Source: Devosia sp. (GTDB lineage: Bacteria; Pseudomonadota; Alphaproteobacteria; Rhizobiales; Devosiaceae). From it: a stretch of 64,000 nt of DNA. A program made the translations under genes and the position numbers. The DNA is taken from positions 1 through 64,000 of the forward strand of contig NZ_JAQGJM010000009.1 in the NCBI RefSeq assembly GCF_028290625.1. Reading direction: 5' to 3'. The stretch's first letter is position 1. Each line of letters opens with the position of its first letter. The notes beneath the pieces are model-generated. The model was not told the DNA's origin, did no database searches, and saw only the letters and a list, made by a program, of their open reading frames with translations. Below are positions 1 through 64,000 of the stretch, piece by piece.

Positions 1-87
1 TTTTTACGGGCCTTCCCCAACTGTCGATTCAATGCAACAGTGGACGTCTAGAGGGGAATACATCGTCATGCTGACCGGATTGCCGCA

Positions 88-2562
88 ATGCAGCAAAAGC
101 CCATCATTTTGGATGCCCCTGTCCCTCAACGCCGTGGTCTGACGACCGAAGCGCTGCAGGCGGAGATACTCGAGAAGCTCACCTATTTCATTGGTAAAGA
201 CCCGATTGTCGCCCGGCCACACGACTGGCTGAAGGCGACGATCTATGCGGTCCGCGACCGCATTATCGACCAGTGGATGGAGTCGAGCCGCGACACCTGG
301 CGGACCTCGCTGAAGCGCGTCTACTACCTCAGCCTCGAGTTCCTTATCGGCCGCCTGATGCGCGATGCCATGAGCAATATCGGGCTGATGGAGCCGATGC
401 AGGATGCGCTAAAGTCGCTCGGCGTCGAGCTTGGCGACCTGCTGTCGCTGGAGCCGGACGCGGCGCTCGGCAATGGTGGCCTCGGGCGGCTCGCCGCCTG
501 CTTTCTCGAATCCATGTCCTCGCTCAAGATCCCGGCCTATGGCTACGGCATCCGCTATGTGCACGGTCTATTCCGCCAGGAAATGAGCGAGGGCTGGCAG
601 GTCGAATTGCCCGAAGAATGGCTTGCGCATGGCAATCCGTGGGAATTCGAGCGGCGCGAAAGCGCCTATGAAGTCGGGTTTGGCGGGCATGTCGAGCCGG
701 TGACCGATCCGGACGGCACGATCCGCCAGGAATGGCGGCCGAACGACCATGTCCTGGCAGTGGCTTTCGATACGCCGATCGTGGGTTGGCGCGGCGCGCG
801 GGTGAATACCCTGCGGCTGTGGAGTGCGCAGCCGATCGATCCGATCCTGCTGGATAAGTTCAACTCAGGCGACCATATCGGCGCGCTGGAGGAAAGCTCG
901 CGGGCTGAAGCGATCACGCGCGTGCTGTACCCAGCTGACTCGACGGCGGCGGGCCAGGAATTGCGGTTGCGGCAGGAGTTCTTCTTCTCGTCGGCCTCGC
1001 TGCAGGACATCGTGCGGCGGCATCTGCAGCAATATGGCGATATGGGCTCGCTGCCCGACAAGGTGGCGATCCATCTCAACGACACCCATCCGGCCATTTC
1101 GATCTGCGAGCTGATGCGCATCCTGGTCGATGACAATGGGCTGAAGTGGGCCGACGCCTGGAAGCTCAGCCGCGGCGTGTTCGGCTATACCAATCACACG
1201 CTGCTGCCCGAAGCGCTCGAAACCTGGCCGGTGGCGCTGCTGGAACGGCTGCTGCCGCGCCACATGCAGATCATCTACCAGATCAATGCCGACGTGCTGA
1301 CCGAGGCGCGGGTGCGCGCCAAGTTCACCGACGGGCAGATCGCCAATGTGTCGCTGATCGATGAGGCAGGCGGCCGGCGCGTCCGCATGGGCCAATTGGC
1401 TTTTGTCGGATCGCACTCGATCAATGGCGTCTCGGCGCTGCACACCGAGCTGATGAAAAAGACGGTGTTCTCGGACCTGCACAAGCTCTATCCGGATCGC
1501 ATCAACAACAAGACCAATGGCATTACGCCGCGGCGTTGGTTGATGCAGTGCAATCCGGGGCTCACCAAACTCGTGATTGACCGCATCGGACCTGGCTTCC
1601 TCGACGATATCGAGCTGCTCAAGGGGCTCGATGCACATGCCGACGATCCCTCGTTCCAGGGACAGTTCGCGGCGGTCAAGATGGCCAACAAGCAGCGGCT
1701 GACGCAGTTGATCAAGGATCGGCTGGGCATCGTGGTGTCGCCGGACGCAATGTTCGACGTGCAGATCAAGCGCATTCACGAATACAAGCGGCAATTGCTG
1801 AACATCATCCAAGCCGTTGCCGCCTATGATGAAATTCGGGCGCATCCGGAACGCGAATGGGTTCCGCGCGTTAAGATTTTCGCGGGTAAGGCGGCTCCGG
1901 GCTATTGGAACGCCAAGCTCATCATCAAACTGATCAATGACGTGGCCAGGGTCATCAACAACGATCCTGCGGTGCGTGGCCTGCTCAAGGTGGTCTTCCT
2001 GCCCAACTACAATGTCAGCCTTGCCGAAGTGATCGTACCTGCCGCGGACCTGTCCGAGCAGATTTCGACGGCTGGCATGGAAGCGTCCGGCACCGGCAAC
2101 ATGAAGTTCATGGCCAATGGCGCGATCACCATCGGCACCATGGATGGCGCCAATGTGGAAATGCACAAGGAAGTGGGAGCGGACAATATCGTGATCTTCG
2201 GTCTATCGACTGATGAAGTGAACGAGAGGCGGGCCAAGAGCGAAGTGCCGCGGTCCTCGATCGATAACTCGTCGCGGCTCAAGGAAGCGCTGGGCTCGAT
2301 CTCGTCGGGTGTGTTCTCGCCCGATGATCCGAACCGTTATCGCGACCTGATCGGTGCGCTATACGACCATGACTGGTTCATGGTGGCGCGTGACTTCGAC
2401 GCCTATGTGGAAGCGCAGGCGCAGGTGGATGCCATCTGGACCGACAAGCGGAAATGGAACGCCATGGCGATCCGCAATACCGCAAATGTGGGGTTCTTCT
2501 CGTCGGACCGCACCATTCGGCAATATGCCGCTGAAATCTGGGGCGTAACGGTGCCCGCATGA
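88..2562 (+). CDS. glgP: Glycogen/alpha-glucan phosphorylase
   Basis: Releases glucose-1-phosphate from the non-reducing ends of glycogen using phosphate and pyridoxal phosphate, in the cytoplasm. The 824-residue product has the usual family length. The segment SLEFLIGRL lies at residues 82-90, and the PLP-binding lysine falls near residue 673 in GTGNMKFMANG, where enterobacterial GlgP has it. It is the first of six same-strand glycogen genes, with 103 bp to glgB. The ATG at 88 is the first in-frame start; an ATG at 68 is in another frame. No strong ribosome-binding site is visible, so the start is the least certain part. The family assignment is secure. Confidence 0.97.
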   Translation: MQQKPIILDAPVPQRRGLTTEALQAEILEKLTYFIGKDPIVARPHDWLKATIYAVRDRIIDQWMESSRDTWRTSLKRVYYLSLEFLIGRLMRDAMSNIGLMEPMQDALKSLGVELGDLLSLEPDAALGNGGLGRLAACFLESMSSLKIPAYGYGIRYVHGLFRQEMSEGWQVELPEEWLAHGNPWEFERRESAYEVGFGGHVEPVTDPDGTIRQEWRPNDHVLAVAFDTPIVGWRGARVNTLRLWSAQPIDPILLDKFNSGDHIGALEESSRAEAITRVLYPADSTAAGQELRLRQEFFFSSASLQDIVRRHLQQYGDMGSLPDKVAIHLNDTHPAISICELMRILVDDNGLKWADAWKLSRGVFGYTNHTLLPEALETWPVALLERLLPRHMQIIYQINADVLTEARVRAKFTDGQIANVSLIDEAGGRRVRMGQLAFVGSHSINGVSALHTELMKKTVFSDLHKLYPDRINNKTNGITPRRWLMQCNPGLTKLVIDRIGPGFLDDIELLKGLDAHADDPSFQGQFAAVKMANKQRLTQLIKDRLGIVVSPDAMFDVQIKRIHEYKRQLLNIIQAVAAYDEIRAHPEREWVPRVKIFAGKAAPGYWNAKLIIKLINDVARVINNDPAVRGLLKVVFLPNYNVSLAEVIVPAADLSEQISTAGMEASGTGNMKFMANGAITIGTMDGANVEMHKEVGADNIVIFGLSTDEVNERRAKSEVPRSSIDNSSRLKEALGSISSGVFSPDDPNRYRDLIGALYDHDWFMVARDFDAYVEAQAQVDAIWTDKRKWNAMAIRNTANVGFFSSDRTIRQYAAEIWGVTVPA

Positions 2563-2665
2563 CGACAGAACTGGCGGTAACTGACCTCAAGATCAGGCCG
2601 CCAGGAAACATAAGGTCACATGTGGTGCACTGGTGCGCCGCAACGGACCATAGGGGGACGGACGT

Positions 2666-4861
2666 TTGAGCAAGGAAATCTGGCAGGCCGACTCGACAGA
2701 GGTGGAGGCAATCGTCGCCGGACGGCACGCCAATCCGTTCGGCTTTCTGGGGCTGCAGCAGATCGGCGCCGACTGGGTGCTGCGCGCGTTCATTCCGCAT
2801 GCCGAACTGGTTGAAGCGTTCACGCTCGACGGCACCGAGCTTGGCTTTTTGACGCCACGGCATCCGGCCGGTTTTTTCGAGGGCCAGGTCAAGGTCGATA
2901 AGCGCCAGCCGATCCGCTATCACGCCAAGAATGCCGGCGGCGAATGGGACGTCTACGATCCTTATAGCTTCGGCCCTGTGCTCGGCCCGATGGACGATTA
3001 CTACATCGGCGAAGGCAGCCATTTGCGGCTGTTCGACAAGCTCGGCGCCCATGAGATGGAATTCGAGGGCATTCACGGCACGCATTTTGCCGTCTGGGCG
3101 CCCAATGCCAAGCGCGTCAGCGTCGTTGGGCCGTTCAACGAATGGGACGGGCGGCGCAATCCGATGCGCAATCGGTTCGAGAACGGCATCTGGGAAGTGT
3201 TCATCCCGGTGCTGGGCACGGGAACGCTGTATAAATTCGAGATCGTCGGGCCCGATGGGGTGGTGCTGCCGCTGAAGGCAGATCCGTTCGCGCGGCAGTC
3301 GGAAATGCGGCCCAAGACGGCCTCGGTGGTGCCCGATCCGACGCCGTTCGTATGGACCGACCAGAAGTACATCGAAGAGCGCGCGACCCGCGATTGGCGC
3401 CGCACGCCGATGACGATTTATGAGGTGCATTTAGGATCTTGGCGCCGTCGTCCGGATGGCGGGTTTTTGACCTATGACCAGTTGGCCGAGCAGTTGGTGC
3501 CCTATGCGGCCGACATGGGCTACACTCATATTGAATTGATGCCCATCACCGAGCATCCGTTCGATCCGAGCTGGGGCTATCAGCCGACCGGCCTCTATTC
3601 TCCCACGGCGCGGTTCGGTGACCCGGCGGCGTTTGCGCGCTTCGTCGATGCAGCGCACGAAGCAGGCCTGGGGATCATCCTCGATTGGGTGCCAGCGCAT
3701 TTCCCAACCGATGCGTTCGGCTTGGCGCATTTCGACGGCACGGCGCTCTATGAGCATTCCGATCCCCGGCAGGGCTACCACCCCGACTGGAACACTGCGA
3801 TCTACAATTTCGGGCGGCGCGAAGTCGTCAGCTTCCTCGTCAACAATGCGCTCTACTGGTTGGAAAAATTCCATATCGACGGGTTGCGCGTCGATGCCGT
3901 GGCGTCGATGCTATACCTCGATTATTCGCGCCAGGCCGGGCAGTGGGTGCCCAACAAGCTCGGCGGCAATGAGAATCTGGAAGCGGTCGAGTTCATCCGC
4001 AAGGTGAATGTCGAAGCCTACCGGCTGCATCCCGGTACGTTCATGATCGCCGAGGAATCCACGTCATGGCCCGGCGTCAGCCACCCGGCTTATACCGGCG
4101 GACTTGGCTTCGGGTTCAAGTGGAACATGGGCTTCATGAACGACACGCTGCGGTTCATGAGCCGAGAGGCGGTGCATCGCAAATACCACCACAACGACAT
4201 GACCTTCGGCATGGTCTACGCGTTCTCCGAAAATTTCGTGCTGCCGCTGAGCCATGACGAAGTGGTGCATGGCAAGGGTTCGCTGATCGAGAAAATGCCG
4301 GGCGATGACTGGCAGCAATTCGCCAACCTGCGCGCCTACTACGCCTTCATGTGGGGCCATCCGGGCAAGAAGCTGCTGTTCATGGGCCAGGAATTCGCCC
4401 AGCGCGAAGAGTGGGCCGAGAGCAAGTCGCTGGATTGGTGGCTGCTGGACGCAGGCGCGCATGAAGGCATGCGCCGGCTGGTGACGGATTTGAACACCGC
4501 CTATCGCCAGTTGCCGGCCCTGCACGAGCGCGACTGCGAGCCCGACGGGTTCGAGTGGATCATCGGCAATGACTATGCCAATTCGGTGTTTGCCTGGGTG
4601 CGCAAGGCGCCAGGGGCGGACCCTGTGCTGGTGATTTCCAATTTCACGCCAGTGCCGCGCGAGAATTACCGCATCCCGATGCCGGTTGCCGGCAAGTGGG
4701 TGGAGCGGATCAATACCGATGCCGGTTGGTATTCGGGCAGCAATACCGGCAATCACGGCACGGTCACCGCCGTGGCTGTGGAGGGCCAGCATTGGCCGGC
4801 GGAGGCAGTGCTGTATCTGCCGCCGCTATCGACACTGTTCCTGAAATTCGAGCCGGAATGA
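2666..4861 (+). CDS. glgB: 1,4-alpha-glucan branching enzyme
   Basis: Transfers alpha-1,4 glucan chains to alpha-1,6 positions, making the branches of glycogen. The 731-residue product has an N-terminal CBM48-type region and a GH13 catalytic barrel. The nucleophile Asp is near residue 410 (GLRVDAV), the acid/base Glu near 463 (MIAEEST) and the third carboxylate near 531 ([10 protein letters not shown]), each about five residues from the E. coli positions. Translation starts at a TTG, supported by the purine-rich stretch AGGGGGACGG just upstream. It is the second gene of the glycogen operon. Confidence 0.97.
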
Positions 4862-4916
4862 GCCGGTCTCATTGAGATACGTCCCGGACCAATCCGGGCA
4901 TATTGTGGAGGGTAAG

Positions 4917-6184
4917 ATGGCAGACTACAGAGTTCCTTCACCGCTGGCACGCGAGGCCATGGCCTATGTGCTCGCCGGTGGCCGCGGTACGCGGCTGATG
5001 GAATTGACGGACCGGCGCGCTAAGCCGGCCGTGTACTTTGGCGGCAAGTCGCGCATCATCGATTTTGCGCTCTCCAATGCCATCAATTCGGGCATTCGCC
5101 GCATTTCGGTGGCGACGCAGTACCAGGCCCATAGCCTCATCCGGCATCTGTCGCGCGGCTGGAACTTCCTGCGCCCCGAGCGTAACGAAAGCTTCGACGT
5201 GCTGCCCGCCAGCCAGCGCGTGGCCGAGGACATGTGGTATGCGGGCACCGCCGATGCCGTGTACCAGAACATGGACATCATCGAGGATTACGGCGCGCGT
5301 TACATCGTCATCCTGGCCGGCGACCACATCTACAAGATGGACTACGAAATCATGCTGCGCCAGCATGTGGACACCGGCGCCGACGTCACCATCGGGTGCC
5401 TCGAAGTGCCCCGCATGGAAGCCGCCGGGTTCGGCGTCATGCATGTCGACGGGCGCGACCGGGTGGTGGATTTCGTCGAGAAACCAAAGGACCCACCGGG
5501 CATTCCGGACAATCCGGACATGGCCCTGGCCTCGATGGGCATCTATGTGTTCGAGACGCGGTTCCTGATGGAACAACTGCGCCGCGACGCCGCCACCGAA
5601 GGCTCCAGCCGCGATTTCGGCAAGGACATCATTCCCTATATCGTCAAGAACGGCACCGCCTGGGCGCACCGCTTCAACCGCTCCTGTGTGCGCTCCTCCA
5701 AGGAAGACGTCAGCTATTGGCGGGACGTGGGCACCATCGACGCCTATTGGAAGGCATCGATCGACCTGACCGATATCCAGCCACAGCTCGATCTCTACGA
5801 CCGCGACTGGCCGATCTGGACCTATGCGGAGATCACGCCGCCGGCCAAGTTCGTGCATGACTTCGACGGACGGCGCGGTACGGCGGTCAATTCGCTGGTC
5901 TCGGGCGACTGCATTATCTCCGGCGGTTACCTGCAGAAGACGCTGCTATCGACCGGCTCGCGGGTGCATTCCTATTCCGAGCTGAACGAAGCGGTAGTGC
6001 TGCCCTATTGCGATATCGGGCGGAGCGCGCGGCTGAAGAAGGTGGTGATCGACCGCGGGGTGAATATTCCCGAGGGACTGGTGGTTGGCGAAGATCCCGA
6101 ATTCGACGCCAAGTGGTTCCGGCGCAGCGAGCAGGGGGTGACGCTGATCACCCAGGCGATGATTGACAAGTACCTGGCGAGCCG

Positions 6185-6188
<4 letters not shown>
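4917..6188 (+). CDS. glgC: Glucose-1-phosphate adenylyltransferase
   Basis: Makes ADP-glucose from ATP and glucose-1-phosphate, the committed step of bacterial glycogen synthesis. The product begins MADYRVPSP and carries the nucleotide-binding motif LAGGRGTRL near its N-terminus, then KPAVYFGGK and the C-terminal beta-helix region typical of GlgC. I chose the ATG at 4917 because TGGAGGG lies at good spacing before it and homologues start there. An in-frame TTG at 4872 would add 15 residues that look like leader. The last four bases overlap glgA (ATGA), so the two are translationally coupled. Confidence 0.96.
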
Positions 6189-11289
<5,101 letters not shown>

Positions 11290-11298
11290 TGCTCACTT

Positions 11299-11931
11299 CT
11301 ATTCTGCCGCGACGGCGTCCTGCAGGCCGCCGGCGTGCTCGATATAGGCGATGATCTGGTCGAGAGCCTCGCGGCGGAGCAGGTCGGTGAAAATGTAGGG
11401 CCGACCCTCGCGCACCTTCTGGGTGTCGCTTTCCATCACCGCGAGGCTCGCGCCCACATAGGGGGCGAGGTCGGTGTGTGTGATGACCAGCAGGTCCGAG
11501 CGGGAGATGGCGGGGCCACCCTTGCGGGGGATCTTTTCGCCTTGGGCCACCGAAATGACGTAGATCGTCAGGTCGGCCAGGTCCGGCGAGAAGGTCGCGG
11601 CCAGGTTATCGCCGCCGCTTTCGATCAGGATGATGTCGAGATCGGGGAATTTGCGGTTCAGATCGGCGATGGCGGCGAGGTTCAGCGAGGCGTCTTCGCG
11701 GATCGCGGTATGGGGGCAACCGCCGGTTTCGACGCCGACAATGCGGTCCTCGGAGATAGCCTGGGCCCGGGCCAGGATCAGCGCGTCTTCCTGGGTGTAG
11801 ATATCATTGGTGACGACGGCCATGGAATAGCGGTCGCGCATCGCCTTGAGCAGCATTTCGCAGAGCGTGGTCTTGCCGGAACCGACCGGGCCGCCGATGC
11901 CGATGCGAAGGGGGCCATTCAACGATTTCAT
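11299..11931 (-). CDS. ureG: Urease accessory GTPase UreG
   Basis: SIMIBI-class GTPase that drives nickel delivery to apo-urease together with UreD, UreF and UreE. The 210-residue product starts [11 protein letters not shown] and has the P-loop [11 protein letters not shown], the metal-site motif around [13 protein letters not shown] (Cys-Pro-His), and the guanine-binding stretch VITHTDLAP. There is no His-rich N-terminal extension. I chose the ATG at 11931 rather than an upstream start because the longer version adds 39 unlike-family residues. It overlaps the preceding DUF3995 gene by 4 bp. Confidence 0.96.
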
Positions 11932-12359
11932 ATGAGCCTCATCACCACGAGAACCAGAAAGCCAGCGCCGAGCGCCAAGCATAGGGGCGAGTATACACGC
12001 CGGTCGTTGAGGCGGAAGTTGGGTTCGGGGGTTTTGGCCTGGAACCATGCGGTGTAGCCGGCAATGCCGCGGGCCAGGAAAATGGCCGCGAAGGGGACGC
12101 CGAGCAGGGTCATGCCCACGCCGCCGCTGTCATGATCGGCGAGAGCGAGAGCCGTCACGCCGGAGATGATGGTGAAGACGGCGACGCCGAAGGAGGTAAG
12201 CTTGGGCGGCATGTGCTGGATGCCAGCCGTGCCGACGACGGTCTGGGCCAGCAGCTTTTCCTCGCGGATGGGCCAGGTGCGGCCGATCGACCAGAGCAGA
12301 TGGGCAAAGCAAACCGCCAGCAGGGCGACGAACATGAAGGCGGCGATCAGCATGCTCAT
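11928..12359 (-). CDS. DUF3995-type membrane protein in urease operon
   Basis: A 143-residue integral membrane protein with about four hydrophobic segments: near residues 3-24, 55-75, 80-100 and at the C-terminus. The N-terminal [13 protein letters not shown] pattern resembles the DUF3995 family, whose function is unknown. It overlaps both neighbours by 4 bp (ureF upstream, ureG downstream), so it is translated as part of the urease maturation operon. A role in nickel, urea or ammonia handling is possible but would be guilt by association only. Confidence 0.8.
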
Positions 12360-13018
12360 GAGCGGAAAATTCTCGTCGGAAGAGTTTCGTGGCGCATCTG
12401 GGCGATATCAGCGGCGTAGGCGATCGTGCCGATATCGTCCAGTGCGGCATGCTGGCACAGTTCGGCCCGGACGAGGATAACCGGTTCGAGCGCCGCCATG
12501 ATCGCCAGGCCATCGGACTGGCCAATAGGCACGAGGCGGACGGCGACCGAGACCTGGGCGTGGACAATTGCGGTCAGGAAAGCCGTCAGCGTGGCGGCCA
12601 GATCGATGCCATGGGCACCGGCGATAGCGCCGACCGCGATGGGGTAGGGGCAGGGCTGGGGCAACGATGCATAGACCGGCGAGGGCCAGGCGCGGGCGGC
12701 GCTGGCGAAGGCGTCGCCGGTGATGGTGGTTTCGTCGTGACGCTCGCGGGCCGGGGTGAGCGCGAGGCAGAGATCGGCCAGTTCAGCGAGGGCGGTGGCA
12801 TCGGTGGATGAGCGGTGGGCGTGGGCCAGCAGGATGGCGTCGGTGCGGAGGCCGCCATGGGCGAGGTTGGCTTCTATCCAGTCGTGCGTAGTGGCCCGGT
12901 CGTGGATGCGGCGGTCGACGATGGCGGTTTCGAGCCCAGCGGACCAGGCGAAGGCGCCCACCGGAAAGGCAGGGGAGAGCCAGGTCAGCAGCTTTTGCAG
13001 ATCGCCTTGCTCGGTCAT
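12356..13018 (-). CDS. ureF: Urease accessory protein UreF
   Basis: Helical accessory protein of the UreD-UreF-UreG activation complex, which gates GTPase-dependent nickel insertion. The 220 residues open with the family signature [21 protein letters not shown], followed by the all-helical body rich in Ala and Leu. Its start overlaps the end of ureE by 4 bp and its end overlaps the DUF3995 gene by 4 bp. Family length and order in the operon are typical. Confidence 0.95.
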
Positions 13019-13479
13019 CGGGCGAGCAGAGCGTGGCCGAGTTCGGCGTGGCTGTGATAGGCGCCGTGCTCGGCGAAGAAGGGCTCCGAGACATTGGTGA
13101 CCACGGCGCCGAGACCTTCCAGCATGGTCTTGAGCACGTGGTCGCGCTTGATCAGGATGCGGCTGGCTTCAAGCTGTGCCGAGGTGTGGCGGTTGCCGAT
13201 ATGCCAGGCGAGGCGGACCAGATGATCGGTGTCGCGGGCGCGGATTTCGTAGAGCAGCTCTGGGGCGGCGATGACTTCGACAAGGCGGCCGTCGTCAAGC
13301 TGGATGGCCCCCTGGTGGTCCAGCGTAATGGTCTGGGGGAAATCGAGCATGACTTCCTCGCCGTTCTGTAGCCGCAGCAGCTTGCGGCGGAGGCGACGTT
13401 CGTCGTGTTCGAGCACGACACTGGCGAACGGAATGCCTTGGCCGTGACCGGCAGGGAGGTGGGATACGGCACGTAGCAT
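13015..13479 (-). CDS. ureE: Urease nickel metallochaperone UreE
   Basis: Dimeric nickel chaperone that supplies the metal to the urease activation complex. The 154-residue product has the N-terminal peptide-binding-like domain and the C-terminal metal-binding fold, with the conserved GNRHTSAQ segment. The tail is rich in histidine ([13 protein letters not shown]), a moderate version of the His-rich tail found in some UreE proteins. It overlaps ureF by 4 bp. Confidence 0.95.
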
Positions 13480-13490
13480 GAAGGGCTTTC

Positions 13491-14078
13491 TCAGGTGACG
13501 GTGTTGAAGAGCCTAAGGATCCAAGCGCCCTGAAACAGCAGGTGCAGGGTGACGAGGCTGAGATGGTAGCGCCGGTTCGGCGTCCAGATGGCGATGGCGC
13601 TGAGGGCGAGGCCGACGGGGACCTGGATGTAATAAGGCCAGCCGAATTCCTGCCAATGGTTGGGACCCTTGATGAACGTGTCGATGATGTCGAGCACGAA
13701 GGTGGCGGCGAAGAGGCTGTAGAACCAATGGCGGCGCTTGAGGAAGAAATCCTCGTAACCGTCATATTCGGCAAGGCTATCGGGGAATAGCAAGGCGGCG
13801 AGCATGAACAGCGTGACGGCATAGAGGATGATGAAAAAGAACAGGCCGATGGTCCAGTCGTCGACCTCGAAAAGAGCGAATTGCCACCACCAGAAGAACA
13901 CCAGTTCGACAAGGATGGAGAAGGCCCAGAGCAGATGCAGGGTCGAGACTTTGGCCCGCGCCGGATGCTGCACCAGACCTGCGACGCCCATCAGCAGTCG
14001 GGTGATGCCAAGGCCGACGACCATGCCCATGACGATGCGGACATGGGGGAACATTTCGGGGGGCGGCAGAGCGTCCAT
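13491..14078 (-). CDS. Multi-pass membrane protein, unknown function
   Basis: A 195-residue protein with about five or six hydrophobic helices, for example VRIVMGMVVGLGITRLLMG, LLWAFSILVELVFFWWW and GLFFFIILYAVTLFMLAALL. I recognise no named family. The start at 14078 (MDALPPPEMF) is chosen because it lies two bases past the stop of the upstream lysozyme-inhibitor-like gene. A longer frame reads into that gene. It precedes ureE by 11 bp, so it is probably transcribed with the urease accessory genes. A transport or sensing role is speculative. Confidence 0.72.
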   Translation of the reverse strand: MDALPPPEMFPHVRIVMGMVVGLGITRLLMGVAGLVQHPARAKVSTLHLLWAFSILVELVFFWWWQFALFEVDDWTIGLFFFIILYAVTLFMLAALLFPDSLAEYDGYEDFFLKRRHWFYSLFAATFVLDIIDTFIKGPNHWQEFGWPYYIQVPVGLALSAIAIWTPNRRYHLSLVTLHLLFQGAWILRLFNTVT

Positions 14079-14080
14079 GG

Positions 14081-14464
14081 CTATGGGGTGTTGGTGATTT
14101 CGGAGCAGGACGCCAGCGGCGGGGCGTCCTCGGCGGCGGTCAGGTCGTGGAACGTGGCTTCGGCGCCCTTGGTCCACCATTCGTAATTGCCCGAAACGTA
14201 GCGCACACCGGAGGCGGCCAGGGCGGCGGCGAAGATCAGCGTCTTGCCTTCATAAGGCACCAGAGCGAGGAAATTCGGCGCGGCGTTGATGTAGCCAACG
14301 CTGATCTGGCCGAGCTCGCCGCAATCATAGGCAGTGCTGTGCTGTTCGGCATCGCCACCGAGGCTGAGGGTCAGCGTGGACTGGACGGCCTGGGCAAAGC
14401 TGGGCGCGGCCGAGGCACCCAGCAGCAGGACAGACACTGCAACGCGCGTGACGTGAAAGGTCAT
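14081..14464 (-). CDS. Exported MliC-like (lysozyme inhibitor fold) protein
   Basis: A 127-residue protein with a clear signal peptide (MTFHVTRVAVSVLLLGAS through SFAQA). The mature part has the pattern of the MliC/PliC C-type lysozyme inhibitor family: YDCG near the start, VGYINAAPNFLALVPYEGK, an AASGVRY segment, NYEWWTKG and a late cysteine that could pair with the first. Such proteins act in the periplasm against lysozyme. The family assignment is from pattern recognition. It lies 2 bp upstream of the membrane-protein gene and is likely co-transcribed with it and ureE-ureF-ureG. Confidence 0.78.
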   Translation of the reverse strand: MTFHVTRVAVSVLLLGASAAPSFAQAVQSTLTLSLGGDAEQHSTAYDCGELGQISVGYINAAPNFLALVPYEGKTLIFAAALAASGVRYVSGNYEWWTKGAEATFHDLTAAEDAPPLASCSEITNTP

Positions 14465-14540
14465 TCTTCGACTCCCGTGAGGACACCCTGCGCAGCCTTT
14501 GCTAGGCGATGCGCAGGGCGGAAGTTTGGCTGCGGACCGA

Positions 14541-14996
14541 TCAGACGATGTAGTAGACGATCAGCAGGGCAGCGACGACGGCAACGATGTCCTCGATGAT
14601 GCCGGCGGGCAAGTCGCGGCCCAGGGCCTTGGCCAGCATCGAGCGCACTTCGGCGCCGCCAAGGGTGCCGAGTACGGCGCCGACGGCGCCGATGATCAGC
14701 CCGATGATCCAGTTGCCCGGCATCAGCAGCGCGCCGGCAATGGCGCCTGAGACGACGCGGCCGCCAAACTGCATCGGCACCTTGCGGCTTGGCGCCGTGG
14801 GCAATTGGTCGCCGACCAGTTCGAGAATGGCCAGGATGCCCAGGATGATGACGGCGGGCAGCGAGCCGAGGAAGCTGTACCAGGCTCCGGTGAAATCAAG
14901 CCAGCCCAGATAGGCGCCCAGGCTGATGGCGGCGATTGGCGTGGCGGCACGCAGACCCGCCACAACACCGATAAGCAGAACGAAAACATAGATCAT
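14541..14996 (-). CDS. DUF4126-like small membrane protein
   Basis: A 151-residue protein of four or five hydrophobic helices that starts MIYVFVLLIGVVAGLRAATP. The combination LRAATPIAAISLGAYLG, ELVGDQLPTAPSR and FGGRVVSGAIAGALL resembles DUF4126, a family of unknown function. The frame stays open for another 157 codons upstream, but that part is repeat-like and not protein-like. The ATG at 14996 has GGGGG about nine bases before it. It is the first gene downstream of the 0.9 kb gap after ureC. Confidence 0.72.
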   Translation of the reverse strand: MIYVFVLLIGVVAGLRAATPIAAISLGAYLGWLDFTGAWYSFLGSLPAVIILGILAILELVGDQLPTAPSRKVPMQFGGRVVSGAIAGALLMPGNWIIGLIIGAVGAVLGTLGGAEVRSMLAKALGRDLPAGIIEDIVAVVAALLIVYYIV

Positions 14997-15126
14997 GACG
15001 AAAGCCCCCAAGGCATTTGTGACGTGGGTAAAGTCTAGCGTGGAAATTGTTGATTGTATCGTTCGATATTTGAATGGACGCGCGGAAACGCCGCGCCGCT
15101 CGCACGGACGGTGGAGGAAGACTGCG

Positions 15127-15188
15127 GCATGCGGCGAGACGTGCCTCATGGGTTTTGTAGATAAGCGAGACAGCGTCTCGCCGCATGC
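15127..15188. repeat. Perfect 15-bp inverted repeat, 32-bp spacer
   Basis: Arms GCATGCGGCGAGACG at 15127-15141 and its exact complement at 15174-15188. Transcribed on either strand it would fold into a long hairpin. No T-run follows, so it is not a typical terminator. It may be a solitary repeat or a remnant of a small mobile element. Confidence 0.75.
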
Positions 15189-15478
15189 GATGGGGTTTCT
15201 GGCCGCTCGAACGTGGCCATCCTTTGACGCGGATGACGAACGTCGCGCTGGCCCAGGGATCGCGCGACCGCATTCCCCTCCCACCAAACTCCCCACGGCC
15301 GTTCGTCGCGAACCCGCAGCCGTTGTGGGGATATCGGGGGCCATTATGCGGGAGGAATTTGGGGTGGGGATTAGTTGGGTAAGAGGCACAAGTGCATCCC
15401 CATTCTCGGTGTCATCCAGGCCGAGGTTGCTCTTGATCAAAGGGATCTGAGACAACGTCTCACACATCCACCGACCCT

Positions 15479-15561
15479 CCCGCGGGCTTGACCCGCGGGT
15501 CCCTGTGGTCAGCCACTGACGGCGGTGCTGCGGTGAGAGGCCCGCGGGTCAAGCCCGCGGG
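15479..15561. repeat. Palindromic element, 21-bp perfect arms (family A, copy 1)
   Basis: The arms at 15479-15499 and 15541-15561 are exact reverse complements (CCCGCGGGCTTGACCCGCGGG). Each arm contains the self-palindrome CCCGCGGG twice. A near-identical element lies at 43262-43334. This is a REP/REPIN-like dispersed intergenic element. Confidence 0.85.
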
Positions 15562-15596
15562 AAGGGGTGGATGGGGTGAGATCGAGGTCAAATTAT

Positions 15597-15775
15597 ACCC
15601 CCACCCAGCCTCCCCCTGGCAGGGGGGAGGAATACGCGCCGCTCTTGGGGCGCGATGCAATTCAACCCAGCCTCCCCCTGGCAGGGGGAGGAGTACGCGC
15701 CGCTCTTGGGGCGCGATGCAGTTCAACCCACTGGCCGGCTGCTCCCCCTTAGAGGGGGAGGTTGGGTGGGGGTGA
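15597..15775. repeat. Inverted-repeat element with internal 62-bp tandem duplication (family B)
   Basis: The outer ends read acccccacccagcctccccct and, inverted with one change, agggggaggttgggtgggggt. Inside, a 62-bp unit starting cccagcctccccctggcag is repeated at 15604 and 15666 with few differences, including a one-base change in a G-run. It resembles the other long palindromes at 24043, 41437, 48944 and 52953. Confidence 0.8.
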
Positions 15776-15880
15776 TGGGCGCCACGATTTCGCATCGTGA
15801 CGGCCACTTTGCTGCTGGGACGATATCTAAGGGCAGCGACGCCCTTCCTCCCAAAATAAGGGGGGTGGCTCATCATGGAC

Positions 15881-17587
<1,707 letters not shown>

Positions 17588-17713
17588 GGGGCGGCTCCGT
17601 CAGATGGAAAAGGCAGAACTGGGGTTTAGGGGCGTGGCGCAACCATCGGCGTGCGGGCCCGTTGGTGCAGCGATCGGGCGGGGGCTAATCCGGGCGGCTC
17701 GAAAGGAATTGCC

Positions 17714-18094
17714 ATGAACAGAATAATCATCACCGCGTTGGCGGCCGGGCTGCTGATGAGCACGGCGTTCGCGCAGGACGCTGCCGCTCCCGTGGCGCCC
17801 GAGGACCCGAATGCGCCGTCCATCGCGGTGGAAGGCGGAGCGCCGGTCGATCTGGCCGTGCCCGAGGAGAAAACCGACGTGCAGATCGTGCTGCTGTCCG
17901 AGCTGCCGGAGAATGCAACGCCGCTGGACGTGACCGAAGACAAGGACGAACTGGCGACGCTGCACGCTTCGATCACGGACAATCCCACGGTCAAGGCCAA
18001 GCTCGACGCCGGCGGCTATACGGTCGATGACGTCGTTGCCATGGAGAGCAATGTGGATGGCTCGATCGTCGTCTATGTGGACGATCGCGGCTAG
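17714..18094 (+). CDS. Small exported protein, unknown
   Basis: A 126-residue protein with a signal peptide (MNRIIITALAAGLLMSTAFAQ) and an acidic mature part rich in Asp, Glu, Ala and Pro. The C-terminal half (TVDDVVAMESNVDGSIVVYVDD) may form a small fold. The ATG at 17714 has GAAAGGAA at good spacing. It lies on the plus strand inside the otherwise minus-strand urease cluster, between ureC and the gene after ureB. I recognise no family. Confidence 0.75.
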   Translation: MNRIIITALAAGLLMSTAFAQDAAAPVAPEDPNAPSIAVEGGAPVDLAVPEEKTDVQIVLLSELPENATPLDVTEDKDELATLHASITDNPTVKAKLDAGGYTVDDVVAMESNVDGSIVVYVDDRG

Positions 18095-18113
18095 GACCGG
18101 TCCTAAGCGGTGG

Positions 18114-18149
18114 GCCGCAGGATGCTGACGCTGGGCGCGATCCTGCGGC
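18114..18149. terminator. Hairpin between convergent genes
   Basis: A 10-bp perfect stem (GCCGCAGGAT with ATCCTGCGGC) and a 16-base loop lie between the ends of the plus-strand secreted-protein gene and the minus-strand gene after ureB. No T-run is present on either strand, so intrinsic termination is uncertain. Confidence 0.4.
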
Positions 18150-18155
18150 ATTGCG

Positions 18156-18545
18156 TTAGTTGGGCTTGGGCTGGGCGCGATACAGCGCGATAGCGTGGTT
18201 GATGCGGGCATCCAGCAATTGCTCGCCTTCGCGCATATCGGGGTCCTTGCGCTGCGTGCCGGCGATCAGCGAAACCGCCAGCGCCTGAATGGCGTAGGCA
18301 TGGGTGGCGCGGCCGGCAGTGTGATGTTCGCTGCCTTCGTGCTCGAACTTTTTCAGCAGTTGATCATAGAGGGCCGGGGTGATGACCTGCTTGGCCTCGG
18401 TCCAGTTCTTGCTCTTGAGGTCGTCGCTCAGATCGGCCGCGAGGCTGCCCAGCAGGTACATGACCTGAGGGTCTTTGCTGCCGTCCTGCTGCAAATCCTG
18501 CAGCACGGTGGCGAAGCGGTTTTTGAAATCTTGTTCTTTGGTCAT
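18156..18545 (-). CDS. Conserved-type urease-operon protein, unknown
   Basis: A 129-residue soluble, mostly helical protein starting MTKEQDFKNRFATVLQDL, with an EHEGSEHHTAGRATHAYAIQAL segment and a DMREGEQLLDARINHAIALYR tail. No signal peptide or membrane segment is seen, and I recognise no characterised family. An unnamed gene between ureB and ureC is a recurring feature of rhizobial urease clusters, which suggests an accessory role. GGGA precedes the ATG at 18545. A longer in-frame reading overlaps ureB and is not protein-like. Confidence 0.78.
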   Translation of the reverse strand: MTKEQDFKNRFATVLQDLQQDGSKDPQVMYLLGSLAADLSDDLKSKNWTEAKQVITPALYDQLLKKFEHEGSEHHTAGRATHAYAIQALAVSLIAGTQRKDPDMREGEQLLDARINHAIALYRAQPKPN

Positions 18546-18612
18546 GCGAAAAGTCCCAGCGGAATGGCTAAGCCGGTCTTTGAGCATTTTTGCGGAGGCA
18601 CTGCCAAGACTA

Positions 18613-18918
18613 TCATAGGGCTCCCATGACCTTGCCGCGGAAGCCGTAGACGGTTCGGGCGCCTGACAGCGGCACCAGATTGACCTCGCGGGCCTGGCCC
18701 GGCTCGAAGCGGACAGCAGTGCCGGCGGCAATATCGAGGCGCATGCCACGGGTGGCTTCGCGATCGAAGCGCAAGCCGGCATTGGTTTCGTAGAAATGAT
18801 AGTGCGAGCCGACCTGGATCGGGCGGTCGCCGGTATTGGCGACTTCGATGGTGATTTGCGGCGCGCCGACATTGAGTTCGATATCGCCGGATTTAGGAAA
18901 GATTTCGCCGGGGATCAT
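18613..18918 (-). CDS. ureB: Urease beta subunit
   Basis: Structural subunit of the urease (UreABC) trimer. The 101-residue product begins MIPGEIFP and shows the family patterns [44 protein letters not shown] and the C-terminal GFRGKVMG. It follows ureA by 4 bp, so the two are co-translated. Confidence 0.97.
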
Positions 18919-18922
18919 GGGG

Positions 18923-19225
18923 TCACCGAATGGGTTCGTGCACGGTCACCAGCTTGGTGCCGTCGGGGAAGGTGGCTTCGACCTGGATGTCGGAGATCAT
19001 TTCGGCAATGCCCTCCATGACCTGGTCGCGGGAGATGACATGGGCGCCGGCCTCCATCAGTTCGGCGACCGGGCGGCCGTCGCGGGCGCCTTCGACCAAA
19101 AAATCGGTGATCAGCGCGATGGCTTCGGGGTGGTTGAGCTTGACGCCGCGCTCCAGCCGCTTGCGGGCGACGATAGCGGCCATCGAGATCAGCAGTTTGT
19201 CTTTTTCGCGCGGCGTCAGGTTCAT
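18923..19225 (-). CDS. ureA: Urease gamma subunit
   Basis: Smallest structural subunit of urease. The 100 residues begin [17 protein letters not shown] and include [22 protein letters not shown], the standard family signature. The ATG at 19225 gives the canonical length; an upstream extension would be foreign sequence. It lies between ureD (37 bp upstream) and ureB. Confidence 0.97.
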
Positions 19226-19262
19226 TCGGCTTTCCTGGGTCCAGATCGGATCACGGTAAGGG

Positions 19263-20102
19263 TTAGAGGTGCCAGAGGCGGGGCAGGCTGCCCGCGCCCG
19301 ACAGTTCAGCAACAATTGGGACGATCATGCGGCGGAGCGCAAGCCCGGATTCGGCAATGGCGCGGACGACGAGGCGCTCGCCGATGGCACTGGCGGCGAT
19401 GAGGCCGTTGGAGGGCATCAGCGCCCGGACCGTCTCCAGCCGGCGGGTGGCGAGGGGACCGATATGCAGGATGGTGGCGAAGGCGCGGGCGCCGGCCAGC
19501 AGGGACGTGGCCGTGCGTTCGCTGCCCTCGCCAGTCAGCAACGTGGCCTCGGCATGGATCAGGCGGCCATTGCGGCGGATGCGCCAGTTGTCGCGCAACC
19601 AGGCATCATTGGCCATCTCGCCCATGGCGTCGCGGCCGAGCAGGACCGCCTCGATGGCGGTGAGGCTGGCGCCATCGGCCAGGTCGATGTCGATGCGGCG
19701 ATCGAGCTTGCTGGCCTCGAACAGGATGGTTTCCTGCGGCAGCCAATCGAGATGGGCATTGGCGCCGACGGTGAGGCGGGTTTCGACGCGAGCGGTGGCG
19801 CCGGTGGAGCGGTAGATGCGCTCGCAGGCCTGGGTGGTCAGCACCATCTTGCCGCCGGGCGCGGCGTCGGCCCCCCATTGCATGTGGTCGCCCCCGGTGA
19901 GGCCGCCGGCGGTGTTTATCAGTACGGCTTCAAGGGCGGAACTGTGGGTATGGGGCACGCGAATCTTGGCGCAGCCGTCCTGGTAGAGCGTGTCGATCAC
20001 GGTGACGCCGTCGCGCAGCTTGGTGGCAATGCGACCGACGCCACGGGCGCGCTGCATAGGGGCGGTTGACAGTAGTGGTGTTGCGGATATTGCGCCGTTC
20101 AT
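19263..20102 (-). CDS. ureD: Urease accessory protein UreD
   Basis: Scaffold protein that binds apo-urease first and recruits UreF and UreG for nickel insertion. The 279 residues carry the UreD/UreH pattern: [45 protein letters not shown] and LLGRDAMGE. It is the first gene of the urease structural operon. I saw no sigma-54 motif in the short upstream region, which is shared with the divergent secreted-protein gene. Confidence 0.95.
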
Positions 20103-20185
20103 GGGAACCTATGCCCAAGCCGCACGTTTTGAACCCGACACAGAATTTTTGACGTCACAGAGCAACAAAGAAGAGGAAGAATGAA

Positions 20186-20524
20186 ATGACCTTCAAAACT
20201 GTTACTTGTGCTATTGTTATGGGTTCGGCACTTATGTTTGGTGGCGCCGCCTATGCTGATACTATGGTTGGTTCGTCGACTGTTACTGATGCTGATCTTC
20301 CGGCCGTTCAGGCTCGTTGCGACCAGCTGATGACTACCGCCGACTCTACCTCGCTTACAGAGAATACTGACGACGACACCGCCGCCGGCTCGAATGACGG
20401 CGCCGCCGATGCTACCGCCAATGCCACCACGGCCGTCGATGAAACCCAGGCTGCGACCACGACGTCGATCGATCTCGACACGGTTACGCTTGAGCAGTGC
20501 AAGGCCGCTGGTCTCAGCAAGTAA
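20186..20524 (+). CDS. Small exported Thr/Ala/Asp-rich protein
   Basis: A 112-residue protein with a signal peptide (MTFKTVTCAIVMGSALMFGG, then AAYADT). The mature part is low-complexity, rich in Thr, Asp and Ala, with two cysteines flanking the disordered middle (VQARCDQL and LEQCKAAG). GAGGAAG gives a strong ribosome site. About the first 45 codons are dominated by T-ending codons, unlike its GC-rich neighbours and unlike its own second half. It is divergent from ureD and followed by a strong terminator. Function unknown. Confidence 0.78.
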   Translation: MTFKTVTCAIVMGSALMFGGAAYADTMVGSSTVTDADLPAVQARCDQLMTTADSTSLTENTDDDTAAGSNDGAADATANATTAVDETQAATTTSIDLDTVTLEQCKAAGLSK

Positions 20525-20550
20525 CGAATAGTCCATTGCAATATCCATGA

Positions 20551-20577
20551 GCGCTCGGCTTCGGCCGGGCGCTTTTT
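20551..20577 (+). terminator. Rho-independent terminator
   Basis: Nine-pair stem GCGCTCGGC/GCCGGGCGC with one G-U pair and a TTCG tetraloop, followed by TTTTT. It lies between the small exported-protein gene and the convergent end of urtE. Confidence 0.88.
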
Positions 20578-20584
20578 CGTTTGC

Positions 20585-21286
20585 TCATACCATCAGGTGG
20601 CGGCGCACTTCGGGCAAGTCGAGATCGCTCGCCGGCCCGGCATGCTGAATCTCGCCGCGATCCATTACATAGATATCGTCGGCGATTTCGCGGCAGAAAT
20701 CGAGAAATTGTTCGACCAGCAGGATGGTCATGCCCTTTTCATCGCGCAGGAATTGCAGCGCGCGCCCGATATCCTTGATGATCGATGGCTGAATACCTTC
20801 GGTGGGCTCATCCAGCACCAGCACCTTGGGTCGGGTGACCAGGGCGCGCCCAATCGCGAGCTGCTGCTGCTGGCCACCCGAGAGGTCACCGCCGCGCCGA
20901 TTGAGCATGGATTTCAGCACGGGGAAGAGCTCGAAAATGTAGGGCGGGATGTTCTTGTCGGCGCGGGCGACGCTGGCAAAGCCGGTCTGCAGGTTTTCGC
21001 GCACGGTCAGGAGCGGGAAGATTTCGCGCCCTTGCGGGACATAGGCCAGGCCCATGCGGGCGCGCTTGTATGGCGGGGCCTTGCGCAGGATTTCGGTGCC
21101 GAACGTGATATCGCCAGCGGTGATATTGTGGACCCCGGTGATGGCCCGTAGCGTCGAGGATTTGCCGACGCCATTGCGGCCGAGCACGGCGGTGATGCGG
21201 TTGGGCTTGCACTCCAGCGACACGGACTTGAGCGCCTGGGCGGCGCCATAGTGGAGATCGATGGCCTGGACGGAGAGGGCGGTCAT
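20585..21286 (-). CDS. urtE: Urea ABC transporter ATP-binding protein UrtE
   Basis: One of the two ATPases of the high-affinity urea importer (HAAT/LivF type). The 233 residues show Walker A GRNGVGKSS, signature LSGGQQQQLAIGRAL, Walker B VLVLDEPTEG and the switch His in LLVEQ. The sequence QGREIFPLLTVRENL is typical of UrtE. It is the last gene of the urt operon and is separated from urtD by a small membrane-protein gene. Confidence 0.95.
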   Translation of the reverse strand: MTALSVQAIDLHYGAAQALKSVSLECKPNRITAVLGRNGVGKSSTLRAITGVHNITAGDITFGTEILRKAPPYKRARMGLAYVPQGREIFPLLTVRENLQTGFASVARADKNIPPYIFELFPVLKSMLNRRGGDLSGGQQQQLAIGRALVTRPKVLVLDEPTEGIQPSIIKDIGRALQFLRDEKGMTILLVEQFLDFCREIADDIYVMDRGEIQHAGPASDLDLPEVRRHLMV

Positions 21287-21302
21287 GGGTGATGGCCTGG
21301 GT

Positions 21303-21821
21303 TCATGGGGTGAGCGCCGTGCGCAGGGCGTCGAGCGCCATGGCCTGGCTATGCTCGGGCTTGGCCGTCAGGGCGACGACTGCCTCGGCCATGTCTATCA
21401 ACTGGTCGCGTTCGGCGGCATCGAGATGCTGGCGCCACAGCGGCTTGAAGCGGCGGACGCAATCGCGCGAATCGACGACGCCACGGGCGGCCCAGCTAGC
21501 ATAGGCGATGAACTCGTCGAGCTTACCGGCCGGCACAATCGCCTCAACCTGGCGCCGGATTTCGGGCTCGGCGAGGTGCTCGCCAGCGGAATTTTCGTTG
21601 GAGAGCGAAAACAGGAACAATGTTGCCGCCAGAGCCGGATCGTCGACAGCGTTGAGGACCGAGGCCTCAGCCTTGTTGCGGAAATTACGGGTGCGAAAAG
21701 CGCCCTGGGCCCGGCCAACGGCATCGAGAACCTCCCCGCCGACATCACGGAGCATCTTGTAACGCCAGTACCAAACGCCAGCGCCCGCAATGACGGCGAC
21801 CAAAAGTCCCAAAATATGCAT
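21303..21821 (-). CDS. Membrane-anchored protein between urtD and urtE, unknown
   Basis: A 172-residue protein with one N-terminal membrane helix (MHILGLLVAVIAGAGVWYW) and a mostly helical cytoplasmic part that includes LFLFSLSNENSAGEHLAEPEIRRQVEAIV. I recognise no family with confidence; the helical part loosely recalls TerB-like domains. The ATG at 21821 puts the membrane helix at the very N-terminus, whereas longer in-frame starts add unlikely sequence. It sits inside the urea transporter operon, which suggests co-expression. Confidence 0.75.
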   Translation of the reverse strand: MHILGLLVAVIAGAGVWYWRYKMLRDVGGEVLDAVGRAQGAFRTRNFRNKAEASVLNAVDDPALAATLFLFSLSNENSAGEHLAEPEIRRQVEAIVPAGKLDEFIAYASWAARGVVDSRDCVRRFKPLWRQHLDAAERDQLIDMAEAVVALTAKPEHSQAMALDALRTALTP

Positions 21822-21922
21822 AGCAATACGACCCCAAGCGAAGATGGCGCAACGTTCCATCATTCTATCGGGCTGACAATGTCGAACGAGCGACATGTTC
21901 ATCGGTATTGCTAGGCGGTAGC

Positions 21923-22672
21923 TCATCGCCCGAGATACCTCTCGATCACCACCGGGTTGGCGCTGACCTGGTCCAGCGTGCCTTCGGCCAGGACCGAGCC
22001 TTCCGCCAGGCAGGTGACGCGGGAGCCGAGGTCGCGGACGAAGCTCATATCGTGTTCGACGACGACGACGGAGCGGGTCTTGGCGATGTCCTTGAGCAGT
22101 TTTGCGGTTTCGACGGTCTCGCTATCGGTCATGCCGGCGACTGGTTCGTCGACCAGCAGCAGCTTGGGGTCCTGCGCCAGCAGCATGCCGATTTCGAGCC
22201 ATTGCTTCTGGCCGTGGCTGAGATTGGCGGCGAGGTCGTCCTTGCGGTTGAGCAGGCGGACGGTGTCGAGGATTTCGGTGATGCGGGCCTCATCGTCGGC
22301 GCTCATCGAATAGAACAGCGCCGAGAACACGCCACGCGGCTTGCGCAGGGCCATGACCAAATTGTCCCAGATGGTCTGGCTTTCAAACACGGTCGGCTTC
22401 TGGAACTTGCGGCCGATGCCCAGATTGGCGATGGCGGCTTCGTCCAGCTTGGTCAGGTCGGTGCGACCATCGAACAACACTTCGCCATCGTCGGGGCGGG
22501 TCTTGCCGGTGATGATGTCCATCATCGTGGTCTTGCCGGCGCCGTTGGGGCCGATAATGGCCAGCATTTCGGCCGGGTGGACGATGATGGAGAGCTTGTT
22601 GATGGCCTTGAAGCCGTCGAACGACACCGAGACGCCGTCGAGGTAGAGCATGGTGCCGGTTTTGTCAGCCAT
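21923..22672 (-). CDS. urtD: Urea ABC transporter ATP-binding protein UrtD
   Basis: Second ATPase of the urea importer (LivG type). The 249 residues contain Walker A GPNGAGKTT, the family-specific signature LSHGQKQWLEIGMLL, Walker B LLLVDEPVAGM and VVEHDMSFV. LSHGQKQWLEIG is characteristic of UrtD. I chose the start at 22672 (MADKTGTML), leaving 4 bp to the stop of urtC. In-frame upstream codons would extend into urtC. Confidence 0.95.
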   Translation of the reverse strand: MADKTGTMLYLDGVSVSFDGFKAINKLSIIVHPAEMLAIIGPNGAGKTTMMDIITGKTRPDDGEVLFDGRTDLTKLDEAAIANLGIGRKFQKPTVFESQTIWDNLVMALRKPRGVFSALFYSMSADDEARITEILDTVRLLNRKDDLAANLSHGQKQWLEIGMLLAQDPKLLLVDEPVAGMTDSETVETAKLLKDIAKTRSVVVVEHDMSFVRDLGSRVTCLAEGSVLAEGTLDQVSANPVVIERYLGR

Positions 22673-22676
22673 GGTG

Positions 22677-24017
22677 CTACTCCGCCGGATTGGGTTCGGG
22701 ATCGACGCCGGCTTCGACATCGACGGGCGAGGTTGCGTTGCGATCGTGCTGTTCGCGCTTGGTGGTCATGGTGCGCCACTGCGCGATCAGCCCCACAATG
22801 CCCTTGGGCAGGAACAGCGTGGTGAAAATGAACAGCCCGCCCAGCGCATAGAGCCAGACGTCAGACAAAGCCGGCAGCTTGAAGTTGCCGTAGAGGATCA
22901 ACTGATAGAGGCCATAGAGGACCGGGATCGCGACCGAAGCGGCGATAACGATCAGGCCCTTGGTCCAGCCGCTGGCGACGGCGACGATGGCCGAAAAGAT
23001 CAGGATGACGACGCCGGCGGCGACATAGGATGAGCCGGAGGTGAAGATGGATTTGGTTAGGTTCACCACGATGGCGCCGATGATCGGGCCCACAATGGTG
23101 CCCCGACCACCGACGGCGGTCCAGATGACGACCTCGATGGAATTGCCCGGCTCAAATTCGGACGGGTTGATGATGCCGACCTGCGGGGCATAAAGCGCAC
23201 CCGCAATACCGGCGAGGACGGCCGACACCACGAATGCGAACAGCTTCACGTTGTCGACGCGGTAGCCGAGGAAGCGGGTGCGGCTTTCGGCATCGCGCAC
23301 GGCGACCATGACCTTGCCGAGCTTGGAATTGACGATGGCCGAGCAGACCAGCACTGCCAGCGCCAGGGCAAAGGCCGAGGCGGCGAACAAGGCGGCGCGG
23401 GTGGTGGCTGCCTGCACGTTGACGCCGAGGATGTCCTTGAAGTCGGTCAGCCCGTTATTGCCGCCAAAGCCGAGATCGTTGCGGAAGAAAGCCAGCAGCA
23501 GCGCATAGGTCATGGCCTGGGTGATGATCGACAGGTACACGCCGGTGACGCGGCTGCGGAAGGCGAGGAAGCCGAAGACGAAGGCCAGCAGGCCCGGCAC
23601 GATCAGCACCATGGCGAAGGCGAACCACCACATGTCAAAACCGTTCCAGAACCAGGGCAGTTCCTTGTAATTCAGGAACACCATGAAATCGGGCAGGGTG
23701 GGATTGGCATAAACGCCGCGCGCGCCGATCTGGCGCATCAGGTACATGCCCATCGCATAGGCGCCGAGCGCGAAGAACGCTGCGTGGCCGAGCGAGAGAA
23801 TGCCGCAATAGCCCCAGACCAGATCGAGTGCGAGCGCGAGCATGGCGTAGTTCAGGTATTTGCCGAACAGCGGCACGGCATAGTTGGGGATGTGCAGCGG
23901 ATGATCGGCCGGCAGCCCCAGATTGAGCATCGGCACGCCAATGGCGATGACCGCCAGGACAGCGACCAGCCAGACGGCCTTCTTGTCGAGGGCGCGAAGG
24001 ATGAGTTGGGTAATCAT
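22677..24017 (-). CDS. urtC: Urea ABC transporter permease UrtC
   Basis: LivM-type inner-membrane permease of the urea importer. The 446 residues have about ten hydrophobic helices and the family motif DLVWGYCGILSLGHAAFFALGAY near residues 65-87. A charged C-terminal tail follows the last helix. It lies between urtB (an intervening palindromic repeat separates them) and urtD. Confidence 0.95.
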   Translation of the reverse strand: MITQLILRALDKKAVWLVAVLAVIAIGVPMLNLGLPADHPLHIPNYAVPLFGKYLNYAMLALALDLVWGYCGILSLGHAAFFALGAYAMGMYLMRQIGARGVYANPTLPDFMVFLNYKELPWFWNGFDMWWFAFAMVLIVPGLLAFVFGFLAFRSRVTGVYLSIITQAMTYALLLAFFRNDLGFGGNNGLTDFKDILGVNVQAATTRAALFAASAFALALAVLVCSAIVNSKLGKVMVAVRDAESRTRFLGYRVDNVKLFAFVVSAVLAGIAGALYAPQVGIINPSEFEPGNSIEVVIWTAVGGRGTIVGPIIGAIVVNLTKSIFTSGSSYVAAGVVILIFSAIVAVASGWTKGLIVIAASVAIPVLYGLYQLILYGNFKLPALSDVWLYALGGLFIFTTLFLPKGIVGLIAQWRTMTTKREQHDRNATSPVDVEAGVDPEPNPAE

Positions 24018-24042
24018 GCTGGCACACCGGAAACAAGGAAGG

Positions 24043-24163
24043 CCCCCTCATCCGCCCTTCGGGCACCTTCTCCAACGAGGGGAGAAGGGGACAGAGCCGG
24101 GAGATTGCAGTCGGCACCCTTCTCCCCTGGTGGGAGAAGGTGGCGCGCAGCGCCGGATGAGGG
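24043..24163. repeat. Long imperfect palindrome (family B), urtB-urtC intergenic
   Basis: ccccctcatccgcccttcgg and gcgccggatgaggggg form the outer arms; ccttctcc...gaggggagaagg and cttctcccc...gggagaagg form inner hairpins. It fills the gap between urtB and urtC inside the operon, so it is transcribed and could affect stability or relative expression. It is related to the elements at 41437, 48944 and 52953. Confidence 0.8.
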
Positions 24164-24183
24164 GGACTTCGGATTGTACAGCA

Positions 24184-25800
24184 TCATTGTTCGATGGACC
24201 GGCCCTTGAGCGCGAAGAGGCCGCGCGGACGCCATTGGATGAAGAGGATGATGAGGACGAGAATGATAATCTTGCCCAGCACGGCGCCGAATTGTGGCTC
24301 GAGCAGCTTGTTGCCGACGCCGAGCATCAGCGCGCCGATCAGCGTACCCCAGAGATTGCCGACGCCGCCGAACACCACGACCATGAAGCTATCGATGATG
24401 TAGCCCTGGCCCAGGTTCGGGGAGACGTTGTCGATTTGGCTGAGCGCGACGCCCGCCATGCCGGCAATGCCCGAGCCAAGGCCGAAGGTCATGGCATCGA
24501 CGAAGGGAGTGCGGATGCCCATTGAGGAGGCCATGCGGCGGTTTTGGGTGACGGCGCGCATCTGCAAGCCGAGCGCGGTGCGGTTGAGCACGAGCTGCAG
24601 GATGACGAAGACGGCGATGGCGAAGACCACGATCCAGAGGCGGTTCCAGGTGATGGAGAGGCCGCCGACATCGAAGGCGCCGGTCATCCAGCTTGGCGGC
24701 GACACCATCTGGTTGGTGGGGCCGAATAGGGTGCGCACCATCTGCTGCAGGGCCAGCGACAGGCCCCAGGTGGCGAGTAGGGTTTCCAGGGGCCGGCCGT
24801 AGAGCCAGCGGATGATGCCGCGCTCGATGGCGATGCCGACCAGCGCCGTGAACAGGAAGGCGGCGGGCACCGCAAAGGCCAGGGAATAGTCCATCAGGCC
24901 GGGGGCGAAATTACGGATCAGTTCCTGCACCACGAAGGTGGTGTAGGCGCCGAGCATGACCATTTCGCCATGCGCCATGTTGATGATGCCCATGACGCCG
25001 AAGGTGATGGAGAGGCCGATGGCGGCGAGCAAGAGCACGGAGGACAGCGAGACGCCGTAGAGCAGGTTTTGCGCCACCTGCCAGATTTGCAGGTTGCGGC
25101 CGATGGCGTCGATGCCGGTCTGGATAGTCGGCTTGAGCTCGTCGGGCGCGGCGGCGAGGGCATTGACCAGAACCGTTTGCGCATCGAGATCGCCATGGGC
25201 AGCGATGGTGTCGACGGCGGCGCGCTTGTCGTCCAGCGTGGCGTCGGATTTGAGGACGATGACGGCGCGGGCCAGGTCCATGGTGGATTTTATGGCCGGA
25301 TCGGTTTCGGCGGCGAGCGCGCTATCCAGCAGCGGCAGCATGGCCGGATCGGCGTTCTTGAGGATGCTTTGCGCGGCCGACAGGCGGCTGGCGCGATCGG
25401 GGCTGAGCAGGGTCATGGTGCCGATGGCAGTGCGGATCTTGCCGCGCAGGCCATTGTTGACCTTGACCTTCTCGATGTCCTTGCTGGTCGCGGTGCCTGC
25501 ATTGGAGCTATCGACTGGGTCGGTCAGCTTGAATTCGGAACCGGACTTGGCGGCGAACAGCACGCGCTGGTCGGACTTGCGGACAAAGAGCGTGCCGTCG
25601 CTCATGGCCTGCAGGATGGGGGGCACACGCTCGTCGCCGGTGGCGACCAGGGCGTTCATCGCCGCTTCGCGATCGGGGAAGCCGCCCTGGCCGAGAGCCT
25701 GCACCATGGCGGTGAAATCAGTGCCCTGCGCAAGGGCAGGCAGTGGAGAGAGTGCGAGAGCGAACAGTACCGCGATCAGTCGCAAAATTCGGTTGGTCAT
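24184..25800 (-). CDS. urtB: Urea ABC transporter permease UrtB
   Basis: LivH-type permease with the long UrtB-specific N-terminal extension. A signal sequence (MTNRILRLIAVLFALALSPLPALAQ) and a helical periplasmic domain of about 220 residues precede the membrane part, which starts near QVAQNLLYGVSLSSVLLLAA. The motifs GVMGIINMAHGEMVMLGAY and VFGGVGNLWGTLIGALMLG are typical of this permease class. The 538-residue length fits full-length UrtB. It is separated by 72 bp from urtA. Confidence 0.95.
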   Translation of the reverse strand: MTNRILRLIAVLFALALSPLPALAQGTDFTAMVQALGQGGFPDREAAMNALVATGDERVPPILQAMSDGTLFVRKSDQRVLFAAKSGSEFKLTDPVDSSNAGTATSKDIEKVKVNNGLRGKIRTAIGTMTLLSPDRASRLSAAQSILKNADPAMLPLLDSALAAETDPAIKSTMDLARAVIVLKSDATLDDKRAAVDTIAAHGDLDAQTVLVNALAAAPDELKPTIQTGIDAIGRNLQIWQVAQNLLYGVSLSSVLLLAAIGLSITFGVMGIINMAHGEMVMLGAYTTFVVQELIRNFAPGLMDYSLAFAVPAAFLFTALVGIAIERGIIRWLYGRPLETLLATWGLSLALQQMVRTLFGPTNQMVSPPSWMTGAFDVGGLSITWNRLWIVVFAIAVFVILQLVLNRTALGLQMRAVTQNRRMASSMGIRTPFVDAMTFGLGSGIAGMAGVALSQIDNVSPNLGQGYIIDSFMVVVFGGVGNLWGTLIGALMLGVGNKLLEPQFGAVLGKIIILVLIILFIQWRPRGLFALKGRSIEQ

Positions 25801-25872
25801 CGCTCGCTCGAACGCTGGAGAGAGGGGTGGTGAAGGCGGGCGAACCCGCCTTCACTGCGGCTATCGGCTCGC

Positions 25873-27180
25873 TCAGGAAGCAGGCGCGGCGCCGCACGTC
25901 TTGGTTGCGGTATCGAGATGACCACAACCGGTAAGCGGATCGGTCCAGTCGGCTTCGATGCCCTTGTCTTCAGGCAGGACGTCGGACCAGGCATCGCCGG
26001 GTACTTCTACAGTCTGCTTGACGATTTCGAACTGGCCGTCGGCCTGGATTTCGCCGATCAGCACTGGCTTGGTCAGGTGATGGTTCGGCAGGACGGTGGC
26101 GGTGCCGCCGGTCAGGTTCGGCACGGAGAGGCCGACGATGGCCTTGAGCACGGCATCGGTATCGGTAGTGCCGGCCTTTTCGACGGCCGCAACCCACAGG
26201 TTGAAGCCAAGGTAAGCGGCTTCCATCGGGTCGTTGGTGGTGCGGGTGTCATTGCCGATATAGGTGTGCCAGGCGCCGATGAAGGCGGCGTTTTCCGGGG
26301 TATCGACGGACTGGAAGTAGTTCCAGGCGGCGAGGTGACCGACGAGGTTGGTGGTGTCGAGACCGGCGAGTTCTTCTTCGCCGACCGAGAAGGCTACGAC
26401 CGGGATGTCTTCAGCCGAGACGCCCTGGTTGGCCAGTTCCTTGTAGAACGGGGTGTTGGCGTCGCCGTTGATGGTGGAGACCACGGCGGTCTTCTTGCCG
26501 GCCGAGCCGAATTCCTTGATCGCGGCAACTTCGGTCTGCCAATCGGCGAAGCCGAACGGGGTGTAGTTGATCTTGATGTCTTCGGCGGCAACGCCCTTGT
26601 CGAGGAGGTACTGTTCCAGGATCTTGTTGGTGGTGCGCGGGTAGACATAGTCAGTGGCTTCGAGAACCCAGCGCTTCACCGAACCGCCTTCTTCGCTCAT
26701 CAGGTAGTCGACGGCCGGAATGGCCTGCTGGTTCGGAGCGGCACCGGTATAGATGACGTTCTTTTCAGACTCTTCGCCTTCGTATTGCACGGGGTAGAAC
26801 AGGATCGAATTGAGTTCCTTGAACACCGGCAGCACAGACTTGCGCGACGACGAGGTCCAGCAGCCGAACACGGCGGCAACACCATCGACGGCGATCAGCT
26901 CGCGCGCCTTTTCGGCGAACAGCGGCCAATCGGAAGCCGGATCGACGACGACGGCTTCAAGCTGCTTGCCCAGGAGGCCGCCCTTCTTGTTCTGCTCGTC
27001 GATGAGGAACAGCATGGTGTCCTTCAACGTCGTTTCGGAAATCGCCATCGTGCCCGACAGCGAATGCAGCACGCCCACCTTGATGGTGTCGTCTGCCGCG
27101 AATGCCGGAACGGCTATCGCCCCCATAGTCATCGTCACGCCGAGCCCCAGGCCCGCAATCATGCGGTTTACGACTGTCAT
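25873..27180 (-). CDS. urtA: Urea ABC transporter substrate-binding protein UrtA
   Basis: Periplasmic urea-binding protein (FmdD/AmiC-like fold) that delivers urea to UrtBC. The signal peptide runs to AVPAFAAD. The mature part has VGVLHSLSGTMAISE, AVFGCWTSSSRKSVLPV and LFYPVQYEGEESEKNVIYTGAAPNQQ, all diagnostic of UrtA. The 435-residue length is usual. GGAGGG precedes the ATG by five bases. It heads the urt operon behind a sigma-54 promoter. Confidence 0.97.
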   Translation of the reverse strand: MTVVNRMIAGLGLGVTMTMGAIAVPAFAADDTIKVGVLHSLSGTMAISETTLKDTMLFLIDEQNKKGGLLGKQLEAVVVDPASDWPLFAEKARELIAVDGVAAVFGCWTSSSRKSVLPVFKELNSILFYPVQYEGEESEKNVIYTGAAPNQQAIPAVDYLMSEEGGSVKRWVLEATDYVYPRTTNKILEQYLLDKGVAAEDIKINYTPFGFADWQTEVAAIKEFGSAGKKTAVVSTINGDANTPFYKELANQGVSAEDIPVVAFSVGEEELAGLDTTNLVGHLAAWNYFQSVDTPENAAFIGAWHTYIGNDTRTTNDPMEAAYLGFNLWVAAVEKAGTTDTDAVLKAIVGLSVPNLTGGTATVLPNHHLTKPVLIGEIQADGQFEIVKQTVEVPGDAWSDVLPEDKGIEADWTDPLTGCGHLDTATKTCGAAPAS

Positions 27181-27222
27181 ATTCCCTCCGACAGATTAGG
27201 TGTTTGCACCGCAGAGCAAATT

Positions 27223-27237
27223 GCAAAGCCCGTGCCA
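27223..27237 (-). promoter_or_regulatory. Sigma-54 (RpoN) -24/-12 promoter of urtA
   Basis: On the minus strand the sequence reads TGGCACGGGCTTTGC followed by A, an exact match to the sigma-54 consensus TGGCACG-N4-TTGC(A/T). The predicted start site is about 12 bases downstream (near 27211), leaving a leader of roughly 30 bases that contains the GGAGGG site of urtA. This implies nitrogen-dependent activation by an NtrC-type activator. I could not identify its upstream binding sites. Confidence 0.9.
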
Positions 27238-27239
27238 GC

Positions 27240-27848
27240 ACCTATGGGGAAGAGCTAATCGATTGATTCAATTGGGGATGAGGTCGTTTTCGGCAGCGAA
27301 GGGTTGTGTGGCTTGTGTCCAAACCGTGGCAGACTGCTGGTTCTTTAGGCAGGAGCATTAAGGCCTGATTAATGTTTGGGCATAATTGGCCGCAGTGACT
27401 TTGAAGAGGCAAAATCGGCAGAGGTGACCCGCCGCGACAAATCGGATAGTGTTGGTGCACCGAAGAAATTCTTCGGCAGAGGTCGTTTGCACCGACTACC
27501 TCGGCCCTGCGCCCGCATACGGCGCGGGGCTTTCATTCAGCTGAGGCCCATCGCCATTCAGCTGATGCCGGTCTGCAAATGCCGGTTCTCTGCGCTTCCG
27601 GTCCTCACGTACGAATGTACGCTCCGGTCCGGTTCTCGCGAACCAGCATATTCGCTACGCGGACCTTCGGTTCGACTCGGCCTGAGCCGAATGTGACCGA
27701 CCCGACATCGTTAATTTTGGTCGCTTGCGGCCCAATCTGCGCATAGTTTGCATGGAACGCATAAAATTGGGCGCTAATCTTGCTGCGACCGATGCTCGAT
27801 GTTTGTCTCGCCTCGTCGAGAAGACATAAGCAATCGGGAGTTGAGAAA
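27240..27848. other. Long intergenic region upstream of urtA and a small secreted-protein gene
   Basis: About 600 bp without a supportable gene. It holds the upstream control region of urtA, a 17-bp perfect palindrome (27460-27476), a short direct repeat (cattcagctga near 27534 and 27557), a CGTAC-GAAT-GTACG hairpin flanked by ccggtcc direct repeats (about 27598-27630), and a 7-bp inverted repeat spanning 27730-27772. The dense structure of 27500-27700 suggests a non-coding RNA or a repeat element, but no known RNA family can be named. Confidence 0.55.
27460..27476. promoter_or_regulatory. Perfect palindrome CCGAAGAA-A-TTCTTCGG
   Basis: Eight-bp arms around a single central base, in the control region between urtA and the divergent secreted-protein gene. 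It has the size and symmetry of an operator for a dimeric repressor. No regulator can be assigned from the window. Confidence 0.45.
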
Positions 27849-28178
27849 ATGAAGACTTTGATCGCAGTATCGGTCGTTGCTGTCATGGCACTGACGTCGG
27901 GCGCCCAGGCTGGCGGGTTCTTTGCCAAGCGTGCGCCTATCCTGACCAATATCACGGGCATTGTTGTTGGCCTCACCACGCGTGACATCAATGTGCTCAA
28001 CGGCAATACCGTCGCCGTCGGCAATAACAGCAGCATTCTGTCCGGTATCGGCAATGGCCTGCTGGGCGGCGGCTTGCTGAATGGCGCGCTCAACGGCAAC
28101 GGCATTCTGGGTATCGGTGGCCAGAATCAGACGCAGACCCAAAACCAGGGCCAGAACAACCACCACCACGGCTGGTAA
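27849..28178 (+). CDS. Small exported Gly/Asn-rich protein with His-rich tail
   Basis: A 109-residue protein with a signal peptide (MKTLIAVSVVAVMALTSGAQA). The mature protein carries Gly-Leu-Asn repeats (GNGLLGGGLLNGALNGNG) and ends with a Gln/Asn-rich stretch and NNHHHGW. The three histidines might bind metal. The repeats recall surface or adhesive proteins, but no family is recognised. The ATG at 27849 is preceded by GGGAG. A long stem with a weak T-run follows the gene. Confidence 0.75.
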   Translation: MKTLIAVSVVAVMALTSGAQAGGFFAKRAPILTNITGIVVGLTTRDINVLNGNTVAVGNNSSILSGIGNGLLGGGLLNGALNGNGILGIGGQNQTQTQNQGQNNHHHGW

Positions 28179-28192
28179 GCACTTGCGGCCAA

Positions 28193-28222
28193 GGGGTCGC
28201 GCCATGCCCGTGGCGCGGCCCC
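28193..28222 (+). terminator. Terminator-like hairpin
   Basis: A 12-pair stem (GGGGTCGCGCCA/TGGCGCGGCCCC, one G-U) with a six-base loop, followed by TCTGTT, sits between the secreted-protein gene and the convergent XRE regulator gene. Confidence 0.6.
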
Positions 28223-28226
28223 TCTG

Positions 28227-28886
28227 TTATAGACGGGCCGGCTGGTGCCAGAGTTTGAGGCTGTGGCGCATATCCCCAAGGCTATCGAGCCGGACTTCCT
28301 GGATGCGCACGTCGCGGTCTTTACTGGCGGCGCGACTGAAAGTGAGTTCGGTGAGGCATACCCGAACGCCGGCAATCGAGTGAATGGTGTTGCCGATGAC
28401 TGCCGACCAGGCCTCGCCCTCATGCTCGAACGGTACCGTGATCGACATGCCAATGACCCCGCCGGGGCTCTGGAGCAATTCAAGGTAGCGCCGGTGGGCG
28501 GGGGCGAAGGCCGGGTTGCGGCCCGGGTCCAAGACCCAGCCGAAGCGATCGAGCGGATTGGGCGACGCCTGATACGGAATGCTCCGCGCCAGGATATCCT
28601 GCGATGCATCGAGCAGCAGCAGATGCTGGGTGGAATGGGTCACGAAGTGCCGCAGCGCCAGCAGTGGATCGGCTTCCGGGCCCCAGATCAGGCGGCGAAT
28701 GGCCTCGATATTGTGCGGGCGCGGCAGGTCTCGCCCGCTCTCCCAGCGGCTGATCTGGCTTTGCGCCACCCCCAGACATTTGGCGATGGCATCCTGCCGC
28801 AGGCGCGAACGGATGCGCCATGCCCGCAGGGCGGAACAGATTTCGCTTTCCATGGCGTGATCTTGGTCGAACATCATGGGCAACAA
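28227..28886 (-). CDS. XRE-family transcriptional regulator
   Basis: A 219-residue protein with an N-terminal helix-turn-helix (IRSRLRQDAIAKCLGVAQSQISRWESGRDLP, residues about 25-56) of the Cro/C1 type. A C-terminal domain of about 150 residues is not recognised and could be a small-molecule sensor. Three Met codons lie within the first 12 residues, so the exact start is open. It is divergent from the outer-membrane-like gene at 29053, with an AT-rich 166-bp gap that is a plausible site of its action. Confidence 0.82.
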   Translation of the reverse strand: MLPMMFDQDHAMESEICSALRAWRIRSRLRQDAIAKCLGVAQSQISRWESGRDLPRPHNIEAIRRLIWGPEADPLLALRHFVTHSTQHLLLLDASQDILARSIPYQASPNPLDRFGWVLDPGRNPAFAPAHRRYLELLQSPGGVIGMSITVPFEHEGEAWSAVIGNTIHSIAGVRVCLTELTFSRAASKDRDVRIQEVRLDSLGDMRHSLKLWHQPARL

Positions 28887-29052
28887 AGCTCAGCAACGAC
28901 CAGAATAATATAGTTAATCAAATACTTACGGGCTGATTCTCGCGTCTTAATGGTGAATTTTAAGCAGCAAAAATCGGGATAAGCGCGTAGGGGCTACGTG
29001 TAATATTGGTTACCGAACTACGCGATCCTGCGAAGAAGGCAGGAGAACCGGG

Positions 29053-30210
29053 ATGATCGGGCGCGCATTTGGTACAGCATTGATCGCCACGCTGCTGGCC
29101 TGGCCCGCCGCGGCGCAATCCCCGCTTTCGATCAAGAGCCAGGTGGAAACCGGCTGGACCTCAAACGCCACCGACAGTGCGGCGGGGCAAGACGATCTTT
29201 ACGGCACCCACAGCCAGGAAATATCGCTAACCGGCGTCGCCGGGAACGCCCTGTTGCGCGGCACGCTGAGCATCACCCAGACGCGGTTCATGGCGACGAG
29301 CTTCGAAGACGACGACGAGGTGGCCGGCGGTATCGAGGCCGAACTGGCGCTGGGGGATGCCAAGCTGCGTCTGGGCTACGCCGTGACGCGAAGCTGGACC
29401 GGCGACGATCTGAATATCGAAGGGTTCATCATTCCCATCCGCAGCGAGGAGACGGATCACGAATTCGTCGGCACGCTGGTGGTGACGGGACCGGACCAGC
29501 AGGTGACGGTGGATGTCGCCGGACTGTGGGCCGTGCAGGGGAACAGTGAACTGGTCGGGCTGGGTCTGCCGCCGCTGAAATTGCAGCCGGATGTTGGCAG
29601 CGTCACCACACGCATTGCGTGGGAGAAGGCGATATCGCCGACAATGGCTGCGTTGGCGGCGATGGAAATGTGGTTCACCACGGTCCCCGAACTCGATCGC
29701 TACCTGTTTTTCCGGGCGCCCGCCGATGGTGGGCGGGTGAGCGCGGGCCTGCGGGTCGCCGCTGGCCCAGTGACGCTGAGCGGGTCGGCCGGCTTCGATC
29801 TGGTGTGGCCGAAGGGGCATGCCGATCTGCGCCGCACGTCGCCATATTTCGCGGTGGCGGCAAGTCTGGTGCCTACTGCTGGGGTGAGTTTGAGCCTGAA
29901 CGCGGGGACCGGCGTTGAACTGGTCGATCCAATCGATGGGGTAGCAGGGCACACATCGGCGATCGACCTGGCCGCCACAGTGGCCCTGGCGCCGCAGGTG
30001 GAGCTATCGGCCCAGCTTGGCTTCTGGCGTGAGGTGGGACTCTATGACACCAGCCTGATCCGGTCCCGGCGCACGGCGGCGCTGGGCTTGCGCTATGCGG
30101 CTTCGGCCCAGCTCAGCTATGGCGCGACGGTCTCGTTCGGCCACTACGACAATCCGGGCGAGAGCTACGACAAAACCGGCATTGCGTTTTCGGTCACCGG
30201 CAATCTTTAG
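29053..30210 (+). CDS. Putative outer-membrane beta-barrel protein
   Basis: A 385-residue protein with a signal peptide (MIGRAFGTALIATLLAWPAAAQ). The mature part is built of alternating hydrophobic and polar residues with many short strands, for example GSVTTRIAWEKA and AQLSYGATVSFGHYD, as in outer-membrane barrels. It ends GIAFSVTGNL and not with the classic terminal Phe. AGGAG precedes the ATG. No substrate or named family is evident. Confidence 0.72.
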   Translation: MIGRAFGTALIATLLAWPAAAQSPLSIKSQVETGWTSNATDSAAGQDDLYGTHSQEISLTGVAGNALLRGTLSITQTRFMATSFEDDDEVAGGIEAELALGDAKLRLGYAVTRSWTGDDLNIEGFIIPIRSEETDHEFVGTLVVTGPDQQVTVDVAGLWAVQGNSELVGLGLPPLKLQPDVGSVTTRIAWEKAISPTMAALAAMEMWFTTVPELDRYLFFRAPADGGRVSAGLRVAAGPVTLSGSAGFDLVWPKGHADLRRTSPYFAVAASLVPTAGVSLSLNAGTGVELVDPIDGVAGHTSAIDLAATVALAPQVELSAQLGFWREVGLYDTSLIRSRRTAALGLRYAASAQLSYGATVSFGHYDNPGESYDKTGIAFSVTGNL

Positions 30211-30229
30211 GTTCGGGCGGCATCGGGCG

Positions 30230-30431
30230 ATCACAGATTGCGTTTGGAGGAACTGTTGCCAGCGGACGCCGTTAAGGCTGCGAACCGTCGGTGCACTCCA
30301 GACATGACGGCGCAGGAATGGCGGCCGTATCCCTCCCCGGCTGCCATACGATCGGCAGACTGCTGCAGAGGCTGACGCTCCTTTGTGGTGTCTCCGGTGG
30401 GGGCGCGAGACTTCGGTTTCGCGCCCTTTTT
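30230..30431 (+). ncRNA. Candidate small RNA with CCCTCCCC loop and strong terminator
   Basis: The 260-bp gap before the oxidoreductase gene contains a nine-pair stem (ATGGCGGCC/GGCTGCCAT, 30318-30347, one G-U) whose 12-base loop carries CCCTCCCC. A strong rho-independent terminator follows (30401-30431). Single-stranded CU-rich loops of this kind are typical of trans-acting alphaproteobacterial small RNAs that block ribosome-binding sites. The 5' end is a guess and no promoter was identified. It could instead be the long 3' UTR of the upstream gene. Confidence 0.42.
30401..30431 (+). terminator. Strong rho-independent terminator
   Basis: Eleven-pair stem GGGCGCGAGAC/GTTTCGCGCCC with one G-U pair and a TTCG tetraloop, followed by TTTTT. 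It lies 190 bp past the outer-membrane gene and 40 bp before the oxidoreductase start, so it separates their transcription or ends a small RNA. Confidence 0.92.
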
Positions 30432-30470
30432 GTTGTCCCGCGCTTGCGTCAACGCGCCGGGGAGGGGACA

Positions 30471-32678
30471 ATGCCGCCATGCGCCGCTGTAGACGGCCGG
30501 GAGTGTGTGATGGCCCATGGCAAGCCGATCGTCGGTGGTGGACCCAAGAAGGTTCTCTATACGCTGCAGACCGTTGGCCGGATGGGCGTGGGCAAGGCGG
30601 CCAAGGCGCTGACCAGCAAGAACGCCTGCAAGGCCTGTGCCTATGGCATGGGCGGCCAGCGCGGCGGCATGACCAATGAGCTGGGGGAGTTTCCCTCGGT
30701 CTGCAACAAGAGCGTGCAGGCGCAATCGAGCGATGTGCGCGCCGCCATTCCGGAGCCGATTTTCGAGCATTCCATTGCCGAACTGGGCGAATTGACCGGG
30801 CGCGAGATGGAAAAGCTCGGCCGGCTGGGCACACCGATCTTCAAGGCGGCAGGCGCGGAGCGGTTCGAGCCGGTGGGCTGGGATTTCGCCATCGCGCATG
30901 CGGCGGCGCAGCTCAAGGTGACGCAGCCACAGCGGAGTTTCTTTTATTCGTCGGGGCGCTCGTCCAACGAGGCGGGGTTCATTTTCCAGCTTTTGGCCCG
31001 GGCCTATGGCACCAATAACGTCAACAACTGCTCGTATTACTGCCACCAGGCCACCAGCGAGGGGCTGAAGACGACGATCGGCTCAGGCACCTCCAGCGTC
31101 GAACTCGAAGACCTGACCGGGTGCGACCTGATCTTCGTGATCGGGGCCAATCCGTCGTCCAATCATCCGCGCTTCATCCACATGCTCAAGAATTGCCGCG
31201 AGCGGGGCGGGCAGGTGATCGTGATCAACCCGGCCAAGGAGCCGGGGCTGGTCAAGTTCGCGGTGCCGAAATCGCCAAGCTCGATGCTCAAGGGCGGCAG
31301 CGAGATTGCCTCGGATTATCTGCAGCCGCGCATCGGCTCGGATATCGCGCTGATGAAGGGGATCGCCAAGGCGGTGATCGCGGCGGGGCTGGAGGCGAGG
31401 GATTTTATCGCCGATCACGCGAGCGGGTACGAGGCGTTCCGGGCCGATCTAGACGCCTTGGCTTGGGATGAGATCGTGGCGGCTTGCGGCATCGCGCAGG
31501 CGCGGATCGAGGAAATCGCCCAGCGTTACGGGCAGGCTCAGAACGCGGTGTTTGCCTGGGGCATGGGGATGACGCACCATGTCCATGGCGTGGAGAATGT
31601 CGAGGCCATCGCCAATCTGGCGACCTTGCGCGGCATGGTGGGCAAGCGTTTTGCCGGGCTGCTGCCGCTGCGCGGGCATTCGAATGTGCAGGGCATCGGT
31701 ACGATCGGGGTCAAGCCGGTGCTGGCCAAGGACGTGCTGGGCAAGATGGAAGCGGCCTTCGGCATGAGATTTCCGTCCCAGCAGGGCATGGACACCATGG
31801 CCTGCCTCAAGGCGGCCGAGCGCGGCGAGATCGACGCGGCGGTGATCATGGGCGGCAACCTGTGGGGCGCAACGCCGGACACCGACTTCGCCAGCCGCGC
31901 CATGGGCAGCATAGGGTTCAAGCTGTTCCTGACCACGACGCTGAATATGGGCCACGTGCACGGGCTGGGCGACGGCGAGGTGCTGATCCTGCCGGTTACG
32001 GCGCGCGACGAGGAGTGGCAGCCGACCACCCAGGAATCGATGTTCAACTATGTCCGCCTCAGCGATGGCGGCATCAAGCGACTGGAGAACGTGCGGCCGG
32101 AAAGCCATATCCTCTGTGATATAGCCGTGCGGCTGCTGCCGGATTCCGCAATTGATTTCAAGGCGTTCGCGCAGCATTCTAAAGTGCGCGAGGCGATTGC
32201 GGCGATCGTGCCGGGGCTAGAGCAACTGGCAGATATCGATGTGGCGAAGAAGGAATTCCACATCAAGCACCGGGTGATGCATGTGCCCGAATTCGGCACT
32301 GCTGACGGAAGGGCGCATTTCGTGGTGACGCCGTTGCCGGTGCTGGAGCCGGGCAAGCTGCTGCTGGCGACGGTGCGTAGCGAGGGCCAGTTCAACACCA
32401 TCATCTACGAGGACAATGACAGCTATCGCGACGGCGCGGGGCGCGATGCGGTGTTCCTCAATGGCGCCGACATGGCGGCATTTGGCGTCAGCGCGGGGCA
32501 GGTGGTGACGCTCGCGTCCGACGTCGGGCGGATGAGCGCGGTGGTCAAGGAATTCGACCTGCCGCGCGGCAGCGCCATGGCGTATTACCCCGAGGCCAAT
32601 GTGCTGGTGGGCACGGCGGTGGATCCGCGCAGTAAGACGCCGGCGTTCAAATCGGTCCCGGTGTGGATCGAGGCGTGA
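30471..32678 (+). CDS. FdhF/YdeP-type molybdopterin oxidoreductase
   Basis: A 735-residue member of the bis-MGD molybdenum oxidoreductase superfamily, closest in pattern to the FdhF-like alpha subunits that include YdeP; the substrate is unknown. An N-terminal iron-sulphur region has Cys at residues 53, 56 and 78 (ACKAC and SVCNK). Moco-binding stretches follow, such as FFYSSGRSSNEAGF and VIGANPSSNHPRF, and a C-terminal molydopterin-dinucleotide domain (TVRSEGQFNT). There is no Tat signal, so it is cytoplasmic. ATG 30471 has GGAGGGG ahead; ATG 30510 is an alternative. The stop overlaps the next gene. Confidence 0.88.
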   Translation: MPPCAAVDGRECVMAHGKPIVGGGPKKVLYTLQTVGRMGVGKAAKALTSKNACKACAYGMGGQRGGMTNELGEFPSVCNKSVQAQSSDVRAAIPEPIFEHSIAELGELTGREMEKLGRLGTPIFKAAGAERFEPVGWDFAIAHAAAQLKVTQPQRSFFYSSGRSSNEAGFIFQLLARAYGTNNVNNCSYYCHQATSEGLKTTIGSGTSSVELEDLTGCDLIFVIGANPSSNHPRFIHMLKNCRERGGQVIVINPAKEPGLVKFAVPKSPSSMLKGGSEIASDYLQPRIGSDIALMKGIAKAVIAAGLEARDFIADHASGYEAFRADLDALAWDEIVAACGIAQARIEEIAQRYGQAQNAVFAWGMGMTHHVHGVENVEAIANLATLRGMVGKRFAGLLPLRGHSNVQGIGTIGVKPVLAKDVLGKMEAAFGMRFPSQQGMDTMACLKAAERGEIDAAVIMGGNLWGATPDTDFASRAMGSIGFKLFLTTTLNMGHVHGLGDGEVLILPVTARDEEWQPTTQESMFNYVRLSDGGIKRLENVRPESHILCDIAVRLLPDSAIDFKAFAQHSKVREAIAAIVPGLEQLADIDVAKKEFHIKHRVMHVPEFGTADGRAHFVVTPLPVLEPGKLLLATVRSEGQFNTIIYEDNDSYRDGAGRDAVFLNGADMAAFGVSAGQVVTLASDVGRMSAVVKEFDLPRGSAMAYYPEANVLVGTAVDPRSKTPAFKSVPVWIEA

Positions 32679-33628
32679 TCGCTCCCGTCGTCACAGTGCC
32701 GAGCGCTGCCTTGGCCGCCTCGGTGGCCAAGCAGGTCATGGGCGCTTCTCCCGTGGCGATCACGCGGTTCACCACTGGCGCGCAGCACTATGTATATGAG
32801 GCGCAGTTTGCCGAGTTGCCGCCGGTCGTGGTGCGCATCGGTAGCCAATCGGCGCATGCCGCGATGGCGGGCGCGGTGCATCTGTCGCGATTGCTGCGGC
32901 CGCGCGGGGTGCCGCTGCCGGCGCTGTTGGCCCAGGACATCGAGGCGCCTCTGCCCTGGATCGTGCTGGAACGGCTTGCGGGAGGCGATCTCGGTGGCGT
33001 CATCGGATCGCTGTCGGAACGCCAGCTCGATCGTATCGCGGCAGGTGTGGCCGCTGCGCAGGCGGCCGTGGCGCAAACGGGATCGGCGGGCCGCTATGGC
33101 TATGCGATACGTCCGGAGGATGCGCCTTTTGCCAGTTGGGAGGCCGTGTTGCGCGGCAACCTCGATCGATCGCGGCAGCGCATGGCGGCTCATGGCCTGT
33201 TCGATACCGGCCTGCTCGGGACCGTCGAGACCATATTGACCAGCCAGCGCGAGCGGCTGGCCCAGATTCCGGCCACGCCGTTTCTGCACGATACGACGAC
33301 CAAGAATGTCATCATCGATCCTGCCGGCGTGCTGTCAGGCATCGTCGATGTCGACGATCTGTGTTTCGGCGATCCGCGCTATCCCGCGGCGCTGACCCTG
33401 GCGGCGCTGCTGGCCTACGGAGGCCCGACCGGTTACGTCGCTGCCTGGCTCCACCATGCCGAGCAGGCCGGCGATGCGATTTTCAGGCTCTACGTGGCGA
33501 TATTCCTGCTCGACCTGATGGCCGAGCATGGCGGCGTGTTCAACGGCAATGAACAGCCGTCAAAGCCCGAGGACCGGGCGAGAATGCTCGCGGCATTTAC
33601 GGCGACTGTCGCGATGGCGCGCGGATAG
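32675..33628 (+). CDS. APH-family phosphotransferase
   Basis: A 317-residue protein kinase-like (aminoglycoside phosphotransferase fold) enzyme. The catalytic loop FLHDTTTKNVII follows the H-D-x4-N pattern, and GIVDVDDLCFGDP supplies the metal-binding Asp. The N-lobe has TTGAQHYVYEAQF and VVVRIG with the expected nucleotide-contact segments. The GTG start overlaps the stop of the oxidoreductase gene (GTGA), so coupling is likely. A GTG at 32663 is an alternative. The natural substrate cannot be told; most of this family are not resistance enzymes. Confidence 0.82.
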   Translation: MIAPVVTVPSAALAASVAKQVMGASPVAITRFTTGAQHYVYEAQFAELPPVVVRIGSQSAHAAMAGAVHLSRLLRPRGVPLPALLAQDIEAPLPWIVLERLAGGDLGGVIGSLSERQLDRIAAGVAAAQAAVAQTGSAGRYGYAIRPEDAPFASWEAVLRGNLDRSRQRMAAHGLFDTGLLGTVETILTSQRERLAQIPATPFLHDTTTKNVIIDPAGVLSGIVDVDDLCFGDPRYPAALTLAALLAYGGPTGYVAAWLHHAEQAGDAIFRLYVAIFLLDLMAEHGGVFNGNEQPSKPEDRARMLAAFTATVAMARG

Positions 33629-33656
33629 GTGCCGCCTAGCCTCTGTCCTCACGGGT

Positions 33657-35024
33657 TCATGGCTGTGTGGGCGTCTCCAACGCAGGAGCAGGGGTTGGCG
33701 TCGGCACATCGGCCGGCGTCGCCGCCGGACCCAGCAACAGTATCGTCGGCTTCACACTCAATAGCTTGGCCGCCGCCGCCTTGACCTGTTCCAACGTCAC
33801 CGCGTTGATTAGGGCCGGCCGCTGCGCCACGTAGTCGATGGGCAGATCCACGTCCTGCAAACCCACCAGCGTATTGGCGATGGCCACCGAGGAGCTCATA
33901 CTGTTGATGGCATAGGAGCCGATGATATACTTCTTCGCCGAAGCCAGCTCGGCTTCGGTCGGACCGTCCTTGGCGAGGCCGGCGATTACGTCCTGGATGA
34001 CCTTGAGGGTTTCGCCGGCGCGGTCGGCGCGGGTCGCGGTGCCGATGACCAGGGAATCGGCATGGTCGGAATTCTGCAGCGACGAGCTGACCCCATAGGT
34101 CAGGCCGCGCTTTTCGCGCACTTCGGCGAACAGGCGCGAGGAGAAATCGCCGCCGCCCAGGATGTAGTTCATCACATAGGCCGCGAAGAAATCCGGGTCG
34201 GCGCGCTGCACGCCCGGATAGGCCATGTAGATCGTGGTCTGCGGCAGGTTGTAGGTGATGCCGACGTCCTGGCCCAGCTTGGGCACGATATCGGGGACCG
34301 GCGTCAGGGCCGCCTCTGCGGGCAGGTCACCGAACACCTGGTCGAGACGAGTCTTGAGGGTTTCGGCATCGATGGCGCCCACGACGCCGATATGCAGGTT
34401 GGAGCGGGCGAACATGGCCCTGTGGAAGGCGCGCAGATCGGCGGCGGTGACTGTCGTTAGCCCCGCGATGGTGCCGTCGTTGGTGCGCGAATAGGGGTGG
34501 TCGCCATAGAGCGTCTTGGCCCATTGCTCATTGGCCGCGGTTTCGGGCCGCTGCGCATTGGCCATGATGCCGGAGACGATCTGGCTGCGCATCCGGTCGA
34601 TCGGGTTCTGGTCGAAGCGCGGGCTTTCGACAGACATCTTGAGCAGGCCAAAGGCTTCCGGCTGCTGGTCGGCCAGCATGCGCATGGAGCCATGGACGGC
34701 GTCCTGGTCGGCGGAAAAGCTCATTTCCGCGCCCGCGTCATCCAGCTTGATCTGGAACGTGTCGCTGTCGAGGTCACCGGCGCCCTCGTCGAACAGGCTG
34801 GTCATCAGGTTGGCCAGGCCCTCCTTGCCGACGGGGTCCTGCGAGGTGCCGCCCGAAAACGAAAAGCGGATGGTGACGATGGGGACGGAATAATCCTCCA
34901 CCAGCCAGGCATGGATGCCCTTGGGGGAGGTGACGTCCTGGAACACCACTTCGGCCTGCGCCGGCACTATGGCGAACAAGGTCAGCGCCGCGACGACGAG
35001 GGTGGAGATGAAACGAACGGCCAT
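33657..35024 (-). CDS. M16 peptidase-like protein, non-catalytic partner
   Basis: A 455-residue insulinase/processing-peptidase fold protein with a signal peptide (MAVRFISTLVVAALTLFAIVPAQAE). The position of the zinc motif HxxEH is replaced: after SGGTSQDP the sequence reads GLANLMTSLFDEG, so it cannot bind zinc in the usual way. The C-terminal half has ILGGGDFSSRLFAEVREKRGLTYGV, the substrate-clamping segment of M16B partners. It starts 2 bp after the catalytic M16 gene and probably forms a heterodimer with it. It has a Pro/Thr-rich tail. Confidence 0.9.
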   Translation of the reverse strand: MAVRFISTLVVAALTLFAIVPAQAEVVFQDVTSPKGIHAWLVEDYSVPIVTIRFSFSGGTSQDPVGKEGLANLMTSLFDEGAGDLDSDTFQIKLDDAGAEMSFSADQDAVHGSMRMLADQQPEAFGLLKMSVESPRFDQNPIDRMRSQIVSGIMANAQRPETAANEQWAKTLYGDHPYSRTNDGTIAGLTTVTAADLRAFHRAMFARSNLHIGVVGAIDAETLKTRLDQVFGDLPAEAALTPVPDIVPKLGQDVGITYNLPQTTIYMAYPGVQRADPDFFAAYVMNYILGGGDFSSRLFAEVREKRGLTYGVSSSLQNSDHADSLVIGTATRADRAGETLKVIQDVIAGLAKDGPTEAELASAKKYIIGSYAINSMSSSVAIANTLVGLQDVDLPIDYVAQRPALINAVTLEQVKAAAAKLLSVKPTILLLGPAATPADVPTPTPAPALETPTQP

Positions 35025-35026
35025 GG

Positions 35027-36403
35027 CTATTTGCCCTCGGTGGCGGGCGGCAACAGGTAACTGGTGACCGCGACGGATGGATCGAGATAGCGCTGGGCGA
35101 CGGCCTGAACCTGCTCGGCGGTGACCGCGCGAATGCGGTCCGGCCATTCGGCGATGTCCTCGACAGTGCCGCCGGTGGCGAGTTCGCGGCCATAGAGATT
35201 GGCCATGTCGGCCTGCTCGTCGCGGGCGAAAACCAGGCTGCGGACATAGCGCGTCTTGGCGCTGTCGAGCTCCTTTTCGGTCACGCCGTCCTTGATCACC
35301 GAGGCGATCTGGGCATTGACCGCGGCCTCGACGCTGGCGACGGTGTTGTCGCCCTGCGGCACGCCATAAACCGTGAAGGTACTGGGATCATAGGCGCCTG
35401 AATCATAGCCCGCGCCGGCCGCCGAAGCGATGTCGCCCTTGACCACGACCTGCTGGTACAGCCGGCTCCGCGTGCCGCCGCCCAGGATTTCGGACAGCAA
35501 ATCAAGCGCCTCGGCCTCGCCGGGCCGGGCATTGCGATAGGTGGGAACCACCCAGGAGGTCGAATAGCTTGGTACGCCGACGCGCGCATCGTTCATGGTG
35601 ACGGTGCGGCGGGTATTGTGCTCGGGCTCGGACGGACGCACGCGTGGCGGCAGGTCGGGGCCGCGCGGCACCAGGCCATAGGTGGTTTTCGCCAGCGCCA
35701 GTACGGCCTCGGGCTCGACATCGCCAGCCACCACCAGCACCGCATTATTGGGCGCGTAATAGCGGTCATAAAAGGCGGTCGCGTCGACGCGGTTGAGCTG
35801 TTCCATCTCGTGCAGCCAGCCGATCACCGGGATGCGATAGGGATGGTTCTGGAACAGCGTGGCCTGCGTCTCTTCCTGCAGCAGGGACCGGGGGCTGCTC
35901 TCGATGCGCGACCGGCGCTCCTCGAGCACCACGTCGCGCTCGGCCCCGATGACGTCTTCGGTGAGGATCAGGCCGCGCATCCGGTCGGCCTCGAAGCTCA
36001 TCATGGTGGGCAAGGCATCGGGCGGCACGGTCTGGAAAAAGGCGGTGTAGTCATTGGCGGTGAAGGCGTTCTGGTTGCCGCCGATTTCGCTGACCACCCG
36101 GTCGAATTCGCCGGCCGGGTGCGCCTTGGTGCCCTTGAACATCAGATGCTCGAAGAAATGGGCGATGCCGGATTTGCCCGGTGGCTCGTCGGCGCTGCCG
36201 ATCTTGTACCACACCATATGGGTGACGATGGGCGAGCGGTGATCGGGAATGACCACGATTTCGAGGCCATTATCGAGCACGTAATGCTCCACGACCGCCT
36301 CGTTGGCGGCGGTCGTGGGGGCTTCCGCCCGGGCGGGCAGGCTCAGCGCTGCAATCGACAGCGCCAAGGCACATGCACGCACCAATCCAGTCATCGACAC
36401 CAT
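35027..36403 (-). CDS. M16 zinc peptidase, catalytic
   Basis: A 458-residue periplasmic zinc peptidase of the insulinase/MPP family. A signal peptide ends near LSLPARAEA. The inverted zinc motif HFFEH is intact in [15 protein letters not shown], with the third ligand Glu in [12 protein letters not shown] about 75 residues on. The C-terminal half has [16 protein letters not shown] chose the ATG at 36403 because GGAG lies eight bases before it. It is the first gene of a two-gene operon with the non-catalytic partner. Confidence 0.93.
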
Positions 36404-36505
36404 CAGACGCTCCAGGCTTACCCGCCGACGATGGCGATGGGTTTGCCTTGTAGAGGGCAATGTGGGGTCAAGTCGAGCCGCCGGCGTGGCGGTATGCGAG
36501 CAATT

Positions 36506-37399
36506 CTATGGCATTACCGGGTAGGCGACATAGGCGAAGCGCGTGCTGTCGGGGGCCCAGGAATTGACATTGATGGTGCCCTGGCCGCCAAAAAAGCTGA
36601 CCAGCGTGCGCTGATCGGAGCCATCGGGGTTCATCATGCGCAGCAGCACATCCTTGTCGGCGGGGTGGCCGAGCGTGCCGGTGGGGAAGCTGATGAAGGC
36701 GACCTGCTTGCCGTCGGGCGACAGGTGCGGGAACCAGTTGACCAGGTTGTCGAAGGTCAACTGTTCCTGTCCGCTGCCATCGGCGTTCATGCGGAAAATC
36801 TGGGCATGGCCGGGCTGGCTCGCGGCGAGTTCGGAGTTGAAATAGACCCAGCGGCCATCGGGCGAATATTCCGGGCCGTCATTGGGCACCGACACGTCGG
36901 TGAGGCGGGTATCGGCGCCACCGGCCGCGGGAATCGTGAAGATGTTGACGCGGCGGTCGGGGCCTTTGCCCTCGATGGCAACGTAGGACAGCGTTTTGCC
37001 GTCGGGCGAGATGCCGTGCAGGTAATAATGGAATGGGGTGTCGTGCGTGTTGGAGACGCGGCGCGGGGTGCCGCCGGCGAAGGGCACGGCATAGAGGTGG
37101 CCGTCGTCGGAGCTGACATAGATGGTGGAACCATCCGGCGCTAGGACGTGGTCATTGTTCAGGTCGGCCAGGCGGCCGGTGTCGATCGGGGTCACTTCGC
37201 CGCCGGTCGGGGCGATGCGGAACAGCTTGCCGCCGGCGTTGAACACCAGGGCGGTGCCGTCCGCAGTCCAGTTCGGGGCCTCGATGATTTCATCGGCGGT
37301 GAGGATGATGGACGCGTTGCCGTGGATGTCGATAACGGTCAGTTCGGAGCGCTGACCGGCCGACAAAGTGCGACCGCGGCGGGGAAAGGTGAAGGTCAA
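36506..37399 (-). CDS. TolB-like beta-propeller protein (PD40 repeats)
   Basis: A 297-residue protein of WD40/PD40-type repeats seen as recurring motifs: APNWTADGTALVF, VLAPDGSTIYV, GISPDGKTLSYV, EYSPDGRWVYF and HLSPDGKQVAFI. No signal peptide is found, so it is probably cytoplasmic, unlike TolB itself. The TTG at 37399 is the likely start: AAGG lies about nine bases before it, the N-terminus SELTVIDIHG begins the first repeat, and the frame upstream is not protein-like. Related proteins are annotated as TolB family; their role is unknown. Confidence 0.8.
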   Translation of the reverse strand: MTFTFPRRGRTLSAGQRSELTVIDIHGNASIILTADEIIEAPNWTADGTALVFNAGGKLFRIAPTGGEVTPIDTGRLADLNNDHVLAPDGSTIYVSSDDGHLYAVPFAGGTPRRVSNTHDTPFHYYLHGISPDGKTLSYVAIEGKGPDRRVNIFTIPAAGGADTRLTDVSVPNDGPEYSPDGRWVYFNSELAASQPGHAQIFRMNADGSGQEQLTFDNLVNWFPHLSPDGKQVAFISFPTGTLGHPADKDVLLRMMNPDGSDQRTLVSFFGGQGTINVNSWAPDSTRFAYVAYPVMP

Positions 37400-37576
37400 G
37401 ATGGAACGCCTTGTAGTTGTATGAACGTTAATCCAGCGTAACCGATGGTTCTCGATGACGCTAGTGGCACCGCGCAAGTTGTGCCCAGCGGCAATTGCCC
37501 AGACGCATTGCCCCGAAGGGCGGCTTGGCCTACATACGGGGCAAATCCTGTTCCCGTTATCGAGGTTTGCAAGCCG

Positions 37577-39232
37577 ATGGCTCGCCAATTCATCTACCAC
37601 ATGAGCGGAATGTCCAAAGCCTATGCCGGTGGCAAGAAGGTGTTGGACAATATCCACCTGTCCTTCTACCCCGACGCCAAGATCGGCGTGCTGGGCCCGA
37701 ACGGCTCGGGTAAATCGACGCTGCTCAAGATAATGGCCGGGATCGATACCGAATTCACCGGCGAAGCCTGGCTCGCCCAGGGCGCCAAGCTTGGTTACCT
37801 GAGCCAGGAGCCCGAGCTGGATCCGGCGCTGAACGTGCTCGGCAATGTCATGACCGGGGTCAAGGAAAAGAAGGCCGTCATCGATCGTTACAACGAGCTG
37901 ATGATGGACTATTCCGACGAGACCGCCGACGAAGCATCCAAGCTGCAGGACAAGATCGACGCGGAAAACCTGTGGGATCTCGAATCGCAGGTCGAAGTGG
38001 CGATGGAAGCCCTGGGCTGCCCGCCCGGCGATGCCGACGTCACCAAGCTATCGGGTGGCGAACGCCGCCGTGTGGCGCTTTGCGCGCTGTTGCTGAGCAA
38101 GCCCGACCTGCTGCTGCTCGACGAACCCACCAACCATCTCGATGCGGAAACCACCGCCTGGCTCGAACGCCATTTGCGTGAGTTCGAAGGCGCCGTACTG
38201 ATCATCACCCATGATCGGTACTTCCTCGACAACGTGACGGGCTGGATTCTCGAGCTCGACCGCGGCAAGGGTGTGCCTTACGAGGGCAATTATTCCGCCT
38301 ACCTGACTGCCAAGGCCAAGCGCTTTGCGCAGGAGAAATCCGAAGATCAGGCCCGTGCAAAAGTGCTGGAGCGCGAGCGCGAGTGGATGGGGCAGTCGCC
38401 GCAGGCGCGCCAGACCAAGTCCAAGGCCCGCCTCAAGTCCTACGAGGAACTGGTCAAGATCAACGAGGCGCGTACGCAGTCCTCGACCGCCCAGATCATC
38501 ATTCCGGCTGGCGAACGGCTGGGCAATAACGTCATCGATATCGAAGGGCTGTCCAAGTCCTATGGCGATCGGCTGCTGATCGACAACCTGACCTTCAAGC
38601 TGCCCCCCGGCGGCATCGTGGGCATTATCGGAGCCAACGGCGCGGGCAAAACCACGCTGTTCCGCATGCTGACCGGCCAGGAGACGCCTGATTCCGGCAC
38701 CGTGACCATCGCCGACAGCGTCCACATGGGCTATGTCGACCAGAGCCGCGACAGCCTCAATCCCAATAAGACCGTCTGGGAGGAAATCTCCGAGGGTGAT
38801 GAAGTGCTGATGCTGGGCAAGCGCGAGGTGAACTCCCGTGCGTATACCTCGTCGTTCAACTTCAAGGGCGGCGACCAGCAGCAGAAGGTCGGCAACCTGT
38901 CGGGCGGGCAGCGCAACCGCGTGCATCTCGCCAAGATGCTCAAGAGCGGCTCCAACGTGCTGCTCCTCGATGAGCCCACCAACGATCTGGACACCGAAAC
39001 CCTCGCCGCGCTCGAAGAGGCGCTGGAGGAATTCGCCGGCTGCGCCGTGATCATCAGCCATGATCGCATGTTCCTCGACCGGCTGGCGACCCACATGCTG
39101 GCCTTCGAAGGCAACAGCCATGTCGAATGGTTCGAAGGCAACTTCGCCGACTACGAAGCCGACAAAGTCCGCCGCCTCGGCGCCGATGCGGTGAACCCCA
39201 AGCGCGCGACGTATAAGCCGCTGACGCGGTAG
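37577..39232 (+). CDS. ettA: Energy-dependent translational throttle protein EttA
   Basis: ABC-F ATPase that binds the ribosomal E site and gates the first elongation steps according to energy state. The 551 residues hold two ABC domains: Walker A GPNGSGKST near 40-48 and GANGAGKTT in the second, signatures LSGGERRRVALC and LSGGQRNRVHLA, and Walker B LLLDEPTNHLD and LLLDEPTNDLD. The linker contains the charged helical PtIM. The last codons (ATYKPLTR) are duplicated 981 bp downstream, and the original-looking terminator follows that second copy. Confidence 0.95.
   Translation: MARQFIYHMSGMSKAYAGGKKVLDNIHLSFYPDAKIGVLGPNGSGKSTLLKIMAGIDTEFTGEAWLAQGAKLGYLSQEPELDPALNVLGNVMTGVKEKKAVIDRYNELMMDYSDETADEASKLQDKIDAENLWDLESQVEVAMEALGCPPGDADVTKLSGGERRRVALCALLLSKPDLLLLDEPTNHLDAETTAWLERHLREFEGAVLIITHDRYFLDNVTGWILELDRGKGVPYEGNYSAYLTAKAKRFAQEKSEDQARAKVLEREREWMGQSPQARQTKSKARLKSYEELVKINEARTQSSTAQIIIPAGERLGNNVIDIEGLSKSYGDRLLIDNLTFKLPPGGIVGIIGANGAGKTTLFRMLTGQETPDSGTVTIADSVHMGYVDQSRDSLNPNKTVWEEISEGDEVLMLGKREVNSRAYTSSFNFKGGDQQQKVGNLSGGQRNRVHLAKMLKSGSNVLLLDEPTNDLDTETLAALEEALEEFAGCAVIISHDRMFLDRLATHMLAFEGNSHVEWFEGNFADYEADKVRRLGADAVNPKRATYKPLTR
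39204..39232 (+). repeat. 29-bp direct repeat, left copy (ettA 3' end)
   Basis: The final 29 bases of ettA, gcgcgacgtataagccgctg... to the TAG stop. Repeated at 40185-40213 with a single T-to-C change (TAT to TAC, silent if read as ettA). It marks the left edge of a roughly 0.95 kb lower-GC insert. Confidence 0.92.
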
Positions 39233-39238
39233 GATCGG

Positions 39239-40108
39239 GTGACCTTAGACCAGCCCAAGTATGATGAGCTAACGTACGAAGATCGATACGTTGCGTTTGT
39301 CGATATCTTGGGCTGGAGCGCTGCGGTAATGGGTAACCCTACTCAGGATTCACGCCATCTTGGTTGGCTGATAGGCCTGCTGCAAACCGTGGGACAACAG
39401 GCAGCGGCATACGGTTCGTTCTGGGACACGATATCGCTGGGCGTTTCGGGTCCCGATATGTCTGGCAAAATCCAGGCAACGCAGTTTTCGGATTGTATTG
39501 TACTTTCTGCTCTGGCGTCGTCGGAACAGTCCACTGGGCTTTTGACGACCTTTCTCGATCAACTGTGCCTAGTTGCCTGCCTGAGCGGGTTTCTGCTCCG
39601 CGGCGGGATAACCCGGGGCCCCATATATCATCGCGAGGGCATGGTTTACGGGCCGGCGATGATTACCGCCTATAAAATTGAGCGAGATATCGCAGTCTAC
39701 CCGCGAATAGTGTTGGATGAGGCAGTTGAGGCCGAGTTTCAGCATGGCAGCTTGTTGAAGGAGGGGAGCGAGCCTTATGGTTTTCGAAGGTCGTGGCGCA
39801 AAGATTTCGATGGCCGATTTTTTCTGGACTACATGCAGCCGTTCGGGGCGACCGAAATTTATCCAGCGTCCGGTCGTCCGGCCTGGCGCCCAAATATCAA
39901 CTACTTTTCCAATTACAAATATGTCATCTGCAAGGGAATGTACGATGCATCGGGCGATAGTCGCGTTATGGAAAAGTATCTGTGGGCGCGTGACTATTTT
40001 GCGCTTATTTCCGGTGAGTATCCTGAGATAGCGATGCCGATCATTGGGTTGGAACGTGATGGGCGGCTTTGGGGATATGCCAAAGATGAATGGCCATCGC
40101 CTGGGTAG
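39239..40108 (+). CDS. Class III nucleotide cyclase-like protein in an ettA-end insert
   Basis: A 289-residue soluble protein of no named family that I can place. The layout resembles class III nucleotide cyclase catalytic domains: FVDILGWS with Asp22, TQFSDCIVLS with Asp85 and LLRGGITRGPIYHREGMVYGPAMITAYKIER at about 119-149. Asp22 and Asp85 would be the two metal ligands, and TAY-IER matches the cyclase segment carrying the transition-state residues. The GTG start is six bases after the ettA stop, using AGGA of that stop as its ribosome site. The insert's GC is visibly lower than its neighbours, which suggests transfer. Confidence 0.7.
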   Translation: MTLDQPKYDELTYEDRYVAFVDILGWSAAVMGNPTQDSRHLGWLIGLLQTVGQQAAAYGSFWDTISLGVSGPDMSGKIQATQFSDCIVLSALASSEQSTGLLTTFLDQLCLVACLSGFLLRGGITRGPIYHREGMVYGPAMITAYKIERDIAVYPRIVLDEAVEAEFQHGSLLKEGSEPYGFRRSWRKDFDGRFFLDYMQPFGATEIYPASGRPAWRPNINYFSNYKYVICKGMYDASGDSRVMEKYLWARDYFALISGEYPEIAMPIIGLERDGRLWGYAKDEWPSPG

Positions 40109-40184
40109 CCTCCGCCGTTGAATTTCTCACTGTCTTCTTGATTGGCCTTTATCTGTGAGTCTAGTTGGTTGTAGCTACTCCAAA

Positions 40185-40213
40185 GCGCGACGTACAAGCC
40201 GCTGACGCGGTAG
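40185..40213 (+). repeat. 29-bp direct repeat, right copy (ettA-tail duplicate)
   Basis: gcgcgacgtacaagccgctg... to TAG, identical to the end of ettA at 28 of 29 bases but without an ettA gene in front of it. It is followed six bases later by a perfect terminator stem, as expected if this is where ettA originally ended. Confidence 0.92.
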
Positions 40214-40218
40214 ATGTG

Positions 40219-40245
40219 GGCCGGACGGCAAGTCCGGCCTTTTTT
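40219..40245 (+). terminator. Rho-independent terminator, presumed original ettA terminator
   Basis: Perfect eight-pair stem GGCCGGAC/GTCCGGCC with loop GGCAA, followed by TTTTTT. It directly follows the second copy of the ettA tail. Confidence 0.93.
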
Positions 40246-40258
40246 CTGGGAGGATGGA

Positions 40259-40582
40259 ATGCGTTTGCTACTGGGTGTTGTCGCGGTTGCCGCGATGATA
40301 GCGGCACCGGCCTTCGCCAAAGATGCCGATTGCTACACCACGGATGATGGGGATTATCCGTGCAATTTCGAGAGCCTCGACGCCGCGGGAAGCTTTGAGA
40401 TTTCGGCGCCCGGCAAGCCGACATTTCAGGTTTGGATCGACCGGCCGGGTGAGGCCAGCGTTGGCGCAGTATTTGAGGCCGGTGGGCGTTCGGTGCCATT
40501 GCCGGGGACTTATGATCGCTCCGAAGAAGATGGCGCGTGCTGGGTGAGCCGCGAGACGGAAGCGGAACTCTGCGCGTGGTAG
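40259..40582 (+). CDS. Small exported cysteine-containing protein, unknown
   Basis: A 107-residue protein with a signal peptide (MRLLLGVVAVAAMIAAPAFAK). The mature part has four cysteines (DADCYTTDDGDYPCNF, ACWVS, ELCAW) that could form two disulphides in the periplasm. GGGAGG lies five bases before the ATG at 40259. It overlaps the start of the hydrolase gene by a few bases. No family is recognised. Confidence 0.75.
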   Translation: MRLLLGVVAVAAMIAAPAFAKDADCYTTDDGDYPCNFESLDAAGSFEISAPGKPTFQVWIDRPGEASVGAVFEAGGRSVPLPGTYDRSEEDGACWVSRETEAELCAW

Positions 40583-41418
40583 CGACGCCTTTTTCGGTAG
40601 CCGTGCGGGGCGCAACATTGGCGGGCATCGCGGCGGGCGAGGGCCTGCCGGTGGTGTTCTTGCATGCCGGGGTCTGCGACAAGCGGATGTGGCAGAGCCA
40701 GATGGACGAGGTCGCCGAGGAGGGCTGGGAGGCGATTGCCTACGACCGGCGCGGCTATGGCGAGACGGCTTCGGAGGACGTGGCGTTCAACCACGTCGAC
40801 GATCTGGTGGCGGTTCTGGCAGCGCGCGATATCCATGCGGCGGTGTTTGTGGGCTGCTCGATGGGTGGCGGCCTGGCGGTGGATTTCGCCTTGCGCTATC
40901 CGGGCCGCGTGCTGGGGCTGGTGCTGATCGGCACGTCGATCACCGGGGCCCCGTGGGAAGTCAGTGAGATCGAGCGGCAGCTAGAAATGGCCGAGGAAGA
41001 TGCGTTCGAGCGCGGCGATCTCGACATGCTCAACAAGGTGCAGGCGCATGAATGGCTCGATGGGCCACGCGCGGCGAATGGGCGGGTCGGCGGGACAGCG
41101 CGGACGCTGTTCCTCGACATGAATGAGGTGGCTTTGCGCAAGCCCGCACTCACCAAGGAAGAGCCGCGAGCGGATGCCTACCAGCGGATGGACGCGATCA
41201 ATGCGCCGACGCTGTTGATGGTGGGCGACCAGGATTTCAACTACCTGATCGAGCGGCACGATCATTTGTCCGAAGAAATGCCCAACGCGTTTGCGGTGGT
41301 GCTGGAAGATGTCGCGCATATTCCGAGTATCGAGCGCCCCGATCGGGTCAATCCACTGCTGCTGCAGTTTCTGGATGCGATCAGCGGTGACGTGGATGAT
41401 GGGGATGACGAGGATTGA
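40576..41418 (+). CDS. Alpha/beta-fold hydrolase
   Basis: A 280-residue alpha/beta hydrolase. The oxyanion segment VVFLHAGV is followed by the nucleophile elbow GCSMGGG (Ser), catalytic Asp in LMVGDQDFNY and His in EDVAHIPSIERP. The C-terminus is strongly acidic (SGDVDDGDDED). The GTG at 40576 is the preferred start, with GGAA before it and a short overlap with the previous gene. A GTG at 40537 would extend it by 13 residues. The substrate is unknown. Confidence 0.86.
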   Translation: MVATPFSVAVRGATLAGIAAGEGLPVVFLHAGVCDKRMWQSQMDEVAEEGWEAIAYDRRGYGETASEDVAFNHVDDLVAVLAARDIHAAVFVGCSMGGGLAVDFALRYPGRVLGLVLIGTSITGAPWEVSEIERQLEMAEEDAFERGDLDMLNKVQAHEWLDGPRAANGRVGGTARTLFLDMNEVALRKPALTKEEPRADAYQRMDAINAPTLLMVGDQDFNYLIERHDHLSEEMPNAFAVVLEDVAHIPSIERPDRVNPLLLQFLDAISGDVDDGDDED

Positions 41419-41436
41419 TCTGGTAACGGCTTGGCT

Positions 41437-41576
41437 CTCCTGCACCTCTCCCTTCGGGGGAGAGGTCGGCGCGTAGCGACGGGTGAGGGGGCCTTCCCCA
41501 AACACCGCACCCAGTAGAGGCCCCCTCACCCGACCCAAGAGGGTCGACCTCTCCCCCAAAGGGAGAGGTGTAGGAG
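41437..41576. repeat. Long imperfect palindrome (family B)
   Basis: Outer arms ctcctgcacctctccctt and aagggagaggtgtaggag, with inner arms gggtgagggggcc and ggccccctcaccc, form one ~140-bp inverted repeat between the convergent hydrolase and host-attachment genes. It belongs to the same general class as those at 24043, 48944 and 52953. Confidence 0.82.
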
Positions 41577-41670
41577 GCAGACGTCGGACTGAGGTCTTGA
41601 ATCAACATCTTCCGAATCTGAATCAACCGCTTGGCGGCATGATTCACCTTCGGCTTCTAACCCCTTGAGA

Positions 41671-42120
41671 TTAAACGCTCAAAATCCCGTCCAGATGCTT
41701 GTCCAATTGCGGCGTCGGCAAATTGGTGAGATCCTTGTCCAGTTCGGCGACCACGGTCTTTTTCACGCCGGCGCTGATGGCCTTGCGGATATCGCCCAAC
41801 GCAATCGGCGAGGCCGCGATAACCAAGCGGTCATAGGCGCCCTTCTGCTGCGCGCGGTCGAGCATGTCGGCGAGGGATTTGACGAACTGGGTCTCGCGGT
41901 ATTCGACCGGATCGGTCTTGCGCTCCATGCCGCTGCGGGCTGAGCCGCTGGACGAGTGACCACGGCCGGGGCGGTCCGACATGATGTCCTGCGCCTGCAG
42001 CGGATCGATCGCGAAGTCCAGCCCATCGACCTGAGTGAGGCCTTTGCCGGGGCCGTTATGTTGCAGCACGCGGGCCTGGGCGCCATCGGCGATCAATACC
42101 CAAGTGACGGTCTTCTTCAT
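41671..42120 (-). CDS. Host attachment protein family
   Basis: A 149-residue protein beginning MKKTVTWVLIADGAQARVLQHNG, the characteristic start of the family named for proteins needed for attachment to host cells in plant-associated bacteria. Later segments GAYDRLVIAASPIALGDIRKA and VVAELDKDLTNLPTPQLDKHL also fit. The fold resembles archaeal release factor-like (eRF1) domains. The biochemical role is not settled. It is divergent from the transporter gene, which starts 167 bp away. Confidence 0.85.
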   Translation of the reverse strand: MKKTVTWVLIADGAQARVLQHNGPGKGLTQVDGLDFAIDPLQAQDIMSDRPGRGHSSSGSARSGMERKTDPVEYRETQFVKSLADMLDRAQQKGAYDRLVIAASPIALGDIRKAISAGVKKTVVAELDKDLTNLPTPQLDKHLDGILSV

Positions 42121-42286
42121 GGCAATTGCTCCTGTTGGTCTGAATAGTACCAACGTGCCGACAGGCAAAAGGTTGGCCCCGGTCATCAAAATGGGGCGGG
42201 TTGCGATCACAAAGCTTCATTGGCGAGGCGCCGTCGCGGCTGCTATCAGGGGCCCTTACGGCGCCGTCCGGGCGCGGAGCTTTTTC

Positions 42287-43231
42287 ATGTCCCTGCCAGA
42301 ATCGGCGCCTGCCACGCTCGCCCCGGCGCCAGCCCCCATCATCGATGCCAAGGATGCCGCCAACGGCGTGGTGGCGGCGCTCGTCGCCTATCTGCTGTGG
42401 GGGTTTCTGCCGCTGCTGCTGCATCCCCTGAGTGAGGCAGGTGCCGTCCTCGTCGTGGCCGAACGGACGGTCTATTCGCTGATCCTGCTGGCGATCGTGT
42501 TGGCCATCACCGGCAAGTTCGGCGAGGTCCGTGCCTTCCTGCGCGACGGTCGCAAGGTGCGCGTGCTGGCCCTTTCATCGGTGCTGCTGGCGGGCAATTG
42601 GCTGCTCTATGTCTATGCGGTCGACGCCAACGAGTTGCTGCAGGCCAGTTTCGGCTATTTCATCAATCCGCTGGTCAATATCGCCATCGGCATGGTGTTC
42701 CTGGGCGAGCGGCAGAACAAGTGGCAGACCGTATCTATCGGCATTGCGGTGATCGCCATCGGCATCCAGGCCGCGGCCTTGGGCAGTGTGCCGTATATCT
42801 CGCTGGGGCTGGCGATATCGTTCGGACTTTACGGCTATTTCCGCAAGACCGCGATGCTGGGGCCGGCGACGGGCCTGTTCGCCGAAACGCTGATGATCGC
42901 GCCGGTGGCACTGGCCTATATCGGCTATAATCTGGTGACGGTCGGGGTCGGCGTGCACAGCGATCCGACCATGCTGCTGCTGCTGGTGCTGACCGGTCCG
43001 GCGACGGCGGTGCCGCTGTTGCTTTTTGCCTTCGCGGTGCAGCGGTTGCGGCTGACCACGATCGGCATGTTTCAATACCTGGCGCCCTCGATCCAGTTCC
43101 TCATAGCGGTGTTTCTGTTCCACGAGGAAATGAACGCCACGCGCCTAGTGAGCTTTGCCCTGATCTGGCTATCGCTGATGGTGTTCAGTTGGGACAGTTT
43201 TCGCCGGCGGCCGAGGGCTGTTGCGGCGTAG
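42287..43231 (+). CDS. rarD: RarD/EamA-family transporter
   Basis: A 314-residue inner-membrane protein with about ten helices and two EamA repeats. The motifs GVVAALVAYLLWGFLPLL, ERTVYSLILL, NWLLYVYAVDANELLQASFGYFINPL and FHEEMNATRLVSFALIWLSL are those of RarD. GGAG precedes the ATG at 42287; the longer open frame upstream overlaps the opposite-strand gene. The substrate of RarD is unknown. Confidence 0.9.
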   Translation: MSLPESAPATLAPAPAPIIDAKDAANGVVAALVAYLLWGFLPLLLHPLSEAGAVLVVAERTVYSLILLAIVLAITGKFGEVRAFLRDGRKVRVLALSSVLLAGNWLLYVYAVDANELLQASFGYFINPLVNIAIGMVFLGERQNKWQTVSIGIAVIAIGIQAAALGSVPYISLGLAISFGLYGYFRKTAMLGPATGLFAETLMIAPVALAYIGYNLVTVGVGVHSDPTMLLLLVLTGPATAVPLLLFAFAVQRLRLTTIGMFQYLAPSIQFLIAVFLFHEEMNATRLVSFALIWLSLMVFSWDSFRRRPRAVAA

Positions 43232-43261
43232 GGGTACTATTTTTCCACACCCACGATCCTT

Positions 43262-43334
43262 CCCGCGGACTTGATCCGCGGGCCTCTCGCCGCATGTGCC
43301 GGATTGAGAGTGGCCCGCGGATCAAGTCCGCGGG
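43262..43334. repeat. Palindromic element, 21-bp perfect arms (family A, copy 2)
   Basis: The arms CCCGCGGACTTGATCCGCGGG (43262-43282) and its exact complement (43314-43334) match the element at 15479-15561 apart from compensated changes. It sits between the convergent rarD and TPR-protein genes. Confidence 0.87.
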
Positions 43335-43386
43335 AAGGGCGGTGGGTGGGAGAGACGGTGCTAACTGGATCGTCGTTCGAAGGCGG

Positions 43387-44925
43387 TCAATCAGCCGGTG
43401 AGTCCGCCCCCAACTCCACCAGCGCCTTCTCCGTTTCAGCGCGTTCGCTTTCGCCAATCTCCAGAGCCAGGATCTGCCGATATCGCTCCACGGCCCGTTC
43501 CGTGCGGCCAGCAGCTTGCTGGATTTGCGCCAGCAGCAGGGTCGCAGCCGGATTGGCAGGGTCCGCATCCGCGAACGGTGTCAAGCCATCGACCGCCTGA
43601 GCATAGCGCTTGAGCGTGAACAGCACGTGGGCGCGGGCCATGGCGTAGTCGAGGTTCTCCGACGCCAGCGCGACAACACGGTTGTACTGTTCGGCGGCCT
43701 TGTCGAGCACATCGCGCTCCACCAGGATTTCCGCCAGCGCCAGATGCGCCTCGACGCTGCTGGGATCGTAATCGGCCCAGTCCTTGAACAGGCGTTCGGC
43801 CGCCGCGAGATCGCCATCGGCCCGGTAGGAGCCGCCCAACAGGCGCAAGGCATCGGCGTGGCCGGGATCGAGATTGAGCGCCTCGGTCAGGTGCCGCACG
43901 GCGTCGTCGCGGCGGTCGATGGCGAGCTCCTGCTCGCCGGCACGGGCGAGCAGGCCGGGATCGAGCGGATCAATCTCCGACGCGGCCAGCAGTTCGTTGA
44001 GCGCATGTGCCCGGTTGCCCGCCAGCAACGCCACCTCGGCACGGGCCGAATGAAGCGCCACCGTCGAGGGATCACGAGCCGTAGCAGCGTCCAGCGCCGC
44101 GGCGGCACCTGGCAGGTCGCCGCTGGCGGCAAGGGCGCGTCCGAGGCCGATGCGGGCGATGTTGAAGCTGTCGTCCAGCGCCAGCGCGGCACGGTATTCG
44201 CTGATAGCGCCCTCCGCATCGCCGCCATTGCGCGCGATATCGCCGAGCAGGTTATACGCCCATTTGGCATCGGGCCCGTTGCTGAGCGCGAGGCGGCGGG
44301 CGCGGCTGGCGGCGCCCTGTGGATCGGTGACCGAGCGGGCGGCGATGGCCACCATTGGGTCGAGTACATCGAAAATGCCTGCAGCGGCGTCGCGGAAATA
44401 ATCGGGTTCGGACTCGGTGCCGATGGGCGGCAGGTCGATGATTTCCGCGCTGCCTCGCATCACCCGCAGGCGGAGCCGGAGGCCGGATGTGGCGCAATCG
44501 GCGGTCTCGCAGATGATCTCACCGGCAATGTGCGTCTCGTAAGCGCCGAAGAACTGGCGGACCTGCTTGAAGATCGAATCCACGGAAACGCCGGTATCGG
44601 GCAGCGAGAACTCCACCAATTGGCTATCGGGAATGGCGATGATGGTGGCGCGCGCAATGCTGGCGGTCTTGGCGAAATCCTGTAGTCCGTCCCAGAGCCG
44701 GTTGGCGACCACATCGGCATTGAGACCGCGATCGGTCAGCGCCAGCGGCACGGCAATGGGCTCGATGACCACGGCATTGCGCGAGAACTGGCTGGCGACC
44801 GCCGGGATCAGCAGCAGCACGGCGGCGAAGAAGCCGATATTGATGAACACGGTGCGCAGCGTGCTCGACATCGCCTCGATGCCGGGAAGGGAAAGATTCC
44901 GCACGGGGGCGGTGGTCTCGCTCAT
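43387..44925 (-). CDS. Membrane-anchored TPR protein (paralogue 2)
   Basis: A 512-residue protein with one membrane helix at residues about 23-45 (RTVFINIGFFAAVLLLIPAVASQF), a conserved middle domain (DGLQDFAKTASIARATIIAIPDSQLVEFSLPDTGVSVDSI has the same layout as its neighbour), and a C-terminal array of about seven TPR repeats ending near 500. It is clearly homologous to the adjacent gene product and overlaps it by 4 bp. The middle domain has a CETADC pair. The function of either protein is unknown. Confidence 0.85.
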   Translation of the reverse strand: MSETTAPVRNLSLPGIEAMSSTLRTVFINIGFFAAVLLLIPAVASQFSRNAVVIEPIAVPLALTDRGLNADVVANRLWDGLQDFAKTASIARATIIAIPDSQLVEFSLPDTGVSVDSIFKQVRQFFGAYETHIAGEIICETADCATSGLRLRLRVMRGSAEIIDLPPIGTESEPDYFRDAAAGIFDVLDPMVAIAARSVTDPQGAASRARRLALSNGPDAKWAYNLLGDIARNGGDAEGAISEYRAALALDDSFNIARIGLGRALAASGDLPGAAAALDAATARDPSTVALHSARAEVALLAGNRAHALNELLAASEIDPLDPGLLARAGEQELAIDRRDDAVRHLTEALNLDPGHADALRLLGGSYRADGDLAAAERLFKDWADYDPSSVEAHLALAEILVERDVLDKAAEQYNRVVALASENLDYAMARAHVLFTLKRYAQAVDGLTPFADADPANPAATLLLAQIQQAAGRTERAVERYRQILALEIGESERAETEKALVELGADSPAD

Positions 44926-46682
44926 AGCGGCACCCCCATGCGTGGGCCGTCGGGGGATGTCAGCTTGGGAACGGCTGGTTCGGCCGGCACGTCGGTGGCG
45001 GGCTTGGCTGTGGCAGTGTCGAGGCCATCGAGGATGTCGATGAAGTTGACGGCCATGTCATGGTAATTGGTGCCGCTGGTGTCGAGCTCCAGCACGCGCT
45101 GGAAATCGGCGCGAGCGGCAGCGTTATTGCCGGTCAGCGCCAGCGAGGTGCCGCGCGAGAAGATCGGCGCGGCCTTGTAGGGATCGAGTTCGATGGCCCG
45201 GTTCAGCCGAACCACCGCATCGGCCTGGCGGTCGAGAGCCTGCAACATATTGGCCGACTGATAGAGGATGTCGGGATTGTCGGGGGTGATGGCCAGCGCA
45301 CGGTCGAAGGCCGCGAGGGCCTCGGCGTGGCGGTCGAGAAAGGTCAGGGCGGCGCCGTGCAGCCCCTGCACTTCAGCACTGGTCGGCTCATAATCGGCGG
45401 CGGCGCCCACCAGGGCCTCGGCCTTGACGACGTCGCCGGTACTTAGCGCCTCGGTGAACAGCGGTTGGAGCGCCAGCGGGTAAGCGGGGTCGATCTGCAA
45501 AGCGCGGATGAAATACCCGTTGGCCACCTCCTCGTTGCCGCGGCTGGCCTCGATCTCGCCCATGCGCGCCAGGTAATGCGGGCTATTGGGATCGACAGCG
45601 AACGCCTTCTGCAAGTCGGCGATAGCCTCATCCGGCTTGCCGGCGGCGGCCGCGAGTTCGGCATAGCCTTCCAGCACATTGGGATTGCTGGGCTCCACCT
45701 TGCCGATGGCGTCATATTCAGCGCGGGCGGCGACGGGGTCGCCCAACCGGCTCAGCGTGATGGCCACATTGGCGCGGGCGATGATGAAATTGGGGTCCAG
45801 CGCCACGGCGGCGCGGTATTCCGCCAAAGCGGGGCGATAGTCCTTCGCCACCGAGCGCAGGTTGCCGATCAGGTTATAGGCCCATTTGGCGTCGGGATGA
45901 TGCTGGCGGATCAAGCGTCGGGCGAGGGCGGTGGCCCGGACCGGCTCGGTCCCGGAAATGGCCGAAACGGCGACGAACGGGTCGAGCACTGACAACACCT
46001 GGATGGCGGCCGCAGTGAAATACTCGCGCAGGCTCTGGTTGCCGATCGGGGGCATGTCGATGACGTCGCTGCTGCCGCGCAGCACCCGCAGGCGCAGGCG
46101 CATGTCGGCCGGTACGCACGCCACGTCGGCGCAGACGAATTCGCCGGAAATACGGGTCTGGTAGATGTTGAAGAACTGCCGGGTCTGGCGAACGATGGAA
46201 TCCATCGACAGGCCCACTTCGGGCACCGAAAACTGCACGCGCTGGCTATCGGGAATGGCCGAGACGGTCGCCTTGGAGGTGCGGGCGGCGGCATTGGCAT
46301 CGCGCAGCCCATCCCATAACCGACTGGCGACGACTTCGGGCGTGAGGCCGCGCTCTAATATTGCATCGGGCACGGAGATCGGTTCGATCAGCACCTGATC
46401 GCGCAGGAACTGACTGGCCAGCACCGGAATGAAAATCAGGACCGCCAGCACGAAGCCGATATTGAGAATGACCTTGCGCAGGTGGGTGGAGCCGGCCTCC
46501 AGCGTCGGCAGGTGGACGCGCGGCACCTTGCGTCGGGGCAGGGCAGTCTCGGCAGGCGGCTCGACAGCGACGGCCGCGGGTTTAGGTGCAGCGCGGCGGC
46601 GCGGGGCGCGAACGGGCTTGTCCGCCGGCGCGGCGGCGGTCGCGGGATCGCTGGCGGTCGATTTGGCGGGCTGACGCGCCAT
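44922..46682 (-). CDS. Membrane-anchored TPR protein (paralogue 1)
   Basis: A 586-residue protein. A basic, Ala/Pro-rich cytoplasmic N-terminus (about 60 residues) precedes a membrane helix (KVILNIGFVLAVLIFIPVLASQF), the domain shared with its neighbour (RLWDGLRD, IPDSQRVQFSVPEVGLSMDSIVRQTRQFF, CADVACVP) and roughly eight TPR repeats. The start at 46682 begins MARQPAKST; longer frames are not protein-like. It is the first gene of a two-gene operon, divergent from the DUF2336 gene. Extracytoplasmic TPRs suggest a scaffold role, which is inference. Confidence 0.85.
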   Translation of the reverse strand: MARQPAKSTASDPATAAAPADKPVRAPRRRAAPKPAAVAVEPPAETALPRRKVPRVHLPTLEAGSTHLRKVILNIGFVLAVLIFIPVLASQFLRDQVLIEPISVPDAILERGLTPEVVASRLWDGLRDANAAARTSKATVSAIPDSQRVQFSVPEVGLSMDSIVRQTRQFFNIYQTRISGEFVCADVACVPADMRLRLRVLRGSSDVIDMPPIGNQSLREYFTAAAIQVLSVLDPFVAVSAISGTEPVRATALARRLIRQHHPDAKWAYNLIGNLRSVAKDYRPALAEYRAAVALDPNFIIARANVAITLSRLGDPVAARAEYDAIGKVEPSNPNVLEGYAELAAAAGKPDEAIADLQKAFAVDPNSPHYLARMGEIEASRGNEEVANGYFIRALQIDPAYPLALQPLFTEALSTGDVVKAEALVGAAADYEPTSAEVQGLHGAALTFLDRHAEALAAFDRALAITPDNPDILYQSANMLQALDRQADAVVRLNRAIELDPYKAAPIFSRGTSLALTGNNAAARADFQRVLELDTSGTNYHDMAVNFIDILDGLDTATAKPATDVPAEPAVPKLTSPDGPRMGVPL

Positions 46683-46888
46683 GGGCAAACTCCGGGCCGA
46701 TGGCGAAGTTCTAGTGCGGAATTTAAGGAGAGGGAATGGGAGCGCCGACGGTTTCCCGTGCCCCCTGCGCAGGCCCCGAAAAATCCCGACAATTTGAATC
46801 AAATCCGAACTGGCAATTTCAGCGGGCACGAGAACCTCCCGGTCCATCCTGATGGTCCAAATTTGCGGCAGGAGCCGGGAGACAGACG

Positions 46889-48022
46889 ATGAGCGAGCTT
46901 GACCAGGGGCAGCGGGCGTTTTCAAGTTTCAGGGTTCTGAACGGCGAAGAAAACCACTCCGAACGCGACCAGTTGTTCCGTAACATGGCGCAGCTCTTCA
47001 GCTTCGTCTCCGCCCAGTGCGATGACGAGCAGGTCGCCCAATATGACGAAGTGCTGTGCCAGTTGGCCGAACTGGTCGAGGTGGAAGCGCGGGTGCATGT
47101 CGCCAAGCTGTTGGCGCCGCTCGAGCGGGCGCCCGGCACTGTGGTGGTCAAGCTGGCTAATGACGTCATCGAAGTGGCGCGGCCCCTGTTGGAATTTTCC
47201 AACGTGCTCAGCGATGACGACCTGATCGATATCATCAGCACGCATGGCGAGGCCCACCGGATGGCTATCGCCAGCCGCGTCAATGTCCCCGAGCGGGTCG
47301 GCGGCGCGATCGTCGAGCATGGCGGGACCTCCTCGGTGGTCCGGCTGGTGCGCAATCCGACCGCCGAATTCGATGCCGAGACCCTGCGCAAACTGGTGGC
47401 GCGCGCGCGGGCCGATGCCGAAATCGCCCATGATTTGCGGGCACGCACCGAGATCGATTGGTCCTCGCTGCGCGGCCAGATCGATGAGGCGGCCGGCAAG
47501 GTTCTGGAAGCGCTTGGTGACGTGGACACCCATGTCGACCCGATCGCCGCCGGCAAGGTCAATGCGGTGGTCTACAACCGCATGCGCAATCGGGCGGGCT
47601 TTTCGGCCACCGAATGGAAGCTGGCCTACAATCAGGTCAAGGCGCTCAGCGATCGCAAGCAGCTCGATGAGCGCGCGCTGGCCCGGTTCGCGCGCTTCGG
47701 ATACGGCCACCATGCGGCGGCAGCGCTGACGGTGATCCTGCGGGTGGAGCCCGAAGTGTTCGTCAAATGGCTGGCCGGACAGGATTATGTGGCCATCACC
47801 GTGGCTTTGCGCGCCGCCGGCCTGACCTCGGAGCTGTTTGGGTCCATCGTCGGCATATTGCCCTGGCGCGACCTGCCCACCGAGATGGACAAGCGCAATG
47901 TGCTGGCCCGCTTCGAGGCGATCAGCCGCGATGAAGCGCTTGGAATCTTCGAATTGTGGCGTGCCCATTCGTTCCGCAAACGCGGCGCTGAGGACCGTGC
48001 GGCGACTGCTGCGGCACTCTAG
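46889..48022 (+). CDS. DUF2336 domain protein
   Basis: A 377-residue soluble, alpha-helical protein with the DUF2336 pattern: LSDDDLIDIISTHGEAHRMAIASRVNVPERVGGAIVEHG in the first third, followed by HEAT-like helices. DUF2336 proteins are largely restricted to alphaproteobacteria; some are tied to surface-attachment signalling. GGAG precedes the ATG. It is divergent from the TPR pair with a 206-bp shared promoter gap. Confidence 0.85.
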   Translation: MSELDQGQRAFSSFRVLNGEENHSERDQLFRNMAQLFSFVSAQCDDEQVAQYDEVLCQLAELVEVEARVHVAKLLAPLERAPGTVVVKLANDVIEVARPLLEFSNVLSDDDLIDIISTHGEAHRMAIASRVNVPERVGGAIVEHGGTSSVVRLVRNPTAEFDAETLRKLVARARADAEIAHDLRARTEIDWSSLRGQIDEAAGKVLEALGDVDTHVDPIAAGKVNAVVYNRMRNRAGFSATEWKLAYNQVKALSDRKQLDERALARFARFGYGHHAAAALTVILRVEPEVFVKWLAGQDYVAITVALRAAGLTSELFGSIVGILPWRDLPTEMDKRNVLARFEAISRDEALGIFELWRAHSFRKRGAEDRAATAAAL

Positions 48023-48072
48023 CTCAATCGCAATTCCCGCTGGACCTCGCCAGCCAACCCGCTATTAGGCAA

Positions 48073-48094
48073 CCCGCGTCCCTGTGGACGCGGG
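48073..48094 (+). other. Perfect hairpin upstream of glycosyltransferase gene
   Basis: Nine-pair stem CCCGCGTCC/GGACGCGGG with loop CTGT lies between the DUF2336 gene and the GT32-like gene, 27 bases before the latter. No T-run follows. It could act in transcript ending or in leader folding. Confidence 0.5.
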
Positions 48095-48121
48095 CTGCCG
48101 GGCCGGCTGCGGGGAACAGGC

Positions 48122-48925
48122 ATGACACTTCCGACCATCGTGACGTTCTGGCACGGGCCAATGAGCTGGCTGGAGCGGCTGTGCGCCGTCTCGTTCGTGC
48201 GGCAGGGGCACCGGGTCGAAGTCTATGCCTATGAGCCGATGGACGATCTGCCGGACGGCGTCGTCTGGCGCGATGCGACCGAAATCCTGCCGCGCGACAA
48301 GCTGGTGTTCTACAAGGGCCGCGGCACGCCGGGGGTGTTTTCCGATTATTTCCGCATGAGCCTGCTCAAGGCGGAGCGCGGCATCTGGGCGGACCTGGAT
48401 GTTTTTTGCGTGTGCCCCATCGCCGAGCCGCCGCCCTATCTGATGGGCTGGGAGCGCGAAGGCTCGGTCAACGGCGCGGTGCTGCTGCTGCCGGCGCAAT
48501 CGGAATTGCTCGACAGATTGCTGGCCGTGTTCACCCAGACGAAGCGGCCACTGCTGGAGCCGCACCTGCCGATCGGACGGCGGCTGGAAGTGGCGGCGCG
48601 GCGGCTGATGGGGCAGGCGGTCCCGCCCGAATATATGCAATATGGCGCGACCGGGCCGTTTGCGTTGACGCATTATACGCGGGCGCTAGGGCTGACGGGG
48701 CAGGTGCAAGCGCGGGAGGTGTTTTATCCCGTGCGCTACGAAGAGATTCCGCGGCTGATGCAGGCGGGGAGCCGGCTCGAAACCTTCATCACGCCCCACA
48801 CCCTTGCCGTACATATCTGGCGCAGCCAGATCACCAATCGCGGCCGCGCCGAGATGCCGGTGCCGGTGGGGGATAGTGCGCTGGGTGTGGTGTGTGCGGA
48901 GCTGGGGATTATTGTGGAAGGCTAG
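48122..48925 (+). CDS. GT32-like glycosyltransferase
   Basis: A 267-residue protein with the pattern of sugar-binding DXD glycosyltransferases of the GT32/Gb3-synthase type: TIVTFWHGPMSWLERLC at the N-terminus and FSDYFRMSLLKAERGIWADLDVFC, where ADLDV supplies the DXD metal site. No membrane segment is seen. It likely adds a sugar to a surface polysaccharide or lipid. Donor and acceptor cannot be told. Confidence 0.8.
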   Translation: MTLPTIVTFWHGPMSWLERLCAVSFVRQGHRVEVYAYEPMDDLPDGVVWRDATEILPRDKLVFYKGRGTPGVFSDYFRMSLLKAERGIWADLDVFCVCPIAEPPPYLMGWEREGSVNGAVLLLPAQSELLDRLLAVFTQTKRPLLEPHLPIGRRLEVAARRLMGQAVPPEYMQYGATGPFALTHYTRALGLTGQVQAREVFYPVRYEEIPRLMQAGSRLETFITPHTLAVHIWRSQITNRGRAEMPVPVGDSALGVVCAELGIIVEG

Positions 48926-48943
48926 GGCGTTTGCGGAGCCAAC

Positions 48944-49082
48944 CCCTCACCCTGATTTTCTGCTGAACGCAGAAAATCTGTCCCTCTCCCACAAGGGGCG
49001 AGGGCTGGCCTGGTGGTCGTCTAAGCCACGATGCCCCCTTCTCCCCTTGTGGGAGAAGGTGCCCGAAGGGCGGATGAGGGGT
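48944..49082. repeat. Long imperfect palindrome (family B)
   Basis: Outer arms cccctcaccct and gcggatgagggg, inner arms ctctcccacaaggggcgagg and cccttctccccttgtgggag, with a further small hairpin gattttctgc...gcagaaaatc. The arrangement closely matches the copy at 52953-53090. Confidence 0.85.
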
Positions 49083-49129
49083 CTTGGATATCCGCCCCAT
49101 AAATCCCTCTGGACCCCTCCGTCAAATCG

Positions 49130-49151
49130 GATATAAAGACATCTTTATATC
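49130..49151. promoter_or_regulatory. 22-bp palindromic operator of the ArsR-type regulator
   Basis: GATATAAAGA-CA-TCTTTATATC, perfect ten-base arms around two bases, ends 12 bases before the regulator's ATG and overlaps its likely ribosome site region. It is the size and symmetry of an ArsR-family operator and resembles sites described for SAM-cycle regulators (SahR type). Autorepression is inferred. Confidence 0.85.
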
Positions 49152-49163
49152 TCGTGAGGGACG

Positions 49164-50114
49164 ATGGCGGAGCTGGGGACATTGGTGGGATTGCTGAAGG
49201 CGGCGGGTGAAGGGACCCGATTGCGCCTGTTGGCATTGCTGTCCGATGGCGACCATTCGGTCAAGGACCTCACGGAAATTCTGCGCCAGAGCCAGCCGCG
49301 CGTATCGCGGCATCTCAAGTTGTTGGCGGACGCGGGGTTGGTGCAGCGCAATGCCGAGGGCGCGTGGGCCTATTACGGGCTGGCCGCCGGCGGGGAGGGC
49401 GCCGAGCTGGCACAGTGGCTCATCACCCGCGTCGATGACGCTGATCCCGAGCGCAAGCGCGATTGCGAGCGACAACACGCCGTGCGCGCGGCCCAGCAGG
49501 AACAGGCGGCGCAGTATTTTGCCAAGGTCGCCGGAAGCTGGGACCTGCTCAAGACCTTGCATGTACCCGAATCCGCCGTCGAAGCCGCCGTGGTGGAGGC
49601 GCTGGAGGGCAGGGTGGTCGAGCTCTTGGTCGATCTAGGCACCGGCACCGGGCGTATGCTGGAAGTGCTGGCGGGTTCCTATAAGCGTGGCGTCGGTATC
49701 GATGCGAGCCGCGAAATGCTGGCGGTGGCGCGCTCAAGGCTGGCGAATGCCGCGATCGGGCATGCGCAGGTTCGCCTGGGCGATATCGGCGCTCTTGATG
49801 CCAGCGTTGGTCCGGCCGATGTAATAGTTATCCACCAGGTGCTGCACTATTTCGACGATCCGGGCCGCATGCTGGCGCAGGCGCGGCGCCTGCTCAAACC
49901 GGGCGGGCAAATTGTCATCGTGGACTTTGCGCCGCATAACCTGGAATTCCTGCGCCAAGAGCATGCGCATCGCCGGCTTGGCCTGTCGCGGAGCCAGATG
50001 GAGACCTGGGCCGCCGCCATCGGCATGGAGGTCGATCTGGCGCGAGAATTTCCCAGCGACAACGGCGAAAACGGACTGACGGTCTGCCTCTGGCGGCTGA
50101 ACGACAAGAACTGA
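49164..50114 (+). CDS. ArsR-family regulator fused to SAM methyltransferase
   Basis: A 316-residue fusion. Residues about 1-75 are an ArsR winged helix (LLKAAGEGTRLRLLALLSDGDHSVKDLTEILRQSQPRVSRHLKLLADAGLV), without obvious metal cysteines. From about 125 is a class I methyltransferase (LVDLGTGTGRMLEVL, GIDASREMLAVARSRL, ADVIVIHQVLHYFDDP). The methyltransferase part probably senses SAM or SAH and may not be catalytic. metF follows after 12 bp, so it likely regulates the methionine cycle. Confidence 0.92.
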   Translation: MAELGTLVGLLKAAGEGTRLRLLALLSDGDHSVKDLTEILRQSQPRVSRHLKLLADAGLVQRNAEGAWAYYGLAAGGEGAELAQWLITRVDDADPERKRDCERQHAVRAAQQEQAAQYFAKVAGSWDLLKTLHVPESAVEAAVVEALEGRVVELLVDLGTGTGRMLEVLAGSYKRGVGIDASREMLAVARSRLANAAIGHAQVRLGDIGALDASVGPADVIVIHQVLHYFDDPGRMLAQARRLLKPGGQIVIVDFAPHNLEFLRQEHAHRRLGLSRSQMETWAAAIGMEVDLAREFPSDNGENGLTVCLWRLNDKN

Positions 50115-50126
50115 AAGTTTTAGATC

Positions 50127-51023
50127 ATGATTGACGACAACGCCCGCGCCAGCCGTTTGACCGCGGAAAAGCGGCCCGAATTGCAGCTCAGCTTCGAGTT
50201 CTTTCCGCCCAAGACCGACGTCATGGAGCAGAAGTTCTGGGAGTCGATCCACAAGCTGGCCCCGCTCAAGCCGCGCTTCGTGTCGGTCACTTATGGGGCC
50301 GGCGGCGGGACGCGCGAGCGCACGCTGCGCATGGTGTCCTCGATCAAGGCAGATACTGGAGTGGACGCGGCGGCGCACCTGACTTGTGTCGGCGCCTCGC
50401 GCGACGAGGTCGATGCGGTGGTGCGCGGCTATCAGGCGGCGGGGATTACCCGCATCGTGGCGTTGCGCGGCGATCCGCCGGAGGGCGTGGGCCAGCCGTT
50501 CACCGCGCACCCCGAAGGCTATCGCAATGCCGCCGAACTGGTGGAAGGTATCCGCAAGATCGGGGATTTCGATATCTCGGTCGCCGCCTATCCGGAGCGG
50601 CATCCGCAGAGCCCGGACTGGGATAGCGATATCGCCAATCTCAAGCGCAAGATCGATGCCGGTGCGACCCGCGCGATCACCCAGATGTTCTTCAAGAACG
50701 CCGATTACCTGCGTTATGTCGAGCGGGCCCGCGCGGCCGGGGTGACGGCGCCGATCGTGCCGGGCATCCAGCCGATCCACAGCTTCAAGCAGATTTCGGG
50801 CTTTGCGGCCCGCACCGGCGCGACCATTCCGGCCTGGATGGCCGAGCGCTTCGAGGGGCTGGAGGATGATCCGGAAACCCACGCGCTGGTGGCGTCGGCC
50901 GTTGCCGCAGAGCAGGTGATCGAGCTTCTCGACGAGGGCGTGACCGAGTTCCACATCTATACGCTCAACCGATCAAATCTCGCTTTGGCTCTTGCGAGGC
51001 TGTTAGGCAAGCGGCCCGATTAA
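50127..51023 (+). CDS. metF: 5,10-methylenetetrahydrofolate reductase
   Basis: FAD enzyme that reduces 5,10-methylene-THF to 5-methyl-THF for methionine synthesis. The 298 residues match MetF: LSFEFFPPKT at the N-terminus, SVTYGAGGGTRERT, HLTCVG, RIVALRGDPPEG, AAYPERHPQSPD and FHIYTLNRS at the C-terminus. It lies 12 bp after the ArsR-methyltransferase gene and is probably controlled by its palindromic operator. Confidence 0.97.
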   Translation: MIDDNARASRLTAEKRPELQLSFEFFPPKTDVMEQKFWESIHKLAPLKPRFVSVTYGAGGGTRERTLRMVSSIKADTGVDAAAHLTCVGASRDEVDAVVRGYQAAGITRIVALRGDPPEGVGQPFTAHPEGYRNAAELVEGIRKIGDFDISVAAYPERHPQSPDWDSDIANLKRKIDAGATRAITQMFFKNADYLRYVERARAAGVTAPIVPGIQPIHSFKQISGFAARTGATIPAWMAERFEGLEDDPETHALVASAVAAEQVIELLDEGVTEFHIYTLNRSNLALALARLLGKRPD

Positions 51024-51207
51024 CCTTGCGTTCACCATAATCTGGTGCCATGAGGGCCGCGCTCGGCGGCCATCGAGCTTGAAGAAGCGTCGTTCAGGTC
51101 CCATTCAGGTCGCAGGGAGTGTCGTGGAAGACGGTGCCAGTTCACAAATTGGCCATGAAAACCGGCTTTGTCGCCCGTGAGGGCGGAGCAATTCGGGACT
51201 GGGAAAC

Positions 51208-52077
51208 ATGCAGATCAACCGCCGCATTACCAATGGTCTGGCCTGGGCAGGCCTGTTCGTCGTGGTCGCCGTACCGGTGGCTGACGCCGTTTCCCGGCAG
51301 TTGATGGGCGATGAGCCCCAGTTTGCCGTCGCCACCGTCGCTGAATTGCCGCGCGCGGAAGCCCCGGTTCCCGCGCCGCTGAGCCAGCGCCCCCATGCCC
51401 CGGTGATCGAGACGGCGGCGATCGCGCCAGCCCAGCCGCCCGTGGTCAAGCAGGTGGTTCCAGCCGCTGCCAAACCCGTCGCCGCTGCCAATCCGGTGGT
51501 CGACAGCTTCCTGTCCTCCGGCAAGAAATTGCCCTCCTATATCACCGGCGGCGATGACGAGCCGGCACAGGCCGTGGTCGCCCCCGCGCCCGCCAAGCCA
51601 GTGGCCCCGGCCGTGACCAAGCCCATCGTCGCCCCGGTCGAAACCGCAGTCGTGGCGCCGGCCAAGCCGGTTGTCGCCCCGGAGGCTCCGGTCGCCATCG
51701 ACCCTGTCGAAGTGGCCGCACTGGCGCCGGCGAACATCGCACCCATGCCGATGCCGCTGTCGATGCGACCGACGCCGGTGACACGTCCGCTCGCCACCAT
51801 GCCGCGCAATGACGATATTGTGTTGCCGCCCGAAGTGCTGGCCAACAACAATGCGCAACCGGCGGTCGTGGATGACCTGCGCGATTGGGAATCGGGCCCA
51901 CTGTCCGAGTTCCTCGCCCGCCGCCGAGCACAGCAGCAATCCTCGTCGGCGACGGTGACCAGCGAGCGCGCTTTCCCGGACGGCTATTACGACGATAGCG
52001 CCGCTCCCCGTCCGCGCCGCGATGTTTATCTCGGGCCGGTGCAGGACGACGCGGTGTTTTTTCCATTCATCAACTAA
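51208..52077 (+). CDS. Pro/Ala-rich exported or anchored protein, unknown
   Basis: A 289-residue protein with an N-terminal hydrophobic helix (LAWAGLFVVVAVPVADAV) that may be a signal or anchor. The centre is low-complexity (Pro, Ala, Val, Lys), probably a flexible linker across the periplasm. The C-terminal 60 residues (DDLRDWESGPLSEFLARRRAQ and RRDVYLGPVQDDAVFFPFIN) look structured. No family is recognised. It stands alone between metF and the TerB-DnaJ gene. Confidence 0.78.
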   Translation: MQINRRITNGLAWAGLFVVVAVPVADAVSRQLMGDEPQFAVATVAELPRAEAPVPAPLSQRPHAPVIETAAIAPAQPPVVKQVVPAAAKPVAAANPVVDSFLSSGKKLPSYITGGDDEPAQAVVAPAPAKPVAPAVTKPIVAPVETAVVAPAKPVVAPEAPVAIDPVEVAALAPANIAPMPMPLSMRPTPVTRPLATMPRNDDIVLPPEVLANNNAQPAVVDDLRDWESGPLSEFLARRRAQQQSSSATVTSERAFPDGYYDDSAAPRPRRDVYLGPVQDDAVFFPFIN

Positions 52078-52200
52078 TCCGTAGAGCGGCCATGCACTCC
52101 TGACGGTGGACCGCCGCACTCTTGCGATATATGCTGGACGAACATATGCGGTGCTGCGTCGTCTGATGCGCGCCGCTTTCGTTTGGGAAAGGCTGCCGGA

Positions 52201-52950
52201 ATGTTGAGCTGCGTGCGCAGGCCCGAAGAGAACCATGATGGCTGGCAGAGACTGACCGAATTCATCGGTTCGTTCAGCAAGCGCACGGGCGTCGTCGGCT
52301 CGGTGGTCAATATTCTGGACCCCGACACCTGGCTGCCGGGCGGGCGCGAGGCCGCGTTCACGCTGGCCCTGATTGCGCTCGCCGCCAAGATGGCTGTCGC
52401 CGACGGGGCCGTGACTGCGTCCGAAGTGCGGGCCTTCAACATGACGGTCGAGATCACCGCCGGGCAGGAGCCGCAGGTGGAGCGCCTGTTCAACCTGGCC
52501 AAGCAGGATGTGGCCGGCTACGAGCATTATGCGCGCAAGATCGGCCGGTTCTTCCAGGATAGCCCCGAAACGCTGGAGCATGTGCTCGACAGCCTGTTCT
52601 TCATCGCCACCGCCGATGGCATGGTGCATGAGGCGGAGCTGGATTACCTGCAGTCGGTCAGCGATATTTTCGGCTTCGATCCGGCGCGGTTCGAGCAGAT
52701 GGCCAGCCAGCATGTGATGCTGGAAGAAGGCGTCGATCCCTATCTGGTGCTGGGGCTGGCCCCCAATGCGCCGCCGGATGAAGTGCGGCGGGTCTATCGC
52801 CTGCTGGTGGCCGAACATCACCCCGACCGGCTGATCGCCAAGGGCGTCCCCGAAGAGCTGATCGACGTGGCGACCGCCAAGATGGCGGCCATTAACCTCG
52901 CCTACCGGGCGATCACCAAGCCCCGTGTACAGCCGCTGCTCAGCGCCTAG
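52201..52950 (+). CDS. DjlA-type protein (TerB domain plus J domain)
   Basis: A 249-residue protein with a TerB-like helical domain (FTLALIALAAKMAVADGAVTASEVRAF ... FFIATADGMVHEAELDYL) and a C-terminal J domain (YLVLGLAPNAPPDEVRRVYRLLVAEHHPDRL). The HPD motif needed to stimulate DnaK is intact. No clear membrane anchor is seen, unlike E. coli DjlA. AAGG precedes the ATG at 52201; an in-frame TTG at 52183 would add six residues. Confidence 0.9.
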   Translation: MLSCVRRPEENHDGWQRLTEFIGSFSKRTGVVGSVVNILDPDTWLPGGREAAFTLALIALAAKMAVADGAVTASEVRAFNMTVEITAGQEPQVERLFNLAKQDVAGYEHYARKIGRFFQDSPETLEHVLDSLFFIATADGMVHEAELDYLQSVSDIFGFDPARFEQMASQHVMLEEGVDPYLVLGLAPNAPPDEVRRVYRLLVAEHHPDRLIAKGVPEELIDVATAKMAAINLAYRAITKPRVQPLLSA

Positions 52951-52952
52951 AG

Positions 52953-53090
52953 CCCCTCACCCTGCTTGCTCCGCTGAACGCGTCGCAAGCTGTCGCTCTC
53001 CCACGAGGGGAGAGGGTGATGACTGAGAGCTTTCGATTCTTTCCCCTTCTCCCCTCGTGGGAGAAGGTGCCCGAAGGGGGGATGAGGGGC
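52953..53090. repeat. Long imperfect palindrome (family B)
   Basis: Outer arms gcccctcaccct and ggatgaggggc, inner arms gctctcccacgaggggagagg and cttctcccctcgtgggagaagg. It lies immediately upstream of the rnpB promoter and closely resembles the copy at 48944. Confidence 0.85.
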
Positions 53091-53098
53091 CTTGCTGC

Positions 53099-53127
53099 TT
53101 GACGACGCACGACGCCCTGCATACACG
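53099..53127 (+). promoter_or_regulatory. Housekeeping promoter of rnpB
   Basis: -35 TTGACG (53099-53104, preceded by C as in the alphaproteobacterial CTTGAC) and -10 TACACG (53122-53127) with 17 bases between. The expected start site falls at about 53134-53136, where the mature RNA begins. Confidence 0.7.
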
Positions 53128-53135
53128 TCCCCCTG

Positions 53136-53523
<388 letters not shown>

Positions 53524-53576
53524 CGTTGATTTTCTGGGGGGCGGCGACCGCAAGGCCCGCTCGTCGCCCAACTGAG

Positions 53577-54014
53577 CTACTTCAGTTCTTGCGCGAGGCC
53601 GATGAGCAGCCCGCCGGGCCCGCGGATGTAGCAGAGCCGATACACGTCCTGATATTGCACCATTTCGTCGACGAGCTGCGCGCCGCGCTTGCTGAGCCTT
53701 GCAACTGTGTCGTCGACGTCTTCCACGGTAAACATGACGCGGAGGTAGCCCAGGGCGTTAACCGGGGCATTGCGGTGATCCTCAACGACTGGCGGCGTGA
53801 GGAAGCGGGATAGCTCGAGCCGGCTGTGCCCGTCCGGCGTGCGCATCATGGCAATCTCGACGTGCTGATCGCGCAGTCCGGTGACACGTCCGGACCATTC
53901 TCCTTCGATCGTGGCCCGCCCTTCGAGCTCAAGGCCGAGCTCGGCAAAGAACTCAATCGTCTCATCGAGGTCATCGACGACGATCCCTACGTTATCCATC
54001 CGTTTGATTGCCAT
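53577..54014 (-). CDS. VOC-superfamily (glyoxalase-like) protein
   Basis: A 145-residue vicinal-oxygen-chelate fold protein with two beta-alpha-beta-beta-beta units: MDNVGIVVDDLDETIEFFAELGL at the N-terminus and GYLRVMFTVEDVDDTVARLSKRGAQLV in the second, ending YIRGPGGLLIGLAQEL. Metal-ligand positions (an early His/Gln and the late Glu) are only partly conserved, so the reaction is unknown. The ATG at 54014 gives the canonical domain start. Confidence 0.88.
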   Translation of the reverse strand: MAIKRMDNVGIVVDDLDETIEFFAELGLELEGRATIEGEWSGRVTGLRDQHVEIAMMRTPDGHSRLELSRFLTPPVVEDHRNAPVNALGYLRVMFTVEDVDDTVARLSKRGAQLVDEMVQYQDVYRLCYIRGPGGLLIGLAQELK

Positions 54015-54161
54015 GCTTCCAATCTCCAAGGTGTCGTCCAGGCCATAACTCATAAAACCGCTCGCGAGATGAGCAAGGGGTTTCATGAGTTTACGGTTTA
54101 GGTTGGAGATGGCCGGAAGGGCCTTTTTGGTGAATTACGAGGAGCGAGCAGTTCAAGATCG

Positions 54162-56381
54162 TCAAGACAGGCTGTTGGCCACTATGCGATCAGAAGGCAC
54201 GTATCCAGGCTCAGCCAGCAGTTGAACAAGGCGATCCGGCAGGAGCGGGCGCGACAACAGGAAGCCCTGCAGGTGTGTGCATCCCATTGCCGTCAGTGCT
54301 CGACGCTGGGCGTCGTCCTCCACGCCCTCGGCCGTGACACTGAGGCCCATCGCCTTGCCCATATCGATCATGGCGCGCACGATCAGCATGAGAGACGGAT
54401 CGTCGTTCAGTGACTTGATGAAGGCGCGATCAATCTTGATCTTGTCGATTTTGTAGTTGCGCAGGTAGCTGATCGAGGCGTAGCCCGCCCCGAAATCGTC
54501 AATCGCAATGCGAACGCCTGCGGCTCGCAATTTGCTCAGGGTGTCCTGAACCTGGGTCGAGCACTGCAGGAGGACGCCCTCGGTTATTTCGATCTCCAGC
54601 CGATCGGCTTCGAAGCCGATTTCGTGCAGAATTTTGAGGATCTGCTCGGCTAGGCCCGCCCGGTTCAACTGCACCGGCGAAACGTTGACCGCGATCCAGG
54701 GCAGGCCGATCTCCTTGGCAAGGACGCATGCGCGCCGAAGAACCCACAGTCCAAGCTCGTCGATGATCCCGGTTTCTTCGGCCAGTCCGATGAAAAACTC
54801 CGGGGAGATAAGACCCCGGACCGGGTGTTGCCAGCGACAAAGGGCCTCGGCACCAACGATGGTTCCGCCGCTGGCGCTAAAAATGGGCTGGTAAGCCAGA
54901 TGCAGCTCATCCTGCATCAGGGCGTTTCGCAAATCGACCTCAAGGGTCAGGCGGTCCTTGCGGTCTGCATCCATGACCGGCTCATAGAGCGTGCAACGAT
55001 TGCGCCCCGCTTTCTTGGAGTGATACAGCGCGACGTCGGCGCGTCGAGCCAGTTCCTCGGGGGAAATGGCACTTGGCGGTTCCACCGCAAAGCCCATGCT
55101 GACCGTGATGCTCATGATCCCGGTCGACAGCACGAATGGATCGGACAGCGCCTGCAGCAAGCGCTGGCATATCCATCTGGCATGACCATCGCTCACGATG
55201 CCCGGCTGGACCACGGCGAACTCGTCGCCTCCGAGCCTGGCCAAAGTCGCTTCTTCGGGCAATTCGACCAGAAGCCGGCGTCCGACTTCCCTGAGAAGCT
55301 CGTCCCCCGCGGCGTGGCCAAAGGTGTCGTTGACCTCCTTGAACCGATCGAGATCAACCGAGATTAGCAGCACTTTGCTTTCGGCAAGCGTCTGATAGTG
55401 CAGCGCTTCGCGCAGGCTTTGCTCAAACAGGATGCGATTGGCCGCGCCGGTCAGTGCGTCGTGCAGGGACAGGAAGCTGGCATGGGTCTGGCTGCTTTCC
55501 AGGCTCAGCGATGTTCGCCGAAGCCATGCCAGAAGACCGAAAATGCAGCCGCCCACCAGCACGATAGACATGATCCCCGGTAGCGCCACCTGCTGGAAAA
55601 GCTTTGCCGCGGGAGCCGGAGGCGACCACTGAATGTAAGCCAAGGGCCTGCCCAGCTCATCATTAAGAGCAACTGTCGCGCTGGACAAGGATGCGCCGAC
55701 GGTCCTGATTCCCGGAATGCCAAAGCGTTGTGAAATAGGGTTCATGGCTTGCTCATTGAGCAGGACCACGGATGCCAGAAGCAGTGGATTGCCGGAGAAG
55801 CCTGCCGTGCTGGCAAATGCGTCGAGCGGCCGCACACTGATGAAAGCGAGACTACCGTCCTCCAGGCGCCGAAACCCAAAGCTTCCGGCGCTGAGCCTCT
55901 GCCCTCCGACCGTCGGCGCGGAAAGGTTGTAGGCGACCTGTGTGCTGAGCAAGGCCACGGCCTGGCGGTCAGATGACAATATTGCGCCATTGGCCTGTCG
56001 ACCGTGCGAGCTGGCCTGCAAGACCGATCCGTCCAGGTAATAGACATAGACGCGGTCGTGGTTGAACTGCTGACTGATCCATTGGGCCAGACCGTTGGGG
56101 ACCCAGGCAAATCGGCCATGCATGGAATAGAACACGCCGTCTGTCCGGTCTGCGGCGGTGCTTTGCTCCAGTTGAATGCGCTGGCCCATGCTCGCGACGT
56201 TGGTCGCTATGGCGCTCTTTTGTTCGTTGAGAGCCGCCGTGTCGATTTCCCGTGCCATCCAGGACGCGCAAAGCACCAGCGCGAGGACGAGAAAAGACCC
56301 AAATGCCAGCGAAATCCACGCGATATGGAAGGAGAGCCGGTGAGGGGCGGTTGTGGGAGGGATCATTTCGGCTCGCATCAC
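54162..56381 (-). CDS. GGDEF-EAL cyclic-di-GMP enzyme with periplasmic sensor
   Basis: A 739-residue inner-membrane protein with an N-terminal helix, a periplasmic sensor of CHASE4-like layout (about residues 45-265), a second helix (IMSIVLVGGCIFGLLAWL), a GGDEF domain (LGGDEFAVV near 380) and an EAL domain (GAEALCRW near 510). Both active sites look intact: the EAL domain keeps NVSPVQ, EITEG, IDDFGAGY, IKIDRAFI and TAEGVE. It could both make and degrade c-di-GMP. It stands alone. Confidence 0.93.
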   Translation of the reverse strand: MMRAEMIPPTTAPHRLSFHIAWISLAFGSFLVLALVLCASWMAREIDTAALNEQKSAIATNVASMGQRIQLEQSTAADRTDGVFYSMHGRFAWVPNGLAQWISQQFNHDRVYVYYLDGSVLQASSHGRQANGAILSSDRQAVALLSTQVAYNLSAPTVGGQRLSAGSFGFRRLEDGSLAFISVRPLDAFASTAGFSGNPLLLASVVLLNEQAMNPISQRFGIPGIRTVGASLSSATVALNDELGRPLAYIQWSPPAPAAKLFQQVALPGIMSIVLVGGCIFGLLAWLRRTSLSLESSQTHASFLSLHDALTGAANRILFEQSLREALHYQTLAESKVLLISVDLDRFKEVNDTFGHAAGDELLREVGRRLLVELPEEATLARLGGDEFAVVQPGIVSDGHARWICQRLLQALSDPFVLSTGIMSITVSMGFAVEPPSAISPEELARRADVALYHSKKAGRNRCTLYEPVMDADRKDRLTLEVDLRNALMQDELHLAYQPIFSASGGTIVGAEALCRWQHPVRGLISPEFFIGLAEETGIIDELGLWVLRRACVLAKEIGLPWIAVNVSPVQLNRAGLAEQILKILHEIGFEADRLEIEITEGVLLQCSTQVQDTLSKLRAAGVRIAIDDFGAGYASISYLRNYKIDKIKIDRAFIKSLNDDPSLMLIVRAMIDMGKAMGLSVTAEGVEDDAQRRALTAMGCTHLQGFLLSRPLLPDRLVQLLAEPGYVPSDRIVANSLS

Positions 56382-56509
56382 AGTTACCCAGCATCCTAGA
56401 GGGGTGTGTTTGCGCGAGCCTTAATATTGATAATGCTTTGCGTTGTAGATGAAGAGCCCCTTAACGGCGGCGCGCATGATGACCTCAATCGTCCGTGGGA
56501 TCCCGTGGC

Positions 56510-57538
56510 CTATCCCGGAAACTGCAACGACACGCTGGTGCCCGCCCCGCCGCCATAGCTGACAGTCGCGCCCAAGCTATGGGCCATGGCTTTGACGATG
56601 CGGCTGCCCAGGCCCGTGCCTTGCGGAGTGCCGGTGCCGTCCCAGCCGATGCCGTCGTCTTCGACACGCAGTTCGACACTCTCGCCGATACGGACCAGGC
56701 GGATGCGCACCTCGCCTTGCTGGTCGCGGTAGGCGTATTTCATGGCGTTGGTGACGAGTTCGGTGACGATGACGCCGACTGAGGCGGCCTTTTCGGTGGC
56801 GAGGGGGAAGCTGACCGCTTCGACATTGATCAGCGCGTGGTGACCGGCGGCCTTCATGGAGGCGTCGAGTTCGCCGGCGAGGCTGCGCAGATAGTCGCCG
56901 ATCTCGACGGTGCGGACGTCGTCGGAGGTGTAGAGATGGCGGTGCACACCGGCGATGGCGGAAATGCGGGCCTGGGTTTCGGCCAGCGCGTTCTTGGCTT
57001 CGCTGCTCTGCAGGGCATTGGCCTGCAGGCCGACGAGCGCGGCGACCATGGCGAGGCTGTTGGCAACGCGGTGATTGACCTCGCCCAGCAGCATTTCGGC
57101 GCGCTCGCGGGCTTCGCGCATCTCCCGTTCAGCGAGCAACTTGGCCCGGTTAAGGCGGACCCGTTCGACGGCGTGGTCAATGGCGGAAGCCAGCAATTCC
57201 ATGAGATCGTCGTCGAGGCTTTTGGCCACATAATCGGTAGCGCCCGATTTCAGGGCGGCGACGGCGACGGCGGTTTCGGCGGAGCCGGTCACATAGACCA
57301 CGGCCGGATGGTCGCTGAGCGACGCCATCGCGGCCAGCACGTCAAGGCCAGTGCCGGTGGGCAGATAGTGGTCGAGGACGACGACGTCGATGCCACCATG
57401 CGCGATCCGGGTGAGACCGGTTTCCCCTGTGGCTGCATGTTCGAAGAAGTAGCCGCGCCGCTCCATGGCTTTCTGCACGAGGCGCGCGAGACCGGGATCG
57501 TCATCGATATAGAGCACGCGCGGAATGCGGTTGGGCAT
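56510..57538 (-). CDS. Receiver-HisKA_2 hybrid histidine kinase
   Basis: A 342-residue cytoplasmic protein. An N-terminal receiver domain has the phosphoacceptor Asp56 (VVVLDHYLP) and acidic pocket YIDDD. A HisKA_2-type kinase follows, with His156 in LLGEVNHRVANSLAMV and ATPase motifs ELVTNAMKYAY, DDGIGWDG and GTGLGSRIV. It ends a three-gene signalling operon, 3 bp after the single-domain receiver gene. A receiver in front of the kinase suggests its activity is set by phosphorylation from the upstream partners. Confidence 0.93.
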   Translation of the reverse strand: MPNRIPRVLYIDDDPGLARLVQKAMERRGYFFEHAATGETGLTRIAHGGIDVVVLDHYLPTGTGLDVLAAMASLSDHPAVVYVTGSAETAVAVAALKSGATDYVAKSLDDDLMELLASAIDHAVERVRLNRAKLLAEREMREARERAEMLLGEVNHRVANSLAMVAALVGLQANALQSSEAKNALAETQARISAIAGVHRHLYTSDDVRTVEIGDYLRSLAGELDASMKAAGHHALINVEAVSFPLATEKAASVGVIVTELVTNAMKYAYRDQQGEVRIRLVRIGESVELRVEDDGIGWDGTGTPQGTGLGSRIVKAMAHSLGATVSYGGGAGTSVSLQFPG

Positions 57539-57541
57539 AGA

Positions 57542-57988
57542 TCAGTCGGCCTTCGGAATCTGCATGACCGAGAAGAACAGGCCGAGCTGCTTGATGGCGT
57601 TGGCGAAGCCATCATAGTTCACCGGCTTGGTGATGTAGACATTGGCGCCCAGGTCGTAGCAGCGCTGGATTTCGCGCTGGTCGTCGGTGGTGGTGAGCAC
57701 GACGACTGGGCAGCAGCGGGTGTGATCGTTGCCCTTGAGCTTTTCGAGGATATCGACGCCGGTCATGTCGGGCAGGTTGAGATCGAGCAGGATCAGCAAT
57801 TGCCTTCCCTTGTTGACGAGGCCCGAGCCGTCTGCGCCGAGCAGGAAGGCCAGCGCGCGGGTGCCGTTGGTGAAGGGCAATATCTCGTTGGAGACGCCGG
57901 CGCGGCGGATATTCTTTTCGATCAGGCGGGCATGGCCCTCATCGTCCTCGATCATGACGATAGTGACCGGTTTGGCTTCGTTGCTCAT
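57542..57988 (-). CDS. Single-domain response regulator (Rcp1 type)
   Basis: A 148-residue stand-alone receiver: acidic pocket MIEDDEGHA, phosphoacceptor Asp69 (LLDLNLPDM), VVLTTTDD and the Lys in YITKPVNYDGF. It has no output domain and a longer insertion before the Asp, as in phytochrome-associated Rcp1 proteins. It overlaps the CHASE3 kinase gene by 4 bp, so that kinase is the likely phosphodonor. Confidence 0.93.
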   Translation of the reverse strand: MSNEAKPVTIVMIEDDEGHARLIEKNIRRAGVSNEILPFTNGTRALAFLLGADGSGLVNKGRQLLILLDLNLPDMTGVDILEKLKGNDHTRCCPVVVLTTTDDQREIQRCYDLGANVYITKPVNYDGFANAIKQLGLFFSVMQIPKAD

Positions 57989-59469
57989 TGCATGCTCCCG
58001 ACGTGGTCGCGCAGATCGCGCGGCAGGCTGATGGTAAAAGTGGTGCCGGTCCCGAGTTCGGAGGCCAGCGTGATTTCGCCGCCCAGGCTGCGCACCATGG
58101 TGCGCACATGCGCGAGGCCTATGCCCTCGCCGGGCAGGCTCTGGGCGCCGGAGCGGCGGAACAGTTCGAACACGCGCTCATGGTCGGCGCCCGCGATGCC
58201 GCGGCCATTGTCCTGCACGTGGATGAGGATGCGATTGCCGGCGGCCAAGGCGGCCCTAACCGTGATGGTCAGTGGACGGGCGGCATCCTGGTACTTGACG
58301 GCATTATCCAGCAAATTGCCCAGAATCTGTTCCAGCGACAGCTTGTCGGAGACAATGCGCGGCACCTTCACGTCGCTCGTCACCGAACCGCCGTTTTCGC
58401 TGATCTGGTGATGCACGGCCGAGGTCGAGGTTTCGATGACCTCGTTGAGGTCGACCTGTTCGGGGCGCAGTTGGCGACGGCCCTCGAGGGAAATCTTCAG
58501 GATGGCGTTGATCAGGCCATCCATCTTGCGGGTGGACGAGCGGATGAAGCCGATTGCCTCGGGCAGGTCCTCGGTGGCGGCAAGGCGCGCCTCCTTCCAG
58601 CGCGGATCATCGCCGTCGTCATGGCCACTCATGTAGGATTGCAGCGTGCCGACGCTGCTTTCCAGCTCGGCGGTGAAGCCCATAATATTGACCAGCGGCG
58701 CGCGCAGGTCGTGGGTGACGATATAGGCGAAGCGCTGGATTTCCTCGTTGGCCTTGCCCAGATCGGCCGTTCGCTCGCGCACCCGCTCTTCGAGCCCGGT
58801 ATTGGCGGCTTCGAGGTCGGCGCGCGCCCTGGCGATGTCGCGCGTATAGACCATGACGGTCCAGGCGGAGCCGCCCACCACCACGAAGATGACGAAGGCG
58901 CCGATGATGGTGACCCAGCGCAGCGCATTGGTGGAGCCGCGCTGGTCCTCGATGCCGGCTCTGATACGTTCTTCAGCCGACGAGATGATGCCGTCGAACA
59001 GAGTGCGGAGCTCGTCCATGGCATTCTTGCCGCGATCGGTCTCGATGATCGCCATGGCTTGATCGCGGTTGCCGGCCTGCGCCAGGGCAATCGTTTCGGT
59101 CAGTTCGGCGAGCTTGTCCGCGACACCGCCGCGCAAACCCGCCGCCGGGGCTTCGGGATAGGGCTTCAGCACCGTAACGACACGTTCGAGCAGGTCGGGG
59201 ATCTGTGGAACCGCTTTATTGTAGGGCTCCAGATAGCGGTCTTCGCCGGTCAGCAAGAAGCCGCGCTGGCTGGTTTCGGCGTCTTGCAGGGCATTGCGCA
59301 GATTGATCGTGGCCGAGCGGATGATACGGGCTTCCAAGCCCTGGTCGAAATAAACCTGGTTGCGTTCGACCAGCCAGATCGTGGTGCCCACGATGGCGGC
59401 CAATGCCAGCAGGCCGACCAGCAGCAGCGCTGCGGTCGAGCGGACCAAGGCATTGCCGGAAATGGGCAT
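57985..59469 (-). CDS. CHASE3-domain sensor histidine kinase
   Basis: A 494-residue membrane kinase. A first helix (ALLLVGLLALAAIVGTTIWL), a CHASE3 extracytoplasmic domain with the RNALQDAETSQRGFLLTGEDRYLEPY signature, a second helix (VTIIGAFVIFVVVGGSAWTVM), a coiled-coil linker and a HisKA kinase with FAYIVTHDLRAPLVNIMGF, ILGNLLDNAVKYQD, DNGRGI and GEGIGLAHV. It is the first gene of the three-gene cassette. The ligand is unknown. It is divergent from rsmH. Confidence 0.94.
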   Translation of the reverse strand: MPISGNALVRSTAALLLVGLLALAAIVGTTIWLVERNQVYFDQGLEARIIRSATINLRNALQDAETSQRGFLLTGEDRYLEPYNKAVPQIPDLLERVVTVLKPYPEAPAAGLRGGVADKLAELTETIALAQAGNRDQAMAIIETDRGKNAMDELRTLFDGIISSAEERIRAGIEDQRGSTNALRWVTIIGAFVIFVVVGGSAWTVMVYTRDIARARADLEAANTGLEERVRERTADLGKANEEIQRFAYIVTHDLRAPLVNIMGFTAELESSVGTLQSYMSGHDDGDDPRWKEARLAATEDLPEAIGFIRSSTRKMDGLINAILKISLEGRRQLRPEQVDLNEVIETSTSAVHHQISENGGSVTSDVKVPRIVSDKLSLEQILGNLLDNAVKYQDAARPLTITVRAALAAGNRILIHVQDNGRGIAGADHERVFELFRRSGAQSLPGEGIGLAHVRTMVRSLGGEITLASELGTGTTFTISLPRDLRDHVGSMQ

Positions 59470-59688
59470 TCAAAGGCGTTCCTTCACACGGGTCCACGTT
59501 CATGGCGCAAAGGCAAAAGGGGAGCAATATGCAAAGTTTAATTGTGCAGGTTTTCAGCGGGTGACGATGGGGTTGCCGACCGAAACATCGTGCCAAAACC
59601 CGAATGGGAAACAGAATCTTAAAACGTCTTGGTCAAAGTGCGCAGACTATGCGTACCGGTCCTGTCGGCCGGTGTTGGAGTTCGCCAG

Positions 59689-60690
59689 ATGGGCAAGCGT
59701 TCCCTGCCCGATACCAGCCAGAATGCCGGACCCCATATTCCGGTGCTGCTCGATGAAGTGCTTGCGGCGTTGGCCCCCCTGGTCGGCGCGCGGATCGTCG
59801 ACGGTACGTTCGGAGCGGGCGGGTATTCGCGCGCCCTGCTGCAGGCGGGCGCCCACGTCGTCGCCATCGACCGCGACCCCCGCGTCAAGCCCTTCGCCGA
59901 TGCGCTGGCGGCCGAATTTCCCGACACTTTCACCTTCGTGCCCGGCACGTTTTCCGAGCTGGACACGCTAGCCGAGGCCCATGGCCCCATCGACGGCGTG
60001 GTGCTGGATATCGGCGTCTCTTCGATGCAGCTCGACGAGGCCGATCGCGGCTTTTCCTTCATGCGCGACGGACCGCTCGATATGCGCATGAGCGGGCAGG
60101 GCGAGAGCGCTGCCGACCTGGTCAACACGCTCGATGCCGAGCCGCTGGCTAATCTGCTCTATGCGTTTGGCGAAGAGCGCAAATCGCGGCGCATCGCGCA
60201 GTTCATCGTCACCGCGCGCGAAATTGCGCCGATCACCACGACGCTGGAACTGGCAAAAATCATCGAGAAGGCCATCGGCCGCAAGCCCGGTGACGCTCAT
60301 CCGGCGACGCGCAGCTTCCAGGCGCTGCGCATCGCGGTCAATGGTGAGTTCGACCAATTGGTCGAGGGCCTGTTCGCGGCAGAACGACTGCTTCCCGAAG
60401 GCGGGCGGTTGGCGGTGATCACCTTCCATTCGCTGGAAGACCGGATTGCCAAGCGGTTCTTCGATCCCGACAAGGGCGGGCCGACCCAATCGCGGCATCT
60501 TCCGCAGGTGGAAACCGAGGCACGGCGCTGGATCGAGGTTCGTAAGGCCGTCACGGCCGGCGAGGCCGAGCTGGGCCGCAACCCCCGCGCGCGCTCATCG
60601 ACCTTGCGCTCGGGCCAGCGCTCGGACGCGCCCGCGCGGCCGGTGCGCCTCGACGGATTGGGTGTGCCCCAGGTCAGGGGCGCCGCATGA
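59689..60690 (+). CDS. rsmH: 16S rRNA (cytosine-N4) methyltransferase RsmH
   Basis: Methylates C1402 of 16S rRNA. The 333 residues begin MGKRSLPDTSQNAGPHIPVLLDEVL; the SAM-binding site is GTFGAGGYSRALL and the later motifs VVLDIGVSSMQLDEADRGFSF, ATRSFQALRIAVNGE and VITFHSLEDR are diagnostic. GGAG lies eight bases before the ATG at 59689. It opens the division/cell-wall cluster here and overlaps ftsL by 4 bp. Confidence 0.97.
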   Translation: MGKRSLPDTSQNAGPHIPVLLDEVLAALAPLVGARIVDGTFGAGGYSRALLQAGAHVVAIDRDPRVKPFADALAAEFPDTFTFVPGTFSELDTLAEAHGPIDGVVLDIGVSSMQLDEADRGFSFMRDGPLDMRMSGQGESAADLVNTLDAEPLANLLYAFGEERKSRRIAQFIVTAREIAPITTTLELAKIIEKAIGRKPGDAHPATRSFQALRIAVNGEFDQLVEGLFAAERLLPEGGRLAVITFHSLEDRIAKRFFDPDKGGPTQSRHLPQVETEARRWIEVRKAVTAGEAELGRNPRARSSTLRSGQRSDAPARPVRLDGLGVPQVRGAA

Positions 60691-61070
60691 TCCGCAATAT
60701 CAATATCATCCTGATCTTCACCAGCGTGGTCATGCTGTCGGGCGTCTATGCGCTCAAATTCGCCATCGAGCACACCGCCAGCGAGCGCACCGCGCTGATT
60801 GCCCTGATCGATAGCCAGGAGGGCGACCTCTCGGTGCTCAAGGCCGATGAAGCGGTGCTGAACCAGCCCGGGCATATCGAGCCCATCGTCAAACGCCATC
60901 AGGAGGCGCTGGCCATCGTGCCGGTGGCCCAGAAGCAGTTTGGCGCTTTCGCCGATCTGCCGATGCGGCCGGCCCAGCCCGACAATGCGGCGCTGGACGC
61001 CTTACTGGCCTCGCTCGATGCGGGTGTCGATCCGATTGATGCGATCCTGACTTCTGAAGGTATCGAGTAA
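60687..61070 (+). CDS. ftsL: FtsL-like cell-division protein
   Basis: A 127-residue bitopic protein with an N-terminal membrane helix (INIILIFTSVVMLSGVYALKF) and a periplasmic coiled-coil region (IALIDSQEGDLSVLKADEAVL). Size and position between rsmH and ftsI identify it as the alphaproteobacterial FtsL, which bridges FtsB and FtsI at the septum. It overlaps rsmH by 4 bp and shares its last base with the ATG of ftsI. Confidence 0.88.
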   Translation: MIRNINIILIFTSVVMLSGVYALKFAIEHTASERTALIALIDSQEGDLSVLKADEAVLNQPGHIEPIVKRHQEALAIVPVAQKQFGAFADLPMRPAQPDNAALDALLASLDAGVDPIDAILTSEGIE

Positions 61071-62782
61071 TGGCGATCACCGCCGACGATTTCGCCCCGA
61101 CCATTGCGCTCGACGGCACCCGCAAGGTGCGCGGAAACATGACCCAGGCGCGGCTGCGCTGGGTTATCCTCGCGATCGTGTTGGGCTTTGCCACGGTCGG
61201 CGGTCGGCTGGTGCAACTGGGCATGATCCAGCCTGACAATTCCATCGAAGGGGTGGCGCGCTCCGAGATCACCGCAACGCGGCCGCCGATCCTCGATCGA
61301 AATGGCCTGGAAATGGCCGTCGATATCCGCGTGCCCTCGCTTTATGCCGAGCCGCGCCGCATCATCGACGTGGAAGAAGCCGTCGCCAAGCTGCGCACCG
61401 TGCTGCCCAATCTGAGCGAAAGCTGGCTGCGCAGCCGGCTGACCGGCGACAAGGGCTTCGTGTGGTTGCAGCGCGAGTTGAGCCCGGCCATCGAAGAGCG
61501 GGTGATGCGGCTGGGTATTCCCGGCATCGAATTTCTGACCGAATCCAAGCGCTTCTATCCGGGCATGAACGAGGCGTCGCACATCCTTGGCTCGACTAAT
61601 ATCGACAATCAGGGCATTGCGGGTATCGAAAAGCACATGGACGTCGAGGACGTGGCACTGCTGCAGGACCTGGGCCTGGCGCGCGGTAATGCGCTGGCGC
61701 CGGTGGAACTCTCGATCGACATGCGCGTGCAGCACATCGTGCACGAGGAAATGGTCGATGCGCTGACCCGCTACAAGGCGATCGCGGCGGCCGGCGTGAT
61801 GATGGACATCCATACCGGCGAAATCATCGCCCTGGCCTCGGTCCCCGATTTCGATCCCAACGATCCGTCGAGCGCTCTGGTCAAGGACAGCTTTAACCGC
61901 ATCACTGCCGGCATTTACGAGCTGGGGTCGACCTTCAAGACCATTACTATTGCGGGCGCCATCGATAGCGGGGCGGTGACGCTCAACGATCAGTTCGATG
62001 CACGGTTCGGCATTCGCTACGGCCGCTATACGATCGACGATTTCCATGGCAAGCACCGCATCCTGTCGGTGCCCGAAATCTACAAATACTCCTCCAATAT
62101 CGGCACAATCCGCGTCATGCAGGCGATGGGCAAGGAGAACTACCGCGCGTTCCTGACCCGCATGGGGCTGGATACGCGCGTGCCGTTCGAGCTGCCGGAA
62201 ATGCGGCTGCCGAACGTGCCGAAAAACCCGTCGGACATCAGCGCCGCCACCATGAGCTTCGGGCATGGTCTGAGCGTTTCACCGCTGCACATGGCGGTGG
62301 CGATGTCGGCCATCGCCAATGGCGGCAATTACATCGCGCCCACGCTCTATCGGCGCAGCCTTGAGGAAGCGCAGTCGGAATATGTGCGCGTCCTCAAGCC
62401 CGAGACCAGCCGGGACATGCGCTACTTGATGCGGCTCAACGCGCTGGAAGGCTCGGGCAGCCAGACCGAAAAAGTGTCCAAGGGCTACCGCATCGGCGGC
62501 AAGACCGGCACGGCCGAAAAAGTCGAGAACGGCGTCTATTCGCACAGCAAGGACTTCAACGTGTTCGCGGCGGTGTTCCCGATGGACGACCCGCAATATG
62601 CCCTGGTTGTGGTGGTGGACGAACCAAAGCCGGAAAATGCCCAGTCGGGCGATACAGCAGGCTTCAATGCGGGCATGATGAGCGGTCGCATCGTGCAGCG
62701 CGTCGCTCCAATGCTGGGCATCGCCCCCAATTTCAGCCAGGCGCTCGACGATGCCATGGTTCCTCCCAATCTCATCAGATAG
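61070..62782 (+). CDS. ftsI: Septal peptidoglycan transpeptidase FtsI (PBP3)
   Basis: Class B penicillin-binding protein that cross-links septal peptidoglycan. The 570 residues have a membrane helix (WVILAIVLGFATVGGRLVQL), a dimerisation domain with ATRPPILDRNG, and a transpeptidase domain with the active serine in GSTFKTITIAG, SSN in YKYSSNIGTI and KTGTAEK. All three catalytic motifs are intact. It follows ftsL directly, and murE starts 24 bp later. Confidence 0.97.
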   Translation: MAITADDFAPTIALDGTRKVRGNMTQARLRWVILAIVLGFATVGGRLVQLGMIQPDNSIEGVARSEITATRPPILDRNGLEMAVDIRVPSLYAEPRRIIDVEEAVAKLRTVLPNLSESWLRSRLTGDKGFVWLQRELSPAIEERVMRLGIPGIEFLTESKRFYPGMNEASHILGSTNIDNQGIAGIEKHMDVEDVALLQDLGLARGNALAPVELSIDMRVQHIVHEEMVDALTRYKAIAAAGVMMDIHTGEIIALASVPDFDPNDPSSALVKDSFNRITAGIYELGSTFKTITIAGAIDSGAVTLNDQFDARFGIRYGRYTIDDFHGKHRILSVPEIYKYSSNIGTIRVMQAMGKENYRAFLTRMGLDTRVPFELPEMRLPNVPKNPSDISAATMSFGHGLSVSPLHMAVAMSAIANGGNYIAPTLYRRSLEEAQSEYVRVLKPETSRDMRYLMRLNALEGSGSQTEKVSKGYRIGGKTGTAEKVENGVYSHSKDFNVFAAVFPMDDPQYALVVVVDEPKPENAQSGDTAGFNAGMMSGRIVQRVAPMLGIAPNFSQALDDAMVPPNLIR

Positions 62783-62806
62783 ATTGATCCAGAAGGATAG
62801 CCTCTA

Positions 62807-64000
62807 GTGTCACTCAGCGTATCTCAACTGCTCGAAGGCTCGGGTGCTCGCCCCAAACGGGGGCTTGGCGCCGTATTCGGCCTGCGTTCGGACAGCCGCA
62901 ATATCGAGCCGGGCGACATCTTCTTCGCGCTGCCGGGCGGCAAGATCCATGGCAACGCATTCATCGATGAAGCGGTGCGGCGTGGGGCGCTCGCCGTCAT
63001 CACCGATATGCACCCGGTGGGCGATCCGGGTGTGCCGGTCATCGTGGTCAGCGACGTGCGTGCGGCCTATGCCCGTGCGGCATCGCGCATCTTCGAGCCC
63101 CAGCCGGAAATCAACGTGGCGGTGACGGGCACCAACGGCAAAACCTCCGTGGCCTCGTTCGTTCGCCAAATCTGGACCTATGCGGGCATCGCTGGGGCCA
63201 GCATCGGCACGCTCGGTGTCGATACCGCGACCCGCCATATCGATGGCAGCCTGACCACGCCCGACGCCCGCAATCTGCATCAGTCGATGCGGGCGCTCAA
63301 GGCGCAGGGCATCGACCATGTGGCTCTCGAGGCCTCCAGCCACGGGCTGGAGCAGCGGCGGCTCGACGGCATTCATTTCGAGGCGGTGGCCTTCACCAAT
63401 CTCAGCCGCGACCATCTCGACTACCATGAGGACATGGACGCCTATCGCAATGCCAAGCTGCGCCTGTTCACCGACCTTCTGGTCAATGGCGGGCCAGCAG
63501 TGGTCAATGTCGACGATCCCGAATACGAGCCCTTCATGTTCGCCGCCCTGGGCAATGGCTCAACGCTGCTAACCGTGGGCCGCGAAGGTGCTTACATCGA
63601 AATCCTGTCGATCGAGACCGAGGGCTATGGCCAACGCGTCGAGGTTCGTCATGTCGGCGAAAAACTGAGCTTTCATCTGCCGCTGACCGGCGAATTCCAG
63701 GTCAGCAACGCGTTGGTCGCGGCGGCTCTGGCTATGTCGAGCGGCGCCGACAAGGAACATGCATTTCCCGCGCTCAGCGAACTGAAAGGTGCCAAGGGGC
63801 GTCTGGAGCTGGTAGCCGAGCACAAGGGTGCAGCCATTTTCATCGACTATTCGCACACGCCCGATGCGCTGAAGACGGCACTGAACGCGCTGCGGCCTTA
63901 CGCGACAAGCTCGCTGCGGGTGGTGTTCGGCTGTGGCGGGGACCGCGACAAAGGCAAGCGTCCACAAATGGGCGCAATCGCCAGCGAACTTGCCGATAGC
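62807..64000 (+). CDS. murE: UDP-MurNAc-tripeptide ligase MurE (truncated by window edge)
   Basis: Adds the third stem amino acid (probably meso-diaminopimelate) to UDP-MurNAc-Ala-Glu. Translation starts at the GTG at 62807, with AAGGA nine bases before it. The frame runs 398 codons to the end of the window without a stop. RSDSRNIEPGDIFFALPG, the P-loop VTGTNGKTS near residue 106, LTTPDA, LEASSHGL, FTNLSRDHLDYH and FIDYSHTPDAL are the MurE signatures. About 80-90 residues are missing at the 3' end. Confidence 0.95.
   Translation, partial: MSLSVSQLLEGSGARPKRGLGAVFGLRSDSRNIEPGDIFFALPGGKIHGNAFIDEAVRRGALAVITDMHPVGDPGVPVIVVSDVRAAYARAASRIFEPQPEINVAVTGTNGKTSVASFVRQIWTYAGIAGASIGTLGVDTATRHIDGSLTTPDARNLHQSMRALKAQGIDHVALEASSHGLEQRRLDGIHFEAVAFTNLSRDHLDYHEDMDAYRNAKLRLFTDLLVNGGPAVVNVDDPEYEPFMFAALGNGSTLLTVGREGAYIEILSIETEGYGQRVEVRHVGEKLSFHLPLTGEFQVSNALVAAALAMSSGADKEHAFPALSELKGAKGRLELVAEHKGAAIFIDYSHTPDALKTALNALRPYATSSLRVVFGCGGDRDKGKRPQMGAIASELADS

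Follow-up and report, generated by a model that had tools for sequence, protein, structure and literature searches.

The window, which is the whole 64,000-nt stretch of Devosia DNA analysed here, carries an intact ettA gene for an ABC-F ATPase, a gene inserted directly behind it, a small gene and an alpha/beta hydrolase gene (Table 1). A sequence-only reading of this DNA had described the inserted gene as bracketed by a 29-bp copy of the ettA tail with one silent change. The two copies are direct repeats with 28/29 identity, 952 bp apart, and the single mismatch is TAT/TAC, Tyr in either case. The 29-mer has no third match at ≤3 mismatches in the 64,000-nt window, and no match was expected in 100 shuffles, which rules out a chance repeat. 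A different 22-bp exact direct repeat, GTGGGAGAAGGTGCCCGAAGGG, is found at positions 49049 and 53057, 4 kb apart.

Table 1. Features of the ettA locus, with positions in the window
Feature	Position	Strand	Basis
Intact ettA for an ABC-F ATPase, the hotspot anchor	37571..39232	+	Two ABC_tran stretches, Pfam 1.6e-56; predicted start
ettA-tail copy 1, closing the functional gene with a TAG stop	39204..39232	+	Repeat search
AGGA, Shine-Dalgarno-like, over the ettA stop codon	39231..39234	+	Sequence
Foreign insert, 952 bp, 53% GC	39233..40184	+	Gene absent in 74 other genus genomes; composition
Class III cyclase-fold protein, 289 aa; presumed metal ligands Asp22 and Asp85	39239..40108	+	ORF, fold, family alignment
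ettA-tail copy 2, TAG at its end	40185..40213	+	Repeat search
ettA terminator, now 3′ of the inserted gene	40218..40246	+	Hairpin and T run; equivalent directly after ettA in G058
Small ettA neighbour, native flank, present in part of the genus	40259..40582	+	No Pfam match; positions in relatives
Alpha/beta hydrolase, conserved native flank	40576..41418	+	Pfam 4.3e-20; positions in relatives; predicted start

The insert was also said to be lower in GC and to hold one gene, and both points were confirmed. Insert and copy 2 together (39233-40213) have 53.0% GC compared with 62.9% for the whole window, a value as low as that of only 0.06% of 980-bp windows, and GC3 is 0.58 in the inserted gene and 0.82 in ettA. 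A single complete ORF runs from a GTG to a TAG codon. Downstream of copy 2 lies a hairpin, GGCCGGAC...GTCCGGCC, followed by T6; the hairpin finder detected none within 60 nt past copy 1. The AGGA over the ettA stop is 4 nt upstream of the GTG, in line with the earlier proposal that the new gene borrows the ettA stop region as its ribosome site. From the 6-nt gap and the shared terminator, the inserted gene is predicted to be co-transcribed with ettA.

We compared this locus with a genus set of 75 genomes, this Devosia included. A match to ettA at E ≤ 1e-150 is present in 69/75 of them. The inserted gene is present in one, the present genome, which excludes a core gene of the genus as well as the situation that the earlier reading had named as fatal to it, namely that all relatives carry the gene at normal GC. 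The closest relative, G058, has an ettA protein 99.6% identical to that of the window (DNA 92.5% over 1241 bp). Its site is empty: 6 nt separate ettA from the terminator, as the sequence-only reading had predicted for relatives without the insert. This genome has also lost nearly all of the small gene at 40259-40582 (L003). A hairpin starts within 60 nt past the ettA stop in 56/64 relatives, as judged by the hairpin finder. The empty site and these hairpins together indicate that the insert entered between the ettA stop and the terminator, leaving ettA intact. The ettA-tail pattern (≤3 mismatches) matches in 70/75 genomes, and two matches at one locus occur only in this genome; G014 and G017 have a second match, with 3 mismatches, on another contig. 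Together, these results demonstrate that foreign DNA was gained recently and precisely between the stop codon of ettA and the terminator. As to a phage origin, the inserted protein matched none of 50,697 phage records, and scans of IMG/VR and of genome contigs, which reach close relatives only, returned no relative.

The same flank holds restriction genes in other genomes. The DpnI family (PF06044) is present in 3/75 genus genomes and lies behind ettA in all three, with the match starting at base 332 (G051), 1447 (G013) or 122 (G027, a fragment) past the ettA stop. A short DpnI-like match in G023 (L202 3030-3149; 47 aa, 47%, E 3e-4), about 2.8 kb behind ettA, is perhaps a remnant. In the order sample, PF06044 was found in 6/297 genomes; a genome of another family (G144) carries it about 30 bp behind ettA, G265 has a close DpnI locus away from ettA (12 kb inspected), and the remaining four matches, all divergent, lack an ettA within about 1.5 kb. 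Other cargo is of different types. In G032 a BglII-type endonuclease gene begins 13 nt past the ettA stop and is accompanied by an MT-A70 methyltransferase gene. G014 (L218 4292-5380) pairs MT-A70 behind ettA with a 363-aa protein that has no Pfam or PADLOC match and may be an unknown restriction enzyme. A methyl-directed endonuclease gene lies 17 nt past the ettA stop in G038, on the same strand, a geometry much like that of the inserted cyclase gene. G013 has a DUF2971 gene ahead of DpnI, and G033 provides a weak candidate (PDC-S11, 0.0015). Recognised restriction genes thus lie behind ettA at no fewer than 6/64 other genus loci, a lower bound since chosen ORFs rather than all 177 were annotated. 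The nucleases of G038 and G032 occur in no other genus genome; since these two queries (mREase and BglII) were picked for lying at ettA, they show only the absence of copies elsewhere. Among nine other cargo genes, five have a GC of 0.50-0.54, low like the insert, while two DpnI and two MT-A70 genes, at 0.57-0.60, are unlike it.

As a control we used the interval between the hydrolase and the host-attachment gene, which never exceeded 464 bp in 58 loci (7/65 loci, with a flank gene missing, were dropped). The distance from ettA to the first native gene exceeded 1 kb in 30/58, the window included, and many of these long intervals are filled by clade-native genes. Across some other Devosia, two Mesorhizobium and one genome of another family, the flank holds Type II, methyl-directed restriction or DpnI-type genes. 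The ettA 3′ flank is a hotspot, with conserved flanking core genes and variable defence cargo. Our literature search returned no publication that treats ettA as a site of insertion, nor any that reports restriction genes in Devosia islands, which is no proof of their absence.

The DpnI-family genes behind ettA are convergent with it in L033 (G051), L209 (G013), L208 (G027), L142, L172, L125 and L227 (G144), and these loci span Devosia, Mesorhizobium and another family. Several have a partner gene for a 96-aa cysteine-rich protein, zinc-ribbon-like by eye and without a Pfam match (L172 6561-6851). This protein accompanies DpnI even away from ettA (L226, from G265, 4315-5363) and is possibly an accessory or control protein.

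We also examined 153 ettA loci, with some genomes represented twice, for a second ettA tail. A clear downstream copy is present at four, always ending at the stop codon: 29 bp in the window, 49 bp (75%) and 84 bp (79%) in the Mesorhizobium loci L172 and L142, and 127 bp (78%) in L125, a Devosia MAG. Weaker self-matches were not counted; these are in L157 (39 bp at E 8.6e-6, which stops short of or runs past the stop codon), L048 (1e-4, on the minus strand) and L038 (0.001), along with others whose E-value exceeds 0.001. Past the second tail, L142 and L172 carry the 96-aa gene and then the DpnI-family gene (PF06044 5.8e-66 and 1.6e-68, respectively); in L125 the tails are only 143 bp apart and a DpnI homologue is found about 3.3 kb downstream of ettA. 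Restriction-type genes are located past the second tail in all three, and none between the tails. Directly past the tail fragment L125 also encodes a 446-aa protein (6539-7879), PD-(D/E)XK-like by eye and without a Pfam or PADLOC match. The two 126-bp tails of L125 differ at 28 sites, distributed 10/3/15 over the codon positions. They resemble the 3′ ends of two separate functional ettA genes more than a gene and its decaying copy, a pattern that would arise if the incoming DNA had brought an ettA end of its own and recombined with the resident ettA. In the present genome, looking for a foreign ettA 3′ tract gave a weak signal, suggestive only, with 5.4% of windows equally extreme.

We believe that the incoming DNA may have recombined within or beside ettA, one side being exchanged by homologous (or homology-assisted) recombination and the other joined illegitimately. 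Such an event would keep ettA intact and leave part of a second ettA tail behind. PMC5635113 describes integrase-free hotspots with recombination in flanking core genes. The two copies in the window itself are too alike to choose between entry routes.

Two other routes have to be weighed. A tyrosine recombinase acting at the ettA 3′ end would make the 29-bp repeats attL and attR, and the insert a CIME-like shrunken remnant or trans-mobilised cargo with its integrase lost or supplied in trans. The near-identity of the copies fits this route, since among 2016 pairwise comparisons of ettA tails within the genus only 3.9% show at most one difference over 29 bp. However, the earlier statement that no integrase or transposase is present was borne out for the insert and for ten ORFs scanned around it (33.6-48.0 kb). 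A genome-wide search for the integrase family PF00589 gave six matches (five over the cut-off), all on other contigs, and these proteins matched nothing behind ettA of relatives. A degenerate tail pattern had 0 exact matches in IMG/VR. Relatives with different cargo between the same repeats had been anticipated, yet none was found when 65 genus loci were retested, the only second tail near ettA being that of the window. With tail lengths varying over the four loci as well, a fixed att core behind ettA is not supported, and we consider this route rather unlikely. Of the 3′-end-targeted integration that the sequence-only reading had proposed, the exact placement of the insert at the 3′ end of ettA is supported and the site-specific integration is not; its observations held throughout and its interpretation in part.

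Alternatively, one event might have inserted the gene and copied a stretch of the ettA tail as a long, variable target duplication, a mechanism put forward for restriction-modification genes. Restriction genes inserted with such duplications are described in PMC3874152 and PMC3031569, and the unequal repeat lengths, the restriction genes nearby and the lack of a detected transposase all agree with it. This mechanism fits poorly with L125, where a mere 143 bp separates tails that diverge like two working genes, and with the position of the restriction genes outside the tails in L125, L142 and L172. We regard it as unlikely.

The class III cyclase-like layout assigned earlier to the inserted protein was upheld by structure comparison, which gave a class III catalytic fold; the alignments listed have 7-19% identity to class III adenylate/guanylate cyclases. 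D85, R121, G122, G127 and E148 are invariant across 15 divergent family members and D22 is conserved at ≥90%. The placement of Asp22 in strand 1 and of Asp85 in the strand 2-3 turn suggests that they are the two metal-binding aspartates. The transition-state Asn and Arg of class III cyclases sit in a VNxAAR motif, which is present in the canonical cyclase L098. In the inserted protein the motif is replaced by MITAYK, placing Ile142 and Lys146 at the Asn and Arg positions, and both positions are variable in the family, so predicted catalysis is unsure. The protein has no Pfam, NCBIfam or PADLOC match. A viral fold library gave one match at E ≤ 0.001, a Harvfovirus protein, and no PycC chain is among the fold matches listed.

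Distant homologues, of about 20-37% identity, were found in 55/72,556 plasmid records and in 5/396 other genomes of the order sample. A profile search identified them in 15/384 others of the class sample, including one that matches the canonical cyclase L098 and three matches with internal stops. Ten of the 55 plasmid records were fetched and ten chosen neighbours from five of these were scanned. In Agrobacterium fabrum, GajA and GajB start 444 bp behind the homologue; in Ruegeria AbiEii ends 13 bp ahead of it, and in A. tumefaciens 148 bp separate it from the end of Dsr1 upstream. No defence system was clear at the other two loci (L077 has a weak Cas4-like match), and of the five fetched records left unscanned, three represent one copper island. 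The Ruegeria homologue (L080 3043-4813), 13 bp after AbiEii, resembles a third gene of the AbiE operon. Tail-like repeats were scored around 25 homologue loci including that of the window; only the latter reaches 26 points, and the next best, in L089, is a 19-bp palindromic match.

The inserted gene is probably an uncharacterised defence gene. We infer that it is most likely a solitary nucleotide-signalling one, because it lies in a restriction and defence hotspot, has some distant relatives beside Gabija, AbiE or Dsr1 and adopts the class III cyclase fold. The defence hypothesis of the sequence-only reading thus gains independent support, with function itself staying at the level of inference. 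The gene would be read from the ettA transcript through the overlapping ribosome site. Its product would bind a nucleoside triphosphate with two metals and make, or sense, a nucleotide signal when phages infect; its target would be encoded elsewhere, or it would act via its own helical C-terminal part. Counting against this account are the variable Asn/Arg positions, the lack of an effector beside the gene, the small number of other genus loci with recognised restriction genes (6/64, a lower bound) and the clade-native genes in many long intervals. Further points against it are the restriction-type genes outside the tails in L125, L142 and L172, the weak signal for a foreign ettA tail, the restriction of a tail repeat to one of 65 genus loci, and the DpnI matches of the order sample away from ettA in G265 or with no ettA nearby. 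Taken as a whole, the account of a single-gene foreign insert in a defence hotspot on the ettA 3′ side, without a visible integrase, appears to us reasonably likely.

The gene could instead be a passenger that plays no part in defence: a relative of class III cyclases, no longer catalytic, that arrived by chance at a permissive site. We find this quite unlikely: the unconserved transition-state residues, the clade-native genes without evident defence role behind ettA and the missing anti-phage annotation are compatible with it, but the conserved aspartates and other invariant residues of so divergent a family, the adjacency of some homologues to known defence systems and the confinement of DpnI to the ettA flank in 75 genus genomes speak against it. 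Less likely still is a new one-gene immune system in which a lone protein of class III cyclase fold, its catalytic residues altered, rides on the transcript of EttA, a ribosome-energy sensor, as a bare recombinase-free cassette landing at the ettA stop beside restriction genes that use the same site across Hyphomicrobiales.

For defence gene discovery, the ettA 3′ flank offers a small, easily mined landing site at which restriction genes are gained singly or in small numbers, so unknown genes there are candidates for new defence systems. The inserted gene adds an unclassified cyclase-fold family, present on plasmids and chromosomes, some members beside Gabija, AbiE or Dsr1, that is open to phage assays.

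Compared with class III cyclases such as Rv1625c (PDB 7yz9) and soluble guanylate cyclase, the inserted protein shares the fold and the metal aspartates; in contrast, it lacks the Asn/Arg pair and adds a helical C-terminal part. It resembles PycC of Pycsar in the class III fold, the metal aspartates and a likely defence setting. However, its gene is flanked by ettA and by genes for a small protein without a Pfam match and a hydrolase; with no PycTM or PycTIR effector adjoining, it is not a Pycsar operon. PADLOC gave no match. With CIME and IME at the 3′ ends of housekeeping genes, as described in PMC5704250, the locus shares direct repeats, one of which restores the gene end, and an empty site is known as well; it differs in being 1 kb long with one gene, in having no integrase and in the lack of a fixed core over four tail-fragment loci. 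A further parallel is with the hotspots of PMC5635113 and the Pseudomonas aeruginosa core defence hotspots of PMC10250203, which likewise have conserved flanks, variable cargo including defence genes and no recombinase seen. Unlike these, the hotspot described here is anchored by ettA in Devosia and some other Hyphomicrobiales, its recognised cargo consists of one to three genes, and ettA-tail fragments mark a few of its loci.
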